Assembly (NCBI RefSeq): GCF_900120155.1
Contig: NZ_LT635549.1
Span: 124,001-188,000, forward strand
Origin: Clostridium sp. Marseille-P3244
GTDB lineage: Bacteria > Bacillota > Clostridia > Lachnospirales > Lachnospiraceae
Reading direction: 5' to 3'
DNA: 64,000 bases
The notes beneath the pieces are model-generated. The model searched no databases. It saw only the letters and a program-made list of their open reading frames with translations, and had not been told where the DNA came from. This document shows, one piece after another, positions 1 to 64,000 of this stretch. The position numbers and the translations under genes are program-made. Numbering within the stretch: position 1 is the first letter of the stretch; the number at the start of each line of letters is the position of its first letter.

Positions 1-44
1 TCAACTTCTTTACCTTCGATATTGTAAACAGATACTTTTGCCAT
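1..44 (-). CDS. rplD: 50S ribosomal protein L4, N-terminal fragment (runs off window)
   Basis: Only the first 14 or so codons are present; they read MAKVSVYNIEGKEV, the usual L4 start. A good ribosome binding site (AGGAGG, complement of 54-59) precedes the ATG. It follows rplC by 30 bp on the same strand, matching the rpsJ-rplC-rplD order of the S10 operon. L4 is a large-subunit protein and in some bacteria also autoregulates this operon. The rest of the gene lies left of the window. Confidence 0.9.
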   Translation of the reverse strand, partial: MAKVSVYNIEGKEV

Positions 45-74
45 CTGTGTGTTCCTCCTTTCTTATTGTCACCC

Positions 75-758
75 TTAGCAGCCCTTAACGGATTCTTTGA
101 TCGTTACGAGGCACTTCTTCGGTCCCGGTACAGATCCCTTTACAAGAAGAAGGTTGTTCTCTGCGTCAACTCTTACAACCTCAAGATTCTGAACTGTGAT
201 CTTCTTGTTACCCATCTGTCCAGGCATCTTCTTGCCCTTGAACACCTTGCTCGGATCAGATGCAGCGCCGTTAGAACCAGCGTGACGATGGAACTTGGAA
301 CCGTGTGTCATAGGTCCTCTGCTCTGTCCGTGACGCTTGATCGCGCCCTGGAAACCTTTACCTTTGGAGATTGCCGTCGCATCGATGTGATCGCCTTCCG
401 CGAAGATGTCAGCCTTGATCTCCTGAGCCAGAGCATATTCCTCTGCATTGTCAAATCTGAACTCTTTTACATATCTTTTTCCGGATACGCCTGCTTTGTC
501 AAAGTGGCCTTTCTCAGCTTTTGTCACACCGTTTCTGTGCGCAACCTGCTTTCTTCCGCTTCCGTCTTTTGTGACAATCTTTTCTTTCTTGTCAACAAAT
601 CCGACCTGAACTGCATTGTACCCGTCATTCTCAACAGTCTTGATCTGTGTCACCACACACGGACCTGCCTGCAGCACCGTTACTGGAATCAGAACTCCGT
701 CTTCGTTGTTGAAGATCTGAGTCATGCCAACCTTTGTAGCCAAAATAGCTTTCTTCAT
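75..758 (-). CDS. rplC: 50S ribosomal protein L3
   Basis: A 227-residue protein beginning [16 protein letters not shown], the characteristic L3 N-terminus, with the conserved central loop containing [13 protein letters not shown] and the GQMG segment near residue 180. L3 binds 23S rRNA early in 50S assembly, and its central loop reaches toward the peptidyl-transferase centre. The ATG at 758 has an AGGAGG site 5-8 nt upstream. It lies between rpsJ (85 bp upstream) and rplD (30 bp downstream) in the standard S10 order. Its length is slightly above the usual 205-215 because of a short C-terminal tail (KESVKGC). Confidence 0.97.
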
Positions 759-843
759 TATTAATACCTCCTGTGATTTACAGCGGAGCGCATCTCGCGC
801 TCATCCTAAATGTTAGGATCGTTACTGTTAGTGGATGTTCACC

Positions 844-1161
844 TTACTTATTTTTCATCTTGATATCAATGTACACACCTGCCGGCATTTCCAGTCTGGA
901 AAGCGCGTCCACAGTCTTCTGTGTCGGCGTGATGATATCGATCAGTCTTTTATGAGTCCTCTGTTCGAACTGCTCTCTGGAGTCTTTGTACTTGTGTACC
1001 GCTCTTAAGATGGTCACTACCTCTTTCTTTGTCGGCAGCGGCACCGGTCCGCTCACCTGTGAGCCATTCTTCTTTACAGTTTCGATGATTTTCTTTGCGG
1101 ATGCATCCACCAGCTGGTGATCATACGCTTTCAGTGTGATTCTCATTACTTGACTTGCCAT
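844..1161 (-). CDS. rpsJ: 30S ribosomal protein S10
   Basis: A 105-residue S10 with the family motifs [18 protein letters not shown] and [13 protein letters not shown]10 is a small-subunit head protein and, as NusE, takes part in antitermination complexes. It is the first gene of the S10 operon here; the ATG at 1161 has a GGAGGCGA site about 9 nt upstream. The 270-nt transcribed leader and the promoter are annotated separately. Confidence 0.97.
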
Positions 1162-1200
1162 AAAAAAAGTCGCCTCCTTTTCGTACTTTTAACTTCAGTA

Positions 1201-1336
1201 CGACAAGCGGTGACTGTACACTCTCCCGTGTGTGTCGTGAGAAACATACACGGCGCTCCCGCTTTTCAACTCCTGCCGCGGTATTGTACCGCACACAAAA
1301 ACGGGATACTGTTGTGATTCGTACAGTGACTTGTCG
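1201..1336 (-). promoter_or_regulatory. structured 5' leader of the S10 operon
   Basis: No gene fits between rpsJ and the upstream promoter. The RNA strand can form a long-range closing helix: CGACAAG and CTGTAC at 1201-1219 are complementary to GTACAG and CTTGTCG at 1321-1336, with a small asymmetric internal loop. Inside it are two hairpins, GCGGTA/TACCGC with a 3-nt loop (1278-1292) and CCGTGTGTG/CATACACGG with one wobble pair (1226-1253). This is a three-way-junction-like layout. S10 leaders are regulatory (L4-binding) in some bacteria; that role is inference here. Confidence 0.6.
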
Positions 1337-1440
1337 CCAGTTTCCTAACTTGACATTCGCTCCACGGAAAACCTGCCTTCGCTTATTTCTTCGCTGGGCA
1401 GCAACCTCACGCTTCACAGCTATCATGTCACAGCCCTATT

Positions 1441-1469
1441 AGTATATCTGATGGTGGAATTTATTTCAA
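1441..1469 (-). promoter_or_regulatory. sigma-A promoter of the S10 operon
   Basis: Read on the minus strand: TTGAAA (1469-1464), a 17-bp spacer, then TATACT (1446-1441). This is a near-consensus vegetative promoter pointing at rpsJ, with a predicted start near 1434 and a leader of about 270 nt. The -35 box lies just inside the last codons and stop of the MATE gene. Confidence 0.75.
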
Positions 1470-2834
1470 GTAGTTTTTGATGAATATTGTATTTTTTTTA
1501 GTACAATCTGTGTCTTCTGATTTTCCCGTATATTTAAGCATTCTGTTTACCACATATACTGCCACGATCACTTCTGTGAACACCATGGCAAACCAGATCG
1601 AGTCCGCTCCGGCAATAACCGGGAGGAAGTATATAAAGATGCCGCTGATCACAAATCCTCTACCCACCGAAACGATGAACGCCGCCTTGGGTTTGAGCAT
1701 TGCCTGAAAGTAATAAGTAGAAAATATATTCAACGGCAGCAGCAGGAATGAGACAGCGTAACATCTTATGATCCCGGGCGCGATCCGCAGGATCTCTTCC
1801 GTCGGCGACATAAAGACCCTGACATATACATTAGGCACTGCCAGGCTGAGGGCCGTCCAGAAGATGCTGAAAAACGCCGCGGTCCCCAGAGCAAATTTCA
1901 GAGCCTCCCGGATCCTCCCGCCGTGACCGGCGCCAAAATTGGTGGAGATGATCGGCTGAGCCGCCTGTCCCACGCTGTAGGCACAGCACTGTACAAAGGA
2001 ACTGATATTCACGATAACCCCGTACACTGCCAGCGCGTCGGTGCCCAGATATTTTACGATCTGTCTGTTAAACAGGATCGTAAGGATCCCCATTGCCACA
2101 TCGATAAAGAATGTAGAAAATCCGGTCACGCTGATCTCTCTGAGTTTCACAGAGAGCCGCCGCGGCCTCATCAACCGCAGAGTATTCTTCTTTGTAAAAA
2201 AATGGGACAGCATCACGAGAAAGGTGATCCCTGATCCGATGGCCGTGGCCAGCCCCGCTCCAAAAGCTCCCATATCACATGTAAAGACAAAGAAATAATC
2301 CCCGAATATGTTAAAAATACCGCCGGACAGCACGGCCGCCGTGGCCAGGCCCGGGTTCTTGTCGTTTCTCAAATACGCCGCCAGCATCTGGTTAAACAGG
2401 AAGAGCGGTATTGCAGGTTTGATCGGCTGTACATATTCTCTCGCCAGAGGAAGCAGATTCTCTTTTGCCCCGAAAGCGATCAGAAGCTGCCTGTCAAAAA
2501 GACCGATCACGATCCAGACGATCACGGCCAGAATGACTGCTCCGATCACAGAGGCCGTAAAATATTCGTTTGAGCGGTCTTCTTTCCCTTCAGATTTTCC
2601 TCTCATGGCACTGAAAAGAACAGAACCCCCGATTCCCATAAGGAGACCCAGACTGTATATGATGTTCCAGACCGGGTTCACCACCGCCAGAGCCGCAGAC
2701 CCGTCCGGCCCATGGTACTGTCCTACCATCGCCATATCGACGATCGAATAGATCGAGGTGATCAGCGCACTTCCAAAGGCTGCCGCCAGGTACTTAAAAT
2801 AGATTGTTTTGATCCTGCTATTCAGAAAATCCAT
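1461..2834 (-). CDS. MATE family multidrug efflux transporter
   Basis: About 457 residues with 12 hydrophobic segments in two homologous halves, typical of MATE (NorM/DinF-like) cation-coupled exporters. Visible features include the early SIVDMAMVGQYHG segment with the conserved D and G residues of TM1-2 and the LATAIGSGITF and YSVGQAAQPIIS helices. A longer reading frame starts at 3023, but the ATG at 2834 has AAGGAGG 9 nt upstream and gives a normal family length; the extra codons would cross a terminator hairpin. The gene has its own promoter at 2953-2980 and a terminator in its 5' UTR, so expression is probably attenuated. The substrate cannot be told from sequence. Confidence 0.9.
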   Translation of the reverse strand: MDFLNSRIKTIYFKYLAAAFGSALITSIYSIVDMAMVGQYHGPDGSAALAVVNPVWNIIYSLGLLMGIGGSVLFSAMRGKSEGKEDRSNEYFTASVIGAVILAVIVWIVIGLFDRQLLIAFGAKENLLPLAREYVQPIKPAIPLFLFNQMLAAYLRNDKNPGLATAAVLSGGIFNIFGDYFFVFTCDMGAFGAGLATAIGSGITFLVMLSHFFTKKNTLRLMRPRRLSVKLREISVTGFSTFFIDVAMGILTILFNRQIVKYLGTDALAVYGVIVNISSFVQCCAYSVGQAAQPIISTNFGAGHGGRIREALKFALGTAAFFSIFWTALSLAVPNVYVRVFMSPTEEILRIAPGIIRCYAVSFLLLPLNIFSTYYFQAMLKPKAAFIVSVGRGFVISGIFIYFLPVIAGADSIWFAMVFTEVIVAVYVVNRMLKYTGKSEDTDCTKKNTIFIKNYLK

Positions 2835-2864
2835 GGTAACTGCCTCCTTGTAAACAAAATAAAA

Positions 2865-2910
2865 AAGCCGGATAAGGTGCAGGCATTCCAGCCTGTGCCT
2901 TATCCGGCTT
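2865..2910 (-). terminator. intrinsic terminator in the MATE 5' UTR (attenuator)
   Basis: Minus-strand RNA forms a 13-bp perfect stem (AAGCCGGATAAGG with CCTTATCCGGCTT) topped by CAGG/CCTG, followed by a T run at 2864-2859. It sits between the promoter at 2953-2980 and the MATE start at 2834. The transcript must read through it to express the exporter. No alternative antiterminator of comparable strength is obvious, although ATCATT/AATGAT just upstream can pair. Confidence 0.8.
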
Positions 2911-2911
2911 A

Positions 2912-2947
2912 TCATTTCTTCCGAATGATTCGCCTCCGAGCAAGCAT
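2912..2947 (-). CDS. possible 11-residue basic leader peptide (leaderless start)
   Basis: The minus strand reads ATG CTT GCT CGG AGG CGA ATC ATT CGG AAG AAA TGA, giving MLARRRIIRKK. The ATG is 5 nt downstream of the -10 box, essentially at the predicted transcript start, so translation would be leaderless. The stop codon lies 2 nt before the attenuator stem, which is the arrangement expected if ribosome stalling controls read-through. The ORF is too short to be sure; it may be chance. Confidence 0.3.
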   Translation of the reverse strand: MLARRRIIRKK

Positions 2948-2952
2948 CCCCT

Positions 2953-2980
2953 ATTATAATACTTATATCTTTATTGTCAA
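2953..2980 (-). promoter_or_regulatory. sigma-A promoter for the MATE gene (copy 1 of a duplicated 30-bp element)
   Basis: Minus strand TTGACA (2980-2975), 16-bp spacer, TATAAT (2958-2953). The surrounding 30 bp (2953-2982) are identical to 6106-6135. It lies between the kinase stop (2998) and the leader terminator. Confidence 0.8.
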
Positions 2981-2997
2981 CATATTTTTTTAGTTTT

Positions 2998-4356
2998 TTA
3001 TGCCTCTCCATGGCATGTTTCATCTGTTTTTCTGTCGTTCCACGGAAACATCAGTATGATCTCAAACATCTCTCCGTTCTGCTGCGCAGCGCACGACCCG
3101 TTCATGCTCCGCATCATGTTTCTGACATTGTGCAGCCCGATATTTGTACTCCCTTCTGTCCTCTTCTTATCTTCCGCATCATCACAGACCCTGTTCTGAA
3201 ATTTCAGTCCTCCGGATACATCTGTATATACCGTACCTATTTTTACCGGAGCCTTCCTGTCCGCATACTTTATAATATTGGAGACCAGATTGTCCAGGAT
3301 CCTGTTTATAAACTCCTGATTCACGCAAACCTTCCTTTCGTCCTTATCTATATCTGTCTGGATCATATACTCCCTCTCCTCCAGATATGCTGTCATCTCT
3401 GACAGCGGATCATGAAAAGCTTCCCAAAGCGTCTCCGGCTCCCCCGGTTCTGTTTCTGTTTTTTCCGTGACCAGCGCATATTCGAAAATATTATCGGACA
3501 GACGTTTGATCTGCTGCGCTTTTTTTCTGATCTTCTGTATATACTCCTGCAGTTGTCCCGTATCCCTGATTTTCTTTTTCTCAAGGATTTCCGTATAGAT
3601 CAGAAGGGAGGTAAGAGGTGTGCGCAGATCATGAGACATTTCTGTTATCATCCTGTGGTTGGCAAGCATCAGTTCCGCTTCCTTGCCATTGCTCTCTCTG
3701 AGGGCTCTGCGCATGCTGTCCATGCCCGCGGCCAGCAGGGCAAGTTCATCTTTTCCCTGTATGGTGACCCGGTAGTCCAGATTCCCACTCCCCAGGATCT
3801 CGCACTCATCTTTCAGTTTTCCGATATACCTGACTCTCCTGCGGATTCCAAGTATCACGATCGTGATCAGAAGAAGTACGGACAGCAGGATCTCCAGTAT
3901 AAGGGCATAGCTGTAGAACGGATAGGAAAAAAATCCATACAGAAACACATCCGCGTTTCCGTCCGTAAATTCTGCCGTATAATAATCCTCCCACTCATAA
4001 TATTCCCCCTCTGCTTCGGCATCTTCCACGGGAGCGTCAGGATAATTGGAATCATAAGTAAGGATCCCATCTTTATACACCTGGATTGACAGGATCTTCT
4101 GTTTTCTGACCCATTCTGTCAGCTTTTCAGAATCATTTGACGCCACCTGATTTTCATCAATATAGGCCTGAAGCTTTTCGATAGATTCTGTACTCAGTTT
4201 CCGGATATAATCACTGTCCGAAAACCGCTCTGAGATGACAAGGATTCCCGTCTGATTGATCAGGACAAAAAAAACTCCCGAGATCACTACTGCGGCAAGC
4301 ACAAGCCCCGCCAGTTCAAAATACAGAGAATGCAGTTTTGATCTAACGTTCGCCAA
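2998..4356 (-). CDS. sensor histidine kinase (VanS-like)
   Basis: A 452-residue membrane kinase. TM1 is near residues 13-36, an acidic extracellular sensor region runs to about 140, TM2 is near 148-170, followed by a HAMP-like linker. The H-box SHDLRTPLTSL has the phospho-acceptor His at 242. The N-box reads NRILDNLVSNIIKYA. The ATP lid is unusual: instead of DxGxG plus an F-box there is NRVCDDAEDKKRTEGSTNIG, followed by GLHNVRNMM. This lid occurs in a Clostridia subfamily and makes catalytic strength uncertain. The gene overlaps the response regulator by 14 bp, so the two are translationally coupled. The MATE gene directly downstream is a natural candidate target, but that is inference. Confidence 0.9.
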   Translation of the reverse strand: MANVRSKLHSLYFELAGLVLAAVVISGVFFVLINQTGILVISERFSDSDYIRKLSTESIEKLQAYIDENQVASNDSEKLTEWVRKQKILSIQVYKDGILTYDSNYPDAPVEDAEAEGEYYEWEDYYTAEFTDGNADVFLYGFFSYPFYSYALILEILLSVLLLITIVILGIRRRVRYIGKLKDECEILGSGNLDYRVTIQGKDELALLAAGMDSMRRALRESNGKEAELMLANHRMITEMSHDLRTPLTSLLIYTEILEKKKIRDTGQLQEYIQKIRKKAQQIKRLSDNIFEYALVTEKTETEPGEPETLWEAFHDPLSEMTAYLEEREYMIQTDIDKDERKVCVNQEFINRILDNLVSNIIKYADRKAPVKIGTVYTDVSGGLKFQNRVCDDAEDKKRTEGSTNIGLHNVRNMMRSMNGSCAAQQNGEMFEIILMFPWNDRKTDETCHGEA

Positions 4357-5047
4357 ACCGGTACCCCTTTCCCCACACAGTTACAATAAGCTTCGGGTCT
4401 TGGGGATCTTCTTCGATCTTTACCCGGAGTCTGCGGATATGCACCATCACCGTTGAGTTGCAGTTATAAAAATACGGTTCATTCCAGATACTTTCATACA
4501 GATTCTGGGCAGAAAATATTTTTCCCGGATACTTCATCAGCAGAAGGAGGATGTGATACTCTAAATCCGACAGTTCAACAACATTTCCTCTTACATGCAC
4601 TTCGTTGAAATCTACATTGACCCGTATCCCCGCCAGCTCAATCTGCTTTTCCTTCGGATCACCCTCTGGTTCTTCCTTGCCCCGGTACACCTTCCATCGT
4701 CTGACCAGCGCCTTGACCCGCCCCAGCAGTTCAGAATAAGTAAAGGGTTTGGGCAGATAGTCATCTCCCCCGGCCATCAGCCCGATCAACTTGTCAGATT
4801 CCTGCGACCTTGCTGTCAGGAACAGAACCGGTACATAAGAAATTTTCCGGATCTCCTCGCAGGTCTTAAGCCCCGACATCCCCGGCATCATTACGTCCAG
4901 AATAACCAGATCCGGTTCTTCCGCGAGAAGTTCCAGGCCTTTTCTTCCATTCTCCGCCTCCGACACAGAATATCCTTCACCCTCCAGAAGGATCCTGACC
5001 CCCTCTCTGATGTCTTTATCGTCCTCAATCATCAAAATTTTTTCCAT
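4343..5047 (-). CDS. OmpR/VanR-type response regulator
   Basis: A 234-residue protein. The receiver domain (1-118) has acidic residues D9/D10, the phospho-acceptor D51 in LVILDVMMPG, T79 in LFLTAR and K101 in LPKPF. A winged-helix DNA-binding domain (about 140-234) ends VWGKGYRFGER, as in OmpR/PhoB members. Partner of the overlapping histidine kinase. The start at 5047 follows a short A/T-rich leader with no strong Shine-Dalgarno site. Confidence 0.95.
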   Translation of the reverse strand: MEKILMIEDDKDIREGVRILLEGEGYSVSEAENGRKGLELLAEEPDLVILDVMMPGMSGLKTCEEIRKISYVPVLFLTARSQESDKLIGLMAGGDDYLPKPFTYSELLGRVKALVRRWKVYRGKEEPEGDPKEKQIELAGIRVNVDFNEVHVRGNVVELSDLEYHILLLLMKYPGKIFSAQNLYESIWNEPYFYNCNSTVMVHIRRLRVKIEEDPQDPKLIVTVWGKGYRFGER

Positions 5048-5177
5048 AAATCACCATACTTTCAGTAAAACCGGCCCAAAAGCCATTTTACAATTTTTAT
5101 ACACAACGGAACGGGTGCAGTCTCTTTTGAAGATCACACCCTGTTGTTTCTTTCACCGTATAATAAACTGTACTGTT

Positions 5178-5516
5178 TTAGTTTGCTGCTTTCCTGGAGG
5201 AAGTACTGCTGCCTGACTTCTTTCCGGATGCCTCCTTGTTAGAAGAACTCTTGCTGCCTGACTTCTTTCCGGACGTTCCTGTGTTGGAAGAACTCTTGCT
5301 GCCTGACTTCTTTCCGGACGTTTCTGTGTTGGAAGAACTCTTGCTGCCTGATGTACTGCCGCGGGTACTGGCGCTGCTTGATGAGCTGTCAGATTTTTTA
5401 CTGTCTTTTCCTCCACAGGCCGTTGCCGATACTGCCATGACCGCAATCATTGCCAGAATCAGTCCTCTCTTCAAAAATCCTTTTTTCTTCTTATTTACTG
5501 TTACTCTTGTCTGCAT
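5178..5516 (-). CDS. small Ser/Lys/Gly-rich lipoprotein with 15-residue repeats
   Basis: A 112-residue secreted protein. A basic N-terminus (KKKKGFLKRG) is followed by a hydrophobic segment and the putative lipid-attachment Cys in SATACGGK, a loose lipobox. The rest is low-complexity Ser/Gly/Lys/Thr and contains three tandem 15-residue units of the type SGSKSSSNTETSGKK, suggesting a flexible cell-surface linker. No catalytic domain is visible. RBS GAGAGGAT lies 6-7 nt upstream of the ATG. Function unknown. Confidence 0.75.
   Translation of the reverse strand: MQTRVTVNKKKKGFLKRGLILAMIAVMAVSATACGGKDSKKSDSSSSSASTRGSTSGSKSSSNTETSGKKSGSKSSSNTGTSGKKSGSKSSSNKEASGKKSGSSTSSRKAAN
5212..5346. repeat. 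three 45-bp tandem repeats inside the Ser-rich lipoprotein gene
   Basis: Three adjacent 45-bp units at 5212-5256, 5257-5301 and 5302-5346 differ by only a few bases. The period is a multiple of three, so copy-number change keeps the frame. Units 2 and 3 are nearly identical, which suggests recent duplication or slippage. Confidence 0.9.
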
Positions 5517-5609
5517 GTTTTATATCCTCTCTTTCTCAAAATAAAATTTCAAAGGCTCTGCGTCAGTCATTTGTTATCATCTTGTTTCCGCCTTTGATGG
5601 ATTTTATTA

Positions 5610-5735
5610 TCACGTACAGACCTTAACTGTTTCTGAACGAAATCTTAATAAATCTAAAAAATGGAGAGTGCCGGTCTTATCTGTTCCCACAGGCTGCCCG
5701 TTGTTCGTTCTGTTGATTACAGCTTTCGTATTCAT
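5610..5735 (-). CDS. putative 41-residue hypothetical protein
   Basis: ATG at 5735 is preceded by a textbook AGGAGG with 7-nt spacing, and the frame stays open for 41 codons to TGA at 5612-5610. The product begins MNTKAVINRTNNGQPVG and is soluble and basic with no recognised domain. It lies 51 nt downstream of another small ORF (5787-5930) and upstream of the lipoprotein, possibly one transcript. Confidence 0.4.
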   Translation of the reverse strand: MNTKAVINRTNNGQPVGTDKTGTLHFLDLLRFRSETVKVCT

Positions 5736-5786
5736 AAAATATCCTCCTGTTTTTTTCGAATATACGCCTGATCGGTTGGATTGGTA

Positions 5787-5930
5787 TCAGTCACCCTGAT
5801 CCTGTGTGGCTTTTCTGAGACTTTCGATCTCACGCCGGATCTTTTGACAGATGCCGTAATTATTTCTGTCGTTTGTTTCCAGGCGGTTCAGCCTGTCTTT
5901 CAGTAATCGGATCTTCTGTATATTCTCCAT
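5787..5930 (-). CDS. putative 47-residue coiled-coil protein
   Basis: ATG at 5930 opens a 47-codon frame ending TGA at 5789-5787. The product begins MENIQKIRLLKDRLNRLE and also contains ICQKIRREIESLRK; the I/L spacing fits an amphipathic helix or short coiled coil. The ribosome binding site (AGGCGAGGATGG) is fair. An alternative ATG at 5940 in another frame gives a shorter, less protein-like product. It lies directly after the terminator at 5968-5999, so read-through from the promoter at 6106-6133 would be needed. Confidence 0.45.
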   Translation of the reverse strand: MENIQKIRLLKDRLNRLETNDRNNYGICQKIRREIESLRKATQDQGD

Positions 5931-5967
5931 CGTCTTCCATCCTCGCCTTCCTGAATAAAAAAAGAGC

Positions 5968-5999
5968 GCGCCCGGTTATCTTTCCAAATAACCGGGCGC
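5968..5999 (-). terminator. intrinsic terminator downstream of the second promoter copy
   Basis: A 12-bp perfect stem (GCGCCCGGTTAT with ATAACCGGGCGC) with an 8-nt loop, followed on the minus strand by CTCTTTTTTT. It would end a transcript of about 110 nt begun at the 6106-6133 promoter, giving either a short RNA or an attenuator in front of the 47-residue ORF. Confidence 0.8.
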
Positions 6000-6105
6000 A
6001 CCCGACATCTTCTCTGACCCTGACAGCTGCGGCTGCAGGTCCTCAGATGATCTTATAAAATTAAATGGTATCTTTTCAAATATCTTTCTTTGATCAGGCA
6101 CACTC

Positions 6106-6133
6106 ATTATAATACTTATATCTTTATTGTCAA
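6106..6133 (-). promoter_or_regulatory. sigma-A promoter (copy 2 of the duplicated 30-bp element)
   Basis: Minus strand TTGACA (6133-6128), 16-bp spacer, TATAAT (6111-6106). The 30 bp at 6106-6135 are identical to 2953-2982. As in the first copy, it is followed within about 110 bp by an intrinsic terminator and then a coding region. Confidence 0.75.
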
Positions 6134-6169
6134 CAGATACACAGATAAATTTTTGCAACTCTGACGCTT

Positions 6170-6637
6170 TCATCCGCGTCTGGTCTTCCTCCCCGTAACT
6201 GCCTCAAAATGATATCTTACAATCCCCAGATCCATTTTGGTATAAAATCCCCGTTTTGTCGTAACAGTCACTTCATCGTCTTTTAAAGAAAAACAAAATT
6301 TCTGCTGATTCATGGCCGTCGGCGCAAGCTGCGCTGCCTCCACTCCTTCGCGGAACCAGCCGGGCATTGTTCCCTCTGTCCGGCACAGCTCTTCAAGATC
6401 ACTCCTCTTTTTCCCGATCATCGCGATATAATCTGTCACTCCCGAAAACTTGCCATAATGTGCCATAAATCCGCTGAATGCTTCGGGCTCATCTGTAATG
6501 AGCTGGATATGTAGCCCGCTTTCCCTGTTGCAGGCATCGATTTCCTGAGCCAGCCTTTCTTTCACACTGTCCTCCAGCGGTCTGTCCTTATATTGCCGCA
6601 CGCTGTGGCGTGCCCTGATCGCTTCCATAATATTCAT
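6170..6637 (-). pseudogene. nitroreductase-family protein with internal deletion
   Basis: 155 residues. The N-terminal part (MEAIRARHSVRQYKDRPL, then IQLITDEPEAFSGF and YGKFSGVTDYIAMIGKK) and the C-terminal part (LCRTEGTMPGWFREG, LAPTAMNQQKFCF, KMDLGIVRYHFEAVTG) match the putative TM-nitroreductase family. The family is normally about 230-260 residues. Here residue 85 or so (KKRSDLEEL) runs directly into the C-terminal block, so the central segment of roughly 70 residues that carries part of the FMN pocket and dimer interface is missing in frame. FMN is therefore unlikely to bind normally. The start at 6637 was chosen because GGGAGG lies 10 nt upstream. A longer frame begins at 6724 but lacks an RBS. 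Confidence 0.7.
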
Positions 6638-6724
6638 TTCATTTTTACCTCCCAGCCTGCTGATGGAACTATTTTCTGGCAGAACTCTATAAAAGCACTG
6701 AATTAATCGGTTAATTTGGAACAC

Positions 6725-9016
6725 TTATGTTCTCCGTTTCTTCCTGGATCTGATCCACGCTTCTACACGGAAACAGATACCGCGCACGAATTCATCCTCC
6801 GCCTCTGAAGATCCCTCCGGCCCATAGGCCGCCCGCCTTACTGTCTCTGTCAGCCTGACTGCCTCCTGCCTTTCCACACAGGGCAGTTCTTCCGAAAGTT
6901 TCTCCGGAAAATCTACCTCTGTCCCGTCATATCCGGACAGATAACCTGCTGTATGAAGCATACGTATAAATACGGCGAAAATTTCCCGGCATTTCATCTG
7001 CTCTGTTTTTCTTCTTATCCGAAGTTTTCGATAATCCAGAAACAGCGGCAGTAAAATCAAGGTCTCCACGACAACCGTTATGATCACTATGATCAGCTCA
7101 TGATATCTGTCCAGATCGATCTCCGGGAAAAAATCCCAGGCTCCGCCTGTACCCTGCCCCCTCTGCTCTGTCTGCGTAACAGCTGCTTCGCCCGAATTGC
7201 CGGGCAGTTCTATATCCAGAGATATTTCAGACAGAGAGGTTGCAAGAGCCTCGGAATCCAGGCCCGGATAAGATACATCATAACTTCCGTCCGACGCAGG
7301 AGTAACTTCAACAGGGACCCATCCATAGTCTTCCAGAAAGATCTCCGTCCATGCATGCGCATACTCATCCGTCACTTCCGCTGTCCACATGCCGTCCTCT
7401 CTCTGCACAAAATCAGACGGAGGAACGGCGTATCCGGACACATATCGTGCCGGGATTCCGCAAAGCCGGTACATCAGTGTTGCCGCCGAAGCAAAATGCA
7501 CACAGAAACCTTCATGATTGTCAAACAGATAATATTCTACAACATCCTCATTCAAAGGAGCTCTCCCCGGAGTCAGAGTATAGGAGGCATTCTCCCTGAG
7601 AGCGGCAATGATAAAGGCAGTAACTTCATCGACGGGATCGCCGTATCTGTCCCGGCACAGTTCTGTCAGTCTTGGCAGAAGCTCCTCAGGGACCACAGTA
7701 TAGGCATCGGTGATCACCTGCATATACGCCGTCTGGATCTGTTGATACCAGTCCCTCACGGTACGAAAGTCCTCCGGTACATTATCCCAGTTGATATTCA
7801 TTTCACTCTCATCATAAAAATTAAATCCGTACCCGGGACGAACAGATTGAGCGCTGGTCCGGTCGATCCAGCTGCTGTAGTATGGCATATACAGGGTACC
7901 GTAGGACTCGTCAAGATGGCGTACGAACATTGTTCCAGGTTCCACATCTTCTCCTGCTGATGCCATATTCATAGAATAATACAGATTATAATACAGACCA
8001 CTGATCCAGTACTCCCATGTCTCCCAGTTCATGGACAGAGCCATTTCATGGAACAGGGGTGCCTCATCTACAGGCTCCCAGTCACCTCCTGTGTACTCTC
8101 CTCCCGTAAATCCTTTCAGATACAAAGTATCCTCCGGCTGCTGCAGGAGAGTCAGCTGCAGCTGGGATTCCCCTGTCCGGTAATTATTCCCACCGCTTAC
8201 ATGACCATCTGAGACAGACTGCCGGGCCCTTCCTGTCATCCTCTGCACGCTCCGGGAGACAACCCCTTCCCCACTGTAGACAAGTTCTGACAGTCCGGAA
8301 CCCCAGAGCGCGGTTATAACTATGGAAACACAGACCAGCACAGCCAGAACTCCACCCATGAGGACACTGCACCTGACCGGCAGGGACCATTTCCGGCTCT
8401 CTTCCGGATGCCGGCTCTTTTCCCCTCGTCTGTTTTCTACAAAGCTTCGGCGAAACACCGGTCTGTCCGCCATATGCATCACCCAGAACAAAATCTGAAA
8501 TACCAGTCCGAGAAGCGTCGGAGCTGCACCTATATGAAGGCCAAAAACCGGAGCTCCCGCCATAATCACTGTAATGGTCAGGTACGGCAGCCAATGGCAT
8601 TTCCAGACCATGTCCAGGATAAAAAAGCAGACAGAAATTACTGTCCCTGCCAGCACAATCAATAATGTAATATTCTCTTCATTCTGTACCCCTGCCTCTG
8701 TCAGACCTGCCATCAAGGCAGATATTTGGACTGTGATCCGGTCTCTTTGGACGCCTGCTAAGACACCGCACGCCATAAAAAGAACTGCAATTTCTATAAA
8801 GAGCCATTTCCTGCGGATACCAAACAATATATACATGCTGAAACAGACCGCAAGGATCACCGGGAAGACCACTCCTTCACGGAAAAATACATGCGGGATC
8901 GGACGGATGACAAGGAGAAGGCCGCAGATCCCCGCAAACAGAACTGCCAGTTCCAGTGCTGACCTCTTGTCTCTGACTGTGCTTTTTCCTGTCATTTTGT
9001 GCCCTGTCTGATCCAT
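6725..9016 (-). CDS. transglutaminase-like membrane protein (TgpA-type)
   Basis: 763 residues. About six TM helices lie in the first 230 residues, followed by a large extracellular region. Its transglutaminase-like core has the nucleophile C505 in GFCVHFASAA, H554 in EYAHAW and an acidic third residue, E570 in GWVPVEVTP (Asp in many homologues). A further TM near 650 and a cytoplasmic tail follow. It ends the MoxR-DUF58-transglutaminase operon, starting 15 bp after the DUF58 stop. Such trios are widespread and thought to act at the envelope; the substrate is unknown. Confidence 0.9.
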   Translation of the reverse strand: MDQTGHKMTGKSTVRDKRSALELAVLFAGICGLLLVIRPIPHVFFREGVVFPVILAVCFSMYILFGIRRKWLFIEIAVLFMACGVLAGVQRDRITVQISALMAGLTEAGVQNEENITLLIVLAGTVISVCFFILDMVWKCHWLPYLTITVIMAGAPVFGLHIGAAPTLLGLVFQILFWVMHMADRPVFRRSFVENRRGEKSRHPEESRKWSLPVRCSVLMGGVLAVLVCVSIVITALWGSGLSELVYSGEGVVSRSVQRMTGRARQSVSDGHVSGGNNYRTGESQLQLTLLQQPEDTLYLKGFTGGEYTGGDWEPVDEAPLFHEMALSMNWETWEYWISGLYYNLYYSMNMASAGEDVEPGTMFVRHLDESYGTLYMPYYSSWIDRTSAQSVRPGYGFNFYDESEMNINWDNVPEDFRTVRDWYQQIQTAYMQVITDAYTVVPEELLPRLTELCRDRYGDPVDEVTAFIIAALRENASYTLTPGRAPLNEDVVEYYLFDNHEGFCVHFASAATLMYRLCGIPARYVSGYAVPPSDFVQREDGMWTAEVTDEYAHAWTEIFLEDYGWVPVEVTPASDGSYDVSYPGLDSEALATSLSEISLDIELPGNSGEAAVTQTEQRGQGTGGAWDFFPEIDLDRYHELIIVIITVVVETLILLPLFLDYRKLRIRRKTEQMKCREIFAVFIRMLHTAGYLSGYDGTEVDFPEKLSEELPCVERQEAVRLTETVRRAAYGPEGSSEAEDEFVRGICFRVEAWIRSRKKRRT

Positions 9017-9031
9017 AATCCTTTCTCCTGT

Positions 9032-10129
9032 CTATATCCGGAATGATCTGTCCGCCAGCTCTTCCTCAAGATTCTCCCTGGAAAACCGGAATATCAGACG
9101 GTTTCCCTTATACCACGACAGATCCGGGGTAAGCCGCATCACCTGACCCGAAGAAATATCTCCCTGTCTGAATCTGTTTTCTTCTTTATCCCTGTTTTCT
9201 CTTTCGTCTCCGCAGAGATCTAAAGTCTGATAGAGCAGACAGATCAGATTCCTGCACTGAATATCATCCTGGACTTCCACCTCAGTTATTCCCAGAGACT
9301 CCTTCTTTCTCCAGCTGACGAGAACAGAAGGAAGCGTCCGAAGAAGTCCTGTTACCAGCGCATATAAAAGCGTATAAAAATCATCCTCATCAGGGGCCAG
9401 CGCATTCTCCCCGGCGTACAGATCGAGGAACAGTCTTGCCTGTCCTTTTGTCTCTTCCTCATATTCTTTCACCCATAGCTGTCCGGTTCTGGCAGTCTGG
9501 TTCCAGTGTATATGCCGGATGGAATCCCCGTCCCGGTATTCCCGGATCTGCCGGATCTCATCATACCCGCTGCCGGGGAAAAAGGAATCCTGGCGGTATT
9601 CCTGTCCACTCCCTTCAAAGGCAGTTTCTGTCTCTATCTTCATCCTGTATTTCGAAGGAAATACCACAATCTCCATCTCTCCTCCAGGCTTTGTTTTTCC
9701 GGAAAACAAAGACAGATAATCAAATACTCTCAATCGTTCCATCCGGTATGCATATATTCCACAATGCCTGATCCTGTCCTCCAGAATAAGACCATGCACT
9801 CCAAGGTCACAGTTTCCTTTTACCTTTTTTCTTTTCCCTGACTTTTCCCCCTGCCGGAATATTTTAAATTCCAGCATAAATTTACCCACAGGAAGTTTTC
9901 CGCTGTTGTCTGCGCTTAATTCCCACTGAAAATCCCGCTCTCTTTCTGCCCATACTACGTTTTTCGTGAAAAAAACTTTCAGATGTTTTTTCAGATAAAA
10001 GGACAGAAACAACATGGTTCCCATGAGCAAAAGCTGGGTCAGGAAGACTACCATCAATGCCGGGCTTTCATACATTCCTGCGATGTAATAGACCAGAAAA
10101 AGCAGGAGGAGAAAGGCAAATTTCATCAT
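9032..10129 (-). CDS. DUF58 domain protein
   Basis: 365 residues with two N-terminal TM helices (about 2-45), a beta-rich middle, and the DUF58 signature around GSGYDEIRQIREYRDGDSIR followed by HWNQTARTGQLWVKEYE. DUF58 resembles a von Willebrand A-type fold and is encoded next to MoxR ATPases. It overlaps the MoxR stop by 4 bp (ATGA), so translation is coupled. Role probably as the partner or scaffold of the MoxR ATPase in envelope maturation; this is inferred from context. Confidence 0.92.
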   Translation of the reverse strand: MMKFAFLLLLFLVYYIAGMYESPALMVVFLTQLLLMGTMLFLSFYLKKHLKVFFTKNVVWAERERDFQWELSADNSGKLPVGKFMLEFKIFRQGEKSGKRKKVKGNCDLGVHGLILEDRIRHCGIYAYRMERLRVFDYLSLFSGKTKPGGEMEIVVFPSKYRMKIETETAFEGSGQEYRQDSFFPGSGYDEIRQIREYRDGDSIRHIHWNQTARTGQLWVKEYEEETKGQARLFLDLYAGENALAPDEDDFYTLLYALVTGLLRTLPSVLVSWRKKESLGITEVEVQDDIQCRNLICLLYQTLDLCGDERENRDKEENRFRQGDISSGQVMRLTPDLSWYKGNRLIFRFSRENLEEELADRSFRI

Positions 10130-11082
10130 CTGCGTTCCTCCCCCATCGGTGGCATCTTAACAGAGTCCAGGATCTCTCCCAGTATCTGCTTTTTTGTTTT
10201 TCCTTCCATTCCGGCTGATCCTGACAGAAGGATCCTGTGTGAGGCCACATAAGAGAACTGGCTGCTTACATCACCGGGCGTGACATAATCTCTTCCTTCC
10301 ATCCATGCCCATGCCTTCGCCATTTTTACCAGCGCGATCGTGGCCCTGGGGCTTGCGCCCCTCTCAATATCTGAGCGGCCCCGGGTTGCGCGTACCAGGT
10401 CCAGAATATAATCGTAGATCGCATCTTTCATATAGACCTGATAGATTTCTCTCTGTATCCCAAGCAGCATATTTCCTGTGAGCACGGGCCGGATCTTTTT
10501 GTAGTTTTCTTCGGGGCCAATGCCTTTTGCCATGGCAAGTTCGCTCTCGTAATCCGGATATCCCAGGCTCATACTGATCATAAACCGATCCATCTGCGCT
10601 TCGGGAAGATATTGTGTGCCGGCGGTCCCCGCCGGATTCTGGGTCGCTATAACAAGGAAGGGCTCAGGCACTTCCCTTGTCACCCCGTCCACAGTCACTT
10701 TTCTCTCCTCCATTACTTCCAGAAGCGCTGACTGGGTCTTCGGTGAAGTCCTGTTAATCTCATCCGCTAGGAGCAGATTGCAGAAAACGCTTCCCGGCTG
10801 ATTGACAAACTTTTCTTCTTCCCTGCGGTAGACCGAGAATCCGGTCAGATCTGAAGGAAGGACATCCGGTGTAAACTGGATCCTTTTATAACCAAGCTGC
10901 ATCACCCTTGAAAATGCCATGGCAAGAGTTGTCTTACCCACACCCGGAATATCTTCCAGAAGAACATGCCCATTTGCCAGAAATGTGGTCATGATTTCTT
11001 TTATCTGTTCCCTTTTTCCCAAAATCACACGGTTCACCTGCTCCAATGCCTGCAGAACCGCCGGATGTAATGTTTGTTCCAT
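10126..11082 (-). CDS. MoxR family AAA+ ATPase
   Basis: 318 residues from the chosen ATG. Walker A is GVGKTT (47-52), Walker B LLLADEIN (103-110) and sensor 1 ATQNP (146-150); the AAA lid domain (YILDLVRATR, GASPRATIAL, DYVTPGDV) completes a MoxR-type ATPase. These proteins act as chaperone-like remodelers for DUF58 and vWA partners. The frame extends to 11130, but that start is inside the flavodoxin gene without an RBS; the ATG at 11082 follows a GAGGAAG segment. Confidence 0.93.
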   Translation of the reverse strand: MEQTLHPAVLQALEQVNRVILGKREQIKEIMTTFLANGHVLLEDIPGVGKTTLAMAFSRVMQLGYKRIQFTPDVLPSDLTGFSVYRREEEKFVNQPGSVFCNLLLADEINRTSPKTQSALLEVMEERKVTVDGVTREVPEPFLVIATQNPAGTAGTQYLPEAQMDRFMISMSLGYPDYESELAMAKGIGPEENYKKIRPVLTGNMLLGIQREIYQVYMKDAIYDYILDLVRATRGRSDIERGASPRATIALVKMAKAWAWMEGRDYVTPGDVSSQFSYVASHRILLSGSAGMEGKTKKQILGEILDSVKMPPMGEERR

Positions 11083-11105
11083 TTTTTTAACTGTTCTTCC
11101 TCTGT

Positions 11106-11702
11106 TTATAAGTTCAGTCCTTCGATCCATGCCTGTACATCGGCCTCGTCAGCTCCGGAACGGAACCTTTCGCCTTCCTGCCATTCCCCGGTTCCTGCCA
11201 TCTCTTCCAGAAGATTTCCGCTGTCCCCTATGCTGGAAGAAGCTGATGTACAGAATGGGATCACTGTCTTGCCTGAGAAATCATTATTCTCTACAAAACT
11301 GTCCACCGGCCACGCGGCGATTCCCCACCAGATCGGATATCCGATGAACACGGTGTCGTAGGATTCCCAGTTATCTACTGTTGTTGATACCAGTTCCACA
11401 TCCCTCAGACTCTCATCTTCATGTTCCTGGGTCACACGGCTGTTTTCATCTGTCCAGTCAAGATCTGCGTCCGTATACGGCTCCGCAGGTTCCAGCTCAA
11501 AAAGGTCTCCTCCTGTTGTATCCGCAATGATATTGGCTACTTCTTCTGTATTTCCTGTCGCAGAATAGTAGACCACAAGCACATTGCTGCTCCCTGCGGC
11601 TGTATCTGCCTGCCCGCTTTCCTGATCAGATCCACATCCCGCCATAAGACTCATTGCCGCCGCGCCGACTAAAATCATGGACAATATTTTTTTTACTTTC
11701 AT
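11106..11702 (-). CDS. flavodoxin-domain lipoprotein
   Basis: 199 residues. The signal peptide ends in a lipobox-like SLMAGC (Cys near residue 23), followed by an acidic linker and a flavodoxin fold. The FMN phosphate loop reads YYSATGNTEEVA, IGYPIWWGIAAWPVDSF forms the ring-binding loop, and TSASSSIGDSG follows. An extracytoplasmic flavodoxin probably handles electrons at the membrane surface; partners are unknown. Start taken at MKVKK because GGGAG is 9-10 nt upstream. It ends 24 bp before the MoxR start and may be the first gene of that operon. Confidence 0.88.
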   Translation of the reverse strand: MKVKKILSMILVGAAAMSLMAGCGSDQESGQADTAAGSSNVLVVYYSATGNTEEVANIIADTTGGDLFELEPAEPYTDADLDWTDENSRVTQEHEDESLRDVELVSTTVDNWESYDTVFIGYPIWWGIAAWPVDSFVENNDFSGKTVIPFCTSASSSIGDSGNLLEEMAGTGEWQEGERFRSGADEADVQAWIEGLNL

Positions 11703-11824
11703 TATCATCATTCTCCCTTCACATCAGAATAGTAATCTTTCTCTGTTACACGTTCAGTATATCTGAAAAATAAACGTCTGAGAATTTTCCTTTTGTTAGC
11801 CAGTAAAAACCTCCAAGTAAATAC

Positions 11825-12511
11825 TTATTTCCCTCGATTTTCACGGCTTTTTGCCCTTATCATACCTTTTCGCAGATAATGGCCCGCGAAAACAAAAAAT
11901 CCCATCACCGTGGCATAATCCAGAAGAAAAAATATGAGTGGTTCCGTAAAATCAAAAAACACAAAATGCATCCTCAGGAACATATAACTTAACAGATCCC
12001 GTTTTATAAACGCATAAAATCCATATCCGGCGATCACAAAACCTGACAACTGTGCGGCCAGCCTCCGCGCCGCGGAGGGCTTCCCATACATTTTCCCTGC
12101 TATTCCTGTCATAACACCCCAGTGCAGGCCAAGATGCAGAGACATCAGCGTAAATCCCCAGTAGGCGCTGATCATATGGATCGTCCTGGCAAGACCGCTC
12201 AGCCCTCTGATATCCAGGAACCTGAATACATGCCGGGACAAAATAACGCCGCTGACCATGGATCCGGCCATACAAAGTAAGATCAGTATTACCAGCGCGG
12301 TCTGCACAGACCGGAACAGGGAATACTTCCCTTTCCCGATATTCCCGGTCCATTTCCGGTTCAGAATATGATGGATAATAAAAAGAATAAACATTCCCAT
12401 CCCGATCCACTCGTGGGCCGCGTCTCCTACCATCTCAAAAGACATAAGCAGCAGGAGCGCCACTGTCAAAAGGATATCCACCCCGATTTTTAATTTCTGT
12501 TTCCTCTTCAT
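11825..12511 (-). CDS. DUF4405 / cytochrome b561-like membrane protein
   Basis: 228 residues with about six TM helices. Conserved His in helices (EMVGDAAHEWIGM, FIIHHILNRKW, ARTIHMISAY, LMSLHLGLHWG) resemble bis-heme b ligands of DUF4405/cytochrome b561-like proteins. It is likely a membrane redox or heme protein; heme binding is inferred from the His pattern only. Its start overlaps the MerR gene stop by 4 bp (ATGA), so the regulator probably controls it. Confidence 0.8.
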   Translation of the reverse strand: MKRKQKLKIGVDILLTVALLLLMSFEMVGDAAHEWIGMGMFILFIIHHILNRKWTGNIGKGKYSLFRSVQTALVILILLCMAGSMVSGVILSRHVFRFLDIRGLSGLARTIHMISAYWGFTLMSLHLGLHWGVMTGIAGKMYGKPSAARRLAAQLSGFVIAGYGFYAFIKRDLLSYMFLRMHFVFFDFTEPLIFFLLDYATVMGFFVFAGHYLRKGMIRAKSRENRGK

Positions 12512-12870
12512 GTCCTGTCTCCCGTCTTTTCATTCTGGATCTTAAATCTTAAATAGTCCAGCCTGTCCAGCTGCTTTTCCCTGAAATGGATTTCGTCCAG
12601 AGCGATTCCCCTGCGCTTGTTCAGCATTTCCATCCGCTGTTTTTCTGTATCCTCTCCTTCCAGAAGAAGCCTCATATATTCCTCTACTTCATCATTTTGA
12701 AATCCGATATCATGGAGAGTCATGATCAGACTTAAACGCTCCAGATCCTGATCATCATACTGCCATGCGCCCATGACAGTCTTCACTGTACCACACAGCC
12801 CCCAGCTTTCATATTCTCTTAATACTTCCAGCGGAATCTGGTAACGCTCACTTGCTTCTTTTATCGTCAT
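12508..12870 (-). CDS. MerR-family transcriptional regulator
   Basis: 120 residues. The N-terminal winged helix-turn-helix (MTIKEASERYQIPLEVLREY) and the following wing (WQYDDQDLERLSLI, HDIGFQNDEVEEYM) are typical of MerR. A coiled-coil dimer helix runs from residue 70 to the end. There is no C-terminal ligand domain and no obvious metal-binding Cys pair. Co-translated with the DUF4405 gene; autoregulation is likely by analogy. Confidence 0.88.
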   Translation of the reverse strand: MTIKEASERYQIPLEVLREYESWGLCGTVKTVMGAWQYDDQDLERLSLIMTLHDIGFQNDEVEEYMRLLLEGEDTEKQRMEMLNKRRGIALDEIHFREKQLDRLDYLRFKIQNEKTGDRT

Positions 12871-13042
12871 ACTTGCTCCCTGCCTTTCTCATGGCTACAC
12901 TATATCACCCCCGGAACAACGGGTCTAATGCTTGTTTTTTATTACGCCCCATGCCTCAGCCGTATGTCTTTGCCTCCTTCCTTTTCCCTGTGGGTGGAAA
13001 ATATCGCGCCGCTATGCAGTCTGAGATGACAGGTACATGGAA

Positions 13043-13080
13043 AAGAGGCGGATAACTCCTTTCAGAGTCATCCGCCTCTT
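13043..13080. terminator. bidirectional intrinsic terminator
   Basis: AAGAGGCGGAT (13043-13053) pairs with ATCCGCCTCTT (13070-13080), flanked by AAAA and TTTT. It lies 12 bp after the LysR stop (minus strand). The remainder of 12871-13042 shows no gene; it includes the upstream region of the MerR gene. Confidence 0.85.
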
Positions 13081-13091
13081 TTCCACGCAGA

Positions 13092-13967
13092 TTATTCTTC
13101 CGTTTCCCGGCATTCTTTCATAAAACTGATGAACTGATGCATCGTCCTTGAAACCATCTGTGCCTTTTTCCAGACAAGCACCGCCCCGGTCTCCAGGGAC
13201 GGAGCCAGAGGAATAAATTCCAGATTATCGAACCTGTTCTGGATCCGGAAACAGAATGCCACGCCAATATTGTTTTCCACCATGACTGCTACATTATTGA
13301 TCAGATTAAAAGTCCCGGCAATATGGATCTGATCATAATAATCCCCGAACCATCCTTCTATTTCATTTTTAATAAGAGCCCTCTGTGCCAGGAAGACCGG
13401 TATATCCAGAAGATCCTCCGGCCTGACCGAATCTTTACCCGCAAGTCTTGAATCTTTCCTCACCAGGACCCCCCATCGTTCTTTCCGTGTCAGCCGGATG
13501 AAATTATATTTTGTAATGTCTACCGGCTCCATCAAAAGCCCCATATCCAAAAGGCCTTTGTCCAGCCGCTCTTTAATATCGTCCGCATTGGCTGTATACA
13601 GGTCATACTGAACCAGCGGATGTTTCTTCTGAAAAGCCCGGATTACACCCGCCAGCTCCTGTACGCTGTTGCCCTCTCCGCTCCCGATCGCGATATTGCC
13701 TGACAGTTCTTCTCCTTTCTGGAATTCTCCGGCTGTCTTGTCTGCAAGCTGAACCAGTTCCTGAGCTCTGCGTTTTAACAGCATGCCGTCTTCCGTCAGC
13801 CGGATACTGTGGCTGCTCCGCTGAAGCAGCTTCGTGCCCAGCTCATCCTCCAGCTGCATAAGCTGTCTGGAAAGAGTCGGCTGGGTAATATGGAGGAGTT
13901 CTGCGGCTTTCGTAATGTTCTCTTCTCTGGCCACCATCAGGAAATATCTCAGCACTCTTAATTCCAT
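13092..13967 (-). CDS. LysR-family transcriptional regulator
   Basis: 291 residues. The N-terminal helix-turn-helix reads MELRVLRYFLMVAREENITK followed by AAELLHITQPTLSRQLMQLE, and a periplasmic-binding-like effector domain starts near residue 90 (GNIAIGSGEGNSVQ, PLVQYDLYTANADDI). The ligand is unknown. Upstream (59 bp away, same strand) is the EamA transporter gene, a possible target. Confidence 0.93.
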   Translation of the reverse strand: MELRVLRYFLMVAREENITKAAELLHITQPTLSRQLMQLEDELGTKLLQRSSHSIRLTEDGMLLKRRAQELVQLADKTAGEFQKGEELSGNIAIGSGEGNSVQELAGVIRAFQKKHPLVQYDLYTANADDIKERLDKGLLDMGLLMEPVDITKYNFIRLTRKERWGVLVRKDSRLAGKDSVRPEDLLDIPVFLAQRALIKNEIEGWFGDYYDQIHIAGTFNLINNVAVMVENNIGVAFCFRIQNRFDNLEFIPLAPSLETGAVLVWKKAQMVSRTMHQFISFMKECRETEE

Positions 13968-14026
13968 AATCGTTCACCTCATAACGAGGATAACATCCCA
14001 CAATATTTTTTTCAATTCTTTGTTTT

Positions 14027-14443
14027 TTATAACAAGGCCATCACTACAGTTCCTGACGTCAGCAGAAAAAGTCCGGCCGCTGACCTCCTATCCAGCTTTT
14101 CCCCAAACACAAAATAGGAAAATACAACCGTTACGACCACGCTTAACTTATCGACAGGCGCCACCACACTGGCAGGGCCCTCCTGAAGCGCCCGGTAATA
14201 GCAGAGCCAGGGCGCTCCCGTGGCTGCTCCGGAGAGTATAAGAAACAGAAGGGTCCTGCCGTCAACCGACCAAATCTGATCAAAAGACCCGACGACCCAT
14301 ACCATAATCCAGGAAAACAACAGAATTACAACCGTCCGCACTGCCGTCGCTACAGTCGAATCTGTCCTCCGTATTCCACATTTTGCAAGAACAGATGTCA
14401 GCCCCGCGAAGAAGGCAGAGCCCAGGGCATAGAGCATCCACAT
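14027..14443 (-). CDS. single-domain EamA-family transporter
   Basis: 138 residues with five hydrophobic helices making one EamA (DMT) repeat; the C-terminal motif GEKLDRRSAAGLFLLTSGT is typical. Full-size EamA exporters have two such repeats, so this half-size form should act as a homodimer, as in SMR-like or CRCB-type small transporters. Substrate unknown. Confidence 0.82.
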   Translation of the reverse strand: MWMLYALGSAFFAGLTSVLAKCGIRRTDSTVATAVRTVVILLFSWIMVWVVGSFDQIWSVDGRTLLFLILSGAATGAPWLCYYRALQEGPASVVAPVDKLSVVVTVVFSYFVFGEKLDRRSAAGLFLLTSGTVVMALL

Positions 14444-14488
14444 GATGTGTTCTCACTTCCTTTATAGATTTTCGTCCTAAATGCTGTA

Positions 14489-15037
14489 TCAGCCTGACTG
14501 TCCCGTCCCGTACCTTCCCAGTTCGTACGCCATCCGGGGGAACCGGCTGTTTTTCGTCATGGACGGACTTCCGCATCCTCTGCCAAGTACCATGCCCTGA
14601 TCCTGCAGATCCAGGTACCTCACCAGTGTCCGGTAATGGTTCTCCAAAGCATCAAATGTCCAGTCGTCGCTGTTCCAGGCCACTGCCAGCAGCGCGGACT
14701 TCATCCGTTTCCGGGTGATGCTGCTGTTATAGGAACAGAACCGGTCTACTGCGATCTTCAGCTGGGCGGACATTCCATAGTAATAGAGCGGAGTGGCAAA
14801 AACGATCATATCGGCACTCAGGATCTCCGACCGTATCTTCTGATTCTCATCATGCTGCACGCACGGGCCTTCATAGCCACAGGACACACATCCTGTACAT
14901 GGGGCGATATTCATCTCTGCCAGATCAAACCGGACAACGTTGTGCCCTGCCTCTGTCGCGCCTCTTGTAAATTCTTTCACCAATATATTTGTGGAGCCCC
15001 TTTTATTCGGGCTGCCCTGTAAAACAATAATCTTCAT
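14489..15037 (-). CDS. iron-sulfur flavoprotein / flavodoxin-fold NAD(P)H oxidoreductase
   Basis: 182 residues. The N-terminal GSPNKRGSTN loop binds FMN phosphate. A compact cysteine motif CTGCVSCGYEGPC (CX2CX2CX5C, near residue 48) is the spacing that binds a 4Fe-4S cluster in Isf-type flavoproteins. FATPLYYYGMSAQLKIAVDR is the conserved FMN ring loop. Electrons probably pass from ferredoxin or NAD(P)H to an unknown acceptor. First of three such paralogues in the window. Confidence 0.85.
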   Translation of the reverse strand: MKIIVLQGSPNKRGSTNILVKEFTRGATEAGHNVVRFDLAEMNIAPCTGCVSCGYEGPCVQHDENQKIRSEILSADMIVFATPLYYYGMSAQLKIAVDRFCSYNSSITRKRMKSALLAVAWNSDDWTFDALENHYRTLVRYLDLQDQGMVLGRGCGSPSMTKNSRFPRMAYELGRYGTGQSG

Positions 15038-15049
15038 AAATATTCCCTT

Positions 15050-15572
15050 TCAATTTTCCTCTGCAGAAAGTATAACACATTGTCCGGATCTGGAGGCAAA
15101 TACGGATTCAAACTGTTCCCTGTCATATTCAACCTGCCCGGAGATGGGATCTGCAATGATCACGGTCTGCGGAGTATAACCGATCAGGACCGCGCCGTGG
15201 TCATTTGTTGCCCAGTCCACATATTCTCCGGTTTCCGTATACCACCCCCGGGTCATTCCCCGATCCGCCATCCCGATCGTACACCAGACAATGACCGGAG
15301 TCCCCGCCGATCGTGTAAGAATCGGGGATTTCTCCGTCCGCTTCTGCCGGATCTTCCGCTTCTGCCACATTTTCCATTTCTGTCACATTTTCTGTTTCTG
15401 CCTCTGACGGATCTGACAGATCTGTCTCTAAAGCGGCCTGTTCCTCTGCTGTCAGGATCTCGGCTTTTGTCTGTCTGGCTGAAGACAGATCCAGAATATA
15501 TCCTGTTGTCAGAACACAAGCCAGACTTACTGCCGTTATGATTAACATCTGCTTCCTTTTCTGTATTTTCAT
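15050..15572 (-). pseudogene. degraded C39-like (peptidase_C39_2) membrane-anchored protein
   Basis: Two frames carry parts of one gene. The 5' part (from 15572, MKIQKRKQM) has a signal anchor and an acidic Glu/Ala/Asp-rich linker ending GEIPDSYTIGGDSGHC; the 3' part (to 15050) has the C39_2 C-terminal block (GTPVIVWCTIGMADR, DHGAVLIGYTPQTVIIADP, YDREQFESVF). The frame changes near 15290-15310, and the N-terminal papain-like segment with the catalytic Cys is absent between linker and block. An internal deletion with a frameshift is the simplest reading. Confidence 0.7.
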
Positions 15573-15660
15573 GAGCCATCTCTCCCTGCTGTCTGATCAA
15601 GTTTTCAATCCTGCCGCTGCTTTTCCCGCCCTTCTGTTACAGAATAAGTCTGTCCTGCTG

Positions 15661-16698
15661 TTACAGTTTCTGGCTTCCGACAGACCAGACATGTTTTTCT
15701 CCTGCCTGATCCGCTGTATTCTGCGCCATAACTCCCACCAGCCTGTGAGGAACATAAGGTTCTTCAAGATAAGCCGTCTCCTCCTCTGTCAATGTAAGTT
15801 CCGCCGCATTAGCCATTCCTTCAATATGGGACAGCTTCGTCGCGCCCACCACCGGAGACGTCACCTTTGTCAGAAGCCATGCCAGAGAAATCTCTGTCAT
15901 GGATACCCCGCGCTTTGAAGCCAGCTCCTGCACACGGGAGATGATGACAGAGTCTTCCTTTGCCGTCCCGTCATATTTCAGTCTGGCATAGTCGTCCTCT
16001 TCCAGACGTTTCGAGGTCTCGCCCGGAGCCTTGGAAAGCCTTCCTCCCGCCAGAGCGCTGTAAGGCGTCATGGCAATATTGTCCTCACGGCACAGCTTGG
16101 CCATCTCCCGTTCCTCCTCCCGGAAGATCAGGTTATAGTGTCCCTGTATGGAGACAAATTTCGCGAATCCTTCCTTTTCCGCCAGGGCATTGGCCTTCGC
16201 CAGCTGGTAGGCATAACAGTTGGAGATGCCGATATATCTTGCCTTTCCTGCTTTCACCACATTGTTCAGGCCTTCCAGGATATCATAGAGAGGCGTGGCA
16301 TAATCCCACATATGGTAAATATACAGATCCACATATTCCGTCCCCAGATTGTCCAGACTTTTATCGATCATACGCTGAATATGTTCCTGTCCGGAAATTC
16401 CTTTTTCAATTTCCTCCGGCGTGCGGGGAAGAAATTTCGTCGCCACCACGACTTCGTCCCTTTTTGCATAGTCTTTCAGCGCCCGGCCCAGGTACTGCTC
16501 GCTGGTGCCGCTCTGATATGCGATGGCCGTATCATAAAAATTAATTCCGGATTCCAGTCCCCGGCGGATGATCTCCCGGGTGCGCTCTTCATCGATCGTC
16601 CAGGTGTGCTGCCCGTTGGCCGCGTCGCCGAACCCCATGCATCCCATACAGATGCGGGAGACATTCAGATCGGAATTTCCCAGTCTTGTATATTTCAT
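15661..16698 (-). CDS. aldo/keto reductase
   Basis: 345 residues, TIM-barrel AKR. The N-terminus MKYTRLGNSDLNVSRICMGC, the catalytic Asp in INFYDTAIAY with its Tyr, the Lys in VVVATKF and the NADP-binding end ATKLSHIEGMANAAEL are all present. It probably reduces carbonyls with NADPH; substrate unknown. Its ATG overlaps the flavin reductase stop by 4 bp, so the two are co-translated. Confidence 0.93.
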   Translation of the reverse strand: MKYTRLGNSDLNVSRICMGCMGFGDAANGQHTWTIDEERTREIIRRGLESGINFYDTAIAYQSGTSEQYLGRALKDYAKRDEVVVATKFLPRTPEEIEKGISGQEHIQRMIDKSLDNLGTEYVDLYIYHMWDYATPLYDILEGLNNVVKAGKARYIGISNCYAYQLAKANALAEKEGFAKFVSIQGHYNLIFREEEREMAKLCREDNIAMTPYSALAGGRLSKAPGETSKRLEEDDYARLKYDGTAKEDSVIISRVQELASKRGVSMTEISLAWLLTKVTSPVVGATKLSHIEGMANAAELTLTEEETAYLEEPYVPHRLVGVMAQNTADQAGEKHVWSVGSQKL

Positions 16699-17246
16699 TT
16701 TGACTCCTCCTTAAAAGACAGACATTTGCCAATCACATCGCCGGTTTCCAGATACTCATACGTGGGGAACTGGAACAATACCGGTTTTAATACCCGGTAG
16801 TCCGGCTTCCCTTTCTCGTCCAGACACGTTTCTTCCACATAGGTGGCGTCGATCGTACAGATAAAACTTTCAAATCCTTCTGTATTGTAGATATCGGCCA
16901 CGGTACATTCCATCGTCAACGGTGCCTCCTTTATGACCGGCGCGCCGTTCTCCCCTGTCTCGTACGCAAACAGCCCGGATTTATCTTCCTTTGCTCCACT
17001 CACAGAACCTGCAATATCCGTCTGAGGAAGCATTTCCCTGCTGACGAGATTCACCGACAGCTTCTTTGTTTTTTTGATCACACGATTGATAAAATGCGGA
17101 GCGGCCAGACTGATCAGCACCCGGTCGTGTCCGATGATCCCCACATGGGCTACAAGCGTCCAGGTCGGAGCGTTCTCATTCATGGCCCCGATCACCGTAA
17201 CGGGCATGGGATATAATGCCAATAATGATCCGACATTTTTCTTCAT
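16695..17246 (-). CDS. flavin reductase-like FMN-binding protein
   Basis: 183 residues with the flavin reductase split-barrel pattern: LYPMPVTVIGAMNENAPTWT, HVGIIGHDRVLISLAAPHFI, NLVSREMLPQTD and a C-terminal PVLFQFPTYEYL. It probably supplies reduced flavin or acts as an FMN oxidoreductase. The ATG at 17246 has AAAGGAGAG 6 nt upstream; a longer frame begins at 17264 but would put its start on the RBS. Two palindromes lie 20-70 bp upstream. Confidence 0.87.
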   Translation of the reverse strand: MKKNVGSLLALYPMPVTVIGAMNENAPTWTLVAHVGIIGHDRVLISLAAPHFINRVIKKTKKLSVNLVSREMLPQTDIAGSVSGAKEDKSGLFAYETGENGAPVIKEAPLTMECTVADIYNTEGFESFICTIDATYVEETCLDEKGKPDYRVLKPVLFQFPTYEYLETGDVIGKCLSFKEESK

Positions 17247-17265
17247 CAAATTCTCTCCTTTCATT

Positions 17266-17314
17266 CTGACACTGTGTCAGTTTAAATTCCGATATTATTT
17301 TGACACAATGTCAG
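17266..17314. promoter_or_regulatory. pair of 15-bp palindromic operators
   Basis: CTGACACTGTGTCAG (17266-17280) is a perfect palindrome around a central T. TTGACACAATGTCAG (17300-17314) is the same motif with two mismatches. Their centres are 34 bp apart, just upstream of the flavin reductase-AKR operon. This is a typical TetR-like or MarR-like operator arrangement. No TetR/MarR gene lies in the window; an IS30 element begins 77 bp further upstream. Confidence 0.75.
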
Positions 17315-17416
17315 CTCACAGGCAAATACTTATCATGCATATATCATCATGCCTTCCGGGTATTGCTATCTTTGTTCCTGCACCTCCTGGTTAATTGAAA
17401 TTCTAAATGCAACATT

Positions 17417-17461
17417 GAAGTTGTAACTGCACATTGAAAACTTTATGAAGTTGTAACTGCA
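17417..17461. repeat. subterminal direct repeats of the IS30 element
   Basis: GAAGTTGTAACTGCA occurs at 17417-17431 and again at 17447-17461. Related words occur at the other end (GAAGTTACAACTGCA at 19013-19027, TCTAACTGCAAC near 19054) and at 17592 (AGTTGTAAATGCA). These are likely transposase-binding sites. Confidence 0.65.
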
Positions 17462-17658
17462 TAAGATCATGAGTAACTGCAACAGTTTTAAGCTGTTTTT
17501 CTGGCTTTGGATTGCCTTTTTCCGATTTTCCTTGTAAAATTTCTTAAAGGAAGGCATGACAAAACACAGACTGCATTTTTTACTTTTCGCAGAAGTTGTA
17601 AATGCACCCTGTTTGTGTTCCCTTTTTTACCGTGTCCTGTCTTCTCTAAAATTCCGGT

Positions 17659-18948
17659 TTACTTCTTAAACAAAGCCGGTGTAAGGGTTATGGAATCGGA
17701 TGGGATCTTTTCAAGGCCCAGGAGGTTCGCAGTCTCCTGGCCGTAGATCTTGATAAAAAGATCTATAGGAGCCTGTCCGTTCCACTTTTTTCGTGGATAG
17801 GAATTGATGTGGTTCATCATTTCCCTGATCTCTTCTTCCGTATATTCATCCTTTGCATGATTTTTAGGTATGATATAACGGATCAATTCATGGTTCCGTT
17901 CACAGTTGCTCTTCTAATCTGTATTCATCGGGTCACAATAGAATACCCGGCACTGGATCTCTCCGGTCTCCATATCTGCTTCGATTTTTTCGGGATCGCT
18001 GAATTCGCTTCCCCGATCGGTAATAATAACCTGAAAAAGCATCCGGAATTTCTCATCTCCAAGTGCTTCCCGCAGCCGGCAGAATATTTCTGTTACTGAT
18101 CCCGCTGTGTTGCGCTCTCTCAGGAACATGAGCTGTACGTCACAGTTGGTAAACAAGATTGTCAGCAGTGTCTGGCTGCCTTTGTGTATGACCACACTGT
18201 CCATCTGGCTGACTATGGCATCTGGATTCTGGCGCATATATTCCTCGCATTCTTCATAGCTGCGTCCGATATGGCATTTTCGATCTACCCTGAGAACCGG
18301 ACCGCTCTTTTTACGTTCCGACCTGCGTAGTTTCCTTCTCAGGTCTATATTTCTGGCATCCAGAAGACCTGCGTCAATATAGGAATAGATTGTCCGGTTC
18401 GATACTGGCAACTCATCTCTGTAACGTTCACAGATAACAGGAAGTGACTGTCCTTTTTTTAACAGTGGCGTAATCGTATCATTGATCCGATTTAATTCCT
18501 GCTCTGTGAGGGAGATTCCTTTCCGGGACTCCGAGAGCATCTGTTCATACTGCTGCTGAGCATACTTGGCATCATAGAGCATCCTGCGCAGACGGCAGCG
18601 AAGCCGGTGGTCACAGGCATTACATACAAACGGTGACTTTTCATAGTCTGTACAGAATTCTTCCCGATAATCAGGGCATCCTTCCTGGCATCGTCCACAT
18701 GCTGTCTGGCACTGCTTCTTTCCATGGAAGCAGCCTGAACGACAGTTCGGGATTCTGGTACAGGTGCGATGGTGGATACAGTTGTTCCCTTTGGAAGTGG
18801 CAACCAGTCTCCTGTGTGCTTTGATCTCTCTGCCGACAGTAGACCGATCCTTTCCAATGTTTTTGGCGATCTGTGCGATCTTCAATCCCTGCTGCAGACC
18901 TGCCTGGATAGTAAGCCTGTCATCATATGTAAGGTGTTTATTACTCAT
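17659..18948 (-). pseudogene. IS30-family transposase interrupted by an in-frame amber codon
   Basis: The ATG at 18948 follows GGAGGTAACC. The N-terminal helix-turn-helix (LTYDDRLTIQAGLQQGLKIA), a Cys/His-rich segment (CHGKKQC-like, residues 55-110) and the rve catalytic core are present: D in SQMDSVV, second D in IITDRGSEF, and E in the CERNHELIRYIIPK block. After NTD a TAG at 17916-17914 splits the frame, leaving the final E-containing 85 residues out. One C-to-T change in CAG (Gln) explains it; no frameshift is needed. Unless the stop is read through, the DDE triad is incomplete. Confidence 0.88.
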
Positions 18949-19158
18949 GGTTACCTCCAATCCGAAGACAGGACAAGGATAGTATACTGGGAAAAAAGCA
19001 AAAAGAAACCATGAAGTTACAACTGCAACTCCATGGCTCATATGCCTTGTAATTCTAACTGCAACAACCTATGTTGCAATTAATTTTTCAATTAATCATT
19101 GCGCATCCTTCATTCTTATCCGCATATAATATCACCGCTTTATATGCAGATATAATTA

Positions 19159-19200
19159 ATGCGGCCGGGTTTCCGCCTTTCGTGGAAATCCGGCCGCATT
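19159..19200. terminator. GC-rich hairpin, probable terminator
   Basis: AATGCGGCCGGGTTTCC (19159-19175) pairs with GGAAATCCGGCCGCATT (19184-19200), with one mismatch. It lies 18 bp after the stop of the AKR gene (minus strand). The plus-strand side has a T run at 19208-19214; the minus side is only A/T-rich. Confidence 0.6.
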
Positions 19201-19218
19201 GCCTGTCTTTTTTCCTTT

Positions 19219-20070
19219 TTAATCGTGGATCCGGTATGCCCTGAGAAGGTTCTCTCCCACTCCCGGCGCTTCCGGATCATGAGTCCCCTTCCCGGTATCC
19301 AGGGCTCTCATCTCTTCCATCTCGCCTTCCGTCAGTTCAAAATCATCCAGCCGGATATTTCCGGCAATCCTCTCCGGATTTGTGGATTTCGGGAGAATGA
19401 TCTGTCCGTCCTGAACCTCAAAGCGCAGGATGATCTGTCCGGCATTTTTTCCGTACTTTTCCGCCAGTTTCAGGATGACCGGATCTGAAAGAAGCTTCGG
19501 ATCACCGTGTCCCAGCGGGAAATATGCCTCGATCTTCACCTGATCTTTTTCCAGCAGCGCACGCAGCTCTCTCTGCTGAAAGAAGGGGTTGCATTCCACC
19601 TGATTTACAGCAGGGACCGTCTCAAACTGAGGAACATACTGGTTCCAGATCTTCGGCGTCATATTGCTCACTCCGATGGATCTCAGTTTCCCCTCTGCCT
19701 TCGCCTCTTCCAGCGCCTTCCAGGCCCCTGCCACATCGCCGTAAGGCTGGTGCAGAAGATATAAGTCGATATAGTCCGTGCCCAGATTGGCAAGAGAAGT
19801 CTCGATCCCTTTTTTCGCTGCCTCATATCCGTAATCCTGCAGCCACAGTTTACTGGTGATAAAGATCTCGCTCCGGCTGATCCCGCTGTCTTTTACCGCT
19901 CTTCCCACATCTGATTCATTCATGTAGGCAGCCGCTGTATCAATGTGGCGGTACCCTGCCTTTAACGCCTCTGATACTGCGTCGTAAGTCGGTCCGTCAC
20001 TGGGGATCTGAAAAACGCCGAATCCCACTGCCGGTATGCTGTTTCCGTCATTTAATCTTACATTTAACAT
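19219..20070 (-). CDS. aldo/keto reductase (short, AKR5-like)
   Basis: 283 residues. N-terminal LNDGNSIPAVGFGVFQIP, catalytic Asp in YRHIDTAAAYMNE with Tyr, Lys in FITSKLW, His in YLLHQPYGD and the C-terminal ILPKSTNPERIAGN NADPH loop are all intact. The start at 20070 is preceded by AGGAGG; an upstream in-frame ATG at 20109 lacks one. It resembles 2,5-diketo-gluconate reductase-type AKRs; substrate unknown. Close paralogue of 22795-23646. Confidence 0.93.
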   Translation of the reverse strand: MLNVRLNDGNSIPAVGFGVFQIPSDGPTYDAVSEALKAGYRHIDTAAAYMNESDVGRAVKDSGISRSEIFITSKLWLQDYGYEAAKKGIETSLANLGTDYIDLYLLHQPYGDVAGAWKALEEAKAEGKLRSIGVSNMTPKIWNQYVPQFETVPAVNQVECNPFFQQRELRALLEKDQVKIEAYFPLGHGDPKLLSDPVILKLAEKYGKNAGQIILRFEVQDGQIILPKSTNPERIAGNIRLDDFELTEGEMEEMRALDTGKGTHDPEAPGVGENLLRAYRIHD

Positions 20071-20109
20071 CTTGTCTTCCTCCTGTATTATTTCTAAAAT
20101 TATTCCCAT

Positions 20110-21156
20110 TTATTTCATATTTCTCTCCCAGAAGCTGACCGCATGATCGATCCATCCTTCTGCCACAGTCCCTTCCCCAAGTCCGAAGCCGTGGCGCAGT
20201 CCGTCAAACACTTCAATCTCTGCATCCGTTCCGTTGTCCCGGATCCGGCTGACATAGCGTTCCATGGACTGCCAGGAAGCGATCCCGTCGCTGGTCCCCA
20301 CGCAGGCATAAGTGGGAGGTTCATTTCCTGTCACATCGGACAGGCCTGTATACTGCATAATGACTGCCGCGGGTGCCGGATACTCCCGTTCTCCAAAAGA
20401 TTCTGTCCCGTAGGATCCAAGCCAGGCCGCCATGCGCGCTCCCGCGGAGCCTCCCCACAGAGAATAATCGGTCATGTCGATCTTCAGCTCTTCCGCATGC
20501 TCATGGAGAAAGGCGATCGCCCTTGCCAGGTCTTCACATGCCGTGTCCGCTCCGGGCCGGTAGATCAGGGCAAAGGCATTGTATCCCCGGCGGGAGAGCT
20601 CCAGCGCCTGCGGAAAACTGTCATGCATGGCTGCCACATAGACAAAACCGCCGCCCGCATTTACGACTGCAGTCTTCTGCCCCGGATCTCCCCGGAAAAA
20701 GAACAGCCCGGTATCTTCCTTGTCCGGATCTTCGGCTTTTTCTTCATCTGTGTAGATGTCATAGAATATCTGCTCGCCGGCAGATGCCTGATCCTTCAGA
20801 TAATTAGCGATTCCCACGGTCCGCTCCGGATTTACATTGTTGTACCATGTCAGGATCCGCCCCACGTCTTTAAGCTCCAGGTTTCCGTCTATGGACCGGT
20901 CCGCCGGAAAGATCAGTCTTCCATGATCTCCGAAGACCGGATCATTGATTACATCCACCACTCTTGTATCCGGTGTATACTCCTGCGCACTGCCTGTGTT
21001 TTCCATGTCTGTCATCTCTTCATCCACATTCCCTGTACTTTCCGTCTCCTGTCCGGATGCCCCGGACGGGGTCCTCTCTGCTGTCTGTCCGCCGCATCCT
21101 GAGAGCAGGAATATGGCAGACAGAAACACTGCAAGGATCAGAAAAACCGACTTCAT
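20110..21156 (-). CDS. alpha/beta-hydrolase lipoprotein (esterase-like)
   Basis: 348 residues. The signal peptide ends at lipobox LLSGCG and is followed by an acidic linker. The hydrolase core has an oxyanion region (VVNAGGGFVYVAA), the nucleophile Ser in LWGGSAGARMAAW (GxSxG), the acid in CVGTSDGIASW and His in GLRHGFGLG. This matches acetyl-esterase/BD-FAE-like enzymes, probably acting on the cell surface. RBS AGGAGAG lies about 3-8 nt before the chosen ATG. Ends 39 bp before the AKR start. Confidence 0.88.
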   Translation of the reverse strand: MKSVFLILAVFLSAIFLLSGCGGQTAERTPSGASGQETESTGNVDEEMTDMENTGSAQEYTPDTRVVDVINDPVFGDHGRLIFPADRSIDGNLELKDVGRILTWYNNVNPERTVGIANYLKDQASAGEQIFYDIYTDEEKAEDPDKEDTGLFFFRGDPGQKTAVVNAGGGFVYVAAMHDSFPQALELSRRGYNAFALIYRPGADTACEDLARAIAFLHEHAEELKIDMTDYSLWGGSAGARMAAWLGSYGTESFGEREYPAPAAVIMQYTGLSDVTGNEPPTYACVGTSDGIASWQSMERYVSRIRDNGTDAEIEVFDGLRHGFGLGEGTVAEGWIDHAVSFWERNMK

Positions 21157-21277
21157 GCTCTCTCCTGTCTTTCTCTGTCCATCCATTGATCGCCGCCTCC
21201 TTCTCTCCCGCCGCGGCCGCGTGTCAGCCTGCTGCCCCGGCTGTACTACTTCAGGGCCGCCCCGGCTTCCCGGATCA

Positions 21278-21895
21278 TTAACGGATAAAATTGGTTCTCT
21301 CGAACGGCTCTTTTTCCGGGAGCCCGTACTCTTTCTTCCCGAGTTCTACCGCTCTCATAAGAAACGCCATATTTCTTGCCAGCGTACGCATGCCCTGCAG
21401 TCCCTCGGCATCTCCCACGGCCTCGCCGATCTCCCTGCCGTGTATGCTGTTCCAGTACTGTCCGGAAGCCACCGGCATCCCGCAGATCGTAAAATATTTA
21501 TTCAGCTCATCGAATGTTGAGGACAATCCCCCTCTTCTGGCCAAGGTAACGCACGCGCCGACTTTCATGGTTTTATCGAACGGCGTACTGTAAAACAGCC
21601 GGTCGAGGAAAGAGACCAGGGTTCCGTTGGCCGACGCGAAATAGACCGGGCTTCCGATGACCAGTCCGTCACATTCTTCGAATTTGGGAGCAGTCTTATT
21701 GACACAGTCTTCAAAAACACATTTCCCTCTTTCCGCGCAGACACGGCATCCGTTACAGCCGCGGATGGCCTTGTTTCCCACCTGAATGATCTCACTTTCA
21801 ATTCCTTCCTGTGTGAAGATTTTCTCCATTTCTTTCAGCGCGATATACGTATTCCCCTCCTTATGAGGGCTTCCATTGATCATCAATACCTTCAT
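21278..21895 (-). CDS. iron-sulfur flavoprotein / flavodoxin-fold oxidoreductase
   Basis: 205 residues. The FMN loop GSPHKEGNTY, the compact motif CNGCRVCAERGKC (CX2CX2CX5C) and the SPVYFASANGTLVSFLDR loop match the paralogues at 14489 and 26949. The start MKVLM at 21895 has AGGAGG 6 nt upstream; an ATG six bases earlier abuts the Shine-Dalgarno. A short-chain electron carrier or quinone/nitro reductase role is possible. Confidence 0.87.
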   Translation of the reverse strand: MKVLMINGSPHKEGNTYIALKEMEKIFTQEGIESEIIQVGNKAIRGCNGCRVCAERGKCVFEDCVNKTAPKFEECDGLVIGSPVYFASANGTLVSFLDRLFYSTPFDKTMKVGACVTLARRGGLSSTFDELNKYFTICGMPVASGQYWNSIHGREIGEAVGDAEGLQGMRTLARNMAFLMRAVELGKKEYGLPEKEPFERTNFIR

Positions 21896-21976
21896 GTTCA
21901 TCCTCCTGTAGATCTTTCCTGTCGTCTTTATTATAAATTGAGGCTCTGTGAAACAGTAGCCTCAATTAGTTTTTCA

Positions 21977-22774
21977 CTATATACCTCTGGGTTTGTACAG
22001 TTCCGGATGCTGATCATTGGCGTTTACGATCTCTGTCAGCCGGATATGGCTGTTATGGTACCTGGCCTGCGGATTCTTTTCCGGAGTGTTCAGGCGGATG
22101 GCGTTCTGCGGGCAGTGGTGAATGCATGCCATGCACATCTGGCAGTTTTCCATTGTGTAGACCGCTCTCTGTCCTTCCAGACGGATACAGCCTGCCGGGC
22201 AGACTCTCGTGCAGATCCCGCAGCCGATACAGTCCTCTGTCACTCTGTATATATGGCTCCACAGATCATCCGGCAGCAACTTCTGCGCTTCCAGATACTT
22301 TCTGTGCCACTCCCGGTCTTCTTCACCGGCCGGCTGTATCCACCGCCGCCGTCCGGCGATGTCTCTTCTGATCCTGTCGATCTGCTCTTCCACTCTTTTC
22401 TCCGGTTCTGAACCCATCTGCTCTTCCATGTCAAACGCAGGCAGAAAATTATCGGCCATCTTCAGAGTATTGATATAGTCCGCTCTTTTCCCGGCGGCCC
22501 TTAATTCTCTTTCCGCCAGGGACGCCGCCCCGCCGTGGAAATTTCCAAAAGTCAGGACCAGGTACAGATAATCCGTGCAAAACTTTGCCTCTTTTAGAAA
22601 ATCTTTCACCATGGAAGGCATCTCATGCCCGTATACCGGGCAGACGATGCCGATCGTGTCCGCTTCATAAGTCTGATCTTTTCTGTGGATGGCCTGAGGT
22701 ATGCTTACCACTTCGGCGTCCAGCTGCTTTGCGGCATACAGGCTGTTCCCCGTCCCTGTAAAATAAAAGATCAT
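21977..22774 (-). CDS. EFR1-type ferrodoxin (flavodoxin-like plus 2x[4Fe-4S])
   Basis: 265 residues. The N-terminal flavodoxin-like half starts MIFYFTGTGNSLYAAKQL with CPVYGHEMP. The C-terminal half has two ferredoxin motifs, CIGCGICTRVCP and CQMCMACIHHCP, each donating four Cys to a 4Fe-4S cluster with a crossover Cys. Such EFR1 proteins pass electrons between flavins and iron-sulfur partners in anaerobes. It sits between an Isf paralogue and an AKR, so it may supply electrons to either. Confidence 0.92.
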   Translation of the reverse strand: MIFYFTGTGNSLYAAKQLDAEVVSIPQAIHRKDQTYEADTIGIVCPVYGHEMPSMVKDFLKEAKFCTDYLYLVLTFGNFHGGAASLAERELRAAGKRADYINTLKMADNFLPAFDMEEQMGSEPEKRVEEQIDRIRRDIAGRRRWIQPAGEEDREWHRKYLEAQKLLPDDLWSHIYRVTEDCIGCGICTRVCPAGCIRLEGQRAVYTMENCQMCMACIHHCPQNAIRLNTPEKNPQARYHNSHIRLTEIVNANDQHPELYKPRGI

Positions 22775-22794
22775 CCGTAGACCCTCCTGCCGGC

Positions 22795-23646
22795 TCAGTC
22801 ATGAACTTTCATACTGTGCAGCATTTTTACAAATTCCGGATCGTCATGGTTGACGATCTCACTGTGACCAAGATCCAGCTTCACGATCTCGGCCATATCC
22901 TTCTCGCTGAGTTTAAAATCCCAGATATTCATGTTCTGTTCCATCCGGTCTTTGTGTACGGATTTCGGGATTACGGCCACGCCTCTCTGTACATTCCAGC
23001 GAAGGGCCACCTGTGCGGCACTCTTGCCATACTTCTCTCCGATCTTCGTCAGAACAGGATGGGTGAAGATTCCATGATTTCCCTCCGCGAACGGTCCCCA
23101 GGCCTCCGGGCACACCCCGTATTCTTTCATCAATGCCAGGGCGTCCTCCTGCTGGAAAAACGGATGGAGCTCTACCTGGTTCACCGCCGGTGTGACTTCA
23201 ACCGTCTCACAGAGATCCGCCAGCCGGGCCGGGTAAAAATTACATACTCCGATGGCACGCAGTTTTCCTTCTCTGTACGCTTCCTCCATCGCCCGGTATG
23301 CGCCGATATAATCGCCCATAGGCTGATGGATCAGATACAGATCCAGATACTCCAGTCCCAGTTTGTCCAGAGAGGTCTGGATTGCCTGTTTCGCTTCTTC
23401 ATACCCTGCGTCCTGTACCCACAGTTTTGTAGTGATGAACAGCTCTTCCCGGGGCACGCCGCACTTCGCGACGGCTCTTCCGACAGCTTCCTCATTCATA
23501 TAGGCCGCTGCCGTATCGATCAGCCGGCAGCCGCCGGCGATCGCATCCAGCACAGCCTGCTCACACTGCGCGGGATCCGGCACCTGAAACACTCCAAAAC
23601 CTTCCATCGGCATCTCGATTCCATTATTTAAAGTTACATATTCCAT
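22795..23646 (-). CDS. aldo/keto reductase (short, AKR5-like)
   Basis: 283 residues with LNNGIEMPMEGFGVFQVP, catalytic DTAAAYMNEEA, FITTKLW, YLIHQPMGDY and VIPKSVHKDRMEQN. About as long as and clearly paralogous to 19219-20070. The ATG at 23646 follows AGGAGG. It is divergent from the LysR gene starting at 23774, the usual layout for a regulator and its target. Confidence 0.94.
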   Translation of the reverse strand: MEYVTLNNGIEMPMEGFGVFQVPDPAQCEQAVLDAIAGGCRLIDTAAAYMNEEAVGRAVAKCGVPREELFITTKLWVQDAGYEEAKQAIQTSLDKLGLEYLDLYLIHQPMGDYIGAYRAMEEAYREGKLRAIGVCNFYPARLADLCETVEVTPAVNQVELHPFFQQEDALALMKEYGVCPEAWGPFAEGNHGIFTHPVLTKIGEKYGKSAAQVALRWNVQRGVAVIPKSVHKDRMEQNMNIWDFKLSEKDMAEIVKLDLGHSEIVNHDDPEFVKMLHSMKVHD

Positions 23647-23680
23647 GATCTCGTCCTCCTCTTTCTTTTTTCTCCTCTAA

Positions 23681-23710
23681 ATTATAAAAAAGCCAATTGA
23701 AAATGTACAA
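23681..23710 (-). promoter_or_regulatory. probable promoter of the AKR gene
   Basis: Minus strand TTGTAC (23710-23705), 18-bp spacer, TATAAT (23686-23681). It lies in the 127-bp divergent region between AKR and LysR. A plus-strand TATACT at 23734-23739 may serve the LysR gene. Confidence 0.55.
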
Positions 23711-23773
23711 TATGAATGTCGCATTGTGCTATACTGTATATGAATAGTAAATTTCAGAAAGGTGGATCCCTCA

Positions 23774-24607
23774 ATGACAGAACTGTATCAGCTGGAGCAG
23801 CTTGCCGCGTTTGCCCGGTACGGCACCTTGTCCAGGGCCGCGGAAGAACTCCACATGTCCCAGCCCACACTCACGCGCTCTATGCAGAAACTGGAATCTG
23901 ATTTCCGTGTTTCTCTCTTCCGGCGCACGAAAAACCGGCTGGAATTCAATGAAAACGGAAAGCTGGCGGCAGAATACGCCGTAAAGATACTGGAACAGAC
24001 GGAGGATATGCTGGACCGTGTCCGCGCACTGGACCGGGCCAGCCGTACGATCTCCATCGGTTCCTGCGCGCCCATGCCCATGATCACAGCAGTCCGGAAC
24101 GCGGCCCGGCTGTATCCGGACAAGACCATCTCTTCCGAGTGCAAAGACTGCCTGCCTCTGGAAGAAGGATTGAGAAACAGACTCTATCAGATCATCATCC
24201 TCCCCTATGAGCCGGAGGATAATGATCTGTACTGGCAGGAGGCTGAAACAGAAAAACTGTACTTTGCCCTTCCGCCTACCCATCGTTTTGCGGACCGTGA
24301 CGGTCTGTACATGGAGGAAATGGACGGAGAAAATATGCTCCTTTATTCGGATATCGGTTTCTGGTACAGCCTTCCCCATCAGAAGATGCCCCACTCCCGG
24401 TTCCTGGTACAGACGGAACGCTTTGCCCTGAATGAACTTATCGCTTCCTCTGTCCTTCCCTGCTTTGTTTCTGACATTACGATAGCAACAGACGGCGCGC
24501 CGGAAAACCGGGTCGTCGTCCCTGTCCTGGATCCGGAGGCGTCCGTTACTTATTACACGGTCTGCGCCAGAAGTGAATTCCCAAAAGTAAAAAAATTGTT
24601 TACATGA
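23774..24607 (+). CDS. LysR-family transcriptional regulator
   Basis: 277 residues. HTH: ELYQLEQLAAFARYGTLSRA, then SQPTLTRSMQKLE. The effector domain is short. The start at 23774 has AAAGGTGG 8 nt upstream; a GTG at 23762 in the same frame lies inside that Shine-Dalgarno and is less likely. Divergent from the AKR (22795-23646) and probably its regulator; the upstream neighbours EFR1 and Isf may share the regulon. Confidence 0.9.
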   Translation: MTELYQLEQLAAFARYGTLSRAAEELHMSQPTLTRSMQKLESDFRVSLFRRTKNRLEFNENGKLAAEYAVKILEQTEDMLDRVRALDRASRTISIGSCAPMPMITAVRNAARLYPDKTISSECKDCLPLEEGLRNRLYQIIILPYEPEDNDLYWQEAETEKLYFALPPTHRFADRDGLYMEEMDGENMLLYSDIGFWYSLPHQKMPHSRFLVQTERFALNELIASSVLPCFVSDITIATDGAPENRVVVPVLDPEASVTYYTVCARSEFPKVKKLFT

Positions 24608-24619
24608 CTCGAAAAAATG

Positions 24620-24648
24620 TCGACAGCTCGATCACCGTATATTATAAT
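24620..24648 (+). promoter_or_regulatory. probable sigma-A promoter of the DAHP synthase gene
   Basis: TCGACA (24620-24625), 17-bp spacer, TATAAT (24643-24648), about 59 bp upstream of the start codon. The leader carries two copies of AGCTGACAG (24670-24690). No T-box or terminator was found. Confidence 0.6.
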
Positions 24649-24706
24649 CTATTTGTTGTTTTGGATTTCAGCTGACAGTTAAGCTGACAGATAGGAGAAT
24701 GATATT

Positions 24707-25738
24707 ATGAGTTTTACATTTATCAGACAGCTTCCTTCTCCGGACGAGATCAAAAAACAGACACCCCTGTCCGAAGAACTGAAGCAAAGAAAAGAAGAAC
24801 GTGACCGGCTGATCCAGGATGTGATTACAGGAAATTCTGATAAATTTCTTGTAATCGTAGGCCCATGTTCTGCCGATAACGAGGATGCCGTCTGTGAATA
24901 TATCGGGCGGCTGGCCCGGGTTCAGGAGAAAGTGGCGGACCGTCTTGTGCTGGTTCCCCGCATTTATACGAACAAACCCCGCACAACCGGAGAAGGTTAC
25001 AAAGGAATGCTCCATCAGCCGGATCCAGAGGCAAAACCGGATGTTCTGGCCGGGATCCTGGCCATCCGGCACATGCATATGCGTTCCATCCAGGAGACCG
25101 GCCTGACCGCCGCGGATGAGATGCTCTACCCGGATAACTACCATTACCTCTCGGACGTTCTCTCTTACGTAGCCATCGGCGCCCGTTCTGTTGAAAACCA
25201 GGAACACCGGCTCATGGTCAGCGGACTGGATGTCCCGGCAGGCATGAAGAATCCTACCAGCGGAGATTTCACGGTGATGCTGAATTCAGTGGTGGCGGCC
25301 CAGCACGGCCATGATTTTATTTCCCGGGGCTGGGAAGTCCGCACGAAAGGCAATCCTCTGACCCATACCATCCTGAGAGGCGCGGTCAACAAGCATGGAA
25401 ACACGATCCCCAACTACCATTATGAGGATCTTCAGCTTCTTCTGGAAATGTATGAAAAACGGGATCTGAAAAACCCGGCAGTAATCGTTGACGCCAACCA
25501 TTCCAACTCGGGCAAACAGTTTGAACAACAGATCCGTATTGTAAAGGAAGTTCTCCACAGCCGCCGGGTCTCCCCGGATATCCAGAAGCTGGTCAAAGGG
25601 GTCATGATCGAAAGTTATCTGGTAGAAGGCTGCCAGGAGATCGGTCCCGACCATGTATACGGGAAATCCATCACGGATCCCTGCCTGGGATGGGAGGATA
25701 CAGAAGAGCTTCTGTACACCATTGCGGAACAGTGCTGA
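24707..25738 (+). CDS. aroF: 3-deoxy-7-phosphoheptulonate synthase (type I DAHP synthase)
   Basis: 343 residues, AroF/G/H type. It condenses phosphoenolpyruvate and erythrose-4-phosphate, the first step of the shikimate pathway. Motifs: FLVIVGPCSADN, VPRIYTNKPRTTGEGYKGM, NPTSGDF, HTILRGAVNKHGNTIPNYH and the metal/PEP site VDANHSNSGKQ. A long N-terminal arm (residues 1-60) is present, as in feedback-regulated enteric enzymes. RBS AGGAGAA lies 6-9 nt upstream. It is isolated from other aro genes here. Confidence 0.95.
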   Translation: MSFTFIRQLPSPDEIKKQTPLSEELKQRKEERDRLIQDVITGNSDKFLVIVGPCSADNEDAVCEYIGRLARVQEKVADRLVLVPRIYTNKPRTTGEGYKGMLHQPDPEAKPDVLAGILAIRHMHMRSIQETGLTAADEMLYPDNYHYLSDVLSYVAIGARSVENQEHRLMVSGLDVPAGMKNPTSGDFTVMLNSVVAAQHGHDFISRGWEVRTKGNPLTHTILRGAVNKHGNTIPNYHYEDLQLLLEMYEKRDLKNPAVIVDANHSNSGKQFEQQIRIVKEVLHSRRVSPDIQKLVKGVMIESYLVEGCQEIGPDHVYGKSITDPCLGWEDTEELLYTIAEQC

Positions 25739-25856
25739 TCGCCCGGCGCTGCCTCCATGTGATACATTGTTATACGTTATACGTTTCTCACCAGTCCGGC
25801 CAGGTTCTCCACCACGGCCGGATCCCGGTGGTCAAAGAAGCAGTTCCTTCCCGATT

Positions 25857-26870
25857 TTACTTTTCATCCTGCTCTCTCTTGATCTTCGATCCACCGAACA
25901 CTTCTGACATGGGTACCGTATCCAGCATCCGGTCAATCTCTCTTACTTCCTGCTCTGACAGCTCTACATCCGCCGCCTGGGCGTTCTCGATCAGCCGGCC
26001 GTACTTCCGTGTCCCCGGGATCGGCACGATCCACGATTTCTTCGCCATCATCCAGGCCAGAGAAATCTGGGCAGGTGTGGCGTTTTTATTGTCCGCCATT
26101 TCTTTCAGACGCCGGATCAGCTCCTCGTTTTTGTCAAAAGCCTCCGGAGTAAACTGGGGCATCGCGCTGCGGTAATCTGTTCCCTTCTCGAATTTTGAAT
26201 CTTTATGATACTGTGCGCTCAGAAGTCCGTTGGCCAGCGGGGAAAAGGCCACAAATCCGATCTGGAGCTCTTCCAGTACCGGGAACAGAGATTCATAATC
26301 TCTGTACATCATAGAATAACGGTTCTGCACCGCCGTCACCGGACACACACTGTGCGCGCGTCTCAGCGTCTCTTCGTCCGCCTCCGAGATTCCCCAGTGG
26401 GTGATCTTTCCCGCGTCCATCAGCTCCTTCATGGCTCCCGCTGTCTCCTCGATGGGTACGCTCCGGTCGATCCTGTGAATGTAGTACAGATCCAGACGGT
26501 CCGTGCGGAGCCGTTTCAGAGATCCGTCGATAGCTTCTTTGATGGTCTCCGGTCTGCCGTCCGGGATCAGCGGCTTGTTCACTGCGTCTGAAGTCTCGTC
26601 AAACCGGATTCCGCATTTAGATACAAGGACGATGTGGTTCCGGTACGGCGCCAGCGCCTCTCCCAGAAGTTCTTCGTTGTCATGAGGATTCTCGGGCGTG
26701 CCGTAGACCTCCGCTGTGTCAAAAAAGGTATAGCCTCTGTCCACAGCCTCAGAAAGCAGCTCTTTCATCTCTTTTTTGTCCGCCGCAGGGCCATAGGCAT
26801 GGCTCATCCCCATACAGCCCAGTCCCACCGCCGACACTTCCAGATCTTTTCCTAAAATACGCCTTTTCAT
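25857..26870 (-). CDS. aldo/keto reductase (IolS/YhdN-like)
   Basis: 337 residues. MKRRILGKDLEVSAVGLGCM, catalytic Asp in YTFFDTAEVYG with Tyr, Lys in VLVSKCG, His in YYIHRIDRSVP, and the NADPH end VPIPGTRKYGRLIENAQA. NADPH-linked carbonyl reduction; substrate unknown. Fourth AKR in the region. The frame just after its stop (25855-25778, minus) remains open for about 25 codons with protein-like composition but has no start. Confidence 0.93.
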   Translation of the reverse strand: MKRRILGKDLEVSAVGLGCMGMSHAYGPAADKKEMKELLSEAVDRGYTFFDTAEVYGTPENPHDNEELLGEALAPYRNHIVLVSKCGIRFDETSDAVNKPLIPDGRPETIKEAIDGSLKRLRTDRLDLYYIHRIDRSVPIEETAGAMKELMDAGKITHWGISEADEETLRRAHSVCPVTAVQNRYSMMYRDYESLFPVLEELQIGFVAFSPLANGLLSAQYHKDSKFEKGTDYRSAMPQFTPEAFDKNEELIRRLKEMADNKNATPAQISLAWMMAKKSWIVPIPGTRKYGRLIENAQAADVELSEQEVREIDRMLDTVPMSEVFGGSKIKREQDEK

Positions 26871-26948
26871 GCTGTTCTTCGCCTCTTTCTTCCATATTTT
26901 CTGTTTCTCATGCCCCGCCCTGATCCGGGGCCTGACATCATCGGATAT

Positions 26949-27485
26949 CTATCGGATCTTCCGGCCGTCTTCGTAGGCTCTCAGATATGCCGGCGTGTCT
27001 TCCACCTCACCCTTCTGGTAGACGCCTTCCCCGTAGATCTCATCCCGTACTTTTGCACCGGGCAGACAGTCGGTAAAGCCTCTCAGGGCATCCATCGTCC
27101 GCTCCATAAGATGTTCTCCCGCCGCGGCAGTAGCGATAAAATAGACATCTTTATTGCGAATCTCTGTGTATCGCGGCAGTGTGCGGTCAATCATGGTCTT
27201 CAACTGTCCATCCATCGAATAGAAGTAGACCGGCGTTGCCAGCACCAGGACGTCTGCTTCCACCATCTTGTCCAGCAACTCTTTCATATCGTCCTTCTGA
27301 ACACACGTCTTCGTGCCCCTGCATCCGTAACAGGCCATACAGTGTCCGATCTTCAGCTCCCTAAGAGCAACCTTTTCCACGGTGTTCCCCGCTTCCTCGT
27401 CCCCCTTCTGAAACTGATCACAGAGAAGATCTGAATTTCCTCCCTTCCTCGGGCTTGCAGATATAATCAGTACTTTTTTGCTCAT
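26949..27485 (-). CDS. iron-sulfur flavoprotein / flavodoxin-fold oxidoreductase
   Basis: 178 residues. The FMN loop is SASPRKGGNSD; the compact motif CMACYGCRGTKTC (CX2CX2CX5C) and LATPVYFYSMDGQLKTMIDR match the paralogues at 14489 and 21278. Its start lies 12 bp after the upstream alcohol dehydrogenase stop, so the two are probably one operon. Confidence 0.87.
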   Translation of the reverse strand: MSKKVLIISASPRKGGNSDLLCDQFQKGDEEAGNTVEKVALRELKIGHCMACYGCRGTKTCVQKDDMKELLDKMVEADVLVLATPVYFYSMDGQLKTMIDRTLPRYTEIRNKDVYFIATAAAGEHLMERTMDALRGFTDCLPGAKVRDEIYGEGVYQKGEVEDTPAYLRAYEDGRKIR

Positions 27486-27497
27486 TTTTCTGTCCTC

Positions 27498-28664
27498 CTA
27501 AAACACTTCCTGAAATATTTCGAGGATTTCATCCGGATCCAGTCTCCGGTAGCTGCCCGGAGAATAATGGCAGGACCCGGCGATCTCCCCAAGTTCCTTC
27601 CGGTCTTTTATTCCCAGTCCCCGCAGATCCGCGGGCAGGCCGATCTCCCGGATAAATCCTTCCAGAGCGTCGACCCCGGCCAGGGCCAGCTCCTCCTCTG
27701 ACTTCCCCTCCGCCGGAATCTCCCACACATTCCGGGCAAACCTGGCAAACTTCTCCAGGCCGTCTTTGTAAATGTGCCGGTAATAGGCCGGATGAAGAAC
27801 AGCCACCGCCTGTCCGTGGTTGCAGTCTGTATAAGCTCCCAGCTGATGCGCCATCAGGTGGCACGCGAAATCGCATTTCTTTCCCAGCTTGATCAGCCGG
27901 TTCTCAGACAGGGCAGACTCCCATAAAAGATTGCTCCTGGCCGTGTAATCTCCGGGATTTTTCATAGCCAGCCTGATATTCAGGATCACATTCCTCATCA
28001 GAGCCTCGGTGATCTCATCCGAAACATTCTGTTCATCCGGTTCGCTGAAATAAGTCTCCATCATATGGGAAAGGCTGTCAAATGCCCCCGACGCCAGCTG
28101 CCTGCGCGGCACGCTGAACGTATACGCAGGATCCAGCAGAGCAAACAGAGGATTGCACGCAGGATAGTCATATCCGGTCTTGATCTTCTGATTCTCGTTG
28201 GTAATGACCGCCGCGCCGTTGCACTCGCTCCCCGTCCCTGCCGTGGTGGCGATCACGCCCAGGGGTACCGGGCGGAAATCAATGATCCCCCTCCTGGCCC
28301 AGTAGTTTTCCCAGGGATCCCCTTCACAGCGGGCTGCCAGGGACACTGCCTTGCAGCAGTCCATGACGGAGCCACCGCCGATCCCCAGGATCAGCTCCAC
28401 CTTGTTTTCCCGGGCAAGCTCCGCTCCTTCCAGGACTTTCCTGTAAGTGGGGTTGGGCATGATCCCGGGAAATTCCACCACATTTTTCCCTTCTTTCATA
28501 AGAATGTTGAGGATCTCGTCGTAGATCCCGTTCTTCTTCAAAGACCCCTGGCCGCAGGCCATCATGACCGTGTCATAATCTTTGACCAGACAGGTGAGAA
28601 ATTCCTTCACACAGCCCTTTCCGAAATAAACTTTTGTCTGATTCTCGTATATAAAATTATTCAT
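27498..28664 (-). CDS. iron-containing alcohol dehydrogenase (BdhA/YqhD-like)
   Basis: 388 residues. The NAD(P) domain has GIGGGSVMDCCKAVS; ATTAGTGSECNGAAVI follows. Metal ligands are visible as D in AFDSLSHMMET, H in CDFACHLMAHQLGAY and H in DCNHGQAVAVLHP. It reversibly reduces aldehydes to alcohols, with NADPH likely because of the GGGS context. A paralogue lies at 32121-33266. The LysR at 28772-29677 on the same strand precedes it. Confidence 0.94.
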   Translation of the reverse strand: MNNFIYENQTKVYFGKGCVKEFLTCLVKDYDTVMMACGQGSLKKNGIYDEILNILMKEGKNVVEFPGIMPNPTYRKVLEGAELARENKVELILGIGGGSVMDCCKAVSLAARCEGDPWENYWARRGIIDFRPVPLGVIATTAGTGSECNGAAVITNENQKIKTGYDYPACNPLFALLDPAYTFSVPRRQLASGAFDSLSHMMETYFSEPDEQNVSDEITEALMRNVILNIRLAMKNPGDYTARSNLLWESALSENRLIKLGKKCDFACHLMAHQLGAYTDCNHGQAVAVLHPAYYRHIYKDGLEKFARFARNVWEIPAEGKSEEELALAGVDALEGFIREIGLPADLRGLGIKDRKELGEIAGSCHYSPGSYRRLDPDEILEIFQEVF

Positions 28665-28715
28665 TTCCAGTAAAACCCCTTGTATCTGTATTGCCTGTCT
28701 CTATTATAAAAAAAA

Positions 28716-28736
28716 GAGACTCTCCACAGAAGTCTC
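28716..28736 (-). terminator. intrinsic terminator after the LysR gene
   Basis: Minus-strand GAGACT (28736-28731), a 9-nt loop, AGTCTC (28721-28716), then eight T at 28715-28708. It separates the LysR gene from the alcohol dehydrogenase downstream. Confidence 0.7.
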
Positions 28737-28771
28737 CTTTAGTTTCTCAGTTAATACCTTTTGCTTTATAC

Positions 28772-29677
28772 TCAATTTCCCTGTCCCATCCCGGCTGTCT
28801 TCTTCATCGCTTTTAGAAATCTCTTCACCAGATCTGACGGTTCCCTGGAATAAAGGATACCGTAAGGGATCGTATATTTCCACTCCACAGGAATGATCTT
28901 CAGCAGCGGATGGGCGTCTTTCCAGTTCTCCACCACCATCAGGATGTCATCGCTGTTCTCACACTGATTGAAGATTTCCATACTGTAAATATCAAAATCC
29001 ACCACATGGATCCTCGGATGGTTCTTCCAGATATCATCCCGCAGTTCATCCACATAGTTGCTCCATCCCCTGTGCATCATAAGCAGGTTCTCATCGTACA
29101 GATCCTGATAGGTCAGGATCTCCTTCTCCGCCAGGCGGTGGGTGGCGGACACGGCGCAGCAGATCCTCTGTCTGGAGAGTTCCATCCCTGAGCACTGCCG
29201 GAGCTTCAGCATGGTCTCGTCAAAAATCCCGGCCACCACATCGATATTGCTGCCCAGATTTTTCAGGATCTCTCTTGCGCTCTCCAGGCTGTTCATAAAA
29301 GGAACCATCTGCAGCCTGATATCCGGATATTCCTTCTGCACTTTCGCCCATTCCTGCACGAGAGGCGCCGCGGGAGTCATCGGAGAGATCCCGACCCGGA
29401 TCAGGTTGTCCTTCTCTTCCATGGCCTTTCTCGCCCGCTCCACCGATTCTTTACAGTACTGGATGATGTATCTTGCGTCTTTATACAGAGATTTTCCCGC
29501 CTCTGTCAGCGCAAGCCCCCGGTGCGTCCGGATGAACAGCTTCAGATCAAGATCTTTTTCCAGGAGATTGATCTGTTTCGTGACAGCGGGCGGAGTGATG
29601 TAAAGGGCTTCTGCCGCTTTGTTAAAGCTTCCCAGATCTGCCACAACGATAAAAGTCTCAAGCTGCAGGTTGTACAT
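28772..29677 (-). CDS. LysR-family transcriptional regulator
   Basis: 301 residues. HTH: MYNLQLETFIVVADLGSFNK, then AAEALYITPPAVTKQINLLE. The effector domain starts near 90 (NLIRVGISPMTPAAPLVQEW). The upstream region has CTTTTATCCG (29693-29702) and CGGATAAAAC (29755-29764) in opposite orientation, a possible autoregulatory site. It is next to two alcohol dehydrogenases and an esterase, which are candidate targets. Confidence 0.92.
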   Translation of the reverse strand: MYNLQLETFIVVADLGSFNKAAEALYITPPAVTKQINLLEKDLDLKLFIRTHRGLALTEAGKSLYKDARYIIQYCKESVERARKAMEEKDNLIRVGISPMTPAAPLVQEWAKVQKEYPDIRLQMVPFMNSLESAREILKNLGSNIDVVAGIFDETMLKLRQCSGMELSRQRICCAVSATHRLAEKEILTYQDLYDENLLMMHRGWSNYVDELRDDIWKNHPRIHVVDFDIYSMEIFNQCENSDDILMVVENWKDAHPLLKIIPVEWKYTIPYGILYSREPSDLVKRFLKAMKKTAGMGQGN

Positions 29678-29792
29678 GGATCCGTCTCCTCCTTTTATCC
29701 GTTCTGTTTTATCTATGATTAAAACTATAATTCAGCCTTTTTTATCTGTCAATACGGATAAAACAGGAGCCGCGCCCACCGGATCTGGGCTG

Positions 29793-30680
29793 TCATTTCC
29801 CGAACAGCCAGCCCATGATCTCTTCGTCGGCGGCAAACAGACTGCCTCCGCCGTGCTGGACAGTGATCCCTCTGCTTTCAAAATAGTCCGCGTCTTTCAC
29901 GTCCAGCACCAGGATCCGGTCGATCTGTTCGTCAGACAGCCCCTCTTCCCGGTACATGTCCCGCAGAGTCTCATAGGCCTCCCGGGTAGGACCGGAGCCG
30001 TAATACTCATCGTCCTGGCCGATCACAAAGTATACCGGCGTCCGGCTCTGAACCACCGGTTTATAGTCTCCGTCCCACTGAGAACTGCACTGAAGATAAG
30101 CGGTGAAAAGTTCCGGCCTTTTCCCCATTACCCGGGACATCGTCTCTCCTCCGCCGGAATATCCTTCCGCGTACACTCTGGAACTGTCAATGTTATAGTT
30201 TCCCAGAAAATACTCCACAAGCGCGATGGTCTGATCCGCCGAGGTCTCGCCCCAGTCGGAAAGCTGCGGAGCCACAATGATCATATCCTCCACATAATGC
30301 TGCGCCTCGAACCCGAAGTTCTCACTGTACAGGTTCTCGCCCACTCCCTGGAAATACAGCCCCTCATATCCGGGCAGAGTAAAGAACAGGGCATAGGGTT
30401 CACTCCCGTCATAGCTCTCCGGGACATAGAGATTATAGTGGATCTCTCCGTCGTTTTCAGAATGCAGTACATTGTCAAGGATAAATCCCCGGTATTCTTC
30501 GGTCCCCTCTGTCACGGAGGTGGTCCCCTCTGCCACAGCATCGGCCCCCTCTGTTTTTTCTGATCTTTCCGTTCTGTCTGTATCTGCTTCTGTGTAAGTC
30601 ATCCTGTCTTCTCTGTTTCCGCATCCTGTCAGAGCCAGGATCATCCCCGTCAGCAGACAGCAGATTATTTTCTTCTTCAT
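29793..30680 (-). CDS. alpha/beta-hydrolase lipoprotein (PHB-depolymerase/esterase-like)
   Basis: 295 residues. Lipobox LALTGC is followed by an acidic Glu/Thr linker (about 22-65). The core has PYALFFTLPGYEGLYFQG, the nucleophile Ser in YAEGYSGGGETMSRVM (GxSxG) and a His in VQHGGGSLF. It is likely a surface esterase or carbohydrate-active acyl hydrolase. It ends a MATE-esterase pair; the MATE stop is 61 bp upstream. Confidence 0.87.
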   Translation of the reverse strand: MKKKIICCLLTGMILALTGCGNREDRMTYTEADTDRTERSEKTEGADAVAEGTTSVTEGTEEYRGFILDNVLHSENDGEIHYNLYVPESYDGSEPYALFFTLPGYEGLYFQGVGENLYSENFGFEAQHYVEDMIIVAPQLSDWGETSADQTIALVEYFLGNYNIDSSRVYAEGYSGGGETMSRVMGKRPELFTAYLQCSSQWDGDYKPVVQSRTPVYFVIGQDDEYYGSGPTREAYETLRDMYREEGLSDEQIDRILVLDVKDADYFESRGITVQHGGGSLFAADEEIMGWLFGK

Positions 30681-30741
30681 ATCCTTCTGATCACCTCGTT
30701 CTTCTTCTGATCATCCCGTTTCTGTCCGCCACAGGGGGCTC

Positions 30742-32106
30742 CTAACCGTCTTTTAGTGCCTGCGGCTGCTTCAGCCGCCTCCATGTATGCATGTACATTC
30801 CGAAGGAGACCGGAAGCATGATCACCTCCACCAGAAGCTGCGTCCAGATCATACCGTAAAGGCCCACCGTCAGATCCATCACGATAAGCAGCGGGATATT
30901 CAGAAGACCCTGCCTGCTGAAGGTAAGGATCGCGGACTGGGTCCCTTTTCCCATGGCCTGAAGGGTATAGCTGATCAGAAAGTTGACTGCCGTCAGCGGC
31001 ACCGCCAGACACGCGATCCGCAGGAAGCTTGCTCCCAGCGTGCTGGTCTGGGCCTCCGGGATGAAAAGATGCAGGATCTGCGGCGCAAATATGGCAAAAC
31101 ATGCCACAAAGCAGGCCGACATGATGATTGCGGCCTTCCAGGAGAAGAAAGAAACCGAACGCATCCTCTTATAATTCCCTGACGCATAGTTATAGCCCAC
31201 CAGAGGCATGAACCCCTGGCACAGCCCCATGGAAACATTTAACGGGAACTGGTCGATCCGCTTGACGATGCCATAGGCCGCCACAGGGATATCTCCGTAA
31301 CCCGAGGACAGCTTCACAATCACCATGTTGGAAGCGTTCCCCAGCGCGGTTGCCAGAGCAGAGACCAGTCCCACGGAAAAAATCTGCCCGGTAAACCGGA
31401 ACGTAAAATACTTTGGAAACAGGGAAACGGACGTCCGCTCCCCAAGACGTGCGTACATGATCACAAAAAAGACCACCGAAGCCAGGTTTGAAAACGCCGT
31501 TGCTATGGCCGCGCCGGCCACGCCGAGCTGAAACCCGAAGATCAGCACAGGGTCCAGCGCCACATTCAGGATGCCGCCGAACATCATCCCCCCGCTTGCC
31601 GGCCGGGCATGGCCTTCGCTTCTCAGCAGATGCCCCAGAGTCAGGCTGAGCATGGTCGGGACGCCGCCCAGCACTACGACCCAGTTCAGATAACTCTCTG
31701 CATACTCATACGTATCCGGACTTGCCCCGAGGGACTCGAGAAGAGGGGTCCGGAACGCAAACGTCAGCACAGAGAAGAGAAGTGTCGTCACTGCGCCGCC
31801 CCATACGCTGAACGCGGAGACATTCTTGACATTCTTATGGTCCTGCCTTCCCAGCATCCTGGAGATCAGGCTGCCTCCGCCCAGCCCGAACAGATTGCCC
31901 AGAGCCGTGAGCAGGTTGAACCATGGGGATACCAGGGATACTGCCGCCACCATATAAGGGTTTCCGATCTGCCCCACGAAAAAGGTGTCCGCCAGATTAT
32001 AGATCATGGTCACTGCCTGGCTGATGATCGTGGGGACTGCCAGTGTGGCGACAGCCCTCGGCACCGGCATGGTTTCAAAAAGTTCTTTTTCCGATACTTC
32101 ACTCAT
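30742..32106 (-). CDS. MATE family efflux transporter
   Basis: 454 residues with 12 TM helices. TM1-2 read TMIYNLADTFFVGQIGNPYM; the repeat in the second half reads ITFSVGLVSALATALGNASNMVI-like with GLCQGFMPLVGYNYASGNYK. It is in the same subfamily as DinF-type exporters and is distinct from the MATE gene at 1461. The start at 32106 is 14 bp after the alcohol dehydrogenase stop, so they share a transcript. It could export an aldehyde or other toxic product; inferred only from context. Confidence 0.9.
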   Translation of the reverse strand: MSEVSEKELFETMPVPRAVATLAVPTIISQAVTMIYNLADTFFVGQIGNPYMVAAVSLVSPWFNLLTALGNLFGLGGGSLISRMLGRQDHKNVKNVSAFSVWGGAVTTLLFSVLTFAFRTPLLESLGASPDTYEYAESYLNWVVVLGGVPTMLSLTLGHLLRSEGHARPASGGMMFGGILNVALDPVLIFGFQLGVAGAAIATAFSNLASVVFFVIMYARLGERTSVSLFPKYFTFRFTGQIFSVGLVSALATALGNASNMVIVKLSSGYGDIPVAAYGIVKRIDQFPLNVSMGLCQGFMPLVGYNYASGNYKRMRSVSFFSWKAAIIMSACFVACFAIFAPQILHLFIPEAQTSTLGASFLRIACLAVPLTAVNFLISYTLQAMGKGTQSAILTFSRQGLLNIPLLIVMDLTVGLYGMIWTQLLVEVIMLPVSFGMYMHTWRRLKQPQALKDG

Positions 32107-32120
32107 TCCAGTTCACCGGC

Positions 32121-33266
32121 TTACATACATTCCATCAGAATGTCATAGATCTCGTCCCGGCTCAGTTCTCTGGGCCCGCACTTGATCACATTGCAGGTGT
32201 CCGCCACCTTTCTCAAAAGCTCCGGCGTGATCTCCGTTTTTGACCTGAGCTCTCCCATCTTTGTGGGAAGTCCGCATTCTTTGATAAAGTCTGCCAGCGC
32301 TTCCACCGCTTTTTCCGCAGTATCCACGCCGAATACCTCTTTCCCGAGTCTGGCGAACTTCTCTTCCGCGTCTTTTACGACATGGCGGTAGTACGCCGGA
32401 TGGATGACCGCCAGTCCCTGTCCATGGTTGCAGTCCGTATAGGCTCCCAGCTGATGCTCAAGCTGGTGTGCCTGGAAGTCCGTCACCCTGCCGACTTTCA
32501 GGATCCCGTTCTCTGCCATAGCGGAATCCCACATCAGGTTCCCTCTTGCCTGCATATCATTGATATTTCCCATCAGACGCCTCATATTTACGACTGTGTT
32601 GCGCATGATCGCAAGAGCCACATCGTCCGACACATTGTCCTGATCTGAATTCCCGAAATAGGTTTCCATCGCGTGGCTCAGTGTATCGAACGCGCCCGAG
32701 ATCACCTGCATTCTCGGGACGGAGGCGGTATATGCCGGATCCAAGATGGCAAACCGGGGCGCCGCGGCAGCCATTCCCGCCTTGACCACTTTCTCCTCAT
32801 TGGTGATCACCGCTCCTCCGTTCATCTCTGCTCCGGTACCTGACGCAGTGACGATGGCCCCCATGGGAAGGATCTCCGTGGGGAACTGATGCTCCGTCAT
32901 CTCCATCTCCCAGAGATCCCGGTCCGTCTTCGCCTGTGCCGCCACGATCTTACAGCAGTCAACGACAGAGCCGCCTCCCACCGCAAGGATAAAATCGATG
33001 TCCTCTTTTTTGGCCAGTTCCGCTCCCTCCTGCACTTTTGCATAAGTGGGGTTGGACATGATACCGGAAAAATCCGTCACTGTTTTCCCCGCATCCTCAA
33101 GGATTTTTTTCACCTCATCGTAGATCCCGTTCTTCTTGACAGAGCCGCCGCCATAGGCCAGCATAACGTTCGGTCCATAGCCGGATACAGCCGCTGCCAG
33201 GTGTTCTTTCGCCGCTCCTTCTCCAAAATAAACCTTCGTCGCGTACTCATAAACAAATTTCTGCAT
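32121..33266 (-). CDS. iron-containing alcohol dehydrogenase (BdhA/YqhD-like)
   Basis: 381 residues. GGGSVVDCCKIVAA, VTASGTGAEMNGGAVI, AFDTLSHAMETYF, TDFQAHQLEHQLGAY and DCNHGQGLAVIHP give the NAD(P) and metal sites of the group III iron alcohol dehydrogenases. Paralogue of 27498-28664. RBS GGAGAGG lies about 6-8 nt upstream. First gene of an ADH-MATE-esterase series. Confidence 0.94.
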   Translation of the reverse strand: MQKFVYEYATKVYFGEGAAKEHLAAAVSGYGPNVMLAYGGGSVKKNGIYDEVKKILEDAGKTVTDFSGIMSNPTYAKVQEGAELAKKEDIDFILAVGGGSVVDCCKIVAAQAKTDRDLWEMEMTEHQFPTEILPMGAIVTASGTGAEMNGGAVITNEEKVVKAGMAAAAPRFAILDPAYTASVPRMQVISGAFDTLSHAMETYFGNSDQDNVSDDVALAIMRNTVVNMRRLMGNINDMQARGNLMWDSAMAENGILKVGRVTDFQAHQLEHQLGAYTDCNHGQGLAVIHPAYYRHVVKDAEEKFARLGKEVFGVDTAEKAVEALADFIKECGLPTKMGELRSKTEITPELLRKVADTCNVIKCGPRELSRDEIYDILMECM

Positions 33267-33390
33267 GGTAACCCTCTCCTTTCCTGTCTGTAATCATTAT
33301 AAGCCGCTTTGTATTCTGATTGAAGAAACAATAAGTTCCAGTGTATATACCCTGAGGTTTCTGCCTTTCTCCTCTATAACCAAAAAAGAA

Positions 33391-33435
33391 AGGAGCCCGT
33401 CCTTTCCTGGGTATACCTTTCTAAGACCAGCTCCT
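33391..33435 (-). terminator. terminator of the peptide-export operon
   Basis: Minus strand AGGAGC (33435-33430) pairs with GCTCCT (33396-33391) around an inner CTGG/CCAG stem, followed by TTCTTTTTTG. It lies 22 bp after the HlyD-type gene stop. Confidence 0.65.
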
Positions 33436-33457
33436 CTTATACTATCTCCCTATTCCC

Positions 33458-34954
33458 TCATTCATCTACCAGATCGATCTTCTCCAGCAAATATTCCAGT
33501 ACACTCTTTTCCCCCGTCACCAGTTTGGCCCTCACTGCCATTCCCTGTATAAATTCCGGATCCTCTTTCCCGGCCGTTCCGCCCCGGGCAGTGATCGTAG
33601 CTTCCACCTCATAATAACCTGTTCCGGTCTCACTGTTGACCTTGATATCCCTGGACACAGAAGTTACTTCGCCTTCAAAAACGCCGTAGCCGCCTGTCTG
33701 AGGATACGAAGCCACTTCATATCTTACCTTCTGCCCCTCACGCACAGATCCAATATCCTGATTTTCCACATAGATCACTGTCTGGAATGTGCCTTCCCCT
33801 TCCGGAACGATGCTCCCGATCTGTTCTCCGGCAGACACATGGTCGCCTGCCGTCTTTTCCGCACTCAGGTTCAGGTAGCCATCGGCCTGGGCTTTTACGT
33901 CACATTCCCCAATCCTTGTTTGAATCGTCTCCAGTGTCTCTTTATATTCTCTCTCCCGTCCCTCATATGTGTTGATCTCTGTATTGACAGCATTTTTTTC
34001 ATTATTCACGATCTGTTCTGTGCCAAGTTCCAGAGATCCGTTATTCAGACCCTTTAAATTTCCGGCGGTCTCATTCCGGGTTGTCTGCAGTGATTCCAGA
34101 TTGCTTCGGATCGATGCCAGTGACTGTTCCGCGGACGCGGCAGCCTCTGTCTCGAGCTGACTTAAGGCCAGCGCTTTCTGGTTTTCCAGTTCAGCGATCT
34201 TATCACGATTGTCCGATGTCTCCTGGGAATTTTCCAGTTCAGCGATCTGCATATCATACTGTCTGGCGGTATAGTTATATTGATCAATATACCCCTGTAC
34301 GGCAGTGTAATAATATACTTCATCCGGGCTGAAACTGTTCGTCCGATTACGCATATCAGAAAGCATACGATCCAGCTTTGTTTCCTGATCTGTCAGATCC
34401 GCGATCGAACTGTCGATGCCTGCCAGGCTGTTCTGGTACTGTGTCTGCTGAGCATCCGCGTCTGCATACAGGATGTCCCGGCTGATATTGACAGCCGCAA
34501 GCTTTGTCCGGAATTCTTCATAATAGATATTATCTCTTTGCTGTTCCAGCGCACCCGCTCCGCCGTCCAGCTCCTGATAATACGCCTCCAGGATCTTCAG
34601 ACGCTGACTGATATTCTCCAGTTCGACAGCGCAGCTTTCCTCCTGCCTCTTAAGTTCCGAGGAATCGATCGAGAATATGACCTGTCCTTCTGTCACATAT
34701 TCCCCATCCTGCGCGTCCCACGAAAGAACATTCCCGTCTGTCAGATTTGTGATCGTGGCCGTCGCCCGGCTGTTTCTTATGATACCGTCCGCGCGCGTCA
34801 CCACATCGATGTGAAACAGCCCCATCCAGGCAAGCGCCAGAACCAGGATCCCCGCAAGTGTCCAGATCAGTACCGCGAAAACCGGGCTTGGCCTTTCCTC
34901 GTATACCTCTGTGCTGTCAGACATCTCGTCCATCCTAATTACAACCGGGTTCAC
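33458..34954 (-). CDS. HlyD-family peptide-export accessory (membrane fusion) protein
   Basis: 498 residues. A single TM (about 28-50) is followed by a biotinyl/lipoyl-like half (ADGIIRNSRATATITNL, DGEYVTEGQVIFSIDS), a long alpha-helical coiled coil (about 100-330), then the second lipoyl half and beta-barrel (KAQADGYLNLSAEKTAGDHV, GYYEVEATITARGG). It partners the C39 ABC exporter in Gram-positive bacteriocin and pheromone systems. The start is a GTG overlapping the exporter stop (GTGA) with GGAGGTG 7 nt upstream. Confidence 0.92.
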   Translation of the reverse strand: MNPVVIRMDEMSDSTEVYEERPSPVFAVLIWTLAGILVLALAWMGLFHIDVVTRADGIIRNSRATATITNLTDGNVLSWDAQDGEYVTEGQVIFSIDSSELKRQEESCAVELENISQRLKILEAYYQELDGGAGALEQQRDNIYYEEFRTKLAAVNISRDILYADADAQQTQYQNSLAGIDSSIADLTDQETKLDRMLSDMRNRTNSFSPDEVYYYTAVQGYIDQYNYTARQYDMQIAELENSQETSDNRDKIAELENQKALALSQLETEAAASAEQSLASIRSNLESLQTTRNETAGNLKGLNNGSLELGTEQIVNNEKNAVNTEINTYEGREREYKETLETIQTRIGECDVKAQADGYLNLSAEKTAGDHVSAGEQIGSIVPEGEGTFQTVIYVENQDIGSVREGQKVRYEVASYPQTGGYGVFEGEVTSVSRDIKVNSETGTGYYEVEATITARGGTAGKEDPEFIQGMAVRAKLVTGEKSVLEYLLEKIDLVDE

Positions 34955-37149
34955 AGTTTTTCACCTCCCAGGGACTGGTGCTTTACAAGCTCCGCGTACT
35001 TCCCGCCCATTTTCTTCAGCTCTTCGTGAGTCCCTGACTCAATGATCCTTCCTCTGTCCATTACATAGATCCGGTCACAGTTTTTAATCGTGCTGAGTCT
35101 GTGGGCGATAAATATCGTCGTCATGTCCTTTGAAAACTCCCGGATCGTATCATCCAGCGCCTGTTCCGTCACGGCATCCAGGTTGCTGGTGGCCTCGTCC
35201 AGGATCAGCACGTCCGGTCTTCTCAGCATGGCTCTGGCAATTGCCAGGCGCTGCCGCTGGCCCCCGGAAAGATTCGCGCCGTTTTCCTCCAGACGTGTCT
35301 CATAGCGCAGAGGCATCTCATTGATGAATGTATGAGCCTGTGCTTTTTTCGCGGCATCCACCACATCTTCCATAACCGGATGGTCGATCCCAAGCGTCAG
35401 ATTTTCATAAATACTTCCGCTGAACAGGAAGGTTTCCTGCGGGATATAGGCGATCCGTTCCCGCAGTGTTTCAATCCGGATATCCTCTATGTTGTTTCCG
35501 TCTATCAGGATCTCGCCTCTTTCTGCCTGATAGAGGTGAAGAAAAAGTTTTGCCAGGGTCGTCTTTCCGGAACCGCTTTCACCGACAAATGCCACATTTT
35601 CTCCTTTTCGGATCGTCAGGCTCACATCCTGAAGAACCAGCTCTCTCGTGCCGTACCGGAAATCAATATGTTTCAGTTCAATGTCCCCGGCAATGCTCTC
35701 CGGATGCATCTTCCGCCTCTCGTCATCCCCCTTCTCCGCCTCCAGGTCCAGGATCTCTCCCAAACGGTCTGCCGCCACTACCGCGGTCTGCATCTGAGGC
35801 TGGAGATCGATCAGGTTTTTCACCGGATCCAGGAAATACACCAGCAGAGACTGGAAGGTGATCAGCTGTCCCATCGTAAGCGTGCCATGTATCACATCCA
35901 CGCCGCCAACCCACAGGATCACGATCCCTCCGACCAGCTCTACAAATACTTTCAGGGCATTCTGCATGTTTCCTATAAAATTAAGTCGGAATACACTTTT
36001 CAACAGTTTTACGAACCGGGTCTCCGTCTCATAATTTGCTTTTCGTTCCGCATTAAAGGCTTTCACCGTCTGCATTCCGTTCAGAGACTCTACAAGATAA
36101 GAGGTGAGCTGAGCATTGTCCTCCATCTGGTTCCGGTTCCATTTATCATAACTCTTTCGGAACCCGGCTACGATCACCCCATACAGAACTGCCATGATCA
36201 CCGCGATCCCGAACATCTTTGCGTTCTGCATATACAGGACAACCGCTCCGCCTGCTGCCATCAGCGTATCGATCATGATCGTAAGCGTCGCTCCGGAGAT
36301 CGCGTCTCTTACATTGGACGCGTCGGTGAACCTTGATATGATCTCACCGATCTTCCTGCTGCCAAAGAAGTTCATGGGCAGTTCCAGGATATGCCTGTAG
36401 TACCCCAGGAGCAAAGCGATGTCCAGCTTCTGGCTCAGATACAGCAGCAGATGCGATCGCACGGCATCCAGGATCACTTTAAAAATATTCAGAAAAATAA
36501 CGCCTGCCGACAACGTCGTAAGCGTTCGAAGCAGCCCGTCCGGCAGGATATCATCCATCAGAGCCTTATAGTAGAATGCTCCCGCAATTCCGAGTACGGT
36601 ATAAATAAGAGACGCCGCAAAGATATTCAGCAGAAGCTTTTTCTGGGGCCGAAGCAGATAAAAAAACCGCTGAAACAGTCCCTTTGTCTCATCGCCTTTT
36701 ACAAAGTCTGCCGCTTTTACCAGCAGGATCAGCACTCCTGTCCATCGATATTCGGAAGGTTCGCCGGACCTGGATTTTTCTCCGAAGAATTCTCCCGGAG
36801 TCAGTCTGACGATGCCGCTGGCCGGATCCGCGATAATAATCTCTTTCTTAGTGATCTTATGGATCACGACATAATGCATAAGACTTCCGCGGACCACGAC
36901 ATGAGCGATACAGGGCAACGGGAATTTAGAAAAAAACGCTTTCTTATCACCCTTGACGGCTTGGGAGGAGAAACCAAGCTGCTCCGCCGCCCTGATCATC
37001 CCATAGGCATTTGTCCCCTGCTTGTCTGTTCCTGCAATTTCCCGGATTCTGGATATCGGTATCTTATAACCGTTCTGTTTTGCAATTGTAGCCAGACAAG
37101 CCGCACCACAATCAGTTATGTCATGCTGCTTTACACAGTAGTATCTCAT
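34951..37149 (-). CDS. C39-peptidase bacteriocin/peptide ABC exporter
   Basis: 732 residues from the chosen ATG. The N-terminal C39 protease (1-135) has Q8, catalytic C14 in QHDITDCGAAC, H near 100 in LMHYVVIHK and D in IIADPASG. Six TM helices (about 160-440) follow, then an ABC domain with Walker A GESGSGKTT, signature LSGGQRQRLAIARA and Walker B VLILDEATSNLD. It cleaves double-glycine leaders while exporting the peptide. The longer frame to 37191 lacks an RBS; the ATG at 37149 follows GGCGGGAAAG. The peptide gene lies 80 bp upstream. Confidence 0.95.
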   Translation of the reverse strand: MRYYCVKQHDITDCGAACLATIAKQNGYKIPISRIREIAGTDKQGTNAYGMIRAAEQLGFSSQAVKGDKKAFFSKFPLPCIAHVVVRGSLMHYVVIHKITKKEIIIADPASGIVRLTPGEFFGEKSRSGEPSEYRWTGVLILLVKAADFVKGDETKGLFQRFFYLLRPQKKLLLNIFAASLIYTVLGIAGAFYYKALMDDILPDGLLRTLTTLSAGVIFLNIFKVILDAVRSHLLLYLSQKLDIALLLGYYRHILELPMNFFGSRKIGEIISRFTDASNVRDAISGATLTIMIDTLMAAGGAVVLYMQNAKMFGIAVIMAVLYGVIVAGFRKSYDKWNRNQMEDNAQLTSYLVESLNGMQTVKAFNAERKANYETETRFVKLLKSVFRLNFIGNMQNALKVFVELVGGIVILWVGGVDVIHGTLTMGQLITFQSLLVYFLDPVKNLIDLQPQMQTAVVAADRLGEILDLEAEKGDDERRKMHPESIAGDIELKHIDFRYGTRELVLQDVSLTIRKGENVAFVGESGSGKTTLAKLFLHLYQAERGEILIDGNNIEDIRIETLRERIAYIPQETFLFSGSIYENLTLGIDHPVMEDVVDAAKKAQAHTFINEMPLRYETRLEENGANLSGGQRQRLAIARAMLRRPDVLILDEATSNLDAVTEQALDDTIREFSKDMTTIFIAHRLSTIKNCDRIYVMDRGRIIESGTHEELKKMGGKYAELVKHQSLGGEKL

Positions 37150-37229
37150 AACTTTCCCGCCATGTTTCTTTTTCTTTTGTCTGAGCGGCACTTTTATACA
37201 AAACCTGGAACAGCGCCCTCATCTGTCGA

Positions 37230-37331
37230 TTATTTGAACAGGCCGATAAACCATTCGAGCACAGCCCCTCTGCCCAGCTTCGCTCCGCCTGTACATTTAT
37301 ATAGTTCTTTTTCTGATAGTCTTTTCCACAT
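37230..37331 (-). CDS. double-glycine leader peptide (bacteriocin or pheromone precursor)
   Basis: 33 codons from ATG 37331 to TAA 37232-37230, with GGAGGTG 6 nt upstream. The leader MWKRLSEKELYKCTGG has the consensus spacing of class II leaders (LS, EL, then GG at -2/-1). Cleavage after GG gives AKLGRGAVLEWFIGLFK, a 17-residue cationic (+2 net), amphipathic peptide. It is encoded directly upstream of its C39 exporter and divergent from an AgrC-like kinase/LytTR regulator, so it could be the inducing pheromone, a bacteriocin, or both. I do not recognise the mature sequence. Confidence 0.88.
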   Translation of the reverse strand: MWKRLSEKELYKCTGGAKLGRGAVLEWFIGLFK

Positions 37332-37352
37332 ATTTTCCACCTCCGTACCTTT

Positions 37353-37358
37353 GTTATA
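37353..37358 (-). promoter_or_regulatory. -10 box of the peptide/exporter promoter
   Basis: Minus-strand TATAAC, 22 bp upstream of the peptide ATG. No -35 consensus sits at 17 bp, as expected for an activator-dependent promoter. The LytTR-type repeats lie about 42-73 bp further upstream. Confidence 0.4.
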
Positions 37359-37399
37359 TCTTGAGTGAACCTCTTTCAGGTCGAAAAGTCAACATACTT

Positions 37400-37431
37400 G
37401 TGGTATTCGGTCGCTTAATCGTGCTATTTGG
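37400..37431. promoter_or_regulatory. two 11-bp direct repeats, 21-bp period: putative LytTR-regulator binding site
   Basis: GTGGTATTCGG (37400-37410) and GTGCTATTTGG (37421-37431) match at 9 of 11 positions and start exactly 21 bp apart (two helical turns). This is the arrangement bound by AgrA/PlnC/ComE-type LytTR dimers. They lie midway between the divergent kinase and peptide genes and could control both. A plus-strand TATAAT at 37467-37472 may be the kinase -10. Confidence 0.7.
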
Positions 37432-37498
37432 GGAAAATCAAGCTTTTCTTTCTTCCCGTTTCTTATTATAATTAAATCCAACGAGGAGGATTACATAC

Positions 37499-38767
37499 AT
37501 GAACAGTTTGTTCCGCATATACATGGATCTTCTGGGAAATACCATCGATACCTTTTTGTTTTTCCGGTTCGCAGACAATACTTTATCCCATAAGATCAAA
37601 AATGAATACAAATTCATACTGCTCTGCGTTTATGCGGTATACTCCCTGCCTCCTGACGCGCCTTACTCCACATTTATCAGCCTTGCCGTAAATCTTGTTT
37701 TTCTGCTCGTCTCGGCATGGCCTGACTGGAAAAGATCCCTCTCTGTTCTCATAAAATATACCGTATACAGTTATATCAGCATGTTCCTGATCCTGTTTCT
37801 CCATTCATTGGCTTTTAATGATTATACAACCCTTTTTTCTTCGGATATTTATGAACAGTATAAACTGATCATTGTACTGTTCCTCAGCTACGTCGCTTAT
37901 GTACTGTATACAAACTACAGACAGAACCGCCGGATCCGCTCCCAGTATTATCTTTATTTCAGCATAATTATCGGAGCCGTTTGTCTGCTGGTCAGTTATT
38001 CCACCCTTTATATCTGCCGCAGAGAACCGTCATCTCACATGCTGCCTCTGCTTTTTACAACACTGATCATCCTGATCCTTTTGTGCATCTCGCTCTATGA
38101 CAGATTTCTTGAACTTATTGCCGAGAATGCCAACTATAAAATTCAGGTAAAGATCAACCGTCTGCAGGAAAATTATGCTCTGCAGATAGAAGAAAATCTG
38201 AAAAATCTCCGTTCTCTCCGGCATGATATAAAGAATCATCTGATCATTATTGACGGATACGCGTCACAGAAAAGGTTTGATAAGATACATGAGTATATTC
38301 AAAAAATCGGGGAACATTTCAATGATACCGCGCCGATCCAGACCCCGTCCACTTCACTTTCCGCCATCCTGAGTGAAAAAATGACTCTGGCACGGCAGCA
38401 AAAAATCGCCTGTGAGATCACATGCAGCCTTCCTTATCTGAAAATTGACGATTTTACAATGATCACGATTCTTGGCAATCTGCTTGACAACGCGATCTGT
38501 GCCGCCTCTAAATGTACCGACGGATGGATCAAGGCCGCTCTTTTACAGGAGTCATCCGTTCTTCTGATCACAGTAGACAACAGTCACGCGGAGGAAATCC
38601 AGGAAAAGGACGGAACCTTTATCACCACAAAATCCGGGCGGTCAGAAGCCCATGGGATCGGTATTAAAAATGTCCGCAGAGCAGTAAACAATCTGAATGG
38701 ACAGATGGAGATCAGTTATACGGAAAATGTATTTCATGTCAATATCATACTGCCCAACTACAGCTGA
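37499..38767 (+). CDS. AgrC-like HPK10 sensor histidine kinase (peptide pheromone receptor)
   Basis: 422 residues. Six to seven TM helices in residues 1-200 form the peptide-sensing domain. The H-box SLRHDIKNHLIII has the phospho-acceptor H242 (HPK10 type, RHDxxNH), the N-box is TILGNLLDNAICAASK and the G-box HGIGIKNV. RBS GAGGAGG lies 9-10 nt upstream. It is divergent from the double-glycine peptide and exporter operon and followed by the LytTR regulator; together they form a three-component system. Confidence 0.94.
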   Translation: MNSLFRIYMDLLGNTIDTFLFFRFADNTLSHKIKNEYKFILLCVYAVYSLPPDAPYSTFISLAVNLVFLLVSAWPDWKRSLSVLIKYTVYSYISMFLILFLHSLAFNDYTTLFSSDIYEQYKLIIVLFLSYVAYVLYTNYRQNRRIRSQYYLYFSIIIGAVCLLVSYSTLYICRREPSSHMLPLLFTTLIILILLCISLYDRFLELIAENANYKIQVKINRLQENYALQIEENLKNLRSLRHDIKNHLIIIDGYASQKRFDKIHEYIQKIGEHFNDTAPIQTPSTSLSAILSEKMTLARQQKIACEITCSLPYLKIDDFTMITILGNLLDNAICAASKCTDGWIKAALLQESSVLLITVDNSHAEEIQEKDGTFITTKSGRSEAHGIGIKNVRRAVNNLNGQMEISYTENVFHVNIILPNYS

Positions 38768-38887
38768 AGCCAGAATATTCCATCCGGTGCCGAATATCAC
38801 CGTTTGGTCGCCAAATGTCACATGCTGATTGCGGTTCCTTAAAGGACATGGTAGCATAATCTGAGACAATAGAAAGGGATGATATTA

Positions 38888-39670
38888 ATGCCAAATATCA
38901 GAGTTGCCGTCTGCGACGATGAGGAATTTTATCGGGAAGAGCTTTCAAAACTGATCGTAATCTACGGAAATGAAACAGGGCATCCTCTTTCACCTGACAT
39001 ATGGGACAGTGCGTCTGCTCTCCTTGACGCGGTAAAAAGCGGGGAGAAAGAATACGACATGATCTTTCTTGATATCGAAATGCCGGAGCTCTCCGGTATG
39101 GAGGCGGCGGAAGAGCTCCGTAAAATGGAAAAGCACGTGACTCTCTGCTTTGTGACCAGCCACATCAATTACGCATACAACGCCTATCTTATCGATGCTG
39201 ACGGATATGTACACAAACCGATCCAGTATCTGGACGTAAAAAGGCTGATGGAGAAAGCTGAAATGCAGCTCTGCTACCGTATCAGCGTGGAACAGGCGGA
39301 GAAACGCTATCTGGAAATCAAATCCGGACGCAGGAACGCCATTGTCGATTTAAATAAGGTAGTTTATATCGAAAAACGCAGGAATCAGTGTATCTTTCAC
39401 TGCACCGACGGGGAACAGATCTGTTATGATACACTGAAAAATATTTATAAACGCCTGGATCAGGAACGTTTTGTCTATATCCATCAGGGATTTATCGCAA
39501 ATTACACCCATATCAAAGAGGTGCAAAACGACCGTGTCTGCTTCGGCTCCGGCATGGAAGCTCCTTTAAGCCGCCGGTACTACCCCCGTATCCACGGCTG
39601 GTATACAGACAAATTAAACCGGATCATAGCAGAGCACAGACCTCCGGGAATGGCTCCACGCTCCTCTTAA
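38888..39670 (+). CDS. LytTR-family response regulator
   Basis: 260 residues from the chosen ATG. The receiver has D10/D11, phospho-acceptor D62 in MIFLDIEMP and K110 or so in VHKPIQY. The LytTR DNA-binding domain occupies about 140-240 (LEIKSGRRNAIVDLNKVVYI, FVYIHQGFIANYTHI, PLSRRYYPRI). RBS AAAGGG lies about 9 nt upstream; an ATT at 38879 extends the frame but is not favoured. Separated from its kinase by 120 bp. Its 3' end overlaps hydF convergently by 47 bp. Confidence 0.94.
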   Translation: MPNIRVAVCDDEEFYREELSKLIVIYGNETGHPLSPDIWDSASALLDAVKSGEKEYDMIFLDIEMPELSGMEAAEELRKMEKHVTLCFVTSHINYAYNAYLIDADGYVHKPIQYLDVKRLMEKAEMQLCYRISVEQAEKRYLEIKSGRRNAIVDLNKVVYIEKRRNQCIFHCTDGEQICYDTLKNIYKRLDQERFVYIHQGFIANYTHIKEVQNDRVCFGSGMEAPLSRRYYPRIHGWYTDKLNRIIAEHRPPGMAPRSS

Positions 39671-40859
39671 GGATTCCTTTCATATAAGCGATCAGGATCC
39701 CGTAATTGGTCACAGGGATCCCCTGATCCCCGGCACAGCTTAAGCGGTATTTCATTTCCCGTTCATTTAGCATACAGCCGCCGCAGTGAACGATCAGCTT
39801 ATACTTTGTCAGATCATCCGGGAATTCTGTTCCGGAGGTAGTTTCAATTTGGATATCCTTTCCGGTATATTCTCTGATCCAGCGCGGCAGCTTCACCGTG
39901 CCGATATCGTCACACTGCCGGTGATGGGTACAGCCCTCGCTGATCAGGATCGTATCACCGTCTTTTAACGTATCCAGCGTGGTCACCCCTTTTACGACCG
40001 TCTCCAGATCCCCTTTATATCTTGCAAACAGAATAGAAAAGGAAGTAAGAAGAATATCTTCCGGGGTATCTGCGGCCACTTTTTCAAAAGCCTGACTGTC
40101 CGTGATCACGATCTTCGGTTTATGTTTAAATTCCCCCAGAACCTTCTTCAGCTCTGTTTCCTTGACTACTGCGGAGACCGCGTCCGCCTCCAGAATATCC
40201 CGGATCGTCTGCTGCTGGGGAAGGATGAGTCTGCCTTTGGGAGCGGCTTTGTCGATAGGCACCACAAGTACTGCGATATCTGAGGGCTTAAGCAGGTCAC
40301 GGACGATATACCGCTCCGGTTCTTTTACATCGGCCGCCGCGGCAATTTTTTCTTTCAACGCGCAGATTCCCTCTCCGGTAGCCGCGCTTACACAAAGGAG
40401 CTGCTCTTCTCCCTTATTTTCCCCTCTCAGCTCTTCCCCTGTTTTCTTCAGCACATCCGGGGCAGCCAGCTCCATCTTATTCAAAGCGATCACATAAGGG
40501 ATCTTCTTTTCCCGGATCCTCTCCAGAAGGGCTTTATCCTCCCGGGCCGCTCCGGTACATCCGTCGATGATAAGAACTGCTATATCTGTTTTGTTTAATA
40601 CCTGATAACTCTTTCTGACACGGAGAGCGCCCAGCTCTCCTTCGTCGTCAATCCCGGGAGTATCCATCATAACCACCGGTCCCAGCGGAAGAAGCTCCAT
40701 GGATTTGTACACCGGGTCTGTTGTGGTCCCCCGTACATCGGATACGACCGCGATATCCTGTCCTGTTACCGCGTTCATAACACTGGATTTCCCGGCGTTT
40801 CGTCTGCCGAAAAACCCGATATGCACCCGTTCGGATGTCGGTGTCTGGTTCATGCTCAT
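39624..40859 (-). CDS. hydF: [FeFe]-hydrogenase H-cluster maturation GTPase HydF
   Basis: 411 residues. G1 FFGRRNAGKSS, G2 DVRGTTTDPV, G3 MMDTPGIDD, G4 IALNKMEL. The C-terminal cluster-binding region has EGCTHHRQCDD and the HCGGCMLNEREM motif supplying 4Fe-4S ligands. HydF is the scaffold on which the 2Fe subcluster is assembled for [FeFe]-hydrogenase; it implies HydE/HydG and a hydrogenase elsewhere. Convergent with the LytTR regulator, with a 47-bp overlap. Confidence 0.96.
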   Translation of the reverse strand: MSMNQTPTSERVHIGFFGRRNAGKSSVMNAVTGQDIAVVSDVRGTTTDPVYKSMELLPLGPVVMMDTPGIDDEGELGALRVRKSYQVLNKTDIAVLIIDGCTGAAREDKALLERIREKKIPYVIALNKMELAAPDVLKKTGEELRGENKGEEQLLCVSAATGEGICALKEKIAAAADVKEPERYIVRDLLKPSDIAVLVVPIDKAAPKGRLILPQQQTIRDILEADAVSAVVKETELKKVLGEFKHKPKIVITDSQAFEKVAADTPEDILLTSFSILFARYKGDLETVVKGVTTLDTLKDGDTILISEGCTHHRQCDDIGTVKLPRWIREYTGKDIQIETTSGTEFPDDLTKYKLIVHCGGCMLNEREMKYRLSCAGDQGIPVTNYGILIAYMKGILKRSVEPFPEVCALL

Positions 40860-40894
40860 AATTCATCCCTCCATTGATCTGAAACAGGACACTC

Positions 40895-42118
40895 TTATTT
40901 CACCACAAGCCTGTGGAAATTTTTCTTTCCTTTTTTAAGGATAAGTCCCTCGCCTCCAAAGGCTTCTTTTGAGAACTCTGCCCGGATATCTGTCACCTTT
41001 TCGCCATCCACTGCAGTCCCGCCCTGCTGCACCGCGCGTCTTGCCTCGGATTTTGACGGAACGAGTCCACTTCTTACAAGCATGGTCAGGATATCAATGC
41101 TTCCCTCTGTAAAATCAGCGTCAGTAAGCTCTGTTGTCGGCATCTCTGCCGCGTTTCCTCTGCTGAACAGGGCACGGGCGCTCTCCTGGGCCTTTTGGGC
41201 TTCCTCTTCTCCATGTACCAGCTTTGTCAGTTCAAATGCCAGGATTTCCTTTGCTGTGTTCAGCTGAGCGCCTTCCCATGAATCCATCCTGTCGATCTCT
41301 TCAAGAGGCAGGAATGTGAGCATACGGATACATTTCAGCACATCCGCGTCTGCCACGTTCCTCCAATACTGATAGAATTCGAACGGGGACGTCTTGTCGG
41401 GATCCAGCCATACTGCGCCGGACTGTGTCTTACCCATCTTCTTTCCCTCCGAATTAAGCAGAAGAGTGATGGTCATCGCCCCTGCGTCCTTGCCCAGTTT
41501 CCGGCGGATCAGTTCTGTGCCGGCCAGCATATTACTCCACTGGTCATCGCCGCCAAACTGCAGATTGCAGCCATATTTCTGGAACAGCGCGTAAAAATCA
41601 TACGCCTGCATGATCATATAATTGAACTCAAGGAAACTTAAGCCCTTCTCCATCCTCTGCTTATAGCACTCTGCCGCCAGCATCCGGTTTACAGAAAAAT
41701 GGGGACCCACCTCACGGAGCACGTCCACATAATTCAGGTCAAGGAGCCAGTCCGCGTTATTTACCATCAGAGCCTTTCCTTCCGAGAAGTCTATAAACTT
41801 GCTCATCTGCTTTTTAAAGCAGTCGCAATTGTGCTCGATCTGTTCCGGTGTCATCATGCTGCGCATGTCGGTCCGGCCGGACGGATCACCAATATAGCCC
41901 GTTCCTCCTCCGATCAGAGCGATCGGCTTATTGCCTGCCTCCTGCAGGCGCTTCATCAGGCACAGTGCCATAAAGTGACCCACATGGAGACTGTCCGCTG
42001 TTGGGTCAAACCCGATATAGAATACAGCCTTCCCATTGTTTACCAGATCTCTGATCTCCTCTTCGTCCGTCACCTGGGCGATCAGTCCTCTCGCCTGAAG
42101 TTCTTCGTAAATTCCCAT
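40895..42118 (-). CDS. tyrS: tyrosyl-tRNA synthetase
   Basis: 407 residues. Class I signature HVGHFMAL (HIGH), [14 protein letters not shown], the tyrosine-binding [11 protein letters not shown] and KKMGKT (KMSKS) at the usual positions, with an S4 RNA-binding domain from about 345. Charges tRNA-Tyr. Preceded by a tyrosine T-box leader. RBS AGGAGAG lies 5 nt upstream. Confidence 0.97.
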
Positions 42119-42228
42119 CTTCTTTCTCTCCTTTGCTGACTCATGATTTTTTCTGAAATTCCCACGGAAATCCGGGGGACTCTGCAGTAAATCGGATAGG
42201 GGAAGATTCCTTTCCCTACCCGCTCACC

Positions 42229-42319
42229 GCGATACCTCGCTCATCTCGCGGCATAGCCGCTCGATGACCGTTGCCCGTCGGATACCCGCTCGTGCAAGCA
42301 CGGCGGTCGCCCTCCGGGC
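42229..42319. repeat. GC-rich cluster of four mini-hairpins in the tyrS 5' UTR
   Basis: Four small perfect palindromes in 91 bp: GCGATACCTCGC (42229-42240), GCGGCATAGCCGC (42248-42260), CGTGCAAGCACG (42291-42302) and GCCCTCCGGGC (42309-42319). They lie after the T-box terminator, in the part of the leader transcribed only on read-through. No coding sense. It resembles a short interspersed intergenic repeat of gut Clostridia, but I cannot check other copies. Confidence 0.55.
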
Positions 42320-42327
42320 GTATCGCA

Positions 42328-42605
42328 CAAAAAACCGTCCTCACTGCTTGTGCAATAAGGACGGCTGCTGACCGTGGTACCACCTTTATTTACCGGATGA
42401 TCTGTCTCTGCATCCGGCCTCATCTGGCACGATAACGTGTGCCGTTCCGTCACAGCCTACTTACGCCTGTCATTCTTCCGACATGTTCGGTGTGAAGCTC
42501 CGGGATGTATTCACAAAGACCGTATCATGCGCCTCTCATCAGCCGGCAGCTTTCTGTTTTTGCGGTCGCCTGCTACTTCTTCCCTTCACAGCCTGTATCA
42601 TATGA
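42328..42605 (-). ncRNA. T-box leader, tyrosine-specific (TAC specifier)
   Basis: On the minus strand the conserved T-box core GGTGGTACCACGG lies at 42384-42372. The Stem I specifier loop reads GTGAATACATC with TAC (Tyr) at 42509-42507. The terminator helix GTCCT/AGGAC with a T run (GGTTTTTT) ends near 42328. Uncharged tRNA-Tyr would pair with TAC and the T-box bulge and let transcription enter tyrS. Confidence 0.93.
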
Positions 42606-42609
42606 AGCA

Positions 42610-42638
42610 ATCTTAGCCCATCATCCTGCATTTGTCAA
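42610..42638 (-). promoter_or_regulatory. sigma-A promoter of tyrS
   Basis: Minus strand TTGACA (42638-42633), 17-bp spacer, TAAGAT (42615-42610). It would start transcription just before the T-box Stem I. Confidence 0.75.
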
Positions 42639-42696
42639 GATAGTTCCCGGTTGTTTTTCGATGGAGCCGGACTTACTTTCCAGCCCTCTTTGAATT

Positions 42697-43461
42697 TCAC
42701 CCTTCCTGATCCTGTATCTTAAGCTCTTTTAAGATCCGGGCCGCTTTTCTCACCTGAGCCGCATCCGTCTGCCATATCTCAAACTCACTGATTCCCGGGA
42801 TTCCCATAGGCACTCCATCGCGGCGAAATTCCATCCTGCTGTCCACGACTTTTTTCCCGGACATATGAAATGCTTTCACTCCTGTACAGAAAGCCAGCTT
42901 CCTGATCACATCCGGTCCGATCCCGGCTCCTGCCAGGATATTGATTCTTCCGTCTGCTCTTTTTACCAGTCCGGCAAGCAGCTCTCTGCCCTCCCAGGCA
43001 CAGCTCTTCTGTCCGCTGGTCAGGATCGTATCGATCCCCAGGGAAATACACTGCTTTAGTGCTTCATAAGGATCCCTGCATACGTCAAAGGCCCGGTGCA
43101 GCGTAATCCCTGCCCCGTCCGCCACTTCGATCAGCTCTTCCATCCTCTCCATGTCCAGCGCTCCGTCCGGCCGCAGGATACCGATCACAATCCCGTCCGC
43201 TCCCAGACTCCGGAACATTTCCACCTCTTCTTTCAGTATCTTAAATTCATGCTCATCATAACAAAAGTCTCCAAACCTGGGGCGCAGCAGTACACGTACC
43301 CGCAGATCCGTATATTTCTTCACCAGCCGGAACATGGCCGCTGACGGAGAAAGCCCGCCGATCACCAGGCCGGAGCACAGTTCGATCCTGTCCGCCCCTC
43401 CCTCCTGGGCCGCTATCGCAGACTGCACACTGTCCGCACAAACCTCGAGAATATATGACAT
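42697..43461 (-). CDS. cutC: CutC family protein (copper homeostasis)
   Basis: 254 residues; a TIM-barrel with LEVCADSVQSAIAAQEGGAD, the conserved RIELCSGL and GGLSPSAAMF segment, VRVLLRPRFGDFCY and TSGQKSCAWEG. CutC proteins are linked to copper tolerance, although the biochemical role is debated. The start at 43461 was chosen because AAGGAG lies at the right distance; the frame extends upstream to 43512. Confidence 0.9.
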   Translation of the reverse strand: MSYILEVCADSVQSAIAAQEGGADRIELCSGLVIGGLSPSAAMFRLVKKYTDLRVRVLLRPRFGDFCYDEHEFKILKEEVEMFRSLGADGIVIGILRPDGALDMERMEELIEVADGAGITLHRAFDVCRDPYEALKQCISLGIDTILTSGQKSCAWEGRELLAGLVKRADGRINILAGAGIGPDVIRKLAFCTGVKAFHMSGKKVVDSRMEFRRDGVPMGIPGISEFEIWQTDAAQVRKAARILKELKIQDQEG

Positions 43462-43501
43462 CATAACTCCTTTCAGAATTTTCTGAAAATATTGATAAAA
43501 G

Positions 43502-43533
43502 GGGACAGACACCTTTTAAAAAGTACCTGTCCC
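43502..43533. terminator. hairpin terminator between nagB and cutC
   Basis: GGGACAG (43502-43508) pairs with CTGTCCC (43527-43533). T runs flank both sides (CCCCTTTTATC on the minus strand). Ends the nagB transcript and may also work on the plus strand. Confidence 0.55.
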
Positions 43534-43580
43534 TTTTTGCCGCCATTATCTGAATATTCGATCAATTTATGTTCCCGCTT

Positions 43581-44312
43581 TTATCGTGGGATTCTGGACA
43601 GAGCCGCGCTGTCTCCCACGATCACTACATCGCTGTGCAGCTGAAGGATCGACGCGGGCACCTCGGGTGTCACCGGTCCGAAAAATGCTTTTGCGACGAT
43701 ATCTGCCTTTGCCTCTCCATTTACGATGAGAAGTATCTTCCTGGCCTTCATGATCGTTCCGATCCCCATGGTATAGGCCTGCCTCGGTACGTCATCCGCA
43801 GAGGCGAAAAACCTTTTATTGGCCTCGATCGTGCTTTCAGTCAGATCAACGCAGTGGGTCGTCTGCGCAAAAGAGCTGTCAGGCTCATTGAATCCGATAT
43901 GGCCGTTGTGTCCCAGGCCGAGCAGCTGAATATCTACCCCACCCAGATCCTGGATCAGCTTTTCATATCTCTCACATTCTTTGTCGGCATCCGGCTGTGT
44001 CCCATCCGGAACATTTGTGTTCTCCGGCCTGATATTGATACGGTCGAAGAGATGCTCATGCATAAAATAATAATAGCTCTGGTCATTATCCCTGGTAAGT
44101 CCCCTGTATTCGTCCAGATTGACTGTCTTAACTTCCGTAAAATCAAGATCTCCCTTCTCGTACCGTTCAACAAGCCGGTCATATGTACCGATGGGAGTGG
44201 ATCCCGTAGCCAGCCCCAGCACGCAGTCCGGTTTCAGGATTACCTGTGCTGAAAGGATATTCGCCGCTTTTCTGCTCATCTCCTCGTAATCTTTTGCTTC
44301 GTAGATCTTCAT
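43581..44312 (-). CDS. nagB: glucosamine-6-phosphate deaminase
   Basis: 243 residues. LGLATGSTPIGTYDRLV, the catalytic NLDEYRGL (Asp), FNEPDSSF and GIGTIMKARKILLIVNG match NagB. It converts glucosamine-6-phosphate to fructose-6-phosphate and ammonia. The ATG at 44312 has AGGAGG 9 nt upstream; the longer frame to 44357 lacks one. Its leader carries a terminator (44373-44423). Confidence 0.96.
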   Translation of the reverse strand: MKIYEAKDYEEMSRKAANILSAQVILKPDCVLGLATGSTPIGTYDRLVERYEKGDLDFTEVKTVNLDEYRGLTRDNDQSYYYFMHEHLFDRINIRPENTNVPDGTQPDADKECERYEKLIQDLGGVDIQLLGLGHNGHIGFNEPDSSFAQTTHCVDLTESTIEANKRFFASADDVPRQAYTMGIGTIMKARKILLIVNGEAKADIVAKAFFGPVTPEVPASILQLHSDVVIVGDSAALSRIPR

Positions 44313-44372
44313 ATTCTGTTTCCTCCTACAACAATATATATTTGATATATATTTCACCGGAACCGTACAAAA

Positions 44373-44423
44373 AACCAGATTCCCGAATCATAAAGCAGGA
44401 CCTTATAATCTGAAAATCTGGTT
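44373..44423 (-). terminator. intrinsic terminator in the nagB 5' leader
   Basis: Minus strand AACCAGATT (44423-44415) pairs with AATCTGGTT (44381-44373), followed by TTTTTTG. About 60 nt upstream of the nagB start. It may terminate truA transcripts or attenuate nagB if the promoter at 44463-44494 is real. The enclosed 33-nt loop is unusually large. Confidence 0.65.
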
Positions 44424-44462
44424 CTCCTTCCCCGATCACCTTCCCGGTGATATTGCTTAAGA

Positions 44463-44494
44463 ATTATACTATCAACCAAACTGTAAAATGTCAA
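44463..44494 (-). promoter_or_regulatory. possible nagB promoter
   Basis: Minus strand TTGACA (44494-44489) and TATAAT (44468-44463), but the 20-bp spacer is too long for a normal sigma-A promoter, so this is weak. Confidence 0.3.
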
Positions 44495-45312
44495 GAAAAA
44501 CGAGGATTCCTGCCAGTGTACTTGGAATCGGTCCAGTGCTCTATACCTCCGCATTCTTTTCCTTCGCCATCGAGTGTGGGAAATTCAATCCCCATCAGCG
44601 TCAGCCCCCACGGAGGCGCGGTAGCGCCGGCTTTTTCCCGTTCTTTTGCCTCCAGTATCTCTTTAACATTTTCCGGCTTGCGCAGCCCTCTGCCCACCTC
44701 TGTCAGCGTTCCGGCCATGATCCGCACCATGTTGTAAAGAAATCCGCTTCCCCGTACCAGGATTGTAATCAGCTCCCCGTTTCTCCTTACATCCAGATCA
44801 TAGATGGTCCGGACAGTATCGGTTACTTCTGTATGGACACTGCAAAAACTCCTGAAATCATGCTCTCCCGTGAGATACTGTGCCGCCTGCCGCATACGTT
44901 CCACATCCAGCGGATATGACACATGCCATGAAGTCCTCCGCATAAGAGGATTTGGCATCTCCCGGTTCAGGATAAGATACCGGTAGGTCTTCACGGAACT
45001 GCAGCGTCTCGGATGCCATCCCAAAGGGACTTCTTCTGAACGGACTGCCACAACATCCGCCGGCAGTTCTCTGTTCAACGCATAGGCGATCCGCTCCGGA
45101 GGAATTGTAGTATCTGTGTCAAACACCGCTGTATTCCCCAGAGCATGCACACCCGCGTCTGTCCGGCTGGCGCCGACCACTTTCACCGGCTCACCGGTGA
45201 GCCTGAACAGAGCTTTATTCAGCACCTCTTCGATTGTAATCCCGTTGGGCTGGATCTGCCAGCCACAGTAATCCGTTCCATCATATGCAACAGTCAGTCT
45301 GATTCTTCTCAT
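44491..45312 (-). CDS. truA: tRNA pseudouridine synthase A
   Basis: 273 residues. VAYDGTDYCGWQIQPNGITI, the catalytic Asp in GASRTDAGVHALGN, HDFRSFCSV and the MVRIMAGTLTEVGRG end are TruA hallmarks. Modifies U38-40 of tRNA anticodon stems. A C-terminal tail of about 20 residues (GGIEHWTDSKYTG) is longer than usual. It follows ecfT by 43 bp, matching the ecfA1-ecfA2-ecfT-truA gene order seen in many Firmicutes. Confidence 0.95.
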   Translation of the reverse strand: MRRIRLTVAYDGTDYCGWQIQPNGITIEEVLNKALFRLTGEPVKVVGASRTDAGVHALGNTAVFDTDTTIPPERIAYALNRELPADVVAVRSEEVPLGWHPRRCSSVKTYRYLILNREMPNPLMRRTSWHVSYPLDVERMRQAAQYLTGEHDFRSFCSVHTEVTDTVRTIYDLDVRRNGELITILVRGSGFLYNMVRIMAGTLTEVGRGLRKPENVKEILEAKEREKAGATAPPWGLTLMGIEFPTLDGEGKECGGIEHWTDSKYTGRNPRFS

Positions 45313-45355
45313 TTTACCCGCATTTCTTCCGATCTTCCGGAATAATTGAATGTAT

Positions 45356-46180
45356 TTAAAAGATCCACAGTTTAAAAGGCACAAACCTTCCCACTGCAAA
45401 TATAATCACAACATACAGCAGAGTCAGCGCGTATGCCAGTCTGTCCCGCCCTTTATACCGCAGAGGTTTCATCTTGGTCCTGCCGTCGCCCCCATGATAG
45501 CATCTGGCCTCCATCGCCATGGCAAGATCATTTGCCCGGCGGAACGCGGAGACAAACAGCGGCACCAGGATAGGCAGCATGGCCTTTGCTCTCTGGATAA
45601 GATTTCCGCTCTCAAAATCAGCTCCTCTGGCCATCTGCGCCTTCATAATCTTATCCGTCTCTTCCAGCAGGATCGGTATGAATCTGAGCGCGATAGACAT
45701 GATCATAGCCACTTCATGGACCGGTACATGGATCCGGTTGAGAGGATGAAGAAGCTTCTCCAATCCATCTGTCAGAGCATTTGGCGAAGTGGTAAAAGTC
45801 ATGATCGATGAGCCGGCTACCAGATACATCAGGCGCACTGCCATAAATACCGATGTTCTCAGGCCGTTCTCCGTGATCGTAAATATCCAGAAATGGGCCA
45901 GTGTCTCTCCGCCCCTGGTAAGAAACAGGTTCATTACTACTGTAAACAGCAGAAGAATTACTATAGGCTTTAAGCCCTTCACTATATATCTGAGCGGTAC
46001 TCTGGACAGGCAGATCACCGCCGCGAGAAAAACTGTGGCGATCACATATCCCGGCAGGCTGTTCTGGATAAATAAAGATACAAGAAACAGCAGGGTGCAG
46101 ACGATCTTCACTCTGGGATCCAGCCTGTGTATCCGGCTCTCGACCGGATAATACTGCCCGATCGTTATATCTCTGATCAT
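45356..46180 (-). CDS. ecfT: ECF transporter transmembrane component EcfT
   Basis: 274 residues with five or six TM helices and the coupling motifs RRANDLAMAMEARCYHG (AxxARG-like region) and KAQMARGADFESG. EcfT couples the two EcfA ATPases to exchangeable substrate-binding S components for vitamins and metals. Starts 38 bp after ecfA2. Confidence 0.95.
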   Translation of the reverse strand: MIRDITIGQYYPVESRIHRLDPRVKIVCTLLFLVSLFIQNSLPGYVIATVFLAAVICLSRVPLRYIVKGLKPIVILLLFTVVMNLFLTRGGETLAHFWIFTITENGLRTSVFMAVRLMYLVAGSSIMTFTTSPNALTDGLEKLLHPLNRIHVPVHEVAMIMSIALRFIPILLEETDKIMKAQMARGADFESGNLIQRAKAMLPILVPLFVSAFRRANDLAMAMEARCYHGGDGRTKMKPLRYKGRDRLAYALTLLYVVIIFAVGRFVPFKLWIF

Positions 46181-46218
46181 AATAATCTCCTCATCATCTG
46201 GTCAATCTCCTCACAGCT

Positions 46219-47082
46219 CTATTCCCCTCTTCTTGATCCCGACAGGCTTCGCATGATCTCATCGGCCGCCTCCCCAATGGTCGTCACATCCGGTGATACC
46301 GCGAATCCTCGTTCCCGCAGATCGTGCATTACATAAGTGACCTGAGGTGCCGCCAGGCCTACCCGTTCCAGCTCTCTGTAGTGTCCAAACACTTCCCCCG
46401 GAGCCCCGTCCAGCATCTTCTCTCCCCGGTTCATCACGAGAATACGGTCCACATATCTGGCTACATCTTCCATGCTGTGAGACACAAGGATGACCGTCAT
46501 TTCCGTCTCTTTGTGCAGCCTGTCTACCTGATCCAGTATCTCATCTCTCCCTTTCGGGTCAAGCCCGGCGGTAGGTTCGTCAAGAATAAGCACTTTGGGC
46601 TTCATCGCAAGAACTCCTGCAATGGCGGCACGGCGCTTCTGACCGCCTGACAGCTCAAAAGGCGACTGCCTGTAATATTTCTCCGGCAGTCCCACCAGTT
46701 CCAGCGCCCACTTCGCGTTCGCTTCACATTCTTCCTTAGACAGCCCCTGATTTTTTGGCCCGAAACAGACATCGCTCAGCACATCCACCTCAAAAAGCTG
46801 GTATTCCGGATACTGGAACACAAGCCCAACCTGACTCCTGAGCTTTTTCATATCATACCCGTCCGCGTAAATATCCTGTCCTTCATACAGGATCTTTCCG
46901 GATGTCGCCCTGACCAGGCCGTTAAGATGCTGGATCAATGTAGATTTCCCGGAACCGGTATGTCCGATGATGCCCACGAACTGGCCCTGCGGTATCTCAA
47001 AAGTTACGTCTTTAAGCGCCTGTTTCTCGTATGCCGTCCCCGGGCTGTATATATAATTTACATGTTCCGCTGCAATCGACAT
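46219..47082 (-). CDS. ecfA2: ECF transporter ATPase EcfA2
   Basis: 287 residues. Walker A GHTGSGKST, Q-loop YQLFEVDVL, signature LSGGQKRRAAIAG and Walker B VLILDEPTAGLD. The EcfA2-type C-terminal domain follows. Its start overlaps the ecfA1 stop by 25 bp. Confidence 0.95.
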   Translation of the reverse strand: MSIAAEHVNYIYSPGTAYEKQALKDVTFEIPQGQFVGIIGHTGSGKSTLIQHLNGLVRATSGKILYEGQDIYADGYDMKKLRSQVGLVFQYPEYQLFEVDVLSDVCFGPKNQGLSKEECEANAKWALELVGLPEKYYRQSPFELSGGQKRRAAIAGVLAMKPKVLILDEPTAGLDPKGRDEILDQVDRLHKETEMTVILVSHSMEDVARYVDRILVMNRGEKMLDGAPGEVFGHYRELERVGLAAPQVTYVMHDLRERGFAVSPDVTTIGEAADEIMRSLSGSRRGE

Positions 47083-47918
47083 AATGCCTCCACCAATTCT
47101 TCTCTTCTAAGGATTCCCCTGGGGAGATCCAGCCCTCGTTTTCTGAGTTCTTCCGCCAGCAGTGTCACCTGGGGCACACTCATCCTGTACTTCTTCAGCT
47201 CATCTACTCTGCTGAAAATTTCCCTCGGTGTCCCGTGGATCACGATATGGCCGCTGTCCATAACAAAGACCTGATCCGCGTTGATCACCTCTTCCATATA
47301 ATGCGTGATCAGGATCACTGTAACCTGCTTGTCCTTCCTCAGTTTCTCTACCGCCCGGATCACTTCCCTGCGTCCGCTGGGGTCCAGCATGGCGGTGGGC
47401 TCGTCCAGCACAATACACTTTGGTTCCATTGCGATCACACCGGCAATCGCCACGCGCTGCTTCTGGCCACCGGACAGTTTATTGGGCGATGCCTTTCTGT
47501 ATTCCAGCATCCCCACAGAACTGAGACTGTCCTCCACCCGTTTCCATATCTCATCAGTGGGAACTCCCAGGTTCTCCGGTCCAAAACCCACATCCTCTTC
47601 CACTACAGTCCCGATGATCTGGTTGTCCGGATTCTGAAATACCATTCCGGCTGTCTGTCTTATATCCCACAGCTCCCCGGGATCCTTTGTGTTGTGCCCG
47701 TCCACCCAGATAGTCCCTCCCACGGGTACAAGGATGGCGTTCATATGCTTGGCAAGTGTAGATTTCCCGGATCCGTTATGTCCCAGCACAGCAACAAAGG
47801 AGCCCTGCGGCACGTCAATATCCACACCGTCAATGGCGCGGTTTCTTCCGATCACATTGCCTTCTTCATCCCGTTTATCATATTCATATACAAGCTTTTC
47901 GGCATGTATCATTTCCAT
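47058..47918 (-). CDS. ecfA1: ECF transporter ATPase EcfA1
   Basis: 286 residues. Walker A GHNGSGKST, the EcfA1-type Q-loop QNPDNQIIGTVVEEDVGFGP, signature LSGGQKQRVAIAG and Walker B CIVLDEPTAMLD. The ATG at 47918 is 5 bp after the preceding binding-protein stop, with GGAGG 12 nt upstream, so it is read with the sugar genes, an unusual context. Confidence 0.95.
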   Translation of the reverse strand: MEMIHAEKLVYEYDKRDEEGNVIGRNRAIDGVDIDVPQGSFVAVLGHNGSGKSTLAKHMNAILVPVGGTIWVDGHNTKDPGELWDIRQTAGMVFQNPDNQIIGTVVEEDVGFGPENLGVPTDEIWKRVEDSLSSVGMLEYRKASPNKLSGGQKQRVAIAGVIAMEPKCIVLDEPTAMLDPSGRREVIRAVEKLRKDKQVTVILITHYMEEVINADQVFVMDSGHIVIHGTPREIFSRVDELKKYRMSVPQVTLLAEELRKRGLDLPRGILRREELVEALCRLQRNM

Positions 47919-47922
47919 TTGA

Positions 47923-48987
47923 TCAACTGACCTCCATAGTAGAGTCTTCCGCATTATCTTTCAGATAATCCCCGACATTTTCCTGCGTGATCTTGGAATA
48001 AGGAAGGTAGACATATTTCCCGTTTTTAAAATCAATATCTTCCATCCCCTTCCCGGTGATTATGGCCACTGCCAGTTTTGCCATCGCTTCTGCCTGTCCC
48101 TCTTTGTCATTGTATACTGTTCCCCACATATCGGAACTGACCACCGCCTGGAGTCCCACATCTGTGCCGTCGATCCCCAGTACAAGGGGCAGCGCATTTT
48201 CCGTATAATTTGCCTTCTTATACGCGTCAATAGCTCCCAGAGCCATATCATCATTGTTTGCCAGGACAAGCTCGATCTGATCATGATACTGACTGAGCAG
48301 CTGTTCCATCCGATTCTGGGCCTGCGCGCGGTTCCAGTTAGCGATCTGATAACTCAGCTTTTCCAGTTCAATGCTATTGTCTCTCAGTGTCTCCACCGCA
48401 TTTTCCGTCCGAATGATCGCGTCCTGATGGCCTGCCTCACCTTCCAGCACAACATACTGGATTTTTCCGTCATTATTTCGGTCGATCCTGTCATTTGATT
48501 TAATGGCCTCTGCTGCCAGCTCGCCCTGCATGATTCCCGACTGCTGCGCGTCCGCTCCCACATAATAAAGCTTCTCCCACTGCATCAGGTCTTCTGCCAC
48601 CGGCTCTCTGTTAAAAAAGATGATGGGGACATCATTCTCCCGCGCCAGATCTATGATTTCCGACGGATCCGCCCGGTCTACCAGATTGACACAAAGAACA
48701 TCACATCCCGCGTCAATCAGCTCTTTCACCTGATCATCCTGCGTCCTCTGGGAGCCTCCCGCGTCCCTTATCGTTACTGTGATCTCCAGATTTCCTTCTT
48801 CCAGAGCCGTCAGCTGTTTCCGAAAGCTGTCCAGCAATCCGTTTAAGAATGTATCGCTCTGGTTATAATAGGTAACTCCCACATGGATCTTTTCTGTTCT
48901 GGATGGCTCCTGCCTTGCGCAGGAACACAAAAACGGGATACCCATGCACACCACCAGCGCTGCTGCCAAAATTTTTCTTATCTTCAT
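47923..48987 (-). CDS. galactose/ribose-type solute-binding lipoprotein (canonical order)
   Basis: 354 residues. The lipoprotein signal ends at FLCSC. The MglB-like order of motifs is normal: first strand IHVGVTYYNQSDTFLNG (35-50), INLVDRADPSEII, FFNREPVAEDL (124-), YYVGADAQQSGIMQGEL (141-), EGEAGHQDAIIR, ANNDDMALGAIDAYKK, GIDGTDVGLQAV. This is useful as an internal reference for the permuted homologue at 56935. It lies between the YesM kinase/second binding protein and ecfA1, probably one transcript. Confidence 0.92.
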   Translation of the reverse strand: MKIRKILAAALVVCMGIPFLCSCARQEPSRTEKIHVGVTYYNQSDTFLNGLLDSFRKQLTALEEGNLEITVTIRDAGGSQRTQDDQVKELIDAGCDVLCVNLVDRADPSEIIDLARENDVPIIFFNREPVAEDLMQWEKLYYVGADAQQSGIMQGELAAEAIKSNDRIDRNNDGKIQYVVLEGEAGHQDAIIRTENAVETLRDNSIELEKLSYQIANWNRAQAQNRMEQLLSQYHDQIELVLANNDDMALGAIDAYKKANYTENALPLVLGIDGTDVGLQAVVSSDMWGTVYNDKEGQAEAMAKLAVAIITGKGMEDIDFKNGKYVYLPYSKITQENVGDYLKDNAEDSTMEVS

Positions 48988-49035
48988 CCCATAACACCTC
49001 CGGTTTCCTTTTCCGGCCCATTCAGCAAATTTGCA

Positions 49036-50007
49036 TTACTGACTCATCGTAAAAATAATCTCCTGATTCTCCTGGGTGAACAGCTCATCCCTTCGGATAA
49101 CCGTATGGGAGATTGTTCTGTCCCGCATGCCATGCAGATAACTTCTGAGATTCTCTGATATTTCCGTCAGACTCTCATATCCCACATTAAATTCATCCGG
49201 TACGACAAGACATTCTGCAATGCCTGTGTCCAGATAGTATACTGCCTCCGTGGAATGACCGATCCCATACACCAGCGCTCCGTGCAGCCTGTTGGACGCG
49301 GAACATGCTCCTGCCGCCTTAAGACTGGCGTCATCCAGAGCCATAACACAGTCAACGGAAGGCAAGGTCTCTATGGAAGTCGCAGCCTCCCCTGAAAAAT
49401 TTCCGGCCACTGACCAGGAAACCACCGCTCCTTCTGCTTCCGCCACATCCCGGAATCCTCGCTCCCGCTCCAGTATCGCCTGAGAATCTGTGGTCTCTGA
49501 AAGGATCCCAAGTATTCTTCCCTTTATATTACCGTCATAATCTTTCAGGAGCTCTTCTGCCAGAGCAGTGCCCATGGCATAATTGTCCGGCGCCACTACC
49601 GGAAGCCCGGAGCTGCTGTCTTCGGTAGCGGCATATCCTACGAGGACTACCGGCGTCTTTTTCTCGATCTCCTGCAGCATCTCCTGTGATTCCATTCCCG
49701 GGACCGGCTGTACAATGACTGCGTCAGCTCCGTTATCGACCTCACTTTCGATCAGTTCTTTTTCTTCTTCCATTGTCATCTCAGATCCGGTACTGACTAC
49801 AAACATCTCAACTCCCTGGTCTTCCGCTGCCATCCTCAGGCCGTACTTAAAGGCCGACCACTGAGAATCATCAGAATTCCTGACAATAACAGAAATCTTT
49901 TCCATGTCTCTGCCCCTTCTCTCCCAGAGCATGGCGATCGCCACCACAAGGACCATTACTGCCAGGACTGCCTCTATGAGAATAAACATTTTTCTGCCGT
50001 TTTTCAT
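49036..50007 (-). CDS. membrane-anchored LacI/RbsB-type binding protein (sensor subunit)
   Basis: 323 residues. One uncleaved TM near the N-terminus (FILIEAVLAVMVLVVAIAML), then a type I periplasmic-binding fold (ISVIVRNSDDSQWSAFKYGL, ADAVIVQPVPGMES, VAPDNYAMGTALAEELL, VMALDDASLKAAGA). The ATG overlaps the YesM-type kinase stop by 4 bp (ATGA). Such tethered binding proteins act as ligand-sensing partners of YesM/LytS-like kinases; here that is inferred from the coupling. Confidence 0.87.
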   Translation of the reverse strand: MKNGRKMFILIEAVLAVMVLVVAIAMLWERRGRDMEKISVIVRNSDDSQWSAFKYGLRMAAEDQGVEMFVVSTGSEMTMEEEKELIESEVDNGADAVIVQPVPGMESQEMLQEIEKKTPVVLVGYAATEDSSSGLPVVAPDNYAMGTALAEELLKDYDGNIKGRILGILSETTDSQAILERERGFRDVAEAEGAVVSWSVAGNFSGEAATSIETLPSVDCVMALDDASLKAAGACSASNRLHGALVYGIGHSTEAVYYLDTGIAECLVVPDEFNVGYESLTEISENLRSYLHGMRDRTISHTVIRRDELFTQENQEIIFTMSQ

Positions 50008-51863
50008 TTCTGTGTCTCCTGTATTCCCTTATCTCCCATCTCTTCTTTACTCAGGATATGCCCCTGTTCCAGGACCTTTCTGTTTTCCTCCGTATAGGGG
50101 ATCGCAGGAAGGCGGATAGAGACAGTGGTTCCTTCATCTGGCTCACTTTCCACCACAAGTCCATATTCCTTTCCGAAGAGGATCTGGATCCGATTATTTA
50201 CATTGATAAGCCCTACTCCGGATCCATGCTTGTGGATTCGGTTACTGTCTGTCAGAACAAGGCTGACCTCCTCCTCTGACATGCCGATTCCATTATCCGC
50301 CACTGAGAGGATCACCGTCCCCTCTTCCTCTCTTCCTGTCACCCGGATCTCCCCGCTGTCATCCATTCCTTCCACTCCATAATTGATCGCATTCTCCAGC
50401 AAAGGCTGAAGGATCAGCTTAACAGTACAGCAGGAACAGATGGCAGGATCCACGTCAAATACTACCGAAAAAGTATTTTTATATCGGATCTTCTGTATAT
50501 TCATATAGCTCTGGGCATGCTGCAGCTCATCCTTGATACTGATGATCGTACGGCCCTTTGAAAGACTGATCCGGAAAAGTTTCGCCAGCTGAGAAATCAT
50601 AAATACCGCTTCGTCATTGCGCTCTCCCTCCACCATCCATGTGATAGACTCAAGCGCGTTATAAAGAAAGTGAGGATTGATCTGGCTCTGCAGCGCGTCA
50701 AACTCGCTTTTTCTCCTCTCATTCTGCTCCAGAACAATTTTTTTCATCAGTGTATCGATCTGCGCATACGAATTCTGTATAGAATAGCCCAGATGCCGGA
50801 TTTCTGTAGATCCGCCGATATAAATCTCCGGCTTTTCTCCCGCCTCATATTCCATGACAGAATCATTCAGCTTCCGGATCGGACTGGAGATCCTGTCAGA
50901 CACAACCCGGTTGATAATGACAAGCATCATCAGCATCAGCAGGATCAGCAGAATGATAAAATACCGTATATTGATCGTCCCGGCCACAAAAGTATCATTC
51001 GGGATCACACCAATCAATTTCCATCCTGTATAACTGATCGTATTAACCAGTACTTTCCGCTGATCCCCTTCAAATTTTACATCATAAACGCCATCCTTAT
51101 ACTTTGCCACCGTCTCACTGTCTTCATTAATGATGCCGTCGCTGATCTGGATCTGGCGTGGATGATAGATGATCTCCCCGCTGCTGTCACAAAGATAATA
51201 ATACTGGCCGGTATTGGATGTATTGATCTGATTCATCATCCGCGAGATGGCAGAATAATCCATATCAACAAGAAGGACCCCCGGCTGGGAGACCCCGCCG
51301 TCCGTCAGTTCCACCACCCGGCTTAGTGAGATTACCCAGTAATAATTCCGGGTGCCATCGTCAAACAGATTCTGGATATGAGGCGTAGAGAAATGCATAT
51401 TCTCCATTTCTTCCACCGCCTGCTCAAACCAGTCCTGCCGCGTCACATCAGGGTCCTCTTTCTGCGCAGCCACAGGCTCCGCCACGATCAGACTCCCGTA
51501 GTTATTATAAAGGGCAATGCTCTGAAGATTGTCTCTGTTCGCCTCATACAGAAGGTTCAGCCTGGTCTGGATATCCTGAGCCTGAGCAGAAAAATCATTC
51601 TCTTTTATGACATTATAATACGCGGCGTCTGATATCTGCCGCATACTGACCAGGTAATCTTCCAGATTTTCCCCGGTCTGCTCCATCAGTTTCTGAGTGC
51701 TCTGAACCGTCTCCTCCTTCCATATGGTGGAGAATCTCATATACAGCACAACTCCCAGAATCAGCATGATGGAGATCGATATCACGGAAAACGCCGCCAT
51801 GATGGTCGTCTGAATCCCTCTGGGCTGAAGTTTTTTCAAATGCCTGAAATACTTATCCTTCAC
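50004..51863 (-). CDS. YesM-type sensor histidine kinase
   Basis: 619 residues from a GTG at 51863, which overlaps the regulator stop. TM near 23-45, an extracellular dCache-like domain (about 50-300), second TM, then HAMP and the His_kinase/HATPase pair: NPHFLYNALESITWM (phospho-His in the NPHFLYN motif), LILQPLLENAINYGVEG and SVADNGIGMSEEE. A frame continues to 51947 but overlaps the regulator by more than 90 bp. Works with the YesN-like regulator and the tethered binding protein. Confidence 0.92.
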   Translation of the reverse strand: MKDKYFRHLKKLQPRGIQTTIMAAFSVISISIMLILGVVLYMRFSTIWKEETVQSTQKLMEQTGENLEDYLVSMRQISDAAYYNVIKENDFSAQAQDIQTRLNLLYEANRDNLQSIALYNNYGSLIVAEPVAAQKEDPDVTRQDWFEQAVEEMENMHFSTPHIQNLFDDGTRNYYWVISLSRVVELTDGGVSQPGVLLVDMDYSAISRMMNQINTSNTGQYYYLCDSSGEIIYHPRQIQISDGIINEDSETVAKYKDGVYDVKFEGDQRKVLVNTISYTGWKLIGVIPNDTFVAGTINIRYFIILLILLMLMMLVIINRVVSDRISSPIRKLNDSVMEYEAGEKPEIYIGGSTEIRHLGYSIQNSYAQIDTLMKKIVLEQNERRKSEFDALQSQINPHFLYNALESITWMVEGERNDEAVFMISQLAKLFRISLSKGRTIISIKDELQHAQSYMNIQKIRYKNTFSVVFDVDPAICSCCTVKLILQPLLENAINYGVEGMDDSGEIRVTGREEEGTVILSVADNGIGMSEEEVSLVLTDSNRIHKHGSGVGLINVNNRIQILFGKEYGLVVESEPDEGTTVSIRLPAIPYTEENRKVLEQGHILSKEEMGDKGIQETQK

Positions 51864-53463
51864 TCTCTGTATGCTCCGCTCTGTATTTTGATGGTGACAC
51901 GCCAAATTTCCTCTTAAATACATAACTGAAATAATTGGGGTCCGCATAGCCGACCTGTTTTGCTATGATATAATTCTTCTCATTTGTCTCCAGCAGAAGC
52001 CGTGATGCCTGTTCCATCCGGTAGTCTGTCAGATATCCGATAAAAGAGTTTCCCGTCTCCTTCTTAAAAATAGTCGAAAAATAAGAATTAGACACATTTA
52101 AAGCCTGGCAGACACGATCCAGTGACAGCGACTCATCCGCATAATTCGTGTGTACATATTCCTGTGCCTTAAATACAAAGGACTTCGTCGATCTGCTCCT
52201 GGCATTGATCAGGCTTTCCCGGAAAGAAAGGCAGATCTCATAAAGCCATTTCCTGAGCGCCTCCGGTTCCAGATCCAGAAGACTGCTGTACAGATGCTTC
52301 ATGTCCCCTGAAAAATCTTCCTCCGCGATGTCATTATTGGCGGCGAACCTGTACAGCTCTCCTGCCAGCTCGATCACCGCGATATGATGGTACTGCAGAG
52401 ATTTCATCGGGAAGATCGTGCGCTCCATGTATCGGTCTACCGCGCCGGTGACATCTTCCTCTGATCCAAGCCGGACTGCCTTGAACAGCGCCGCCAGCTC
52501 CTCGTCCGCGGCATCATCCGCCTCTCCTTTTTCCTGGGGGGCGATCTCCTTTATATTCACAGCCCTTGACGCTCCGTATATGACCCGGTAGGACACGGCC
52601 TCACGGGCAGTACTGTAGGACTGGGACAGCTCCAGGACACTGGAACATACCTGACCGACACCTACAGTGACCACAGCGCCAATAATTTTCTGAGCGTACT
52701 TGCAGAAACGGTCACATTCATCCGTCAGCTCTGACACTTCATTTTCGCTCCTGAGCTGGGCGATCATCACCGTATTCCCCAGATAGGAAAAGCTCTTCGC
52801 GCTCCATCTCTTTTCCAGCCGTTCCTCCGCCTGCTTCCGTACGGAAGTCGACAGCAGGAGCGGATTCATATCCCCCGGTACCTGAGCGGAAGACGTATGG
52901 ATGACCAGGCAGCAAAAATAAGGTCCCGGAAGAGATATCTGATAATCGGACAGATATTTTTCAAGCTCATTTTCATGGATCCTTCCCTCGATCAGCGTAG
53001 AATAAAAGTTTGCCTGCAGCAGCGGCAGAGACTCCAGATAATACTTCTGGAGCGTCTGCGCGTTTCTCTTTTCACTGATCTCCTGGTCCAGCTTGATCTT
53101 AAGTGATGTAAATACATTCATCAGCTCTACAGAATTGACCGGTTTTAATATATATTCCTCGACCTCCAGATGGATCGCTTCTTTCGCGTATTCAAACTCA
53201 TCGAATCCGGTAAAAAGCAGGAGCTTAGTAGCCGGATACTCCGTCTTGATCCGATTGGCAAGCTCCAGCCCGTCCATGTATGGCATCTTGATATCCGTCA
53301 TGACCACATCCGGCTGAAACTCCTCTACCATCTCAAGGGCTTTTACCCCATTGTTGGCATACCCGATGACAGAAAAGCCAAGTCCCTCCCAATTGATCTT
53401 CTTCATGATGACGCGGATCACTTCCTCCTCGTCATCCACCAAAAGTACTGTATATGTATCCAT
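51853..53463 (-). CDS. YesN/AraC-type response regulator
   Basis: 536 residues. The receiver has phospho-acceptor D55 in PDVVMTDIKMPYMDG and K105 or so in ILKPVNS. A long middle region follows, then an AraC-type double helix-turn-helix (YVHTNYADESLSLDRVCQAL, then SNSYFSTIFKKETG and YADPNYFSYVFKRKFGVSP). It probably controls the mgl genes upstream (53643-58218). Confidence 0.93.
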   Translation of the reverse strand: MDTYTVLLVDDEEEVIRVIMKKINWEGLGFSVIGYANNGVKALEMVEEFQPDVVMTDIKMPYMDGLELANRIKTEYPATKLLLFTGFDEFEYAKEAIHLEVEEYILKPVNSVELMNVFTSLKIKLDQEISEKRNAQTLQKYYLESLPLLQANFYSTLIEGRIHENELEKYLSDYQISLPGPYFCCLVIHTSSAQVPGDMNPLLLSTSVRKQAEERLEKRWSAKSFSYLGNTVMIAQLRSENEVSELTDECDRFCKYAQKIIGAVVTVGVGQVCSSVLELSQSYSTAREAVSYRVIYGASRAVNIKEIAPQEKGEADDAADEELAALFKAVRLGSEEDVTGAVDRYMERTIFPMKSLQYHHIAVIELAGELYRFAANNDIAEEDFSGDMKHLYSSLLDLEPEALRKWLYEICLSFRESLINARSRSTKSFVFKAQEYVHTNYADESLSLDRVCQALNVSNSYFSTIFKKETGNSFIGYLTDYRMEQASRLLLETNEKNYIIAKQVGYADPNYFSYVFKRKFGVSPSKYRAEHTESEG

Positions 53464-53544
53464 GTTCTCTTCTCCGTATCATTCTGTCCCTATTTTCGTC
53501 CGTTTCGTATCATTATACCAAATACGCAGAAAACTGTAAACGTG

Positions 53545-53574
53545 AAAAGAGCCAGATCAAAGTCTGACTCTTTT
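53545..53574. terminator. terminator after the mgl operon
   Basis: AAAAGAGCCAGA (53545-53556) pairs with TCTGACTCTTTT (53563-53574), one mismatch, T run on the minus side. Lies 69 bp after the permease stop and 81 bp before the YesN-type gene start. Confidence 0.75.
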
Positions 53575-53642
53575 CCCTCTCATTCTTTATACTGGAATAT
53601 AATAACCTTAGCGTCGCATTTAAAAAATCTGTATCTCCCTGA

Positions 53643-55304
53643 TCATTTCTTCTGAACATATTTCAGGCAGTCGAGCGTTACCGCTACGAGGATGATGATA
53701 CCTGAGAATACGAACTGAAGGTTTGTGTCGATACCAAGGATCGTCAGGGAATATGTAAGTGCTGTAAAGATACATACACCAACTACCACGCCTGAGATCT
53801 TACCGATACCACCGGTAAAGGATACACCACCAACAACGCAGGCAGCGATGGCATCCATCTCCCAGCCCTGTCCATAAGCGGCAGAACCGGAACCTACCAT
53901 TCTCAGACATTCAAGCCATGAACCGAATCCGTAAAGGATACCAGCCAGAACGAAAGCTCCAACTGTCACGGCAAATACAGAGATACCAGAAACTGAAGCC
54001 GCCTCAGCGTTTCCGCCGACAGCGTACAGATTCTTACCAAATGTTGTCTTGTTCCAGATGAACCATACGATCACGATAGCAGCGACCGCCCAAAGGATGA
54101 TCGTCGGGAATGTCCCTACTTTCGGGATGATCATGTTCGGGATCGTAGGCTCGATCGCTCCGAAGGACACACCCTTCGTCGCGTATGTAATAAGACCAAA
54201 GATCACAAGCATGTTCGCCATCGTTGAAATGAACGGATGCATCTTAAACTTAGCGGTAAAGAAACCGGCAATCGTCGTAAAGAATGTACAAAGTACAACA
54301 CACATCACAAGCGCCAGGATGACTCTCGCGATGATCGGCATTGACGTAAAGTCAAAGATATGCCCGAACACACCGCCTGTATTGATCCCCTGATGCATGA
54401 TGATCGTAGCAGTCGTCATGCCCATACCGACCATACGTCCGATAGACAGGTCTGTACCTGCAAGCAGGATCAGCGCGGCAACACCCAGCGCAAGGAACAT
54501 TCTCGGGGAAGCCTGCTGAAGGATATTCAGGATATTGTTATATGTAAGCAGCGGTGATCCCTTTACGATCGGTGTAATGATACACAGAGCGATAAAGATC
54601 AGGATGATCGCGATATACAGACCATTGCGCAGAAGGAATGATCTGCGGTTGAATGTATATTTGTAGTTCTCCCATTTCTGTGATCTTGTCTCCATGAATG
54701 TAAACTTTGACATCCTGAGCAGATCAATCAGATGATACTTCCATGTGAAAGCCGCATGCTGTCTGTCTTTTGCGGCCTGGAAATCTTTCTGAAGATCCAG
54801 CTTCGCGTCAAACAGCCGGTTTTTATACACGTATTTCTCGTCTTTGATCTCCTGCTGGTCCGTGAGCTTTGACATATTCTGCTGATGCTCTTTTTCCAGT
54901 TCGGCGATCTTTTTCTGATACTTTTCTTTCGCGGCCACTTTTTCCTGCGCGCAGCTTTCTTTCACTTTTGAATAATATTCACTGTCAAAGTGCTCTTTCA
55001 GGTAAGCCTCCGCTTCAGAGATCAGCTTCGCGATCTCTCCTTTATTCTGCGCTTCAACGGCCTTAGCTTTCTCCATTTCGCTTTTGGCCTGTGCTATTCT
55101 GTTTTCTCTTTCTCCGGATGTAAGACTCTTGTCCTTCTTCGTTGTGTCGATAACACTCTGAAGAGAGACAACTTTATCCGTGCCATCTACTCTCAGGCTG
55201 TCGATCTTTGCCTGAATTTTACCGATATGATCCTCGATCGGCCTGCGGAGCTCCATCTCCTGCTCTGCCGTAAGGATCTTACTATTTCCATTCGCCATAT
55301 CCAT
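53643..55304 (-). CDS. mglC: Mgl-type sugar ABC permease with long N-terminal coiled coil
   Basis: About 553 residues; ordinary MglC proteins are near 335. Residues 1-225 are hydrophilic, rich in E/K/A/Q, with long heptad-like helices (KSEMEKAKAVEAQNKGEIAK, YQKKIAELEKEHQQNMSK), predicted cytoplasmic. TM1 begins near 229. The permease part has ALGVAALILLAGTDLSIGRM, GKNLYAVGGNAEAASVSGI and CVVGGVSFTGGIGKISG, as in RbsC/MglC. Third gene of mglB-mglA-mglC. Confidence 0.93.
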   Translation of the reverse strand: MDMANGNSKILTAEQEMELRRPIEDHIGKIQAKIDSLRVDGTDKVVSLQSVIDTTKKDKSLTSGERENRIAQAKSEMEKAKAVEAQNKGEIAKLISEAEAYLKEHFDSEYYSKVKESCAQEKVAAKEKYQKKIAELEKEHQQNMSKLTDQQEIKDEKYVYKNRLFDAKLDLQKDFQAAKDRQHAAFTWKYHLIDLLRMSKFTFMETRSQKWENYKYTFNRRSFLLRNGLYIAIILIFIALCIITPIVKGSPLLTYNNILNILQQASPRMFLALGVAALILLAGTDLSIGRMVGMGMTTATIIMHQGINTGGVFGHIFDFTSMPIIARVILALVMCVVLCTFFTTIAGFFTAKFKMHPFISTMANMLVIFGLITYATKGVSFGAIEPTIPNMIIPKVGTFPTIILWAVAAIVIVWFIWNKTTFGKNLYAVGGNAEAASVSGISVFAVTVGAFVLAGILYGFGSWLECLRMVGSGSAAYGQGWEMDAIAACVVGGVSFTGGIGKISGVVVGVCIFTALTYSLTILGIDTNLQFVFSGIIILVAVTLDCLKYVQKK

Positions 55305-55317
55305 CAATCTCCCTCAA

Positions 55318-56826
55318 CTATAGGTACTTCGCACTGAGTCTCAAAAGTTCTTCCTGGTTTGTCTCTTTTGTATTGACAATTCCAGAAAGATGTCCGTTAG
55401 ACATAACACCAATGCGGTTGGTTATTCCCAGAATCTCCGGCATCTCAGAGGAGACAACGATGATCGTCTTGCCCTGTTTTGCCATGTTAATGATCAACTC
55501 ATATATTTCATATTTTGCCCCGACATCGATTCCCCTTGTAGGTTCGTCCATGAGGAAGACCTGTGGGCTGCGCTCAAGCCATTTTCCGAAGATGACCTTC
55601 TGCTGGTTACCGCCGGAAAGACTCGAGATCATATCGTCCGGACCCATACATTTTGTATGCATGATCTTAATCTCTTTTGATGTTGCCTTTACCATCTTTG
55701 AATCAGAAAGCGCAGGTCCGGATTTGTACTGGCTCAGATTCGCGATAGTGGTATTGAATGTAAGGTCGCCCTTCAGGAAAAGGCCGTTTGCCTTACGTTC
55801 CTCCGTGATCATGGCAAACCCATGATCCATGGCCTCTCTGGCACTGTTGAAATTCATGAGACGCTTGTTCAGGTAGACACGTCCGGCTGCTCTGGTCCTG
55901 ACCCCGAAAATGGTCTCCAGCAGTTCGGTACGCCCGGCTCCCACCAGGCCGTACAGGCCGAAAATTTCTCCTTCTTTTACGTCAAATGTAATATCCTGCA
56001 GATGAGGCTCAAACTTTGTGGACAGATGCTGGATAGACAGGATCACGTCTCCGGGCGTATTATCCACAGGCGGGAACCGGTTCTCAAGAGACCGGCCGAC
56101 CATCGCCGCGATCAGCTCGTTCATATCTGTATCCTGGATATCCTTTGTCATGACAAGGTTACCATCACGCAGTACGGATACTTCATCACAGATCGTAAAG
56201 ATCTCATCCATCTTATGAGAGATGTAGATCAGGGAGATCCCCTGTGCTTTCAGCATGTTCATCATCTCAAAGAGCTTGTCAACTTCCTGTACAGTCAGTG
56301 AGGAGGTTGGCTCATCAAGAACGATCACTTTTGAATTATAGGAAATTGCCTTGGCGATCTCACACATCTGCCTCTGTGACACAGACATGTTCCGCATCGG
56401 CTGAGTCAGGTTGACTGTCATACCCAGCTTTCTGAAAAGCTCGGAAGCTTCCTTTTTCATTCTTCCTTCATCAACCACACCCAGAGAATTCACCGGATAC
56501 CGTCCAAGGAATAAATTGTCCATTACATTTCTTTCCAGACACTGGTTCAGCTCCTGATGCACCATGGCGATCCCGTTTTCAAGAGCGTCCTTGGGGCCTG
56601 AAAAGCTAACTTCCTTGCCATCAAGGAAGATTGTTCCCTCGTCTTTCTGATAAGTACCGAACAGGCACTTCATCATCGTCGACTTTCCGGCGCCGTTTTC
56701 ACCCATCAGGCCCATAACAGTGCCGCGCTTCACATCCAGATTGATGTGATCCAGCACCCGGTTACGCCCGAAGGACTTACTCATGCCGCGTATCGATAAG
56801 ACGATATCATCTTTCTTATCTGCCAT
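55318..56826 (-). CDS. mglA: Mgl-type sugar ABC transporter ATPase
   Basis: 502 residues; two fused ABC domains. First: Walker A GENGAGKST, signature MSVSQRQMCEIAKA, Walker B VIVLDEPTSSLT. Second: degenerate Walker A GLVGAGRTE, signature LSGGNQQKVIFGKW, Walker B VFLMDEPTRGID. Together with the permease and the permuted binding protein it imports a monosaccharide, probably galactose or glucose. Starts 13 bp after the permease start region and overlaps no gene. Confidence 0.95.
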   Translation of the reverse strand: MADKKDDIVLSIRGMSKSFGRNRVLDHINLDVKRGTVMGLMGENGAGKSTMMKCLFGTYQKDEGTIFLDGKEVSFSGPKDALENGIAMVHQELNQCLERNVMDNLFLGRYPVNSLGVVDEGRMKKEASELFRKLGMTVNLTQPMRNMSVSQRQMCEIAKAISYNSKVIVLDEPTSSLTVQEVDKLFEMMNMLKAQGISLIYISHKMDEIFTICDEVSVLRDGNLVMTKDIQDTDMNELIAAMVGRSLENRFPPVDNTPGDVILSIQHLSTKFEPHLQDITFDVKEGEIFGLYGLVGAGRTELLETIFGVRTRAAGRVYLNKRLMNFNSAREAMDHGFAMITEERKANGLFLKGDLTFNTTIANLSQYKSGPALSDSKMVKATSKEIKIMHTKCMGPDDMISSLSGGNQQKVIFGKWLERSPQVFLMDEPTRGIDVGAKYEIYELIINMAKQGKTIIVVSSEMPEILGITNRIGVMSNGHLSGIVNTKETNQEELLRLSAKYL

Positions 56827-56877
56827 TGTTTTTACTCCTGTATGCTTAGATTGATAATTTCCATTTTACAGAACCGG

Positions 56878-56907
56878 GTAATAGGGAGAATTTCTTCTCC
56901 CTATTAC
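56878..56907. promoter_or_regulatory. stem-loop between mglB and mglA (mRNA-stabilising hairpin)
   Basis: GTAATAGGGAGAA (56878-56890) and TTCTCCCTATTAC (56895-56907) form a perfect 13-bp stem with a 4-nt loop. There is no T run after it in the direction of transcription. It lies 28 bp after the binding-protein stop, the typical position of hairpins that protect an upstream binding-protein mRNA and raise its ratio over the ATPase. Confidence 0.7.
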
Positions 56908-56934
56908 TCCGCTCCTCATTATTTCAATAACGTA

Positions 56935-58218
56935 TTACTGACTAAGTATGGATGTGTAAGAAGCCGCGTTGTCCGTCTTCACCATGTTGATCGCAAATGC
57001 GTCATACTGGCTCGGGTTTCCAAGACGGTTTGTGATGTTGGACTCTGTCTGTCCGTCACCGCCGATGTACTCAACATCAAGGTTAAGAAGATCATCGTAG
57101 TTCTCAAGCAGCGGCTGATATGTTGAGCTTAAGAAGTTATCAGAAGCATTGTAGATATTCAGCCAAACTGATTTAACCGGTGATGTGCTCTCATCCAGCT
57201 GATTTGATACAGGCTCATAAACCTTTGTGGAGTCTGTGAAATCCTGATAGTTGTCAGCTGTAACGGCAACATTCAGTGCGTAGTAGGAACGCTCATCTGC
57301 GTTGTATACATATACATCATCGCTCAGCACGTTTCCTTCCTCGTCCTCTGTACCGATACCTGTGTCAATATCTACACCGTCCAGAGCGTTACGCAGAACA
57401 CGAAGTGTCAGGTAAGCCTGTACGTCTGCATGCTGGCTGATCGTTCCGCCGTATCCCTCTGCGATAGCAGCAACCGCGTCAGCGTTTGCGTCATATCCGA
57501 ATGTCGGAACGCCCTCGTCCTTTGACCAAGCGTTGAACATTGACATTCCCATACCATCGTTGTTAGATACAACAACATCGATCTGATCGCCGAAAGAAGA
57601 AGACCATGTTCCGATCGCGTTACCTGCTGTAGCTGCATCCCATGTAGCTCCTGCAGAGTTCTTCATCTCCTGTGAAGCAAGCTCGCGAACTGTGTATGTT
57701 GTTCCGTTGATATCAAGTGTTCCATCCTGTACAGCAGTTGCGGATCCGTCTGTGTTTGTTCCGATCGGATCACTGTTGACAGCGCCGTCAGCTTCAACAG
57801 CTGTGCCAAGTGCTGAACGAACGCCTCTTGTACGTGCGATAGAATCGTTATGTCCGATATCACCGATTGCCAGAACATATCCGATCACGCCGTCGCCGTT
57901 GCGGTCGATCGTGTCAATATTTGCTTCGATGTAATCCTTAACCATCGTTCCCTGGAGCTCAGCACCCTGATTTGCGTCGAATCCTACATAATATGTATCA
58001 TCGTTGAAGCTCAGAGCTGTCATATCAAGCTCTCCGGTGGAGCTGTTGGATGGCTGACGGTTGAACCATACAAGCGGTTTGTCTTTGTTAGCAACTTCTC
58101 CGCCGCTTTCGCTTCCGGACTCAGAGCTGCTGCTGCTGTCATCTGATCCGCCGCCGCATGCAGTAAGTGAAAATACCATTACTGCAGCCATTGCCAGTAA
58201 AGCAAATTTTTTCTTCAT
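56935..58218 (-). CDS. galactose-type binding lipoprotein, apparently circularly permuted
   Basis: 427 residues, lipobox LTACG with Cys21, then a Ser-rich linker. The MglB motifs occur in a rotated order: WFNRQP (51), YYVGFDANQGAELQG (76), GHNDSIARTR (122), VSNNDGMGMSMFNAW (217), YDANADAVAAI (242), and only at the end the strand that normally starts the mature protein, VWLNIYNASDNFLSS (351), followed by AFAINMVKTDNAAS (408) where a canonical protein would run into the FNR motif. A canonical homologue is at 47923. First gene of the mglBAC-like operon. Confidence 0.9.
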   Translation of the reverse strand: MKKKFALLAMAAVMVFSLTACGGGSDDSSSSSESGSESGGEVANKDKPLVWFNRQPSNSSTGELDMTALSFNDDTYYVGFDANQGAELQGTMVKDYIEANIDTIDRNGDGVIGYVLAIGDIGHNDSIARTRGVRSALGTAVEADGAVNSDPIGTNTDGSATAVQDGTLDINGTTYTVRELASQEMKNSAGATWDAATAGNAIGTWSSSFGDQIDVVVSNNDGMGMSMFNAWSKDEGVPTFGYDANADAVAAIAEGYGGTISQHADVQAYLTLRVLRNALDGVDIDTGIGTEDEEGNVLSDDVYVYNADERSYYALNVAVTADNYQDFTDSTKVYEPVSNQLDESTSPVKSVWLNIYNASDNFLSSTYQPLLENYDDLLNLDVEYIGGDGQTESNITNRLGNPSQYDAFAINMVKTDNAASYTSILSQ

Positions 58219-58390
58219 ATTACATTGTTCCTCCTTTTTCCGGCACGTTTCCGCGCCATTTGTTGATGGAGACAGTATAACTGATGTATCCGAAAAAAAA
58301 CATAGAATATTTTTTTATCTTTATTGAAATTTTTATCTTTTTTTAGTTATATTTTACAATTTATTCCTGGCTTTCCATAAAAAAATATCC

Positions 58391-59263
58391 TCACTGCCCT
58401 ATATTTCTCCGGAACCCTTCTCCAAACACCTCGCTTGTCTCGGCAAACATTACAAAGGCTTCTTCGTCTGTTTCCTGCACGGCCCTCCTCACCAGATAGG
58501 CTTCCGCCTTAGAACAGGCGCACAGAAGCACATTTCTCTGGATTCCGGTATACGCTCCCACCGCCGGCACAGAAGTAACGCCTCTTCCGACGGTCCCCGC
58601 GATCCTCTCCGCGATCTCGCCGCCCTTCTTTGTCACGATCAGTGCCAGAGTCCCCGCGCCGATTCCGTACAGGATCTTATCAATGACCACAGTGGAGACA
58701 AATGTCGCAAGCACACCGTATAAAACCGCGTCTACATCACCAAATACAGGCCATCCCAGAAGGATAACTGCCAGGTCGATCAGCAGTGTGATCACTCCGA
58801 TGGTCATATGAGGTTTTTTCTTCTTGATGGTGAGCGCCAGAAAATCAATCCCTCCGGAAGAAGATCCCCGGATATAGAACAAAGCCATCCCTGCTCCCAG
58901 AAATACGCCGGAGCAGATGGCCGCCATCATCCGATTCCCGCTGTACATGGGAAACAGTGGAAAGATCAGGTCCAGGAACAAAGAAGAGATGACCATGGTA
59001 ACAGCGCTCTTTATGAGAAGCCGCTTTCCCACAGCCCGATAGCTGATAAGCACCAGAGGAATGTTAAAAAACAGAGTCACAGTCCCCACCGGAAGCCCCC
59101 ACAGATGATTCAGGATCAACGCAAGGCCTGAGACCCCTCCCGGGGCAAATCCCGCGTTTCCCGCGAAAGTATAGATGCCGGCAGCATACAGAATGCTCCC
59201 GGCAATATCATAGATCAGGTCAACTGCAACGCGTCCGGCTTTCGATGTATCCTCTTTCAACAT
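58391..59263 (-). CDS. YitT family (DUF161/DUF2179) membrane protein
   Basis: 290 residues. Five TM helices (about 13-180) with GNAGFAPGGVSGLALILNH and RGSSSGGIDFLALTIKKKKP, then the cytoplasmic DUF2179 domain (GRGVTSVPAVGAYTGIQRNV, DEEAFVMFAETSEVFGEGF). Widespread, function unknown. The region 58219-58390 upstream holds the promoter of the binding-protein gene (minus-strand TATACT near 58273-58278). Confidence 0.92.
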   Translation of the reverse strand: MLKEDTSKAGRVAVDLIYDIAGSILYAAGIYTFAGNAGFAPGGVSGLALILNHLWGLPVGTVTLFFNIPLVLISYRAVGKRLLIKSAVTMVISSLFLDLIFPLFPMYSGNRMMAAICSGVFLGAGMALFYIRGSSSGGIDFLALTIKKKKPHMTIGVITLLIDLAVILLGWPVFGDVDAVLYGVLATFVSTVVIDKILYGIGAGTLALIVTKKGGEIAERIAGTVGRGVTSVPAVGAYTGIQRNVLLCACSKAEAYLVRRAVQETDEEAFVMFAETSEVFGEGFRRNIGQ

Positions 59264-59358
59264 CTGTGATCCCCTTTCCCTGCCGCCGCCGGCGGCCCGT
59301 CCATCACCATTGAGATACCTTCAGCATATGCAGTTTTCTGAAAAATCATACCTTTTCT

Positions 59359-59856
59359 TTATGGTTTTAAAACCGTCTCCAGAGTGACGCTTCCCCGGCT
59401 CGTATATTCTCCGGGTTCATACGCGATCACTTTCAGAGACACTTCTGTCTCTTCCTCTACAACTCTCTCAAGTTCAATATACTCTGTGTACTGTCCCTGC
59501 TTAAGTATTCCGCTCTCTCCGATCCGCTCTCCGTCCCGGTCAAGGACAGCCACCTTAAACCACACGTCATTTCCTGCCGGATTGGTAGGATAAAAATAAA
59601 CTTTCTTCCCCTCGATCTTTGGATTCCCACATATATCAAGCTCAAATCCGTCTGTGACAAGCACATGGGCATACTGTTCTTCCTCCGGCACCTGAGGGGT
59701 TCCCTCCTGCGCCCCTGACTCCATCTGATAACCGTCGCCAAGAGACGCGGCGGCGCAGCATCTCACCCCGATCACCAGCGCCCCTGCCGCCAGTACAGAC
59801 ATTATAATGATTATCACTCTCTTCTGCAGCGCCCGCTTCCATGTAAAGCACATCAT
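59359..59856 (-). CDS. membrane-anchored surface protein of unknown function
   Basis: 165 residues. N-terminal TM anchor (VIIIIMSVLAAGALVIGV) preceded by basic residues, then a beta-rich C-terminal half (FELDICGNPKIEGKKVYFYP, VWFKVAVLDRDGERIGESG, YTEYIELERVV) resembling a small Ig-like module that may sit on the cell surface. The ATG overlaps the preceding secreted-protein stop by 4 bp (ATGA), so the pair is translationally coupled. No catalytic motif. Confidence 0.75.
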   Translation of the reverse strand: MMCFTWKRALQKRVIIIIMSVLAAGALVIGVRCCAAASLGDGYQMESGAQEGTPQVPEEEQYAHVLVTDGFELDICGNPKIEGKKVYFYPTNPAGNDVWFKVAVLDRDGERIGESGILKQGQYTEYIELERVVEEETEVSLKVIAYEPGEYTSRGSVTLETVLKP

Positions 59857-60506
59857 GGTCCTTCTTCCGCCTCCTTTTTCGTCTGTACAATAACCGTGAT
59901 CTGTCCGGTCTTTACAGGATTGTTCTCGGGCTCAAAACTTCCGTCTGTTCCGTCAGTCCCGTCTGCCGGTTCTCCCGCTAACGAGAGATAGAGCTCTTTC
60001 TGATTTTCTTCTTCAGACGGGGAATCCTTATCGTTAAAGAGTTCAAACCTCCAATTCCCGCCTTCCGTCTGTTCCAGCGGAATACTCAGGCCGGGATCCT
60101 CATACCAGAAAGGAGTGACTCCCTGAATATCCATTTCTGTCTCAACAGTGAACACCGTTCCTTCCCCTTCCTCCGTAAGAGAACTGTCTCTGATAAAAAG
60201 CCGGTTGGCACTACCGTCAAATCCGTACCATCCCGGTTGTCCCTGCACAGTCCCCGATGCCGGGCAGATACTGGCATCATCTGCTTCATACGCAAATGTA
60301 TTCGGATTCCATCTCCCGTAATCATACGTGAAATTCATCTCCCCCCATTCCATAAAAATGATATACTTATCATTCTCCCCCACGTGGCCTCCACTGTCCC
60401 GCGCAGCGCTGACACTTGCCGGCCCGCCCGGAAAGACCACGGTCAACGCGGCGGCACCCGTCAAAAGAATTGCCGATATTTTATGTATTTTTCTCATCCT
60501 GTTCAT
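59853..60506 (-). CDS. secreted protein with the EMxF/W-x-P domain
   Basis: 217 residues. A signal peptide ends near SVSA. The first domain has EWGEMNFTYDYGRWNPNTFA followed by Y, similar to the two neighbours at 60605 and 61244. The rest is beta-rich, and there is no LPXTG or other sorting signal. Probably part of a cell-surface complex with the coupled downstream protein. No characterised relative recognised. Confidence 0.75.
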   Translation of the reverse strand: MNRMRKIHKISAILLTGAAALTVVFPGGPASVSAARDSGGHVGENDKYIIFMEWGEMNFTYDYGRWNPNTFAYEADDASICPASGTVQGQPGWYGFDGSANRLFIRDSSLTEEGEGTVFTVETEMDIQGVTPFWYEDPGLSIPLEQTEGGNWRFELFNDKDSPSEEENQKELYLSLAGEPADGTDGTDGSFEPENNPVKTGQITVIVQTKKEAEEGP

Positions 60507-60560
60507 AATTCAGCACCTCTTTTCGCGGTTCTCATGCTCTGCTCTCCTCCCTGTAACAAA

Positions 60561-60595
60561 GGGCCGCCGCTCCGGTCGCTTTATTCGACGGCCCC
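60561..60595. terminator. weak GC-rich hairpin between secreted-protein genes
   Basis: GGGCCG (60561-60566) with CGGCCC (60589-60594). It sits 10 bp after the 60605 gene stop. The T run is poor in the operon direction, so it may only reduce read-through. Confidence 0.35.
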
Positions 60596-60604
60596 GTCTT
60601 TTCG

Positions 60605-61198
60605 TTACGGGCTGACAGAATTGATCGTGAGAGTGACCGTAGCGATCGTCCGCGCTGTGGCATAATCTGCCGGATCGATTCCTGTCGGCGCTCCGGAGAG
60701 ACTGATCGTTCCTGTTGTCTTCCAGTCACCCTCCGCAGCCTCTCCGATCGGATGAGCCCCCAGCTGTGTTTCGGAGACAGCTCCGTCAAACTGGGCGGTC
60801 ACCGTTACTCCGGAAAGACTGGATGATATCGTCTGGGGGAGGCTGACCCTGACCGGAAGATCCGAGTGATTCTCCACACCAAATGTTTTGGACCCTTCCT
60901 CCCAATCTGGATTCTGGGCAGAACTGTCATATGTATGGGTCTGGGGATCCCATGTCCCGTCTCCCATCTTGTACACGAATGTCATTTCCTCTGTATCCAG
61001 AAGTACGGCGTATTTGTGGGTTACATCATCGTTCTTCACCTGCACTTTGACATCAATACTCCCCAGCTCCGTGTCCTGAGAGATTGAATCTTCTCCCTCT
61101 GTTCCTCCGTAGGTATAATTGGTGTCGGCCAGGACTGTTCCCGGCGCGCACATCACTGCCAGCGAAACAGCCAGCAGAACTGCTGCTTTTTTCTTCAT
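60605..61198 (-). CDS. secreted protein with the EMxF/W-x-P domain
   Basis: 197 residues. Signal peptide MKKKAAVLLAVSLAVMCAPG, cleaved near VLADT. The domain KYAVLLDTEEMTFVYKMGDG, WDPQTHTY, then NHSDLPVRVSL and a C-terminal repeat of beta strands. Closest in plan to the truncated neighbour at 61244. Secreted with no membrane anchor or sorting motif seen. Confidence 0.8.
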   Translation of the reverse strand: MKKKAAVLLAVSLAVMCAPGTVLADTNYTYGGTEGEDSISQDTELGSIDVKVQVKNDDVTHKYAVLLDTEEMTFVYKMGDGTWDPQTHTYDSSAQNPDWEEGSKTFGVENHSDLPVRVSLPQTISSSLSGVTVTAQFDGAVSETQLGAHPIGEAAEGDWKTTGTISLSGAPTGIDPADYATARTIATVTLTINSVSP

Positions 61199-61243
61199 AA
61201 TGTTTCCTCCTTTTCTTCTGTGCCTGTTGTCTTCAAGCCGGAA

Positions 61244-61654
61244 CTATGATCCCGGTTCGAATTTGACTGTTATTGTCCCGATCGGGACATAATATGAACT
61301 TTCTTCCATCTGGGGCGCATCCTTGCTGAAATAAAAATATACTTCCTTCTCTGCTCCTGGCCCTCCTTCCTGCGCCCTGTCTATCGTAATATCCGTAATT
61401 CCGCTCTCCGTCTGGTCCGGACTTTCCGAGAAAATCCCTTCCAGCCCTCCCAGATTGACCGGAAAATCAATATTGGCAGAAAATTCTGCCCGGATCTCCC
61501 GATTCGATCTGTTTGTTATCCTGATCCTGTTGTTCTCTCCATCATAGCCATCCCACGCGCCATCCGTAAAAGTACTGTATTCATGGCTCTGAGGATTCCA
61601 GACAGAACGGGTAAACACAAAATTCATTTCACCGATATCCAGATCGATTCTCAC
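61244..61654 (-). CDS. secreted EMxF/W-x-P-domain protein, 5'-truncated
   Basis: The open frame of 136 codons begins at a GTG (61654) with no signal peptide and covers only the domain core: IDLDIGEMNFVFTRS, WNPQSHEY, ITNRSNREIRAEF and a C-terminal PIGTITVKFEPG. Paralogues at 60605 and 59853 have 40-60 residues plus a signal peptide before this point. The region upstream is taken by an opposing kinase gene that is also truncated, so a deletion is the likely cause. Probably not exported in this form. Confidence 0.65.
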   Translation of the reverse strand: MRIDLDIGEMNFVFTRSVWNPQSHEYSTFTDGAWDGYDGENNRIRITNRSNREIRAEFSANIDFPVNLGGLEGIFSESPDQTESGITDITIDRAQEGGPGAEKEVYFYFSKDAPQMEESSYYVPIGTITVKFEPGS

Positions 61655-63493
61655 GAAATCACCTGGCTTACATCCGGATGGGAATTTTATCCGGACCAGA
61701 TTTTAGCCCCGGGAGAAGAATCTGACGATTATTTGTCTGTCTATATCGGGCAGTATTTCAGTCTCTCCCGCTTTCATGAAAACGGATCTCCTTATGGGGA
61801 GGGTACCTACCGTATCACTGTCCGTGGGACAGGCGCTTACTCTCTTCTTATCCCGGAAGTATTTTCTGCATCCCGTGTCTACGTAAATGGAGAACTCGCG
61901 GCATCATCCGGATCTCTGGCCCCATACCGGGCTCAGGTCAAAGATCTGGTGGTCCCTGTCTATCTGGATGGATATACGGAAATTCTTATACAGACCGCGA
62001 ATTATACCCACTATTACAGCGGTGTAACTTATCCTCCGGCGATCGGAAGCCCAGAGGCAGTCAGTACTCTGATTGCCTCCCGGATGATATTCTATGGTTT
62101 TTTCTGCTTCAGCTCACTGGCTGTCGCACTTTTTTCCTCGGTTGTCTGGATCGGTATGAGAAAAGACCGTTCCTCCCCGGAAGATCTCTGGCTTGGTATC
62201 CTCGCCCTGGCCTTCTCTTTGCGGGTATGCTATCCCTTCGTGCGTCTGTTCGGGATTCCCGTCACAGAGCCTCTCTATGCCCTGGAAGACGTCTCCGCCT
62301 CGCTGGGTCTGCTCTGTGTGACGCGCATTACGTCTCTGCTGTGCCTGAAAGCGGGTTCTCTGACAGATCGTATTCTGACAGGGACTTCATTCGGCTTTGT
62401 CCTGATCAGCGGAGCCGCCCCTCTTTTTCTTCTCCATCTTCTGCCCGGCTTCACCCCTGTGTACGGACAGATCGTCTTCTGGTACAAAGCGCTTCTCTCC
62501 CTGCTCCTGACCGGACTGCTGTTAAAGCACTGTCTCGCAAAAACCGCGCGGCCTGATCTTCTTCTGCTGCCTGGTCTGTCCGCCTACTTCATGTCTCTGG
62601 GAGCCCACGCCATCTGTCTCGGTCGCTTTGAGCCGGCACGCTTCGGATGGTTTGAGGAGTGGGGCAGTTATCTTCTCATCCTGTTCTTTTCCGTGCGTAT
62701 GGTCCTGAAAAATATTGCTCTGGTCCGGGAAAACCGGTATCTGAATATACATCTGCAAGAAGAGGTGAACCATAAGACATCCGCCCTCTCCACTCTTCTG
62801 GATGAAAGACGGATGCTCCTGGCGTCATTTTCACATGATCTGAAGACCCCTATCACCTCCATTACCACATTTACCCGGCTGGTAGAAATGAATAATACCG
62901 CGCTTGACGAAGAATCCCGGCAATATCTGGACACGATCCGGCGCAAAGTCCAGGAAATGCGGGAGCAGATCGACAGTCTCAGCGAATTTACACGTCAGGA
63001 TACTCCCGCCGCGGCATTTAATCCTGTGGATCTGACCGATCTTGTCAGCGAGTTTTTTCAAGCAAACAAAGACGATATGGAAGTTGCCGGAATCAGTTTT
63101 GAACTCTCCCTTGCTCCCGGGCCTCATATTTTTGTACTGGGGGACAAAAACCGACTGATAAGCGTACTTCAGAATCTTGTATATAACGCGGCTGCCTTCA
63201 CCCCTGAAGACGGCACGGTCCGGATCACCCTGAGCCGGAAACAAAACAGTGGAAAATCCAATGCGGTGCTTACTGTATCTGACACAGGTTCCGGTATATC
63301 GCCGGATGACCTGCCTCATATTTTTGATCGTTTCTTCACCCGCCGGAAAGGACATACCGGTCAGGGAATGGGACTGTATATTGTAAAATCTGTTGTCACA
63401 GAACACAACGGAACAATCTGGGTGGATTCCGATACGGGAAAAGGCAGCGTGTTCACTGTCACGCTGCCCGAAAAGCAATTGGAAATATATTGA
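61583..63493 (+). CDS. 7TMR-DISM-type sensor histidine kinase, 5'-truncated
   Basis: The frame of 636 codons starts at an ATG without RBS inside the antisense of 61244-61654. Protein-like homology begins near residue 24 (HEITWLTSGWEFYPDQ), the start of a DISMED2-like extracellular domain (to about 160), with the usual signal peptide missing. Seven TM helices lie at about 170-370. The catalytic part has SHDLKTPITSIT (phospho-His), QNLVYNAAAF, DTGSGISPDD, DLPHIFDRFF and GQGMGLYIVKS, all intact. No partner regulator in the window. An internal start is possible but none has a clear RBS. Confidence 0.7.
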   Translation: MALRIPDRTGKHKIHFTDIQIDSHEITWLTSGWEFYPDQILAPGEESDDYLSVYIGQYFSLSRFHENGSPYGEGTYRITVRGTGAYSLLIPEVFSASRVYVNGELAASSGSLAPYRAQVKDLVVPVYLDGYTEILIQTANYTHYYSGVTYPPAIGSPEAVSTLIASRMIFYGFFCFSSLAVALFSSVVWIGMRKDRSSPEDLWLGILALAFSLRVCYPFVRLFGIPVTEPLYALEDVSASLGLLCVTRITSLLCLKAGSLTDRILTGTSFGFVLISGAAPLFLLHLLPGFTPVYGQIVFWYKALLSLLLTGLLLKHCLAKTARPDLLLLPGLSAYFMSLGAHAICLGRFEPARFGWFEEWGSYLLILFFSVRMVLKNIALVRENRYLNIHLQEEVNHKTSALSTLLDERRMLLASFSHDLKTPITSITTFTRLVEMNNTALDEESRQYLDTIRRKVQEMREQIDSLSEFTRQDTPAAAFNPVDLTDLVSEFFQANKDDMEVAGISFELSLAPGPHIFVLGDKNRLISVLQNLVYNAAAFTPEDGTVRITLSRKQNSGKSNAVLTVSDTGSGISPDDLPHIFDRFFTRRKGHTGQGMGLYIVKSVVTEHNGTIWVDSDTGKGSVFTVTLPEKQLEIY

Positions 63494-63504
63494 AAAACAT
63501 TCTT

Positions 63505-64000
63505 TTACTCGTTGTGGATCGCCGCCAGAGGACTTAACCGCATTGCCCGCCGCGCAGGAAAATATCCCGCTGCCGTTCCTACCAAAACCGCGAATACGAC
63601 AGACGCAAGGATCAGCCATACCGGTATATAAGAGATATTCCCGGATACTCCCATGCTTCCCCCAAGAGAAAGCATGTTGATCACGGATGACATTACAAGA
63701 CTGAGCACATTTCCGATAATGCCGCCAGCCAGCCCGATAAACGCCGCCTCCAGGAGGAACATCTGACGTATATTTTTCAGACCGCATCCGATGACTTTCA
63801 TGATCCCGATCTCTTTGGTCCTCTCATAAATAGACATCATCATCGTATTGGCGATTCCGATTGCCGCCACAAGGAGAGAGACCGCTCCGATCCCGCCCAG
63901 CACCGCCTGGATCATCGCAAGCTGTTTTTTCATACTGTCGATATATTCTGCGTTTGTAGTTACATTATAGCCAAGACTTCGGATAGCAGCGGACACCTGA
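63505..64000 (-). CDS. MacB/FtsX-type ABC transporter permease, C-terminal part (runs off window)
   Basis: At least 163 residues to the stop at 63505. It contains the FtsX-like C-terminal domain: GGIGAVSLLVAAIGIANTMM, YERTKEIGIMKVIGCGLKNI, AAFIGLAGGIIGNVLS and the end ARRAMRLSPLAAIHNE. The N-terminus and the periplasmic domain lie right of the window. Convergent with the kinase gene (11 bp between stops). Likely exports peptides or lipids, or acts in stress signalling. Confidence 0.9.
   Translation of the reverse strand, partial: QVSAAIRSLGYNVTTNAEYIDSMKKQLAMIQAVLGGIGAVSLLVAAIGIANTMMMSIYERTKEIGIMKVIGCGLKNIRQMFLLEAAFIGLAGGIIGNVLSLVMSSVINMLSLGGSMGVSGNISYIPVWLILASVVFAVLVGTAAGYFPARRAMRLSPLAAIHNE

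Follow-up and report, generated by a model that had tools for sequence, protein, structure and literature searches.

Streptococci use secreted double-glycine peptides to switch on bacteriocin production, and the question raised by the locus described here is whether a 33-codon gene next to a C39 exporter in a gut Lachnospiraceae genome makes such a signal and, if so, what that signal controls. The window, i.e., the whole 64,000-nucleotide stretch of DNA that was analysed, is part of contig NZ_LT635549.1 of Clostridium sp. Marseille-P3244, whose genome comprises 2,972,275 bases in 3 contigs and falls in the same GTDB genus as genome G007. According to a first-pass annotation, the C39 exporter cleaves the product of this gene, which would be either a pheromone or a bacteriocin. 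The sequence comparisons reported here support that proposal and favour the pheromone, because a divergent GHKL kinase and LytTR regulator accompany the gene, the sensor of the kinase is hypervariable, a promoter repeat is shared, and relatives carry separate bacteriocin-like genes. We regard it as highly probable that the gene makes an induction pheromone of the ComC/BlpC/PlnA type and that the predicted Lachnospiraceae circuit targets, in this genome, only itself.

Results

The predicted pheromone precursor gene lies at 37230..37331 on the minus strand, where the first-pass annotation had placed an ORF, and consists of 33 codons plus a stop. Read from 37331 to 37230 it yields MWKRLSEKELYKCTGGAKLGRGAVLEWFIGLFK, and its ATG is preceded by the ribosome site in ggtacGGAGGTGgaaaat, with GGAGG 8 bases before the ATG. 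The leader MWKRLSEKELYKCTGG (37284..37331) is predicted to be cleaved by a C39 peptidase after the Gly-Gly, which would leave a mature peptide of 17 residues, AKLGRGAVLEWFIGLFK (37233..37283). The LS/EL pattern and the GG at -2/-1 that had been read from the sequence are all in the translation (L-12 S-11, E-8 L-7, G-2 G-1; position -4 is a Cys), and in LSEKELYKCTGG the leader ends in GG and has the L/E/L positions of the familiar double-glycine leader consensus. The view that the gene is too small for gene callers is doubtful; the minimum of a common gene caller is 90 nt, and this gene, at 102 nt, is just above it.

Conservation of the leader and its GG in orthologous loci, the absence of which had been named as evidence against the gene, was looked for and found. 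When the profile was drawn up from six relatives, excluding the window's own sequence, the peptide frame came out on top of 1792 window frames (stop to stop, 20 aa or longer; E 2.1e-14; runner-up 0.15). With the seven-row profile a match at E <= 1 was present in 29 of 58 genomes of the genus, only nine of them at E <= 2.5e-11 and the remainder from E 0.03. An orthologous peptide adjoins the exporter in nine of the 58 (window included), being intact in eight and interrupted by an in-frame stop (TAA) in one. These nine are the window, seven genomes in stretches L078-L084, and G040, the box positions of which agree with locus L026. G007 and locus L023, a contig of Mediterraneibacter glycyrrhizinilyticus An427, have one and the same peptide. 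Seven aligned precursors follow the majority leader pattern MWxxLSxKELxxCxGG and have M1, W2, L5, G15, G16 and W27 in common, so that the single Trp of the mature part is invariant in 7/7. Mean pairwise identity among six sequences is 58% over the 16 leader positions and 26% over the W-anchored stretch of the mature part. The leader is thus conserved and the mature peptide is hypervariable around one Trp. It should be noted that the Cys at -4 occurs in the pheromone leaders of six of the seven sequences and that VDGG-like endings are common among cargo leaders; pheromone and cargo leaders may thus be distinguishable to the exporter.

The region 33000-40900 is overlapped by 94 ORFs of 20 aa or more, which shows how common short ORFs are, and the frame could in principle be a chance or regulatory upstream ORF, or else the precursor of a RiPP or of a cyclic agr-type peptide rather than of a linear double-glycine pheromone. 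Such an origin is extremely improbable given the held-out profile match and the conserved leader with its GG; as for RiPP and agr-type precursors, neither a modification enzyme nor AgrB was found among the seven window proteins scanned, and the mature peptide contains no Cys. No Pfam family, ComC (PF03047) included, matched the window peptide at E <= 1. A match to the NCBIfam model of lactococcin G-beta was rejected (17.2 bits against a cut-off of 37).

The next gene on the same strand encodes the C39 peptidase-ABC exporter (34951..37149; TIGR01193 683.9 bits, cut-off 523.85; PF03412), so the placement of the peptide gene directly upstream of it stands. The listed ORF extends over 34951-37191, and the ATG at 37149, which agrees with the start in relatives, is the likelier start. 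The catalytic motifs that would be needed for leader cleavage were located (Cys in TDCGAACL, His in HYVVIHK, Asp in ADPASG), as were the Walker and signature motifs. Among solved structures the best sequence matches are ComA 8hf4 and 4ry2, an ABC-type bacteriocin transporter which we take to be PCAT1. Of three PF03412 matches in the window genome, this exporter is the only one over the cut-off. It is followed by the gene of its HlyD-family accessory protein (33458..34954, minus strand; PF13437), whose GTG start overlaps the exporter stop. The window HlyD has 498 aa, compared with 531-539 in five of six relatives (510 in L026), and is without an insert of about 40 residues.

Divergently from the peptide gene, and not mentioned in the first-pass annotation, run the genes of a GHKL sensor histidine kinase (37499..38767, plus strand; PF14501, PF14689), the predicted pheromone receptor, and of a LytTR response regulator (38888..39670, plus strand; PF00072, PF04397), with the receiver Asp in FLDIEMP. 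The kinase scores 41 bits against the AgrC model NF046015, under the cut-off of 500; its RHD-KNHL and N-box residues are invariant in 14 kinases. A hydropathy scan gave five stretches, two of them overlapping; in kinases of the AgrC/ComD type (HPK10) the kinase part is preceded by six or seven membrane-spanning segments. In 30-residue bins the mean pairwise identity of ten kinases was 56% for residues 1-30, then 35, 36 and 52% for residues 31-120, and 63-86% for residues 121-420. The hypervariable part, residues 31-120 (37589..37858, plus strand), is the predicted pheromone-recognition region.

Both the mature peptide and the kinase sensor are therefore hypervariable in an otherwise conserved locus, as would be expected of pherotypes. 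The exporter-based scan gave 59 loci, with the closest kinase and exporter orthologues in L019-L026 and L052, and for two of these, L021 and L023, the DNA could be compared in blocks. The C-terminal half of the kinase and the exporter start are 86-100% identical and the longer flanks on both sides 93.9-98.9%, whereas the block of kinase sensor, promoter and peptide between them is 20-66% identical, with gaps. The difference looks like what a pherotype exchange would leave behind. Peptide distances did not correlate with distances of the kinase sensor (residues 31-120) in a Mantel test (r = -0.03, P 0.54, seven sequences), L026 being left out and only part of the stretch after the stop being entered for the broken L019 peptide; one-to-one pairing of peptide and receptor is thus not proved, and matched pairing rests on one block swap together with the shared hypervariability.

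The two transcription units share a tandem direct repeat, CCAAATAGCAC-N10-CCGAATACCAC, predicted to be the site of the LytTR regulator. One copy is at the peptide/exporter promoter (37400..37431, minus strand) and a second is upstream of the regulator gene (38790..38821, plus strand), where it would serve autoregulation; both fit the pattern CCRAATRNCAC-N10-CCRAATRNCAC with 0 mismatches, and a similar repeat precedes the peptide genes of relatives. The predicted peptide promoter (37364..37392, minus strand) has TTGACT (37387-37392) 7 bp after the repeat, followed by a 17-bp spacer and a weak putative -10 box, TTCACT (37364-37369), which is a poor one. Shuffling gives an expectation of 0.03 repeats in the window against the two found, and in the whole window genome the repeat occurs with <= 2 mismatches at the peptide and regulator promoters only. 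At 3 mismatches there are nine matches, of which five are copies of one element and the other four equal the reversed-pattern control (4). A script listed 27 boxes in the loci of nine relatives, and in 23 of them TTG follows at exactly 7 bp (its pattern missed some boxes, e.g., the peptide boxes of L020 and L021), and the distance is the same at both window boxes. A looser box with <= 2 mismatches matches in 38 of the 58 genus genomes, but so does the reversed control in many genomes; weak boxes are therefore disregarded and only near-perfect boxes count. Among 299 family genomes, one per genus, the box plus TTG was found in three, the window's included, and the control in none. The other two are G103 and G238. 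In G238, from another Lachnospiraceae genus (L153, L155, L156, L157), the same tandem repeat stands ahead of a gene resembling a regulator and of genes whose long protein products begin like signal peptides, and may control other outputs there.

In relatives the circuit comes with bacteriocin-like genes. Each of the eight other genus genomes with a peptide (seven intact, one broken) has such genes on the contig that carries the peptide, and they stand behind the repeat wherever loci were read. Among the loci of nine relatives, a pair of small double-glycine precursors follows a box 3' of HlyD in six, behind a second and more distant box in the case of L025; L052 has a single precursor, and L019 and L024 end too soon. 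The gap between kinase and regulator, among six loci listed, holds a pair in five (one of the two in L022 is without a plain GG) and a single precursor in L052; this gap is just 53 bases in L021 and 95 in L026. Ten cargo proteins of relatives were scanned: one is over the PF10439 cut-off, one over that of lactococcin G-beta and one is CAAX-protease-like, a type linked to immunity, while six match PF10439 or other models below cut-off and one has no match.

A 16-sequence bacteriocin profile (A2) detected bacteriocin-like genes in 11 of the 58 genus genomes, namely the eight other peptide-bearing ones and three in which no peptide was detected, and detected none in the window genome. No bacteriocin gene was found there under the same box. 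As A2 was derived from relatives among those it was searched in, it could overlook a window-genome bacteriocin of very different sequence; searching for the repeat provides an independent check. The one PF10439 match in the window genome (E 2.3) was rejected. The leader model TIGR01847 has no match in the window genome, and as it misses even the window's own peptide its silence says little. In the window, the two gaps that hold cargo in relatives measure 120 bases (38768-38887) and 191 bases (33267-33457). Of the nine peptide-bearing genus genomes, that of the window alone has no detected bacteriocin-like genes, and with no cargo found its visible regulon is the circuit itself.

The empty gaps raise the issue of whether the 17-residue peptide is itself the effector, either as a small bacteriocin of class II or as a signal that also has some antimicrobial activity, in which case the cargo-free circuit would gain an output. 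No other double-glycine peptide is visible behind the promoter repeat in the window genome, and the peptide has by residue count a charge of +2. Against this, relatives have separate bacteriocin-like genes, no immunity-type protein was found among the seven window proteins scanned (a scan of proteins larger than the small ORFs), and the pairing of peptide variability with kinase-sensor variability fits a signal. The idea of an amphipathic helix was rejected, the helical hydrophobic moment of 0.42 being not above that of shuffled versions (0.43); among eight peptides only that of L026 exceeds 95% of its own shuffles. An effector role is highly unlikely on this evidence.

Several relatives carry broken or partial versions of the circuit. 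At L019 (1795-4808; L003/L079) the peptide has an in-frame stop and two kinase genes stand in tandem, the second being 53-80% identical to the kinase of L025 over residues 31-120. L052 (5001-5066; G051 by box positions) has kept kinase, regulator and cargo, appears to be without the peptide and the first part of the exporter, and is a possible listener without a signal. At least L019 and L052 are metagenome assemblies. In L118 (163-1756; G013) the kinase shares 69% identity with that of the window, and the peptide-promoter box of L025 recurs unchanged, but the ORF behind that box is a different one of 49 aa and there is no pheromone there; the kinase frame of L020 is short. Putative sender and receiver are thus separated in several relatives.

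Such degraded versions, together with the unique lack of detected bacteriocin-like genes in the window genome, would suit a non-functional remnant whose cargo has been lost and whose signalling genes are decaying though not yet broken. This seems highly unlikely for the window, where peptide, kinase, regulator, exporter and HlyD are all open over their full length, the catalytic motifs are present and neither promoter repeat has a mismatch.

Discussion

Homology and gene arrangement point to the following chain of expression, cleavage, secretion, binding, phosphorylation and autoinduction. The C39 domain of the downstream exporter would recognise the 16-residue leader and cut after Gly-Gly, releasing the 17-residue peptide, which would bind the divergent GHKL kinase at its variable membrane sensor, roughly residues 31-120. 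The kinase would phosphorylate the LytTR regulator, and this would bind the tandem 11-bp repeats (21-bp period) that lie just 5' of two -35 elements, that of its own gene and that of the operon of peptide and exporter, closing a positive-feedback loop at both promoters. In relatives the same regulator would also turn on the adjacent two-peptide bacteriocin operons, the products of which the same transporter would export. The window genome would then contain either a bacteriocin locus from which the cargo has been lost or a signalling module whose output has escaped recognition.

The type of circuit is known, and the missing cargo is its odd, unexplained part. In the plantaricin systems of lactobacilli, three-component systems of the PlnA type, there is likewise an induction peptide, and the operons of two-peptide bacteriocins are separate from it and preceded by a repeated box. 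A near relative in design is the gallocin circuit GSP-BlpHR-BlpAB of Streptococcus gallolyticus (PMC8545106, PMC8545107): it likewise has a peptide with a GG leader, a ComAB-like exporter, a membrane kinase and a LytTR regulator, the exporter also exports a two-peptide bacteriocin, the operator lies just 5' of the -35, as predicted here, and the regulon comprises little more than the circuit and the bacteriocin genes. Cleavage of GSP takes place three residues beyond the GG (PMC8545107). The window differs in its Lachnospiraceae host, in that its kinase and regulator genes run opposite to those of peptide and exporter, in the sequences of peptide and operator, and in that no bacteriocin genes were found in its genome. 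With ComC-ComD-ComE and BlpC-BlpH-BlpR of Streptococcus pneumoniae it shares a conserved leader, an allelic mature peptide and direct-repeat regulator sites, and in pneumococcal pherotypes receptor changes accompany peptide alleles (PMC7595303, PMC5295010). In contrast to these systems, the window peptide has no Pfam ComC match and has a 16-residue leader with Cys at -4.

Within the family, L151 (G103, another genus) has the same repeat plus TTG, followed by a Trp-containing GG peptide of 44 aa and then by a class II bacteriocin-like ORF that is also in L072, a record of Lactobacillus rogosae ATCC 27753; its mature peptide is unlike the window's apart from the Trp and hydrophobic residues. The Hungate1000 survey of rumen isolates (PMC13289728) describes two-component GG bacteriocins, and the word pheromone is absent from its main text. 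A search of the mediterrocin report on M. gnavus (PMC12345188) for terms of the locus met a single line of the reference list, and so gave no sign of a circuit of the window's type. Among the matches listed from open-licence literature, with subscription journals outside the scope, nothing concerned the window peptide or a GG pheromone circuit in Mediterraneibacter.

An additional scenario, which we consider unlikely though less so than the effector or the remnant, is that the intact circuit, whose only recognisable genomic targets are its own two promoters and which has no bacteriocin, could act socially or gate an output through non-canonical sites. If it is social, the signal would trigger or mislead bacteriocin production in Mediterraneibacter neighbours of the same pherotype. 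A cargo-free circuit, next to relatives which have the kinase without an intact pheromone, poses the question of what role signals play once sender, receiver and output have separated. The induction pheromone that we favour provides a concrete peptide, receptor, regulator, operator and set of natural alleles for a streptococcus-like circuit in gut Lachnospiraceae, and would thereby bring signalling and bacteriocin control there within reach of a test that needs just a single synthetic peptide and a single reporter.
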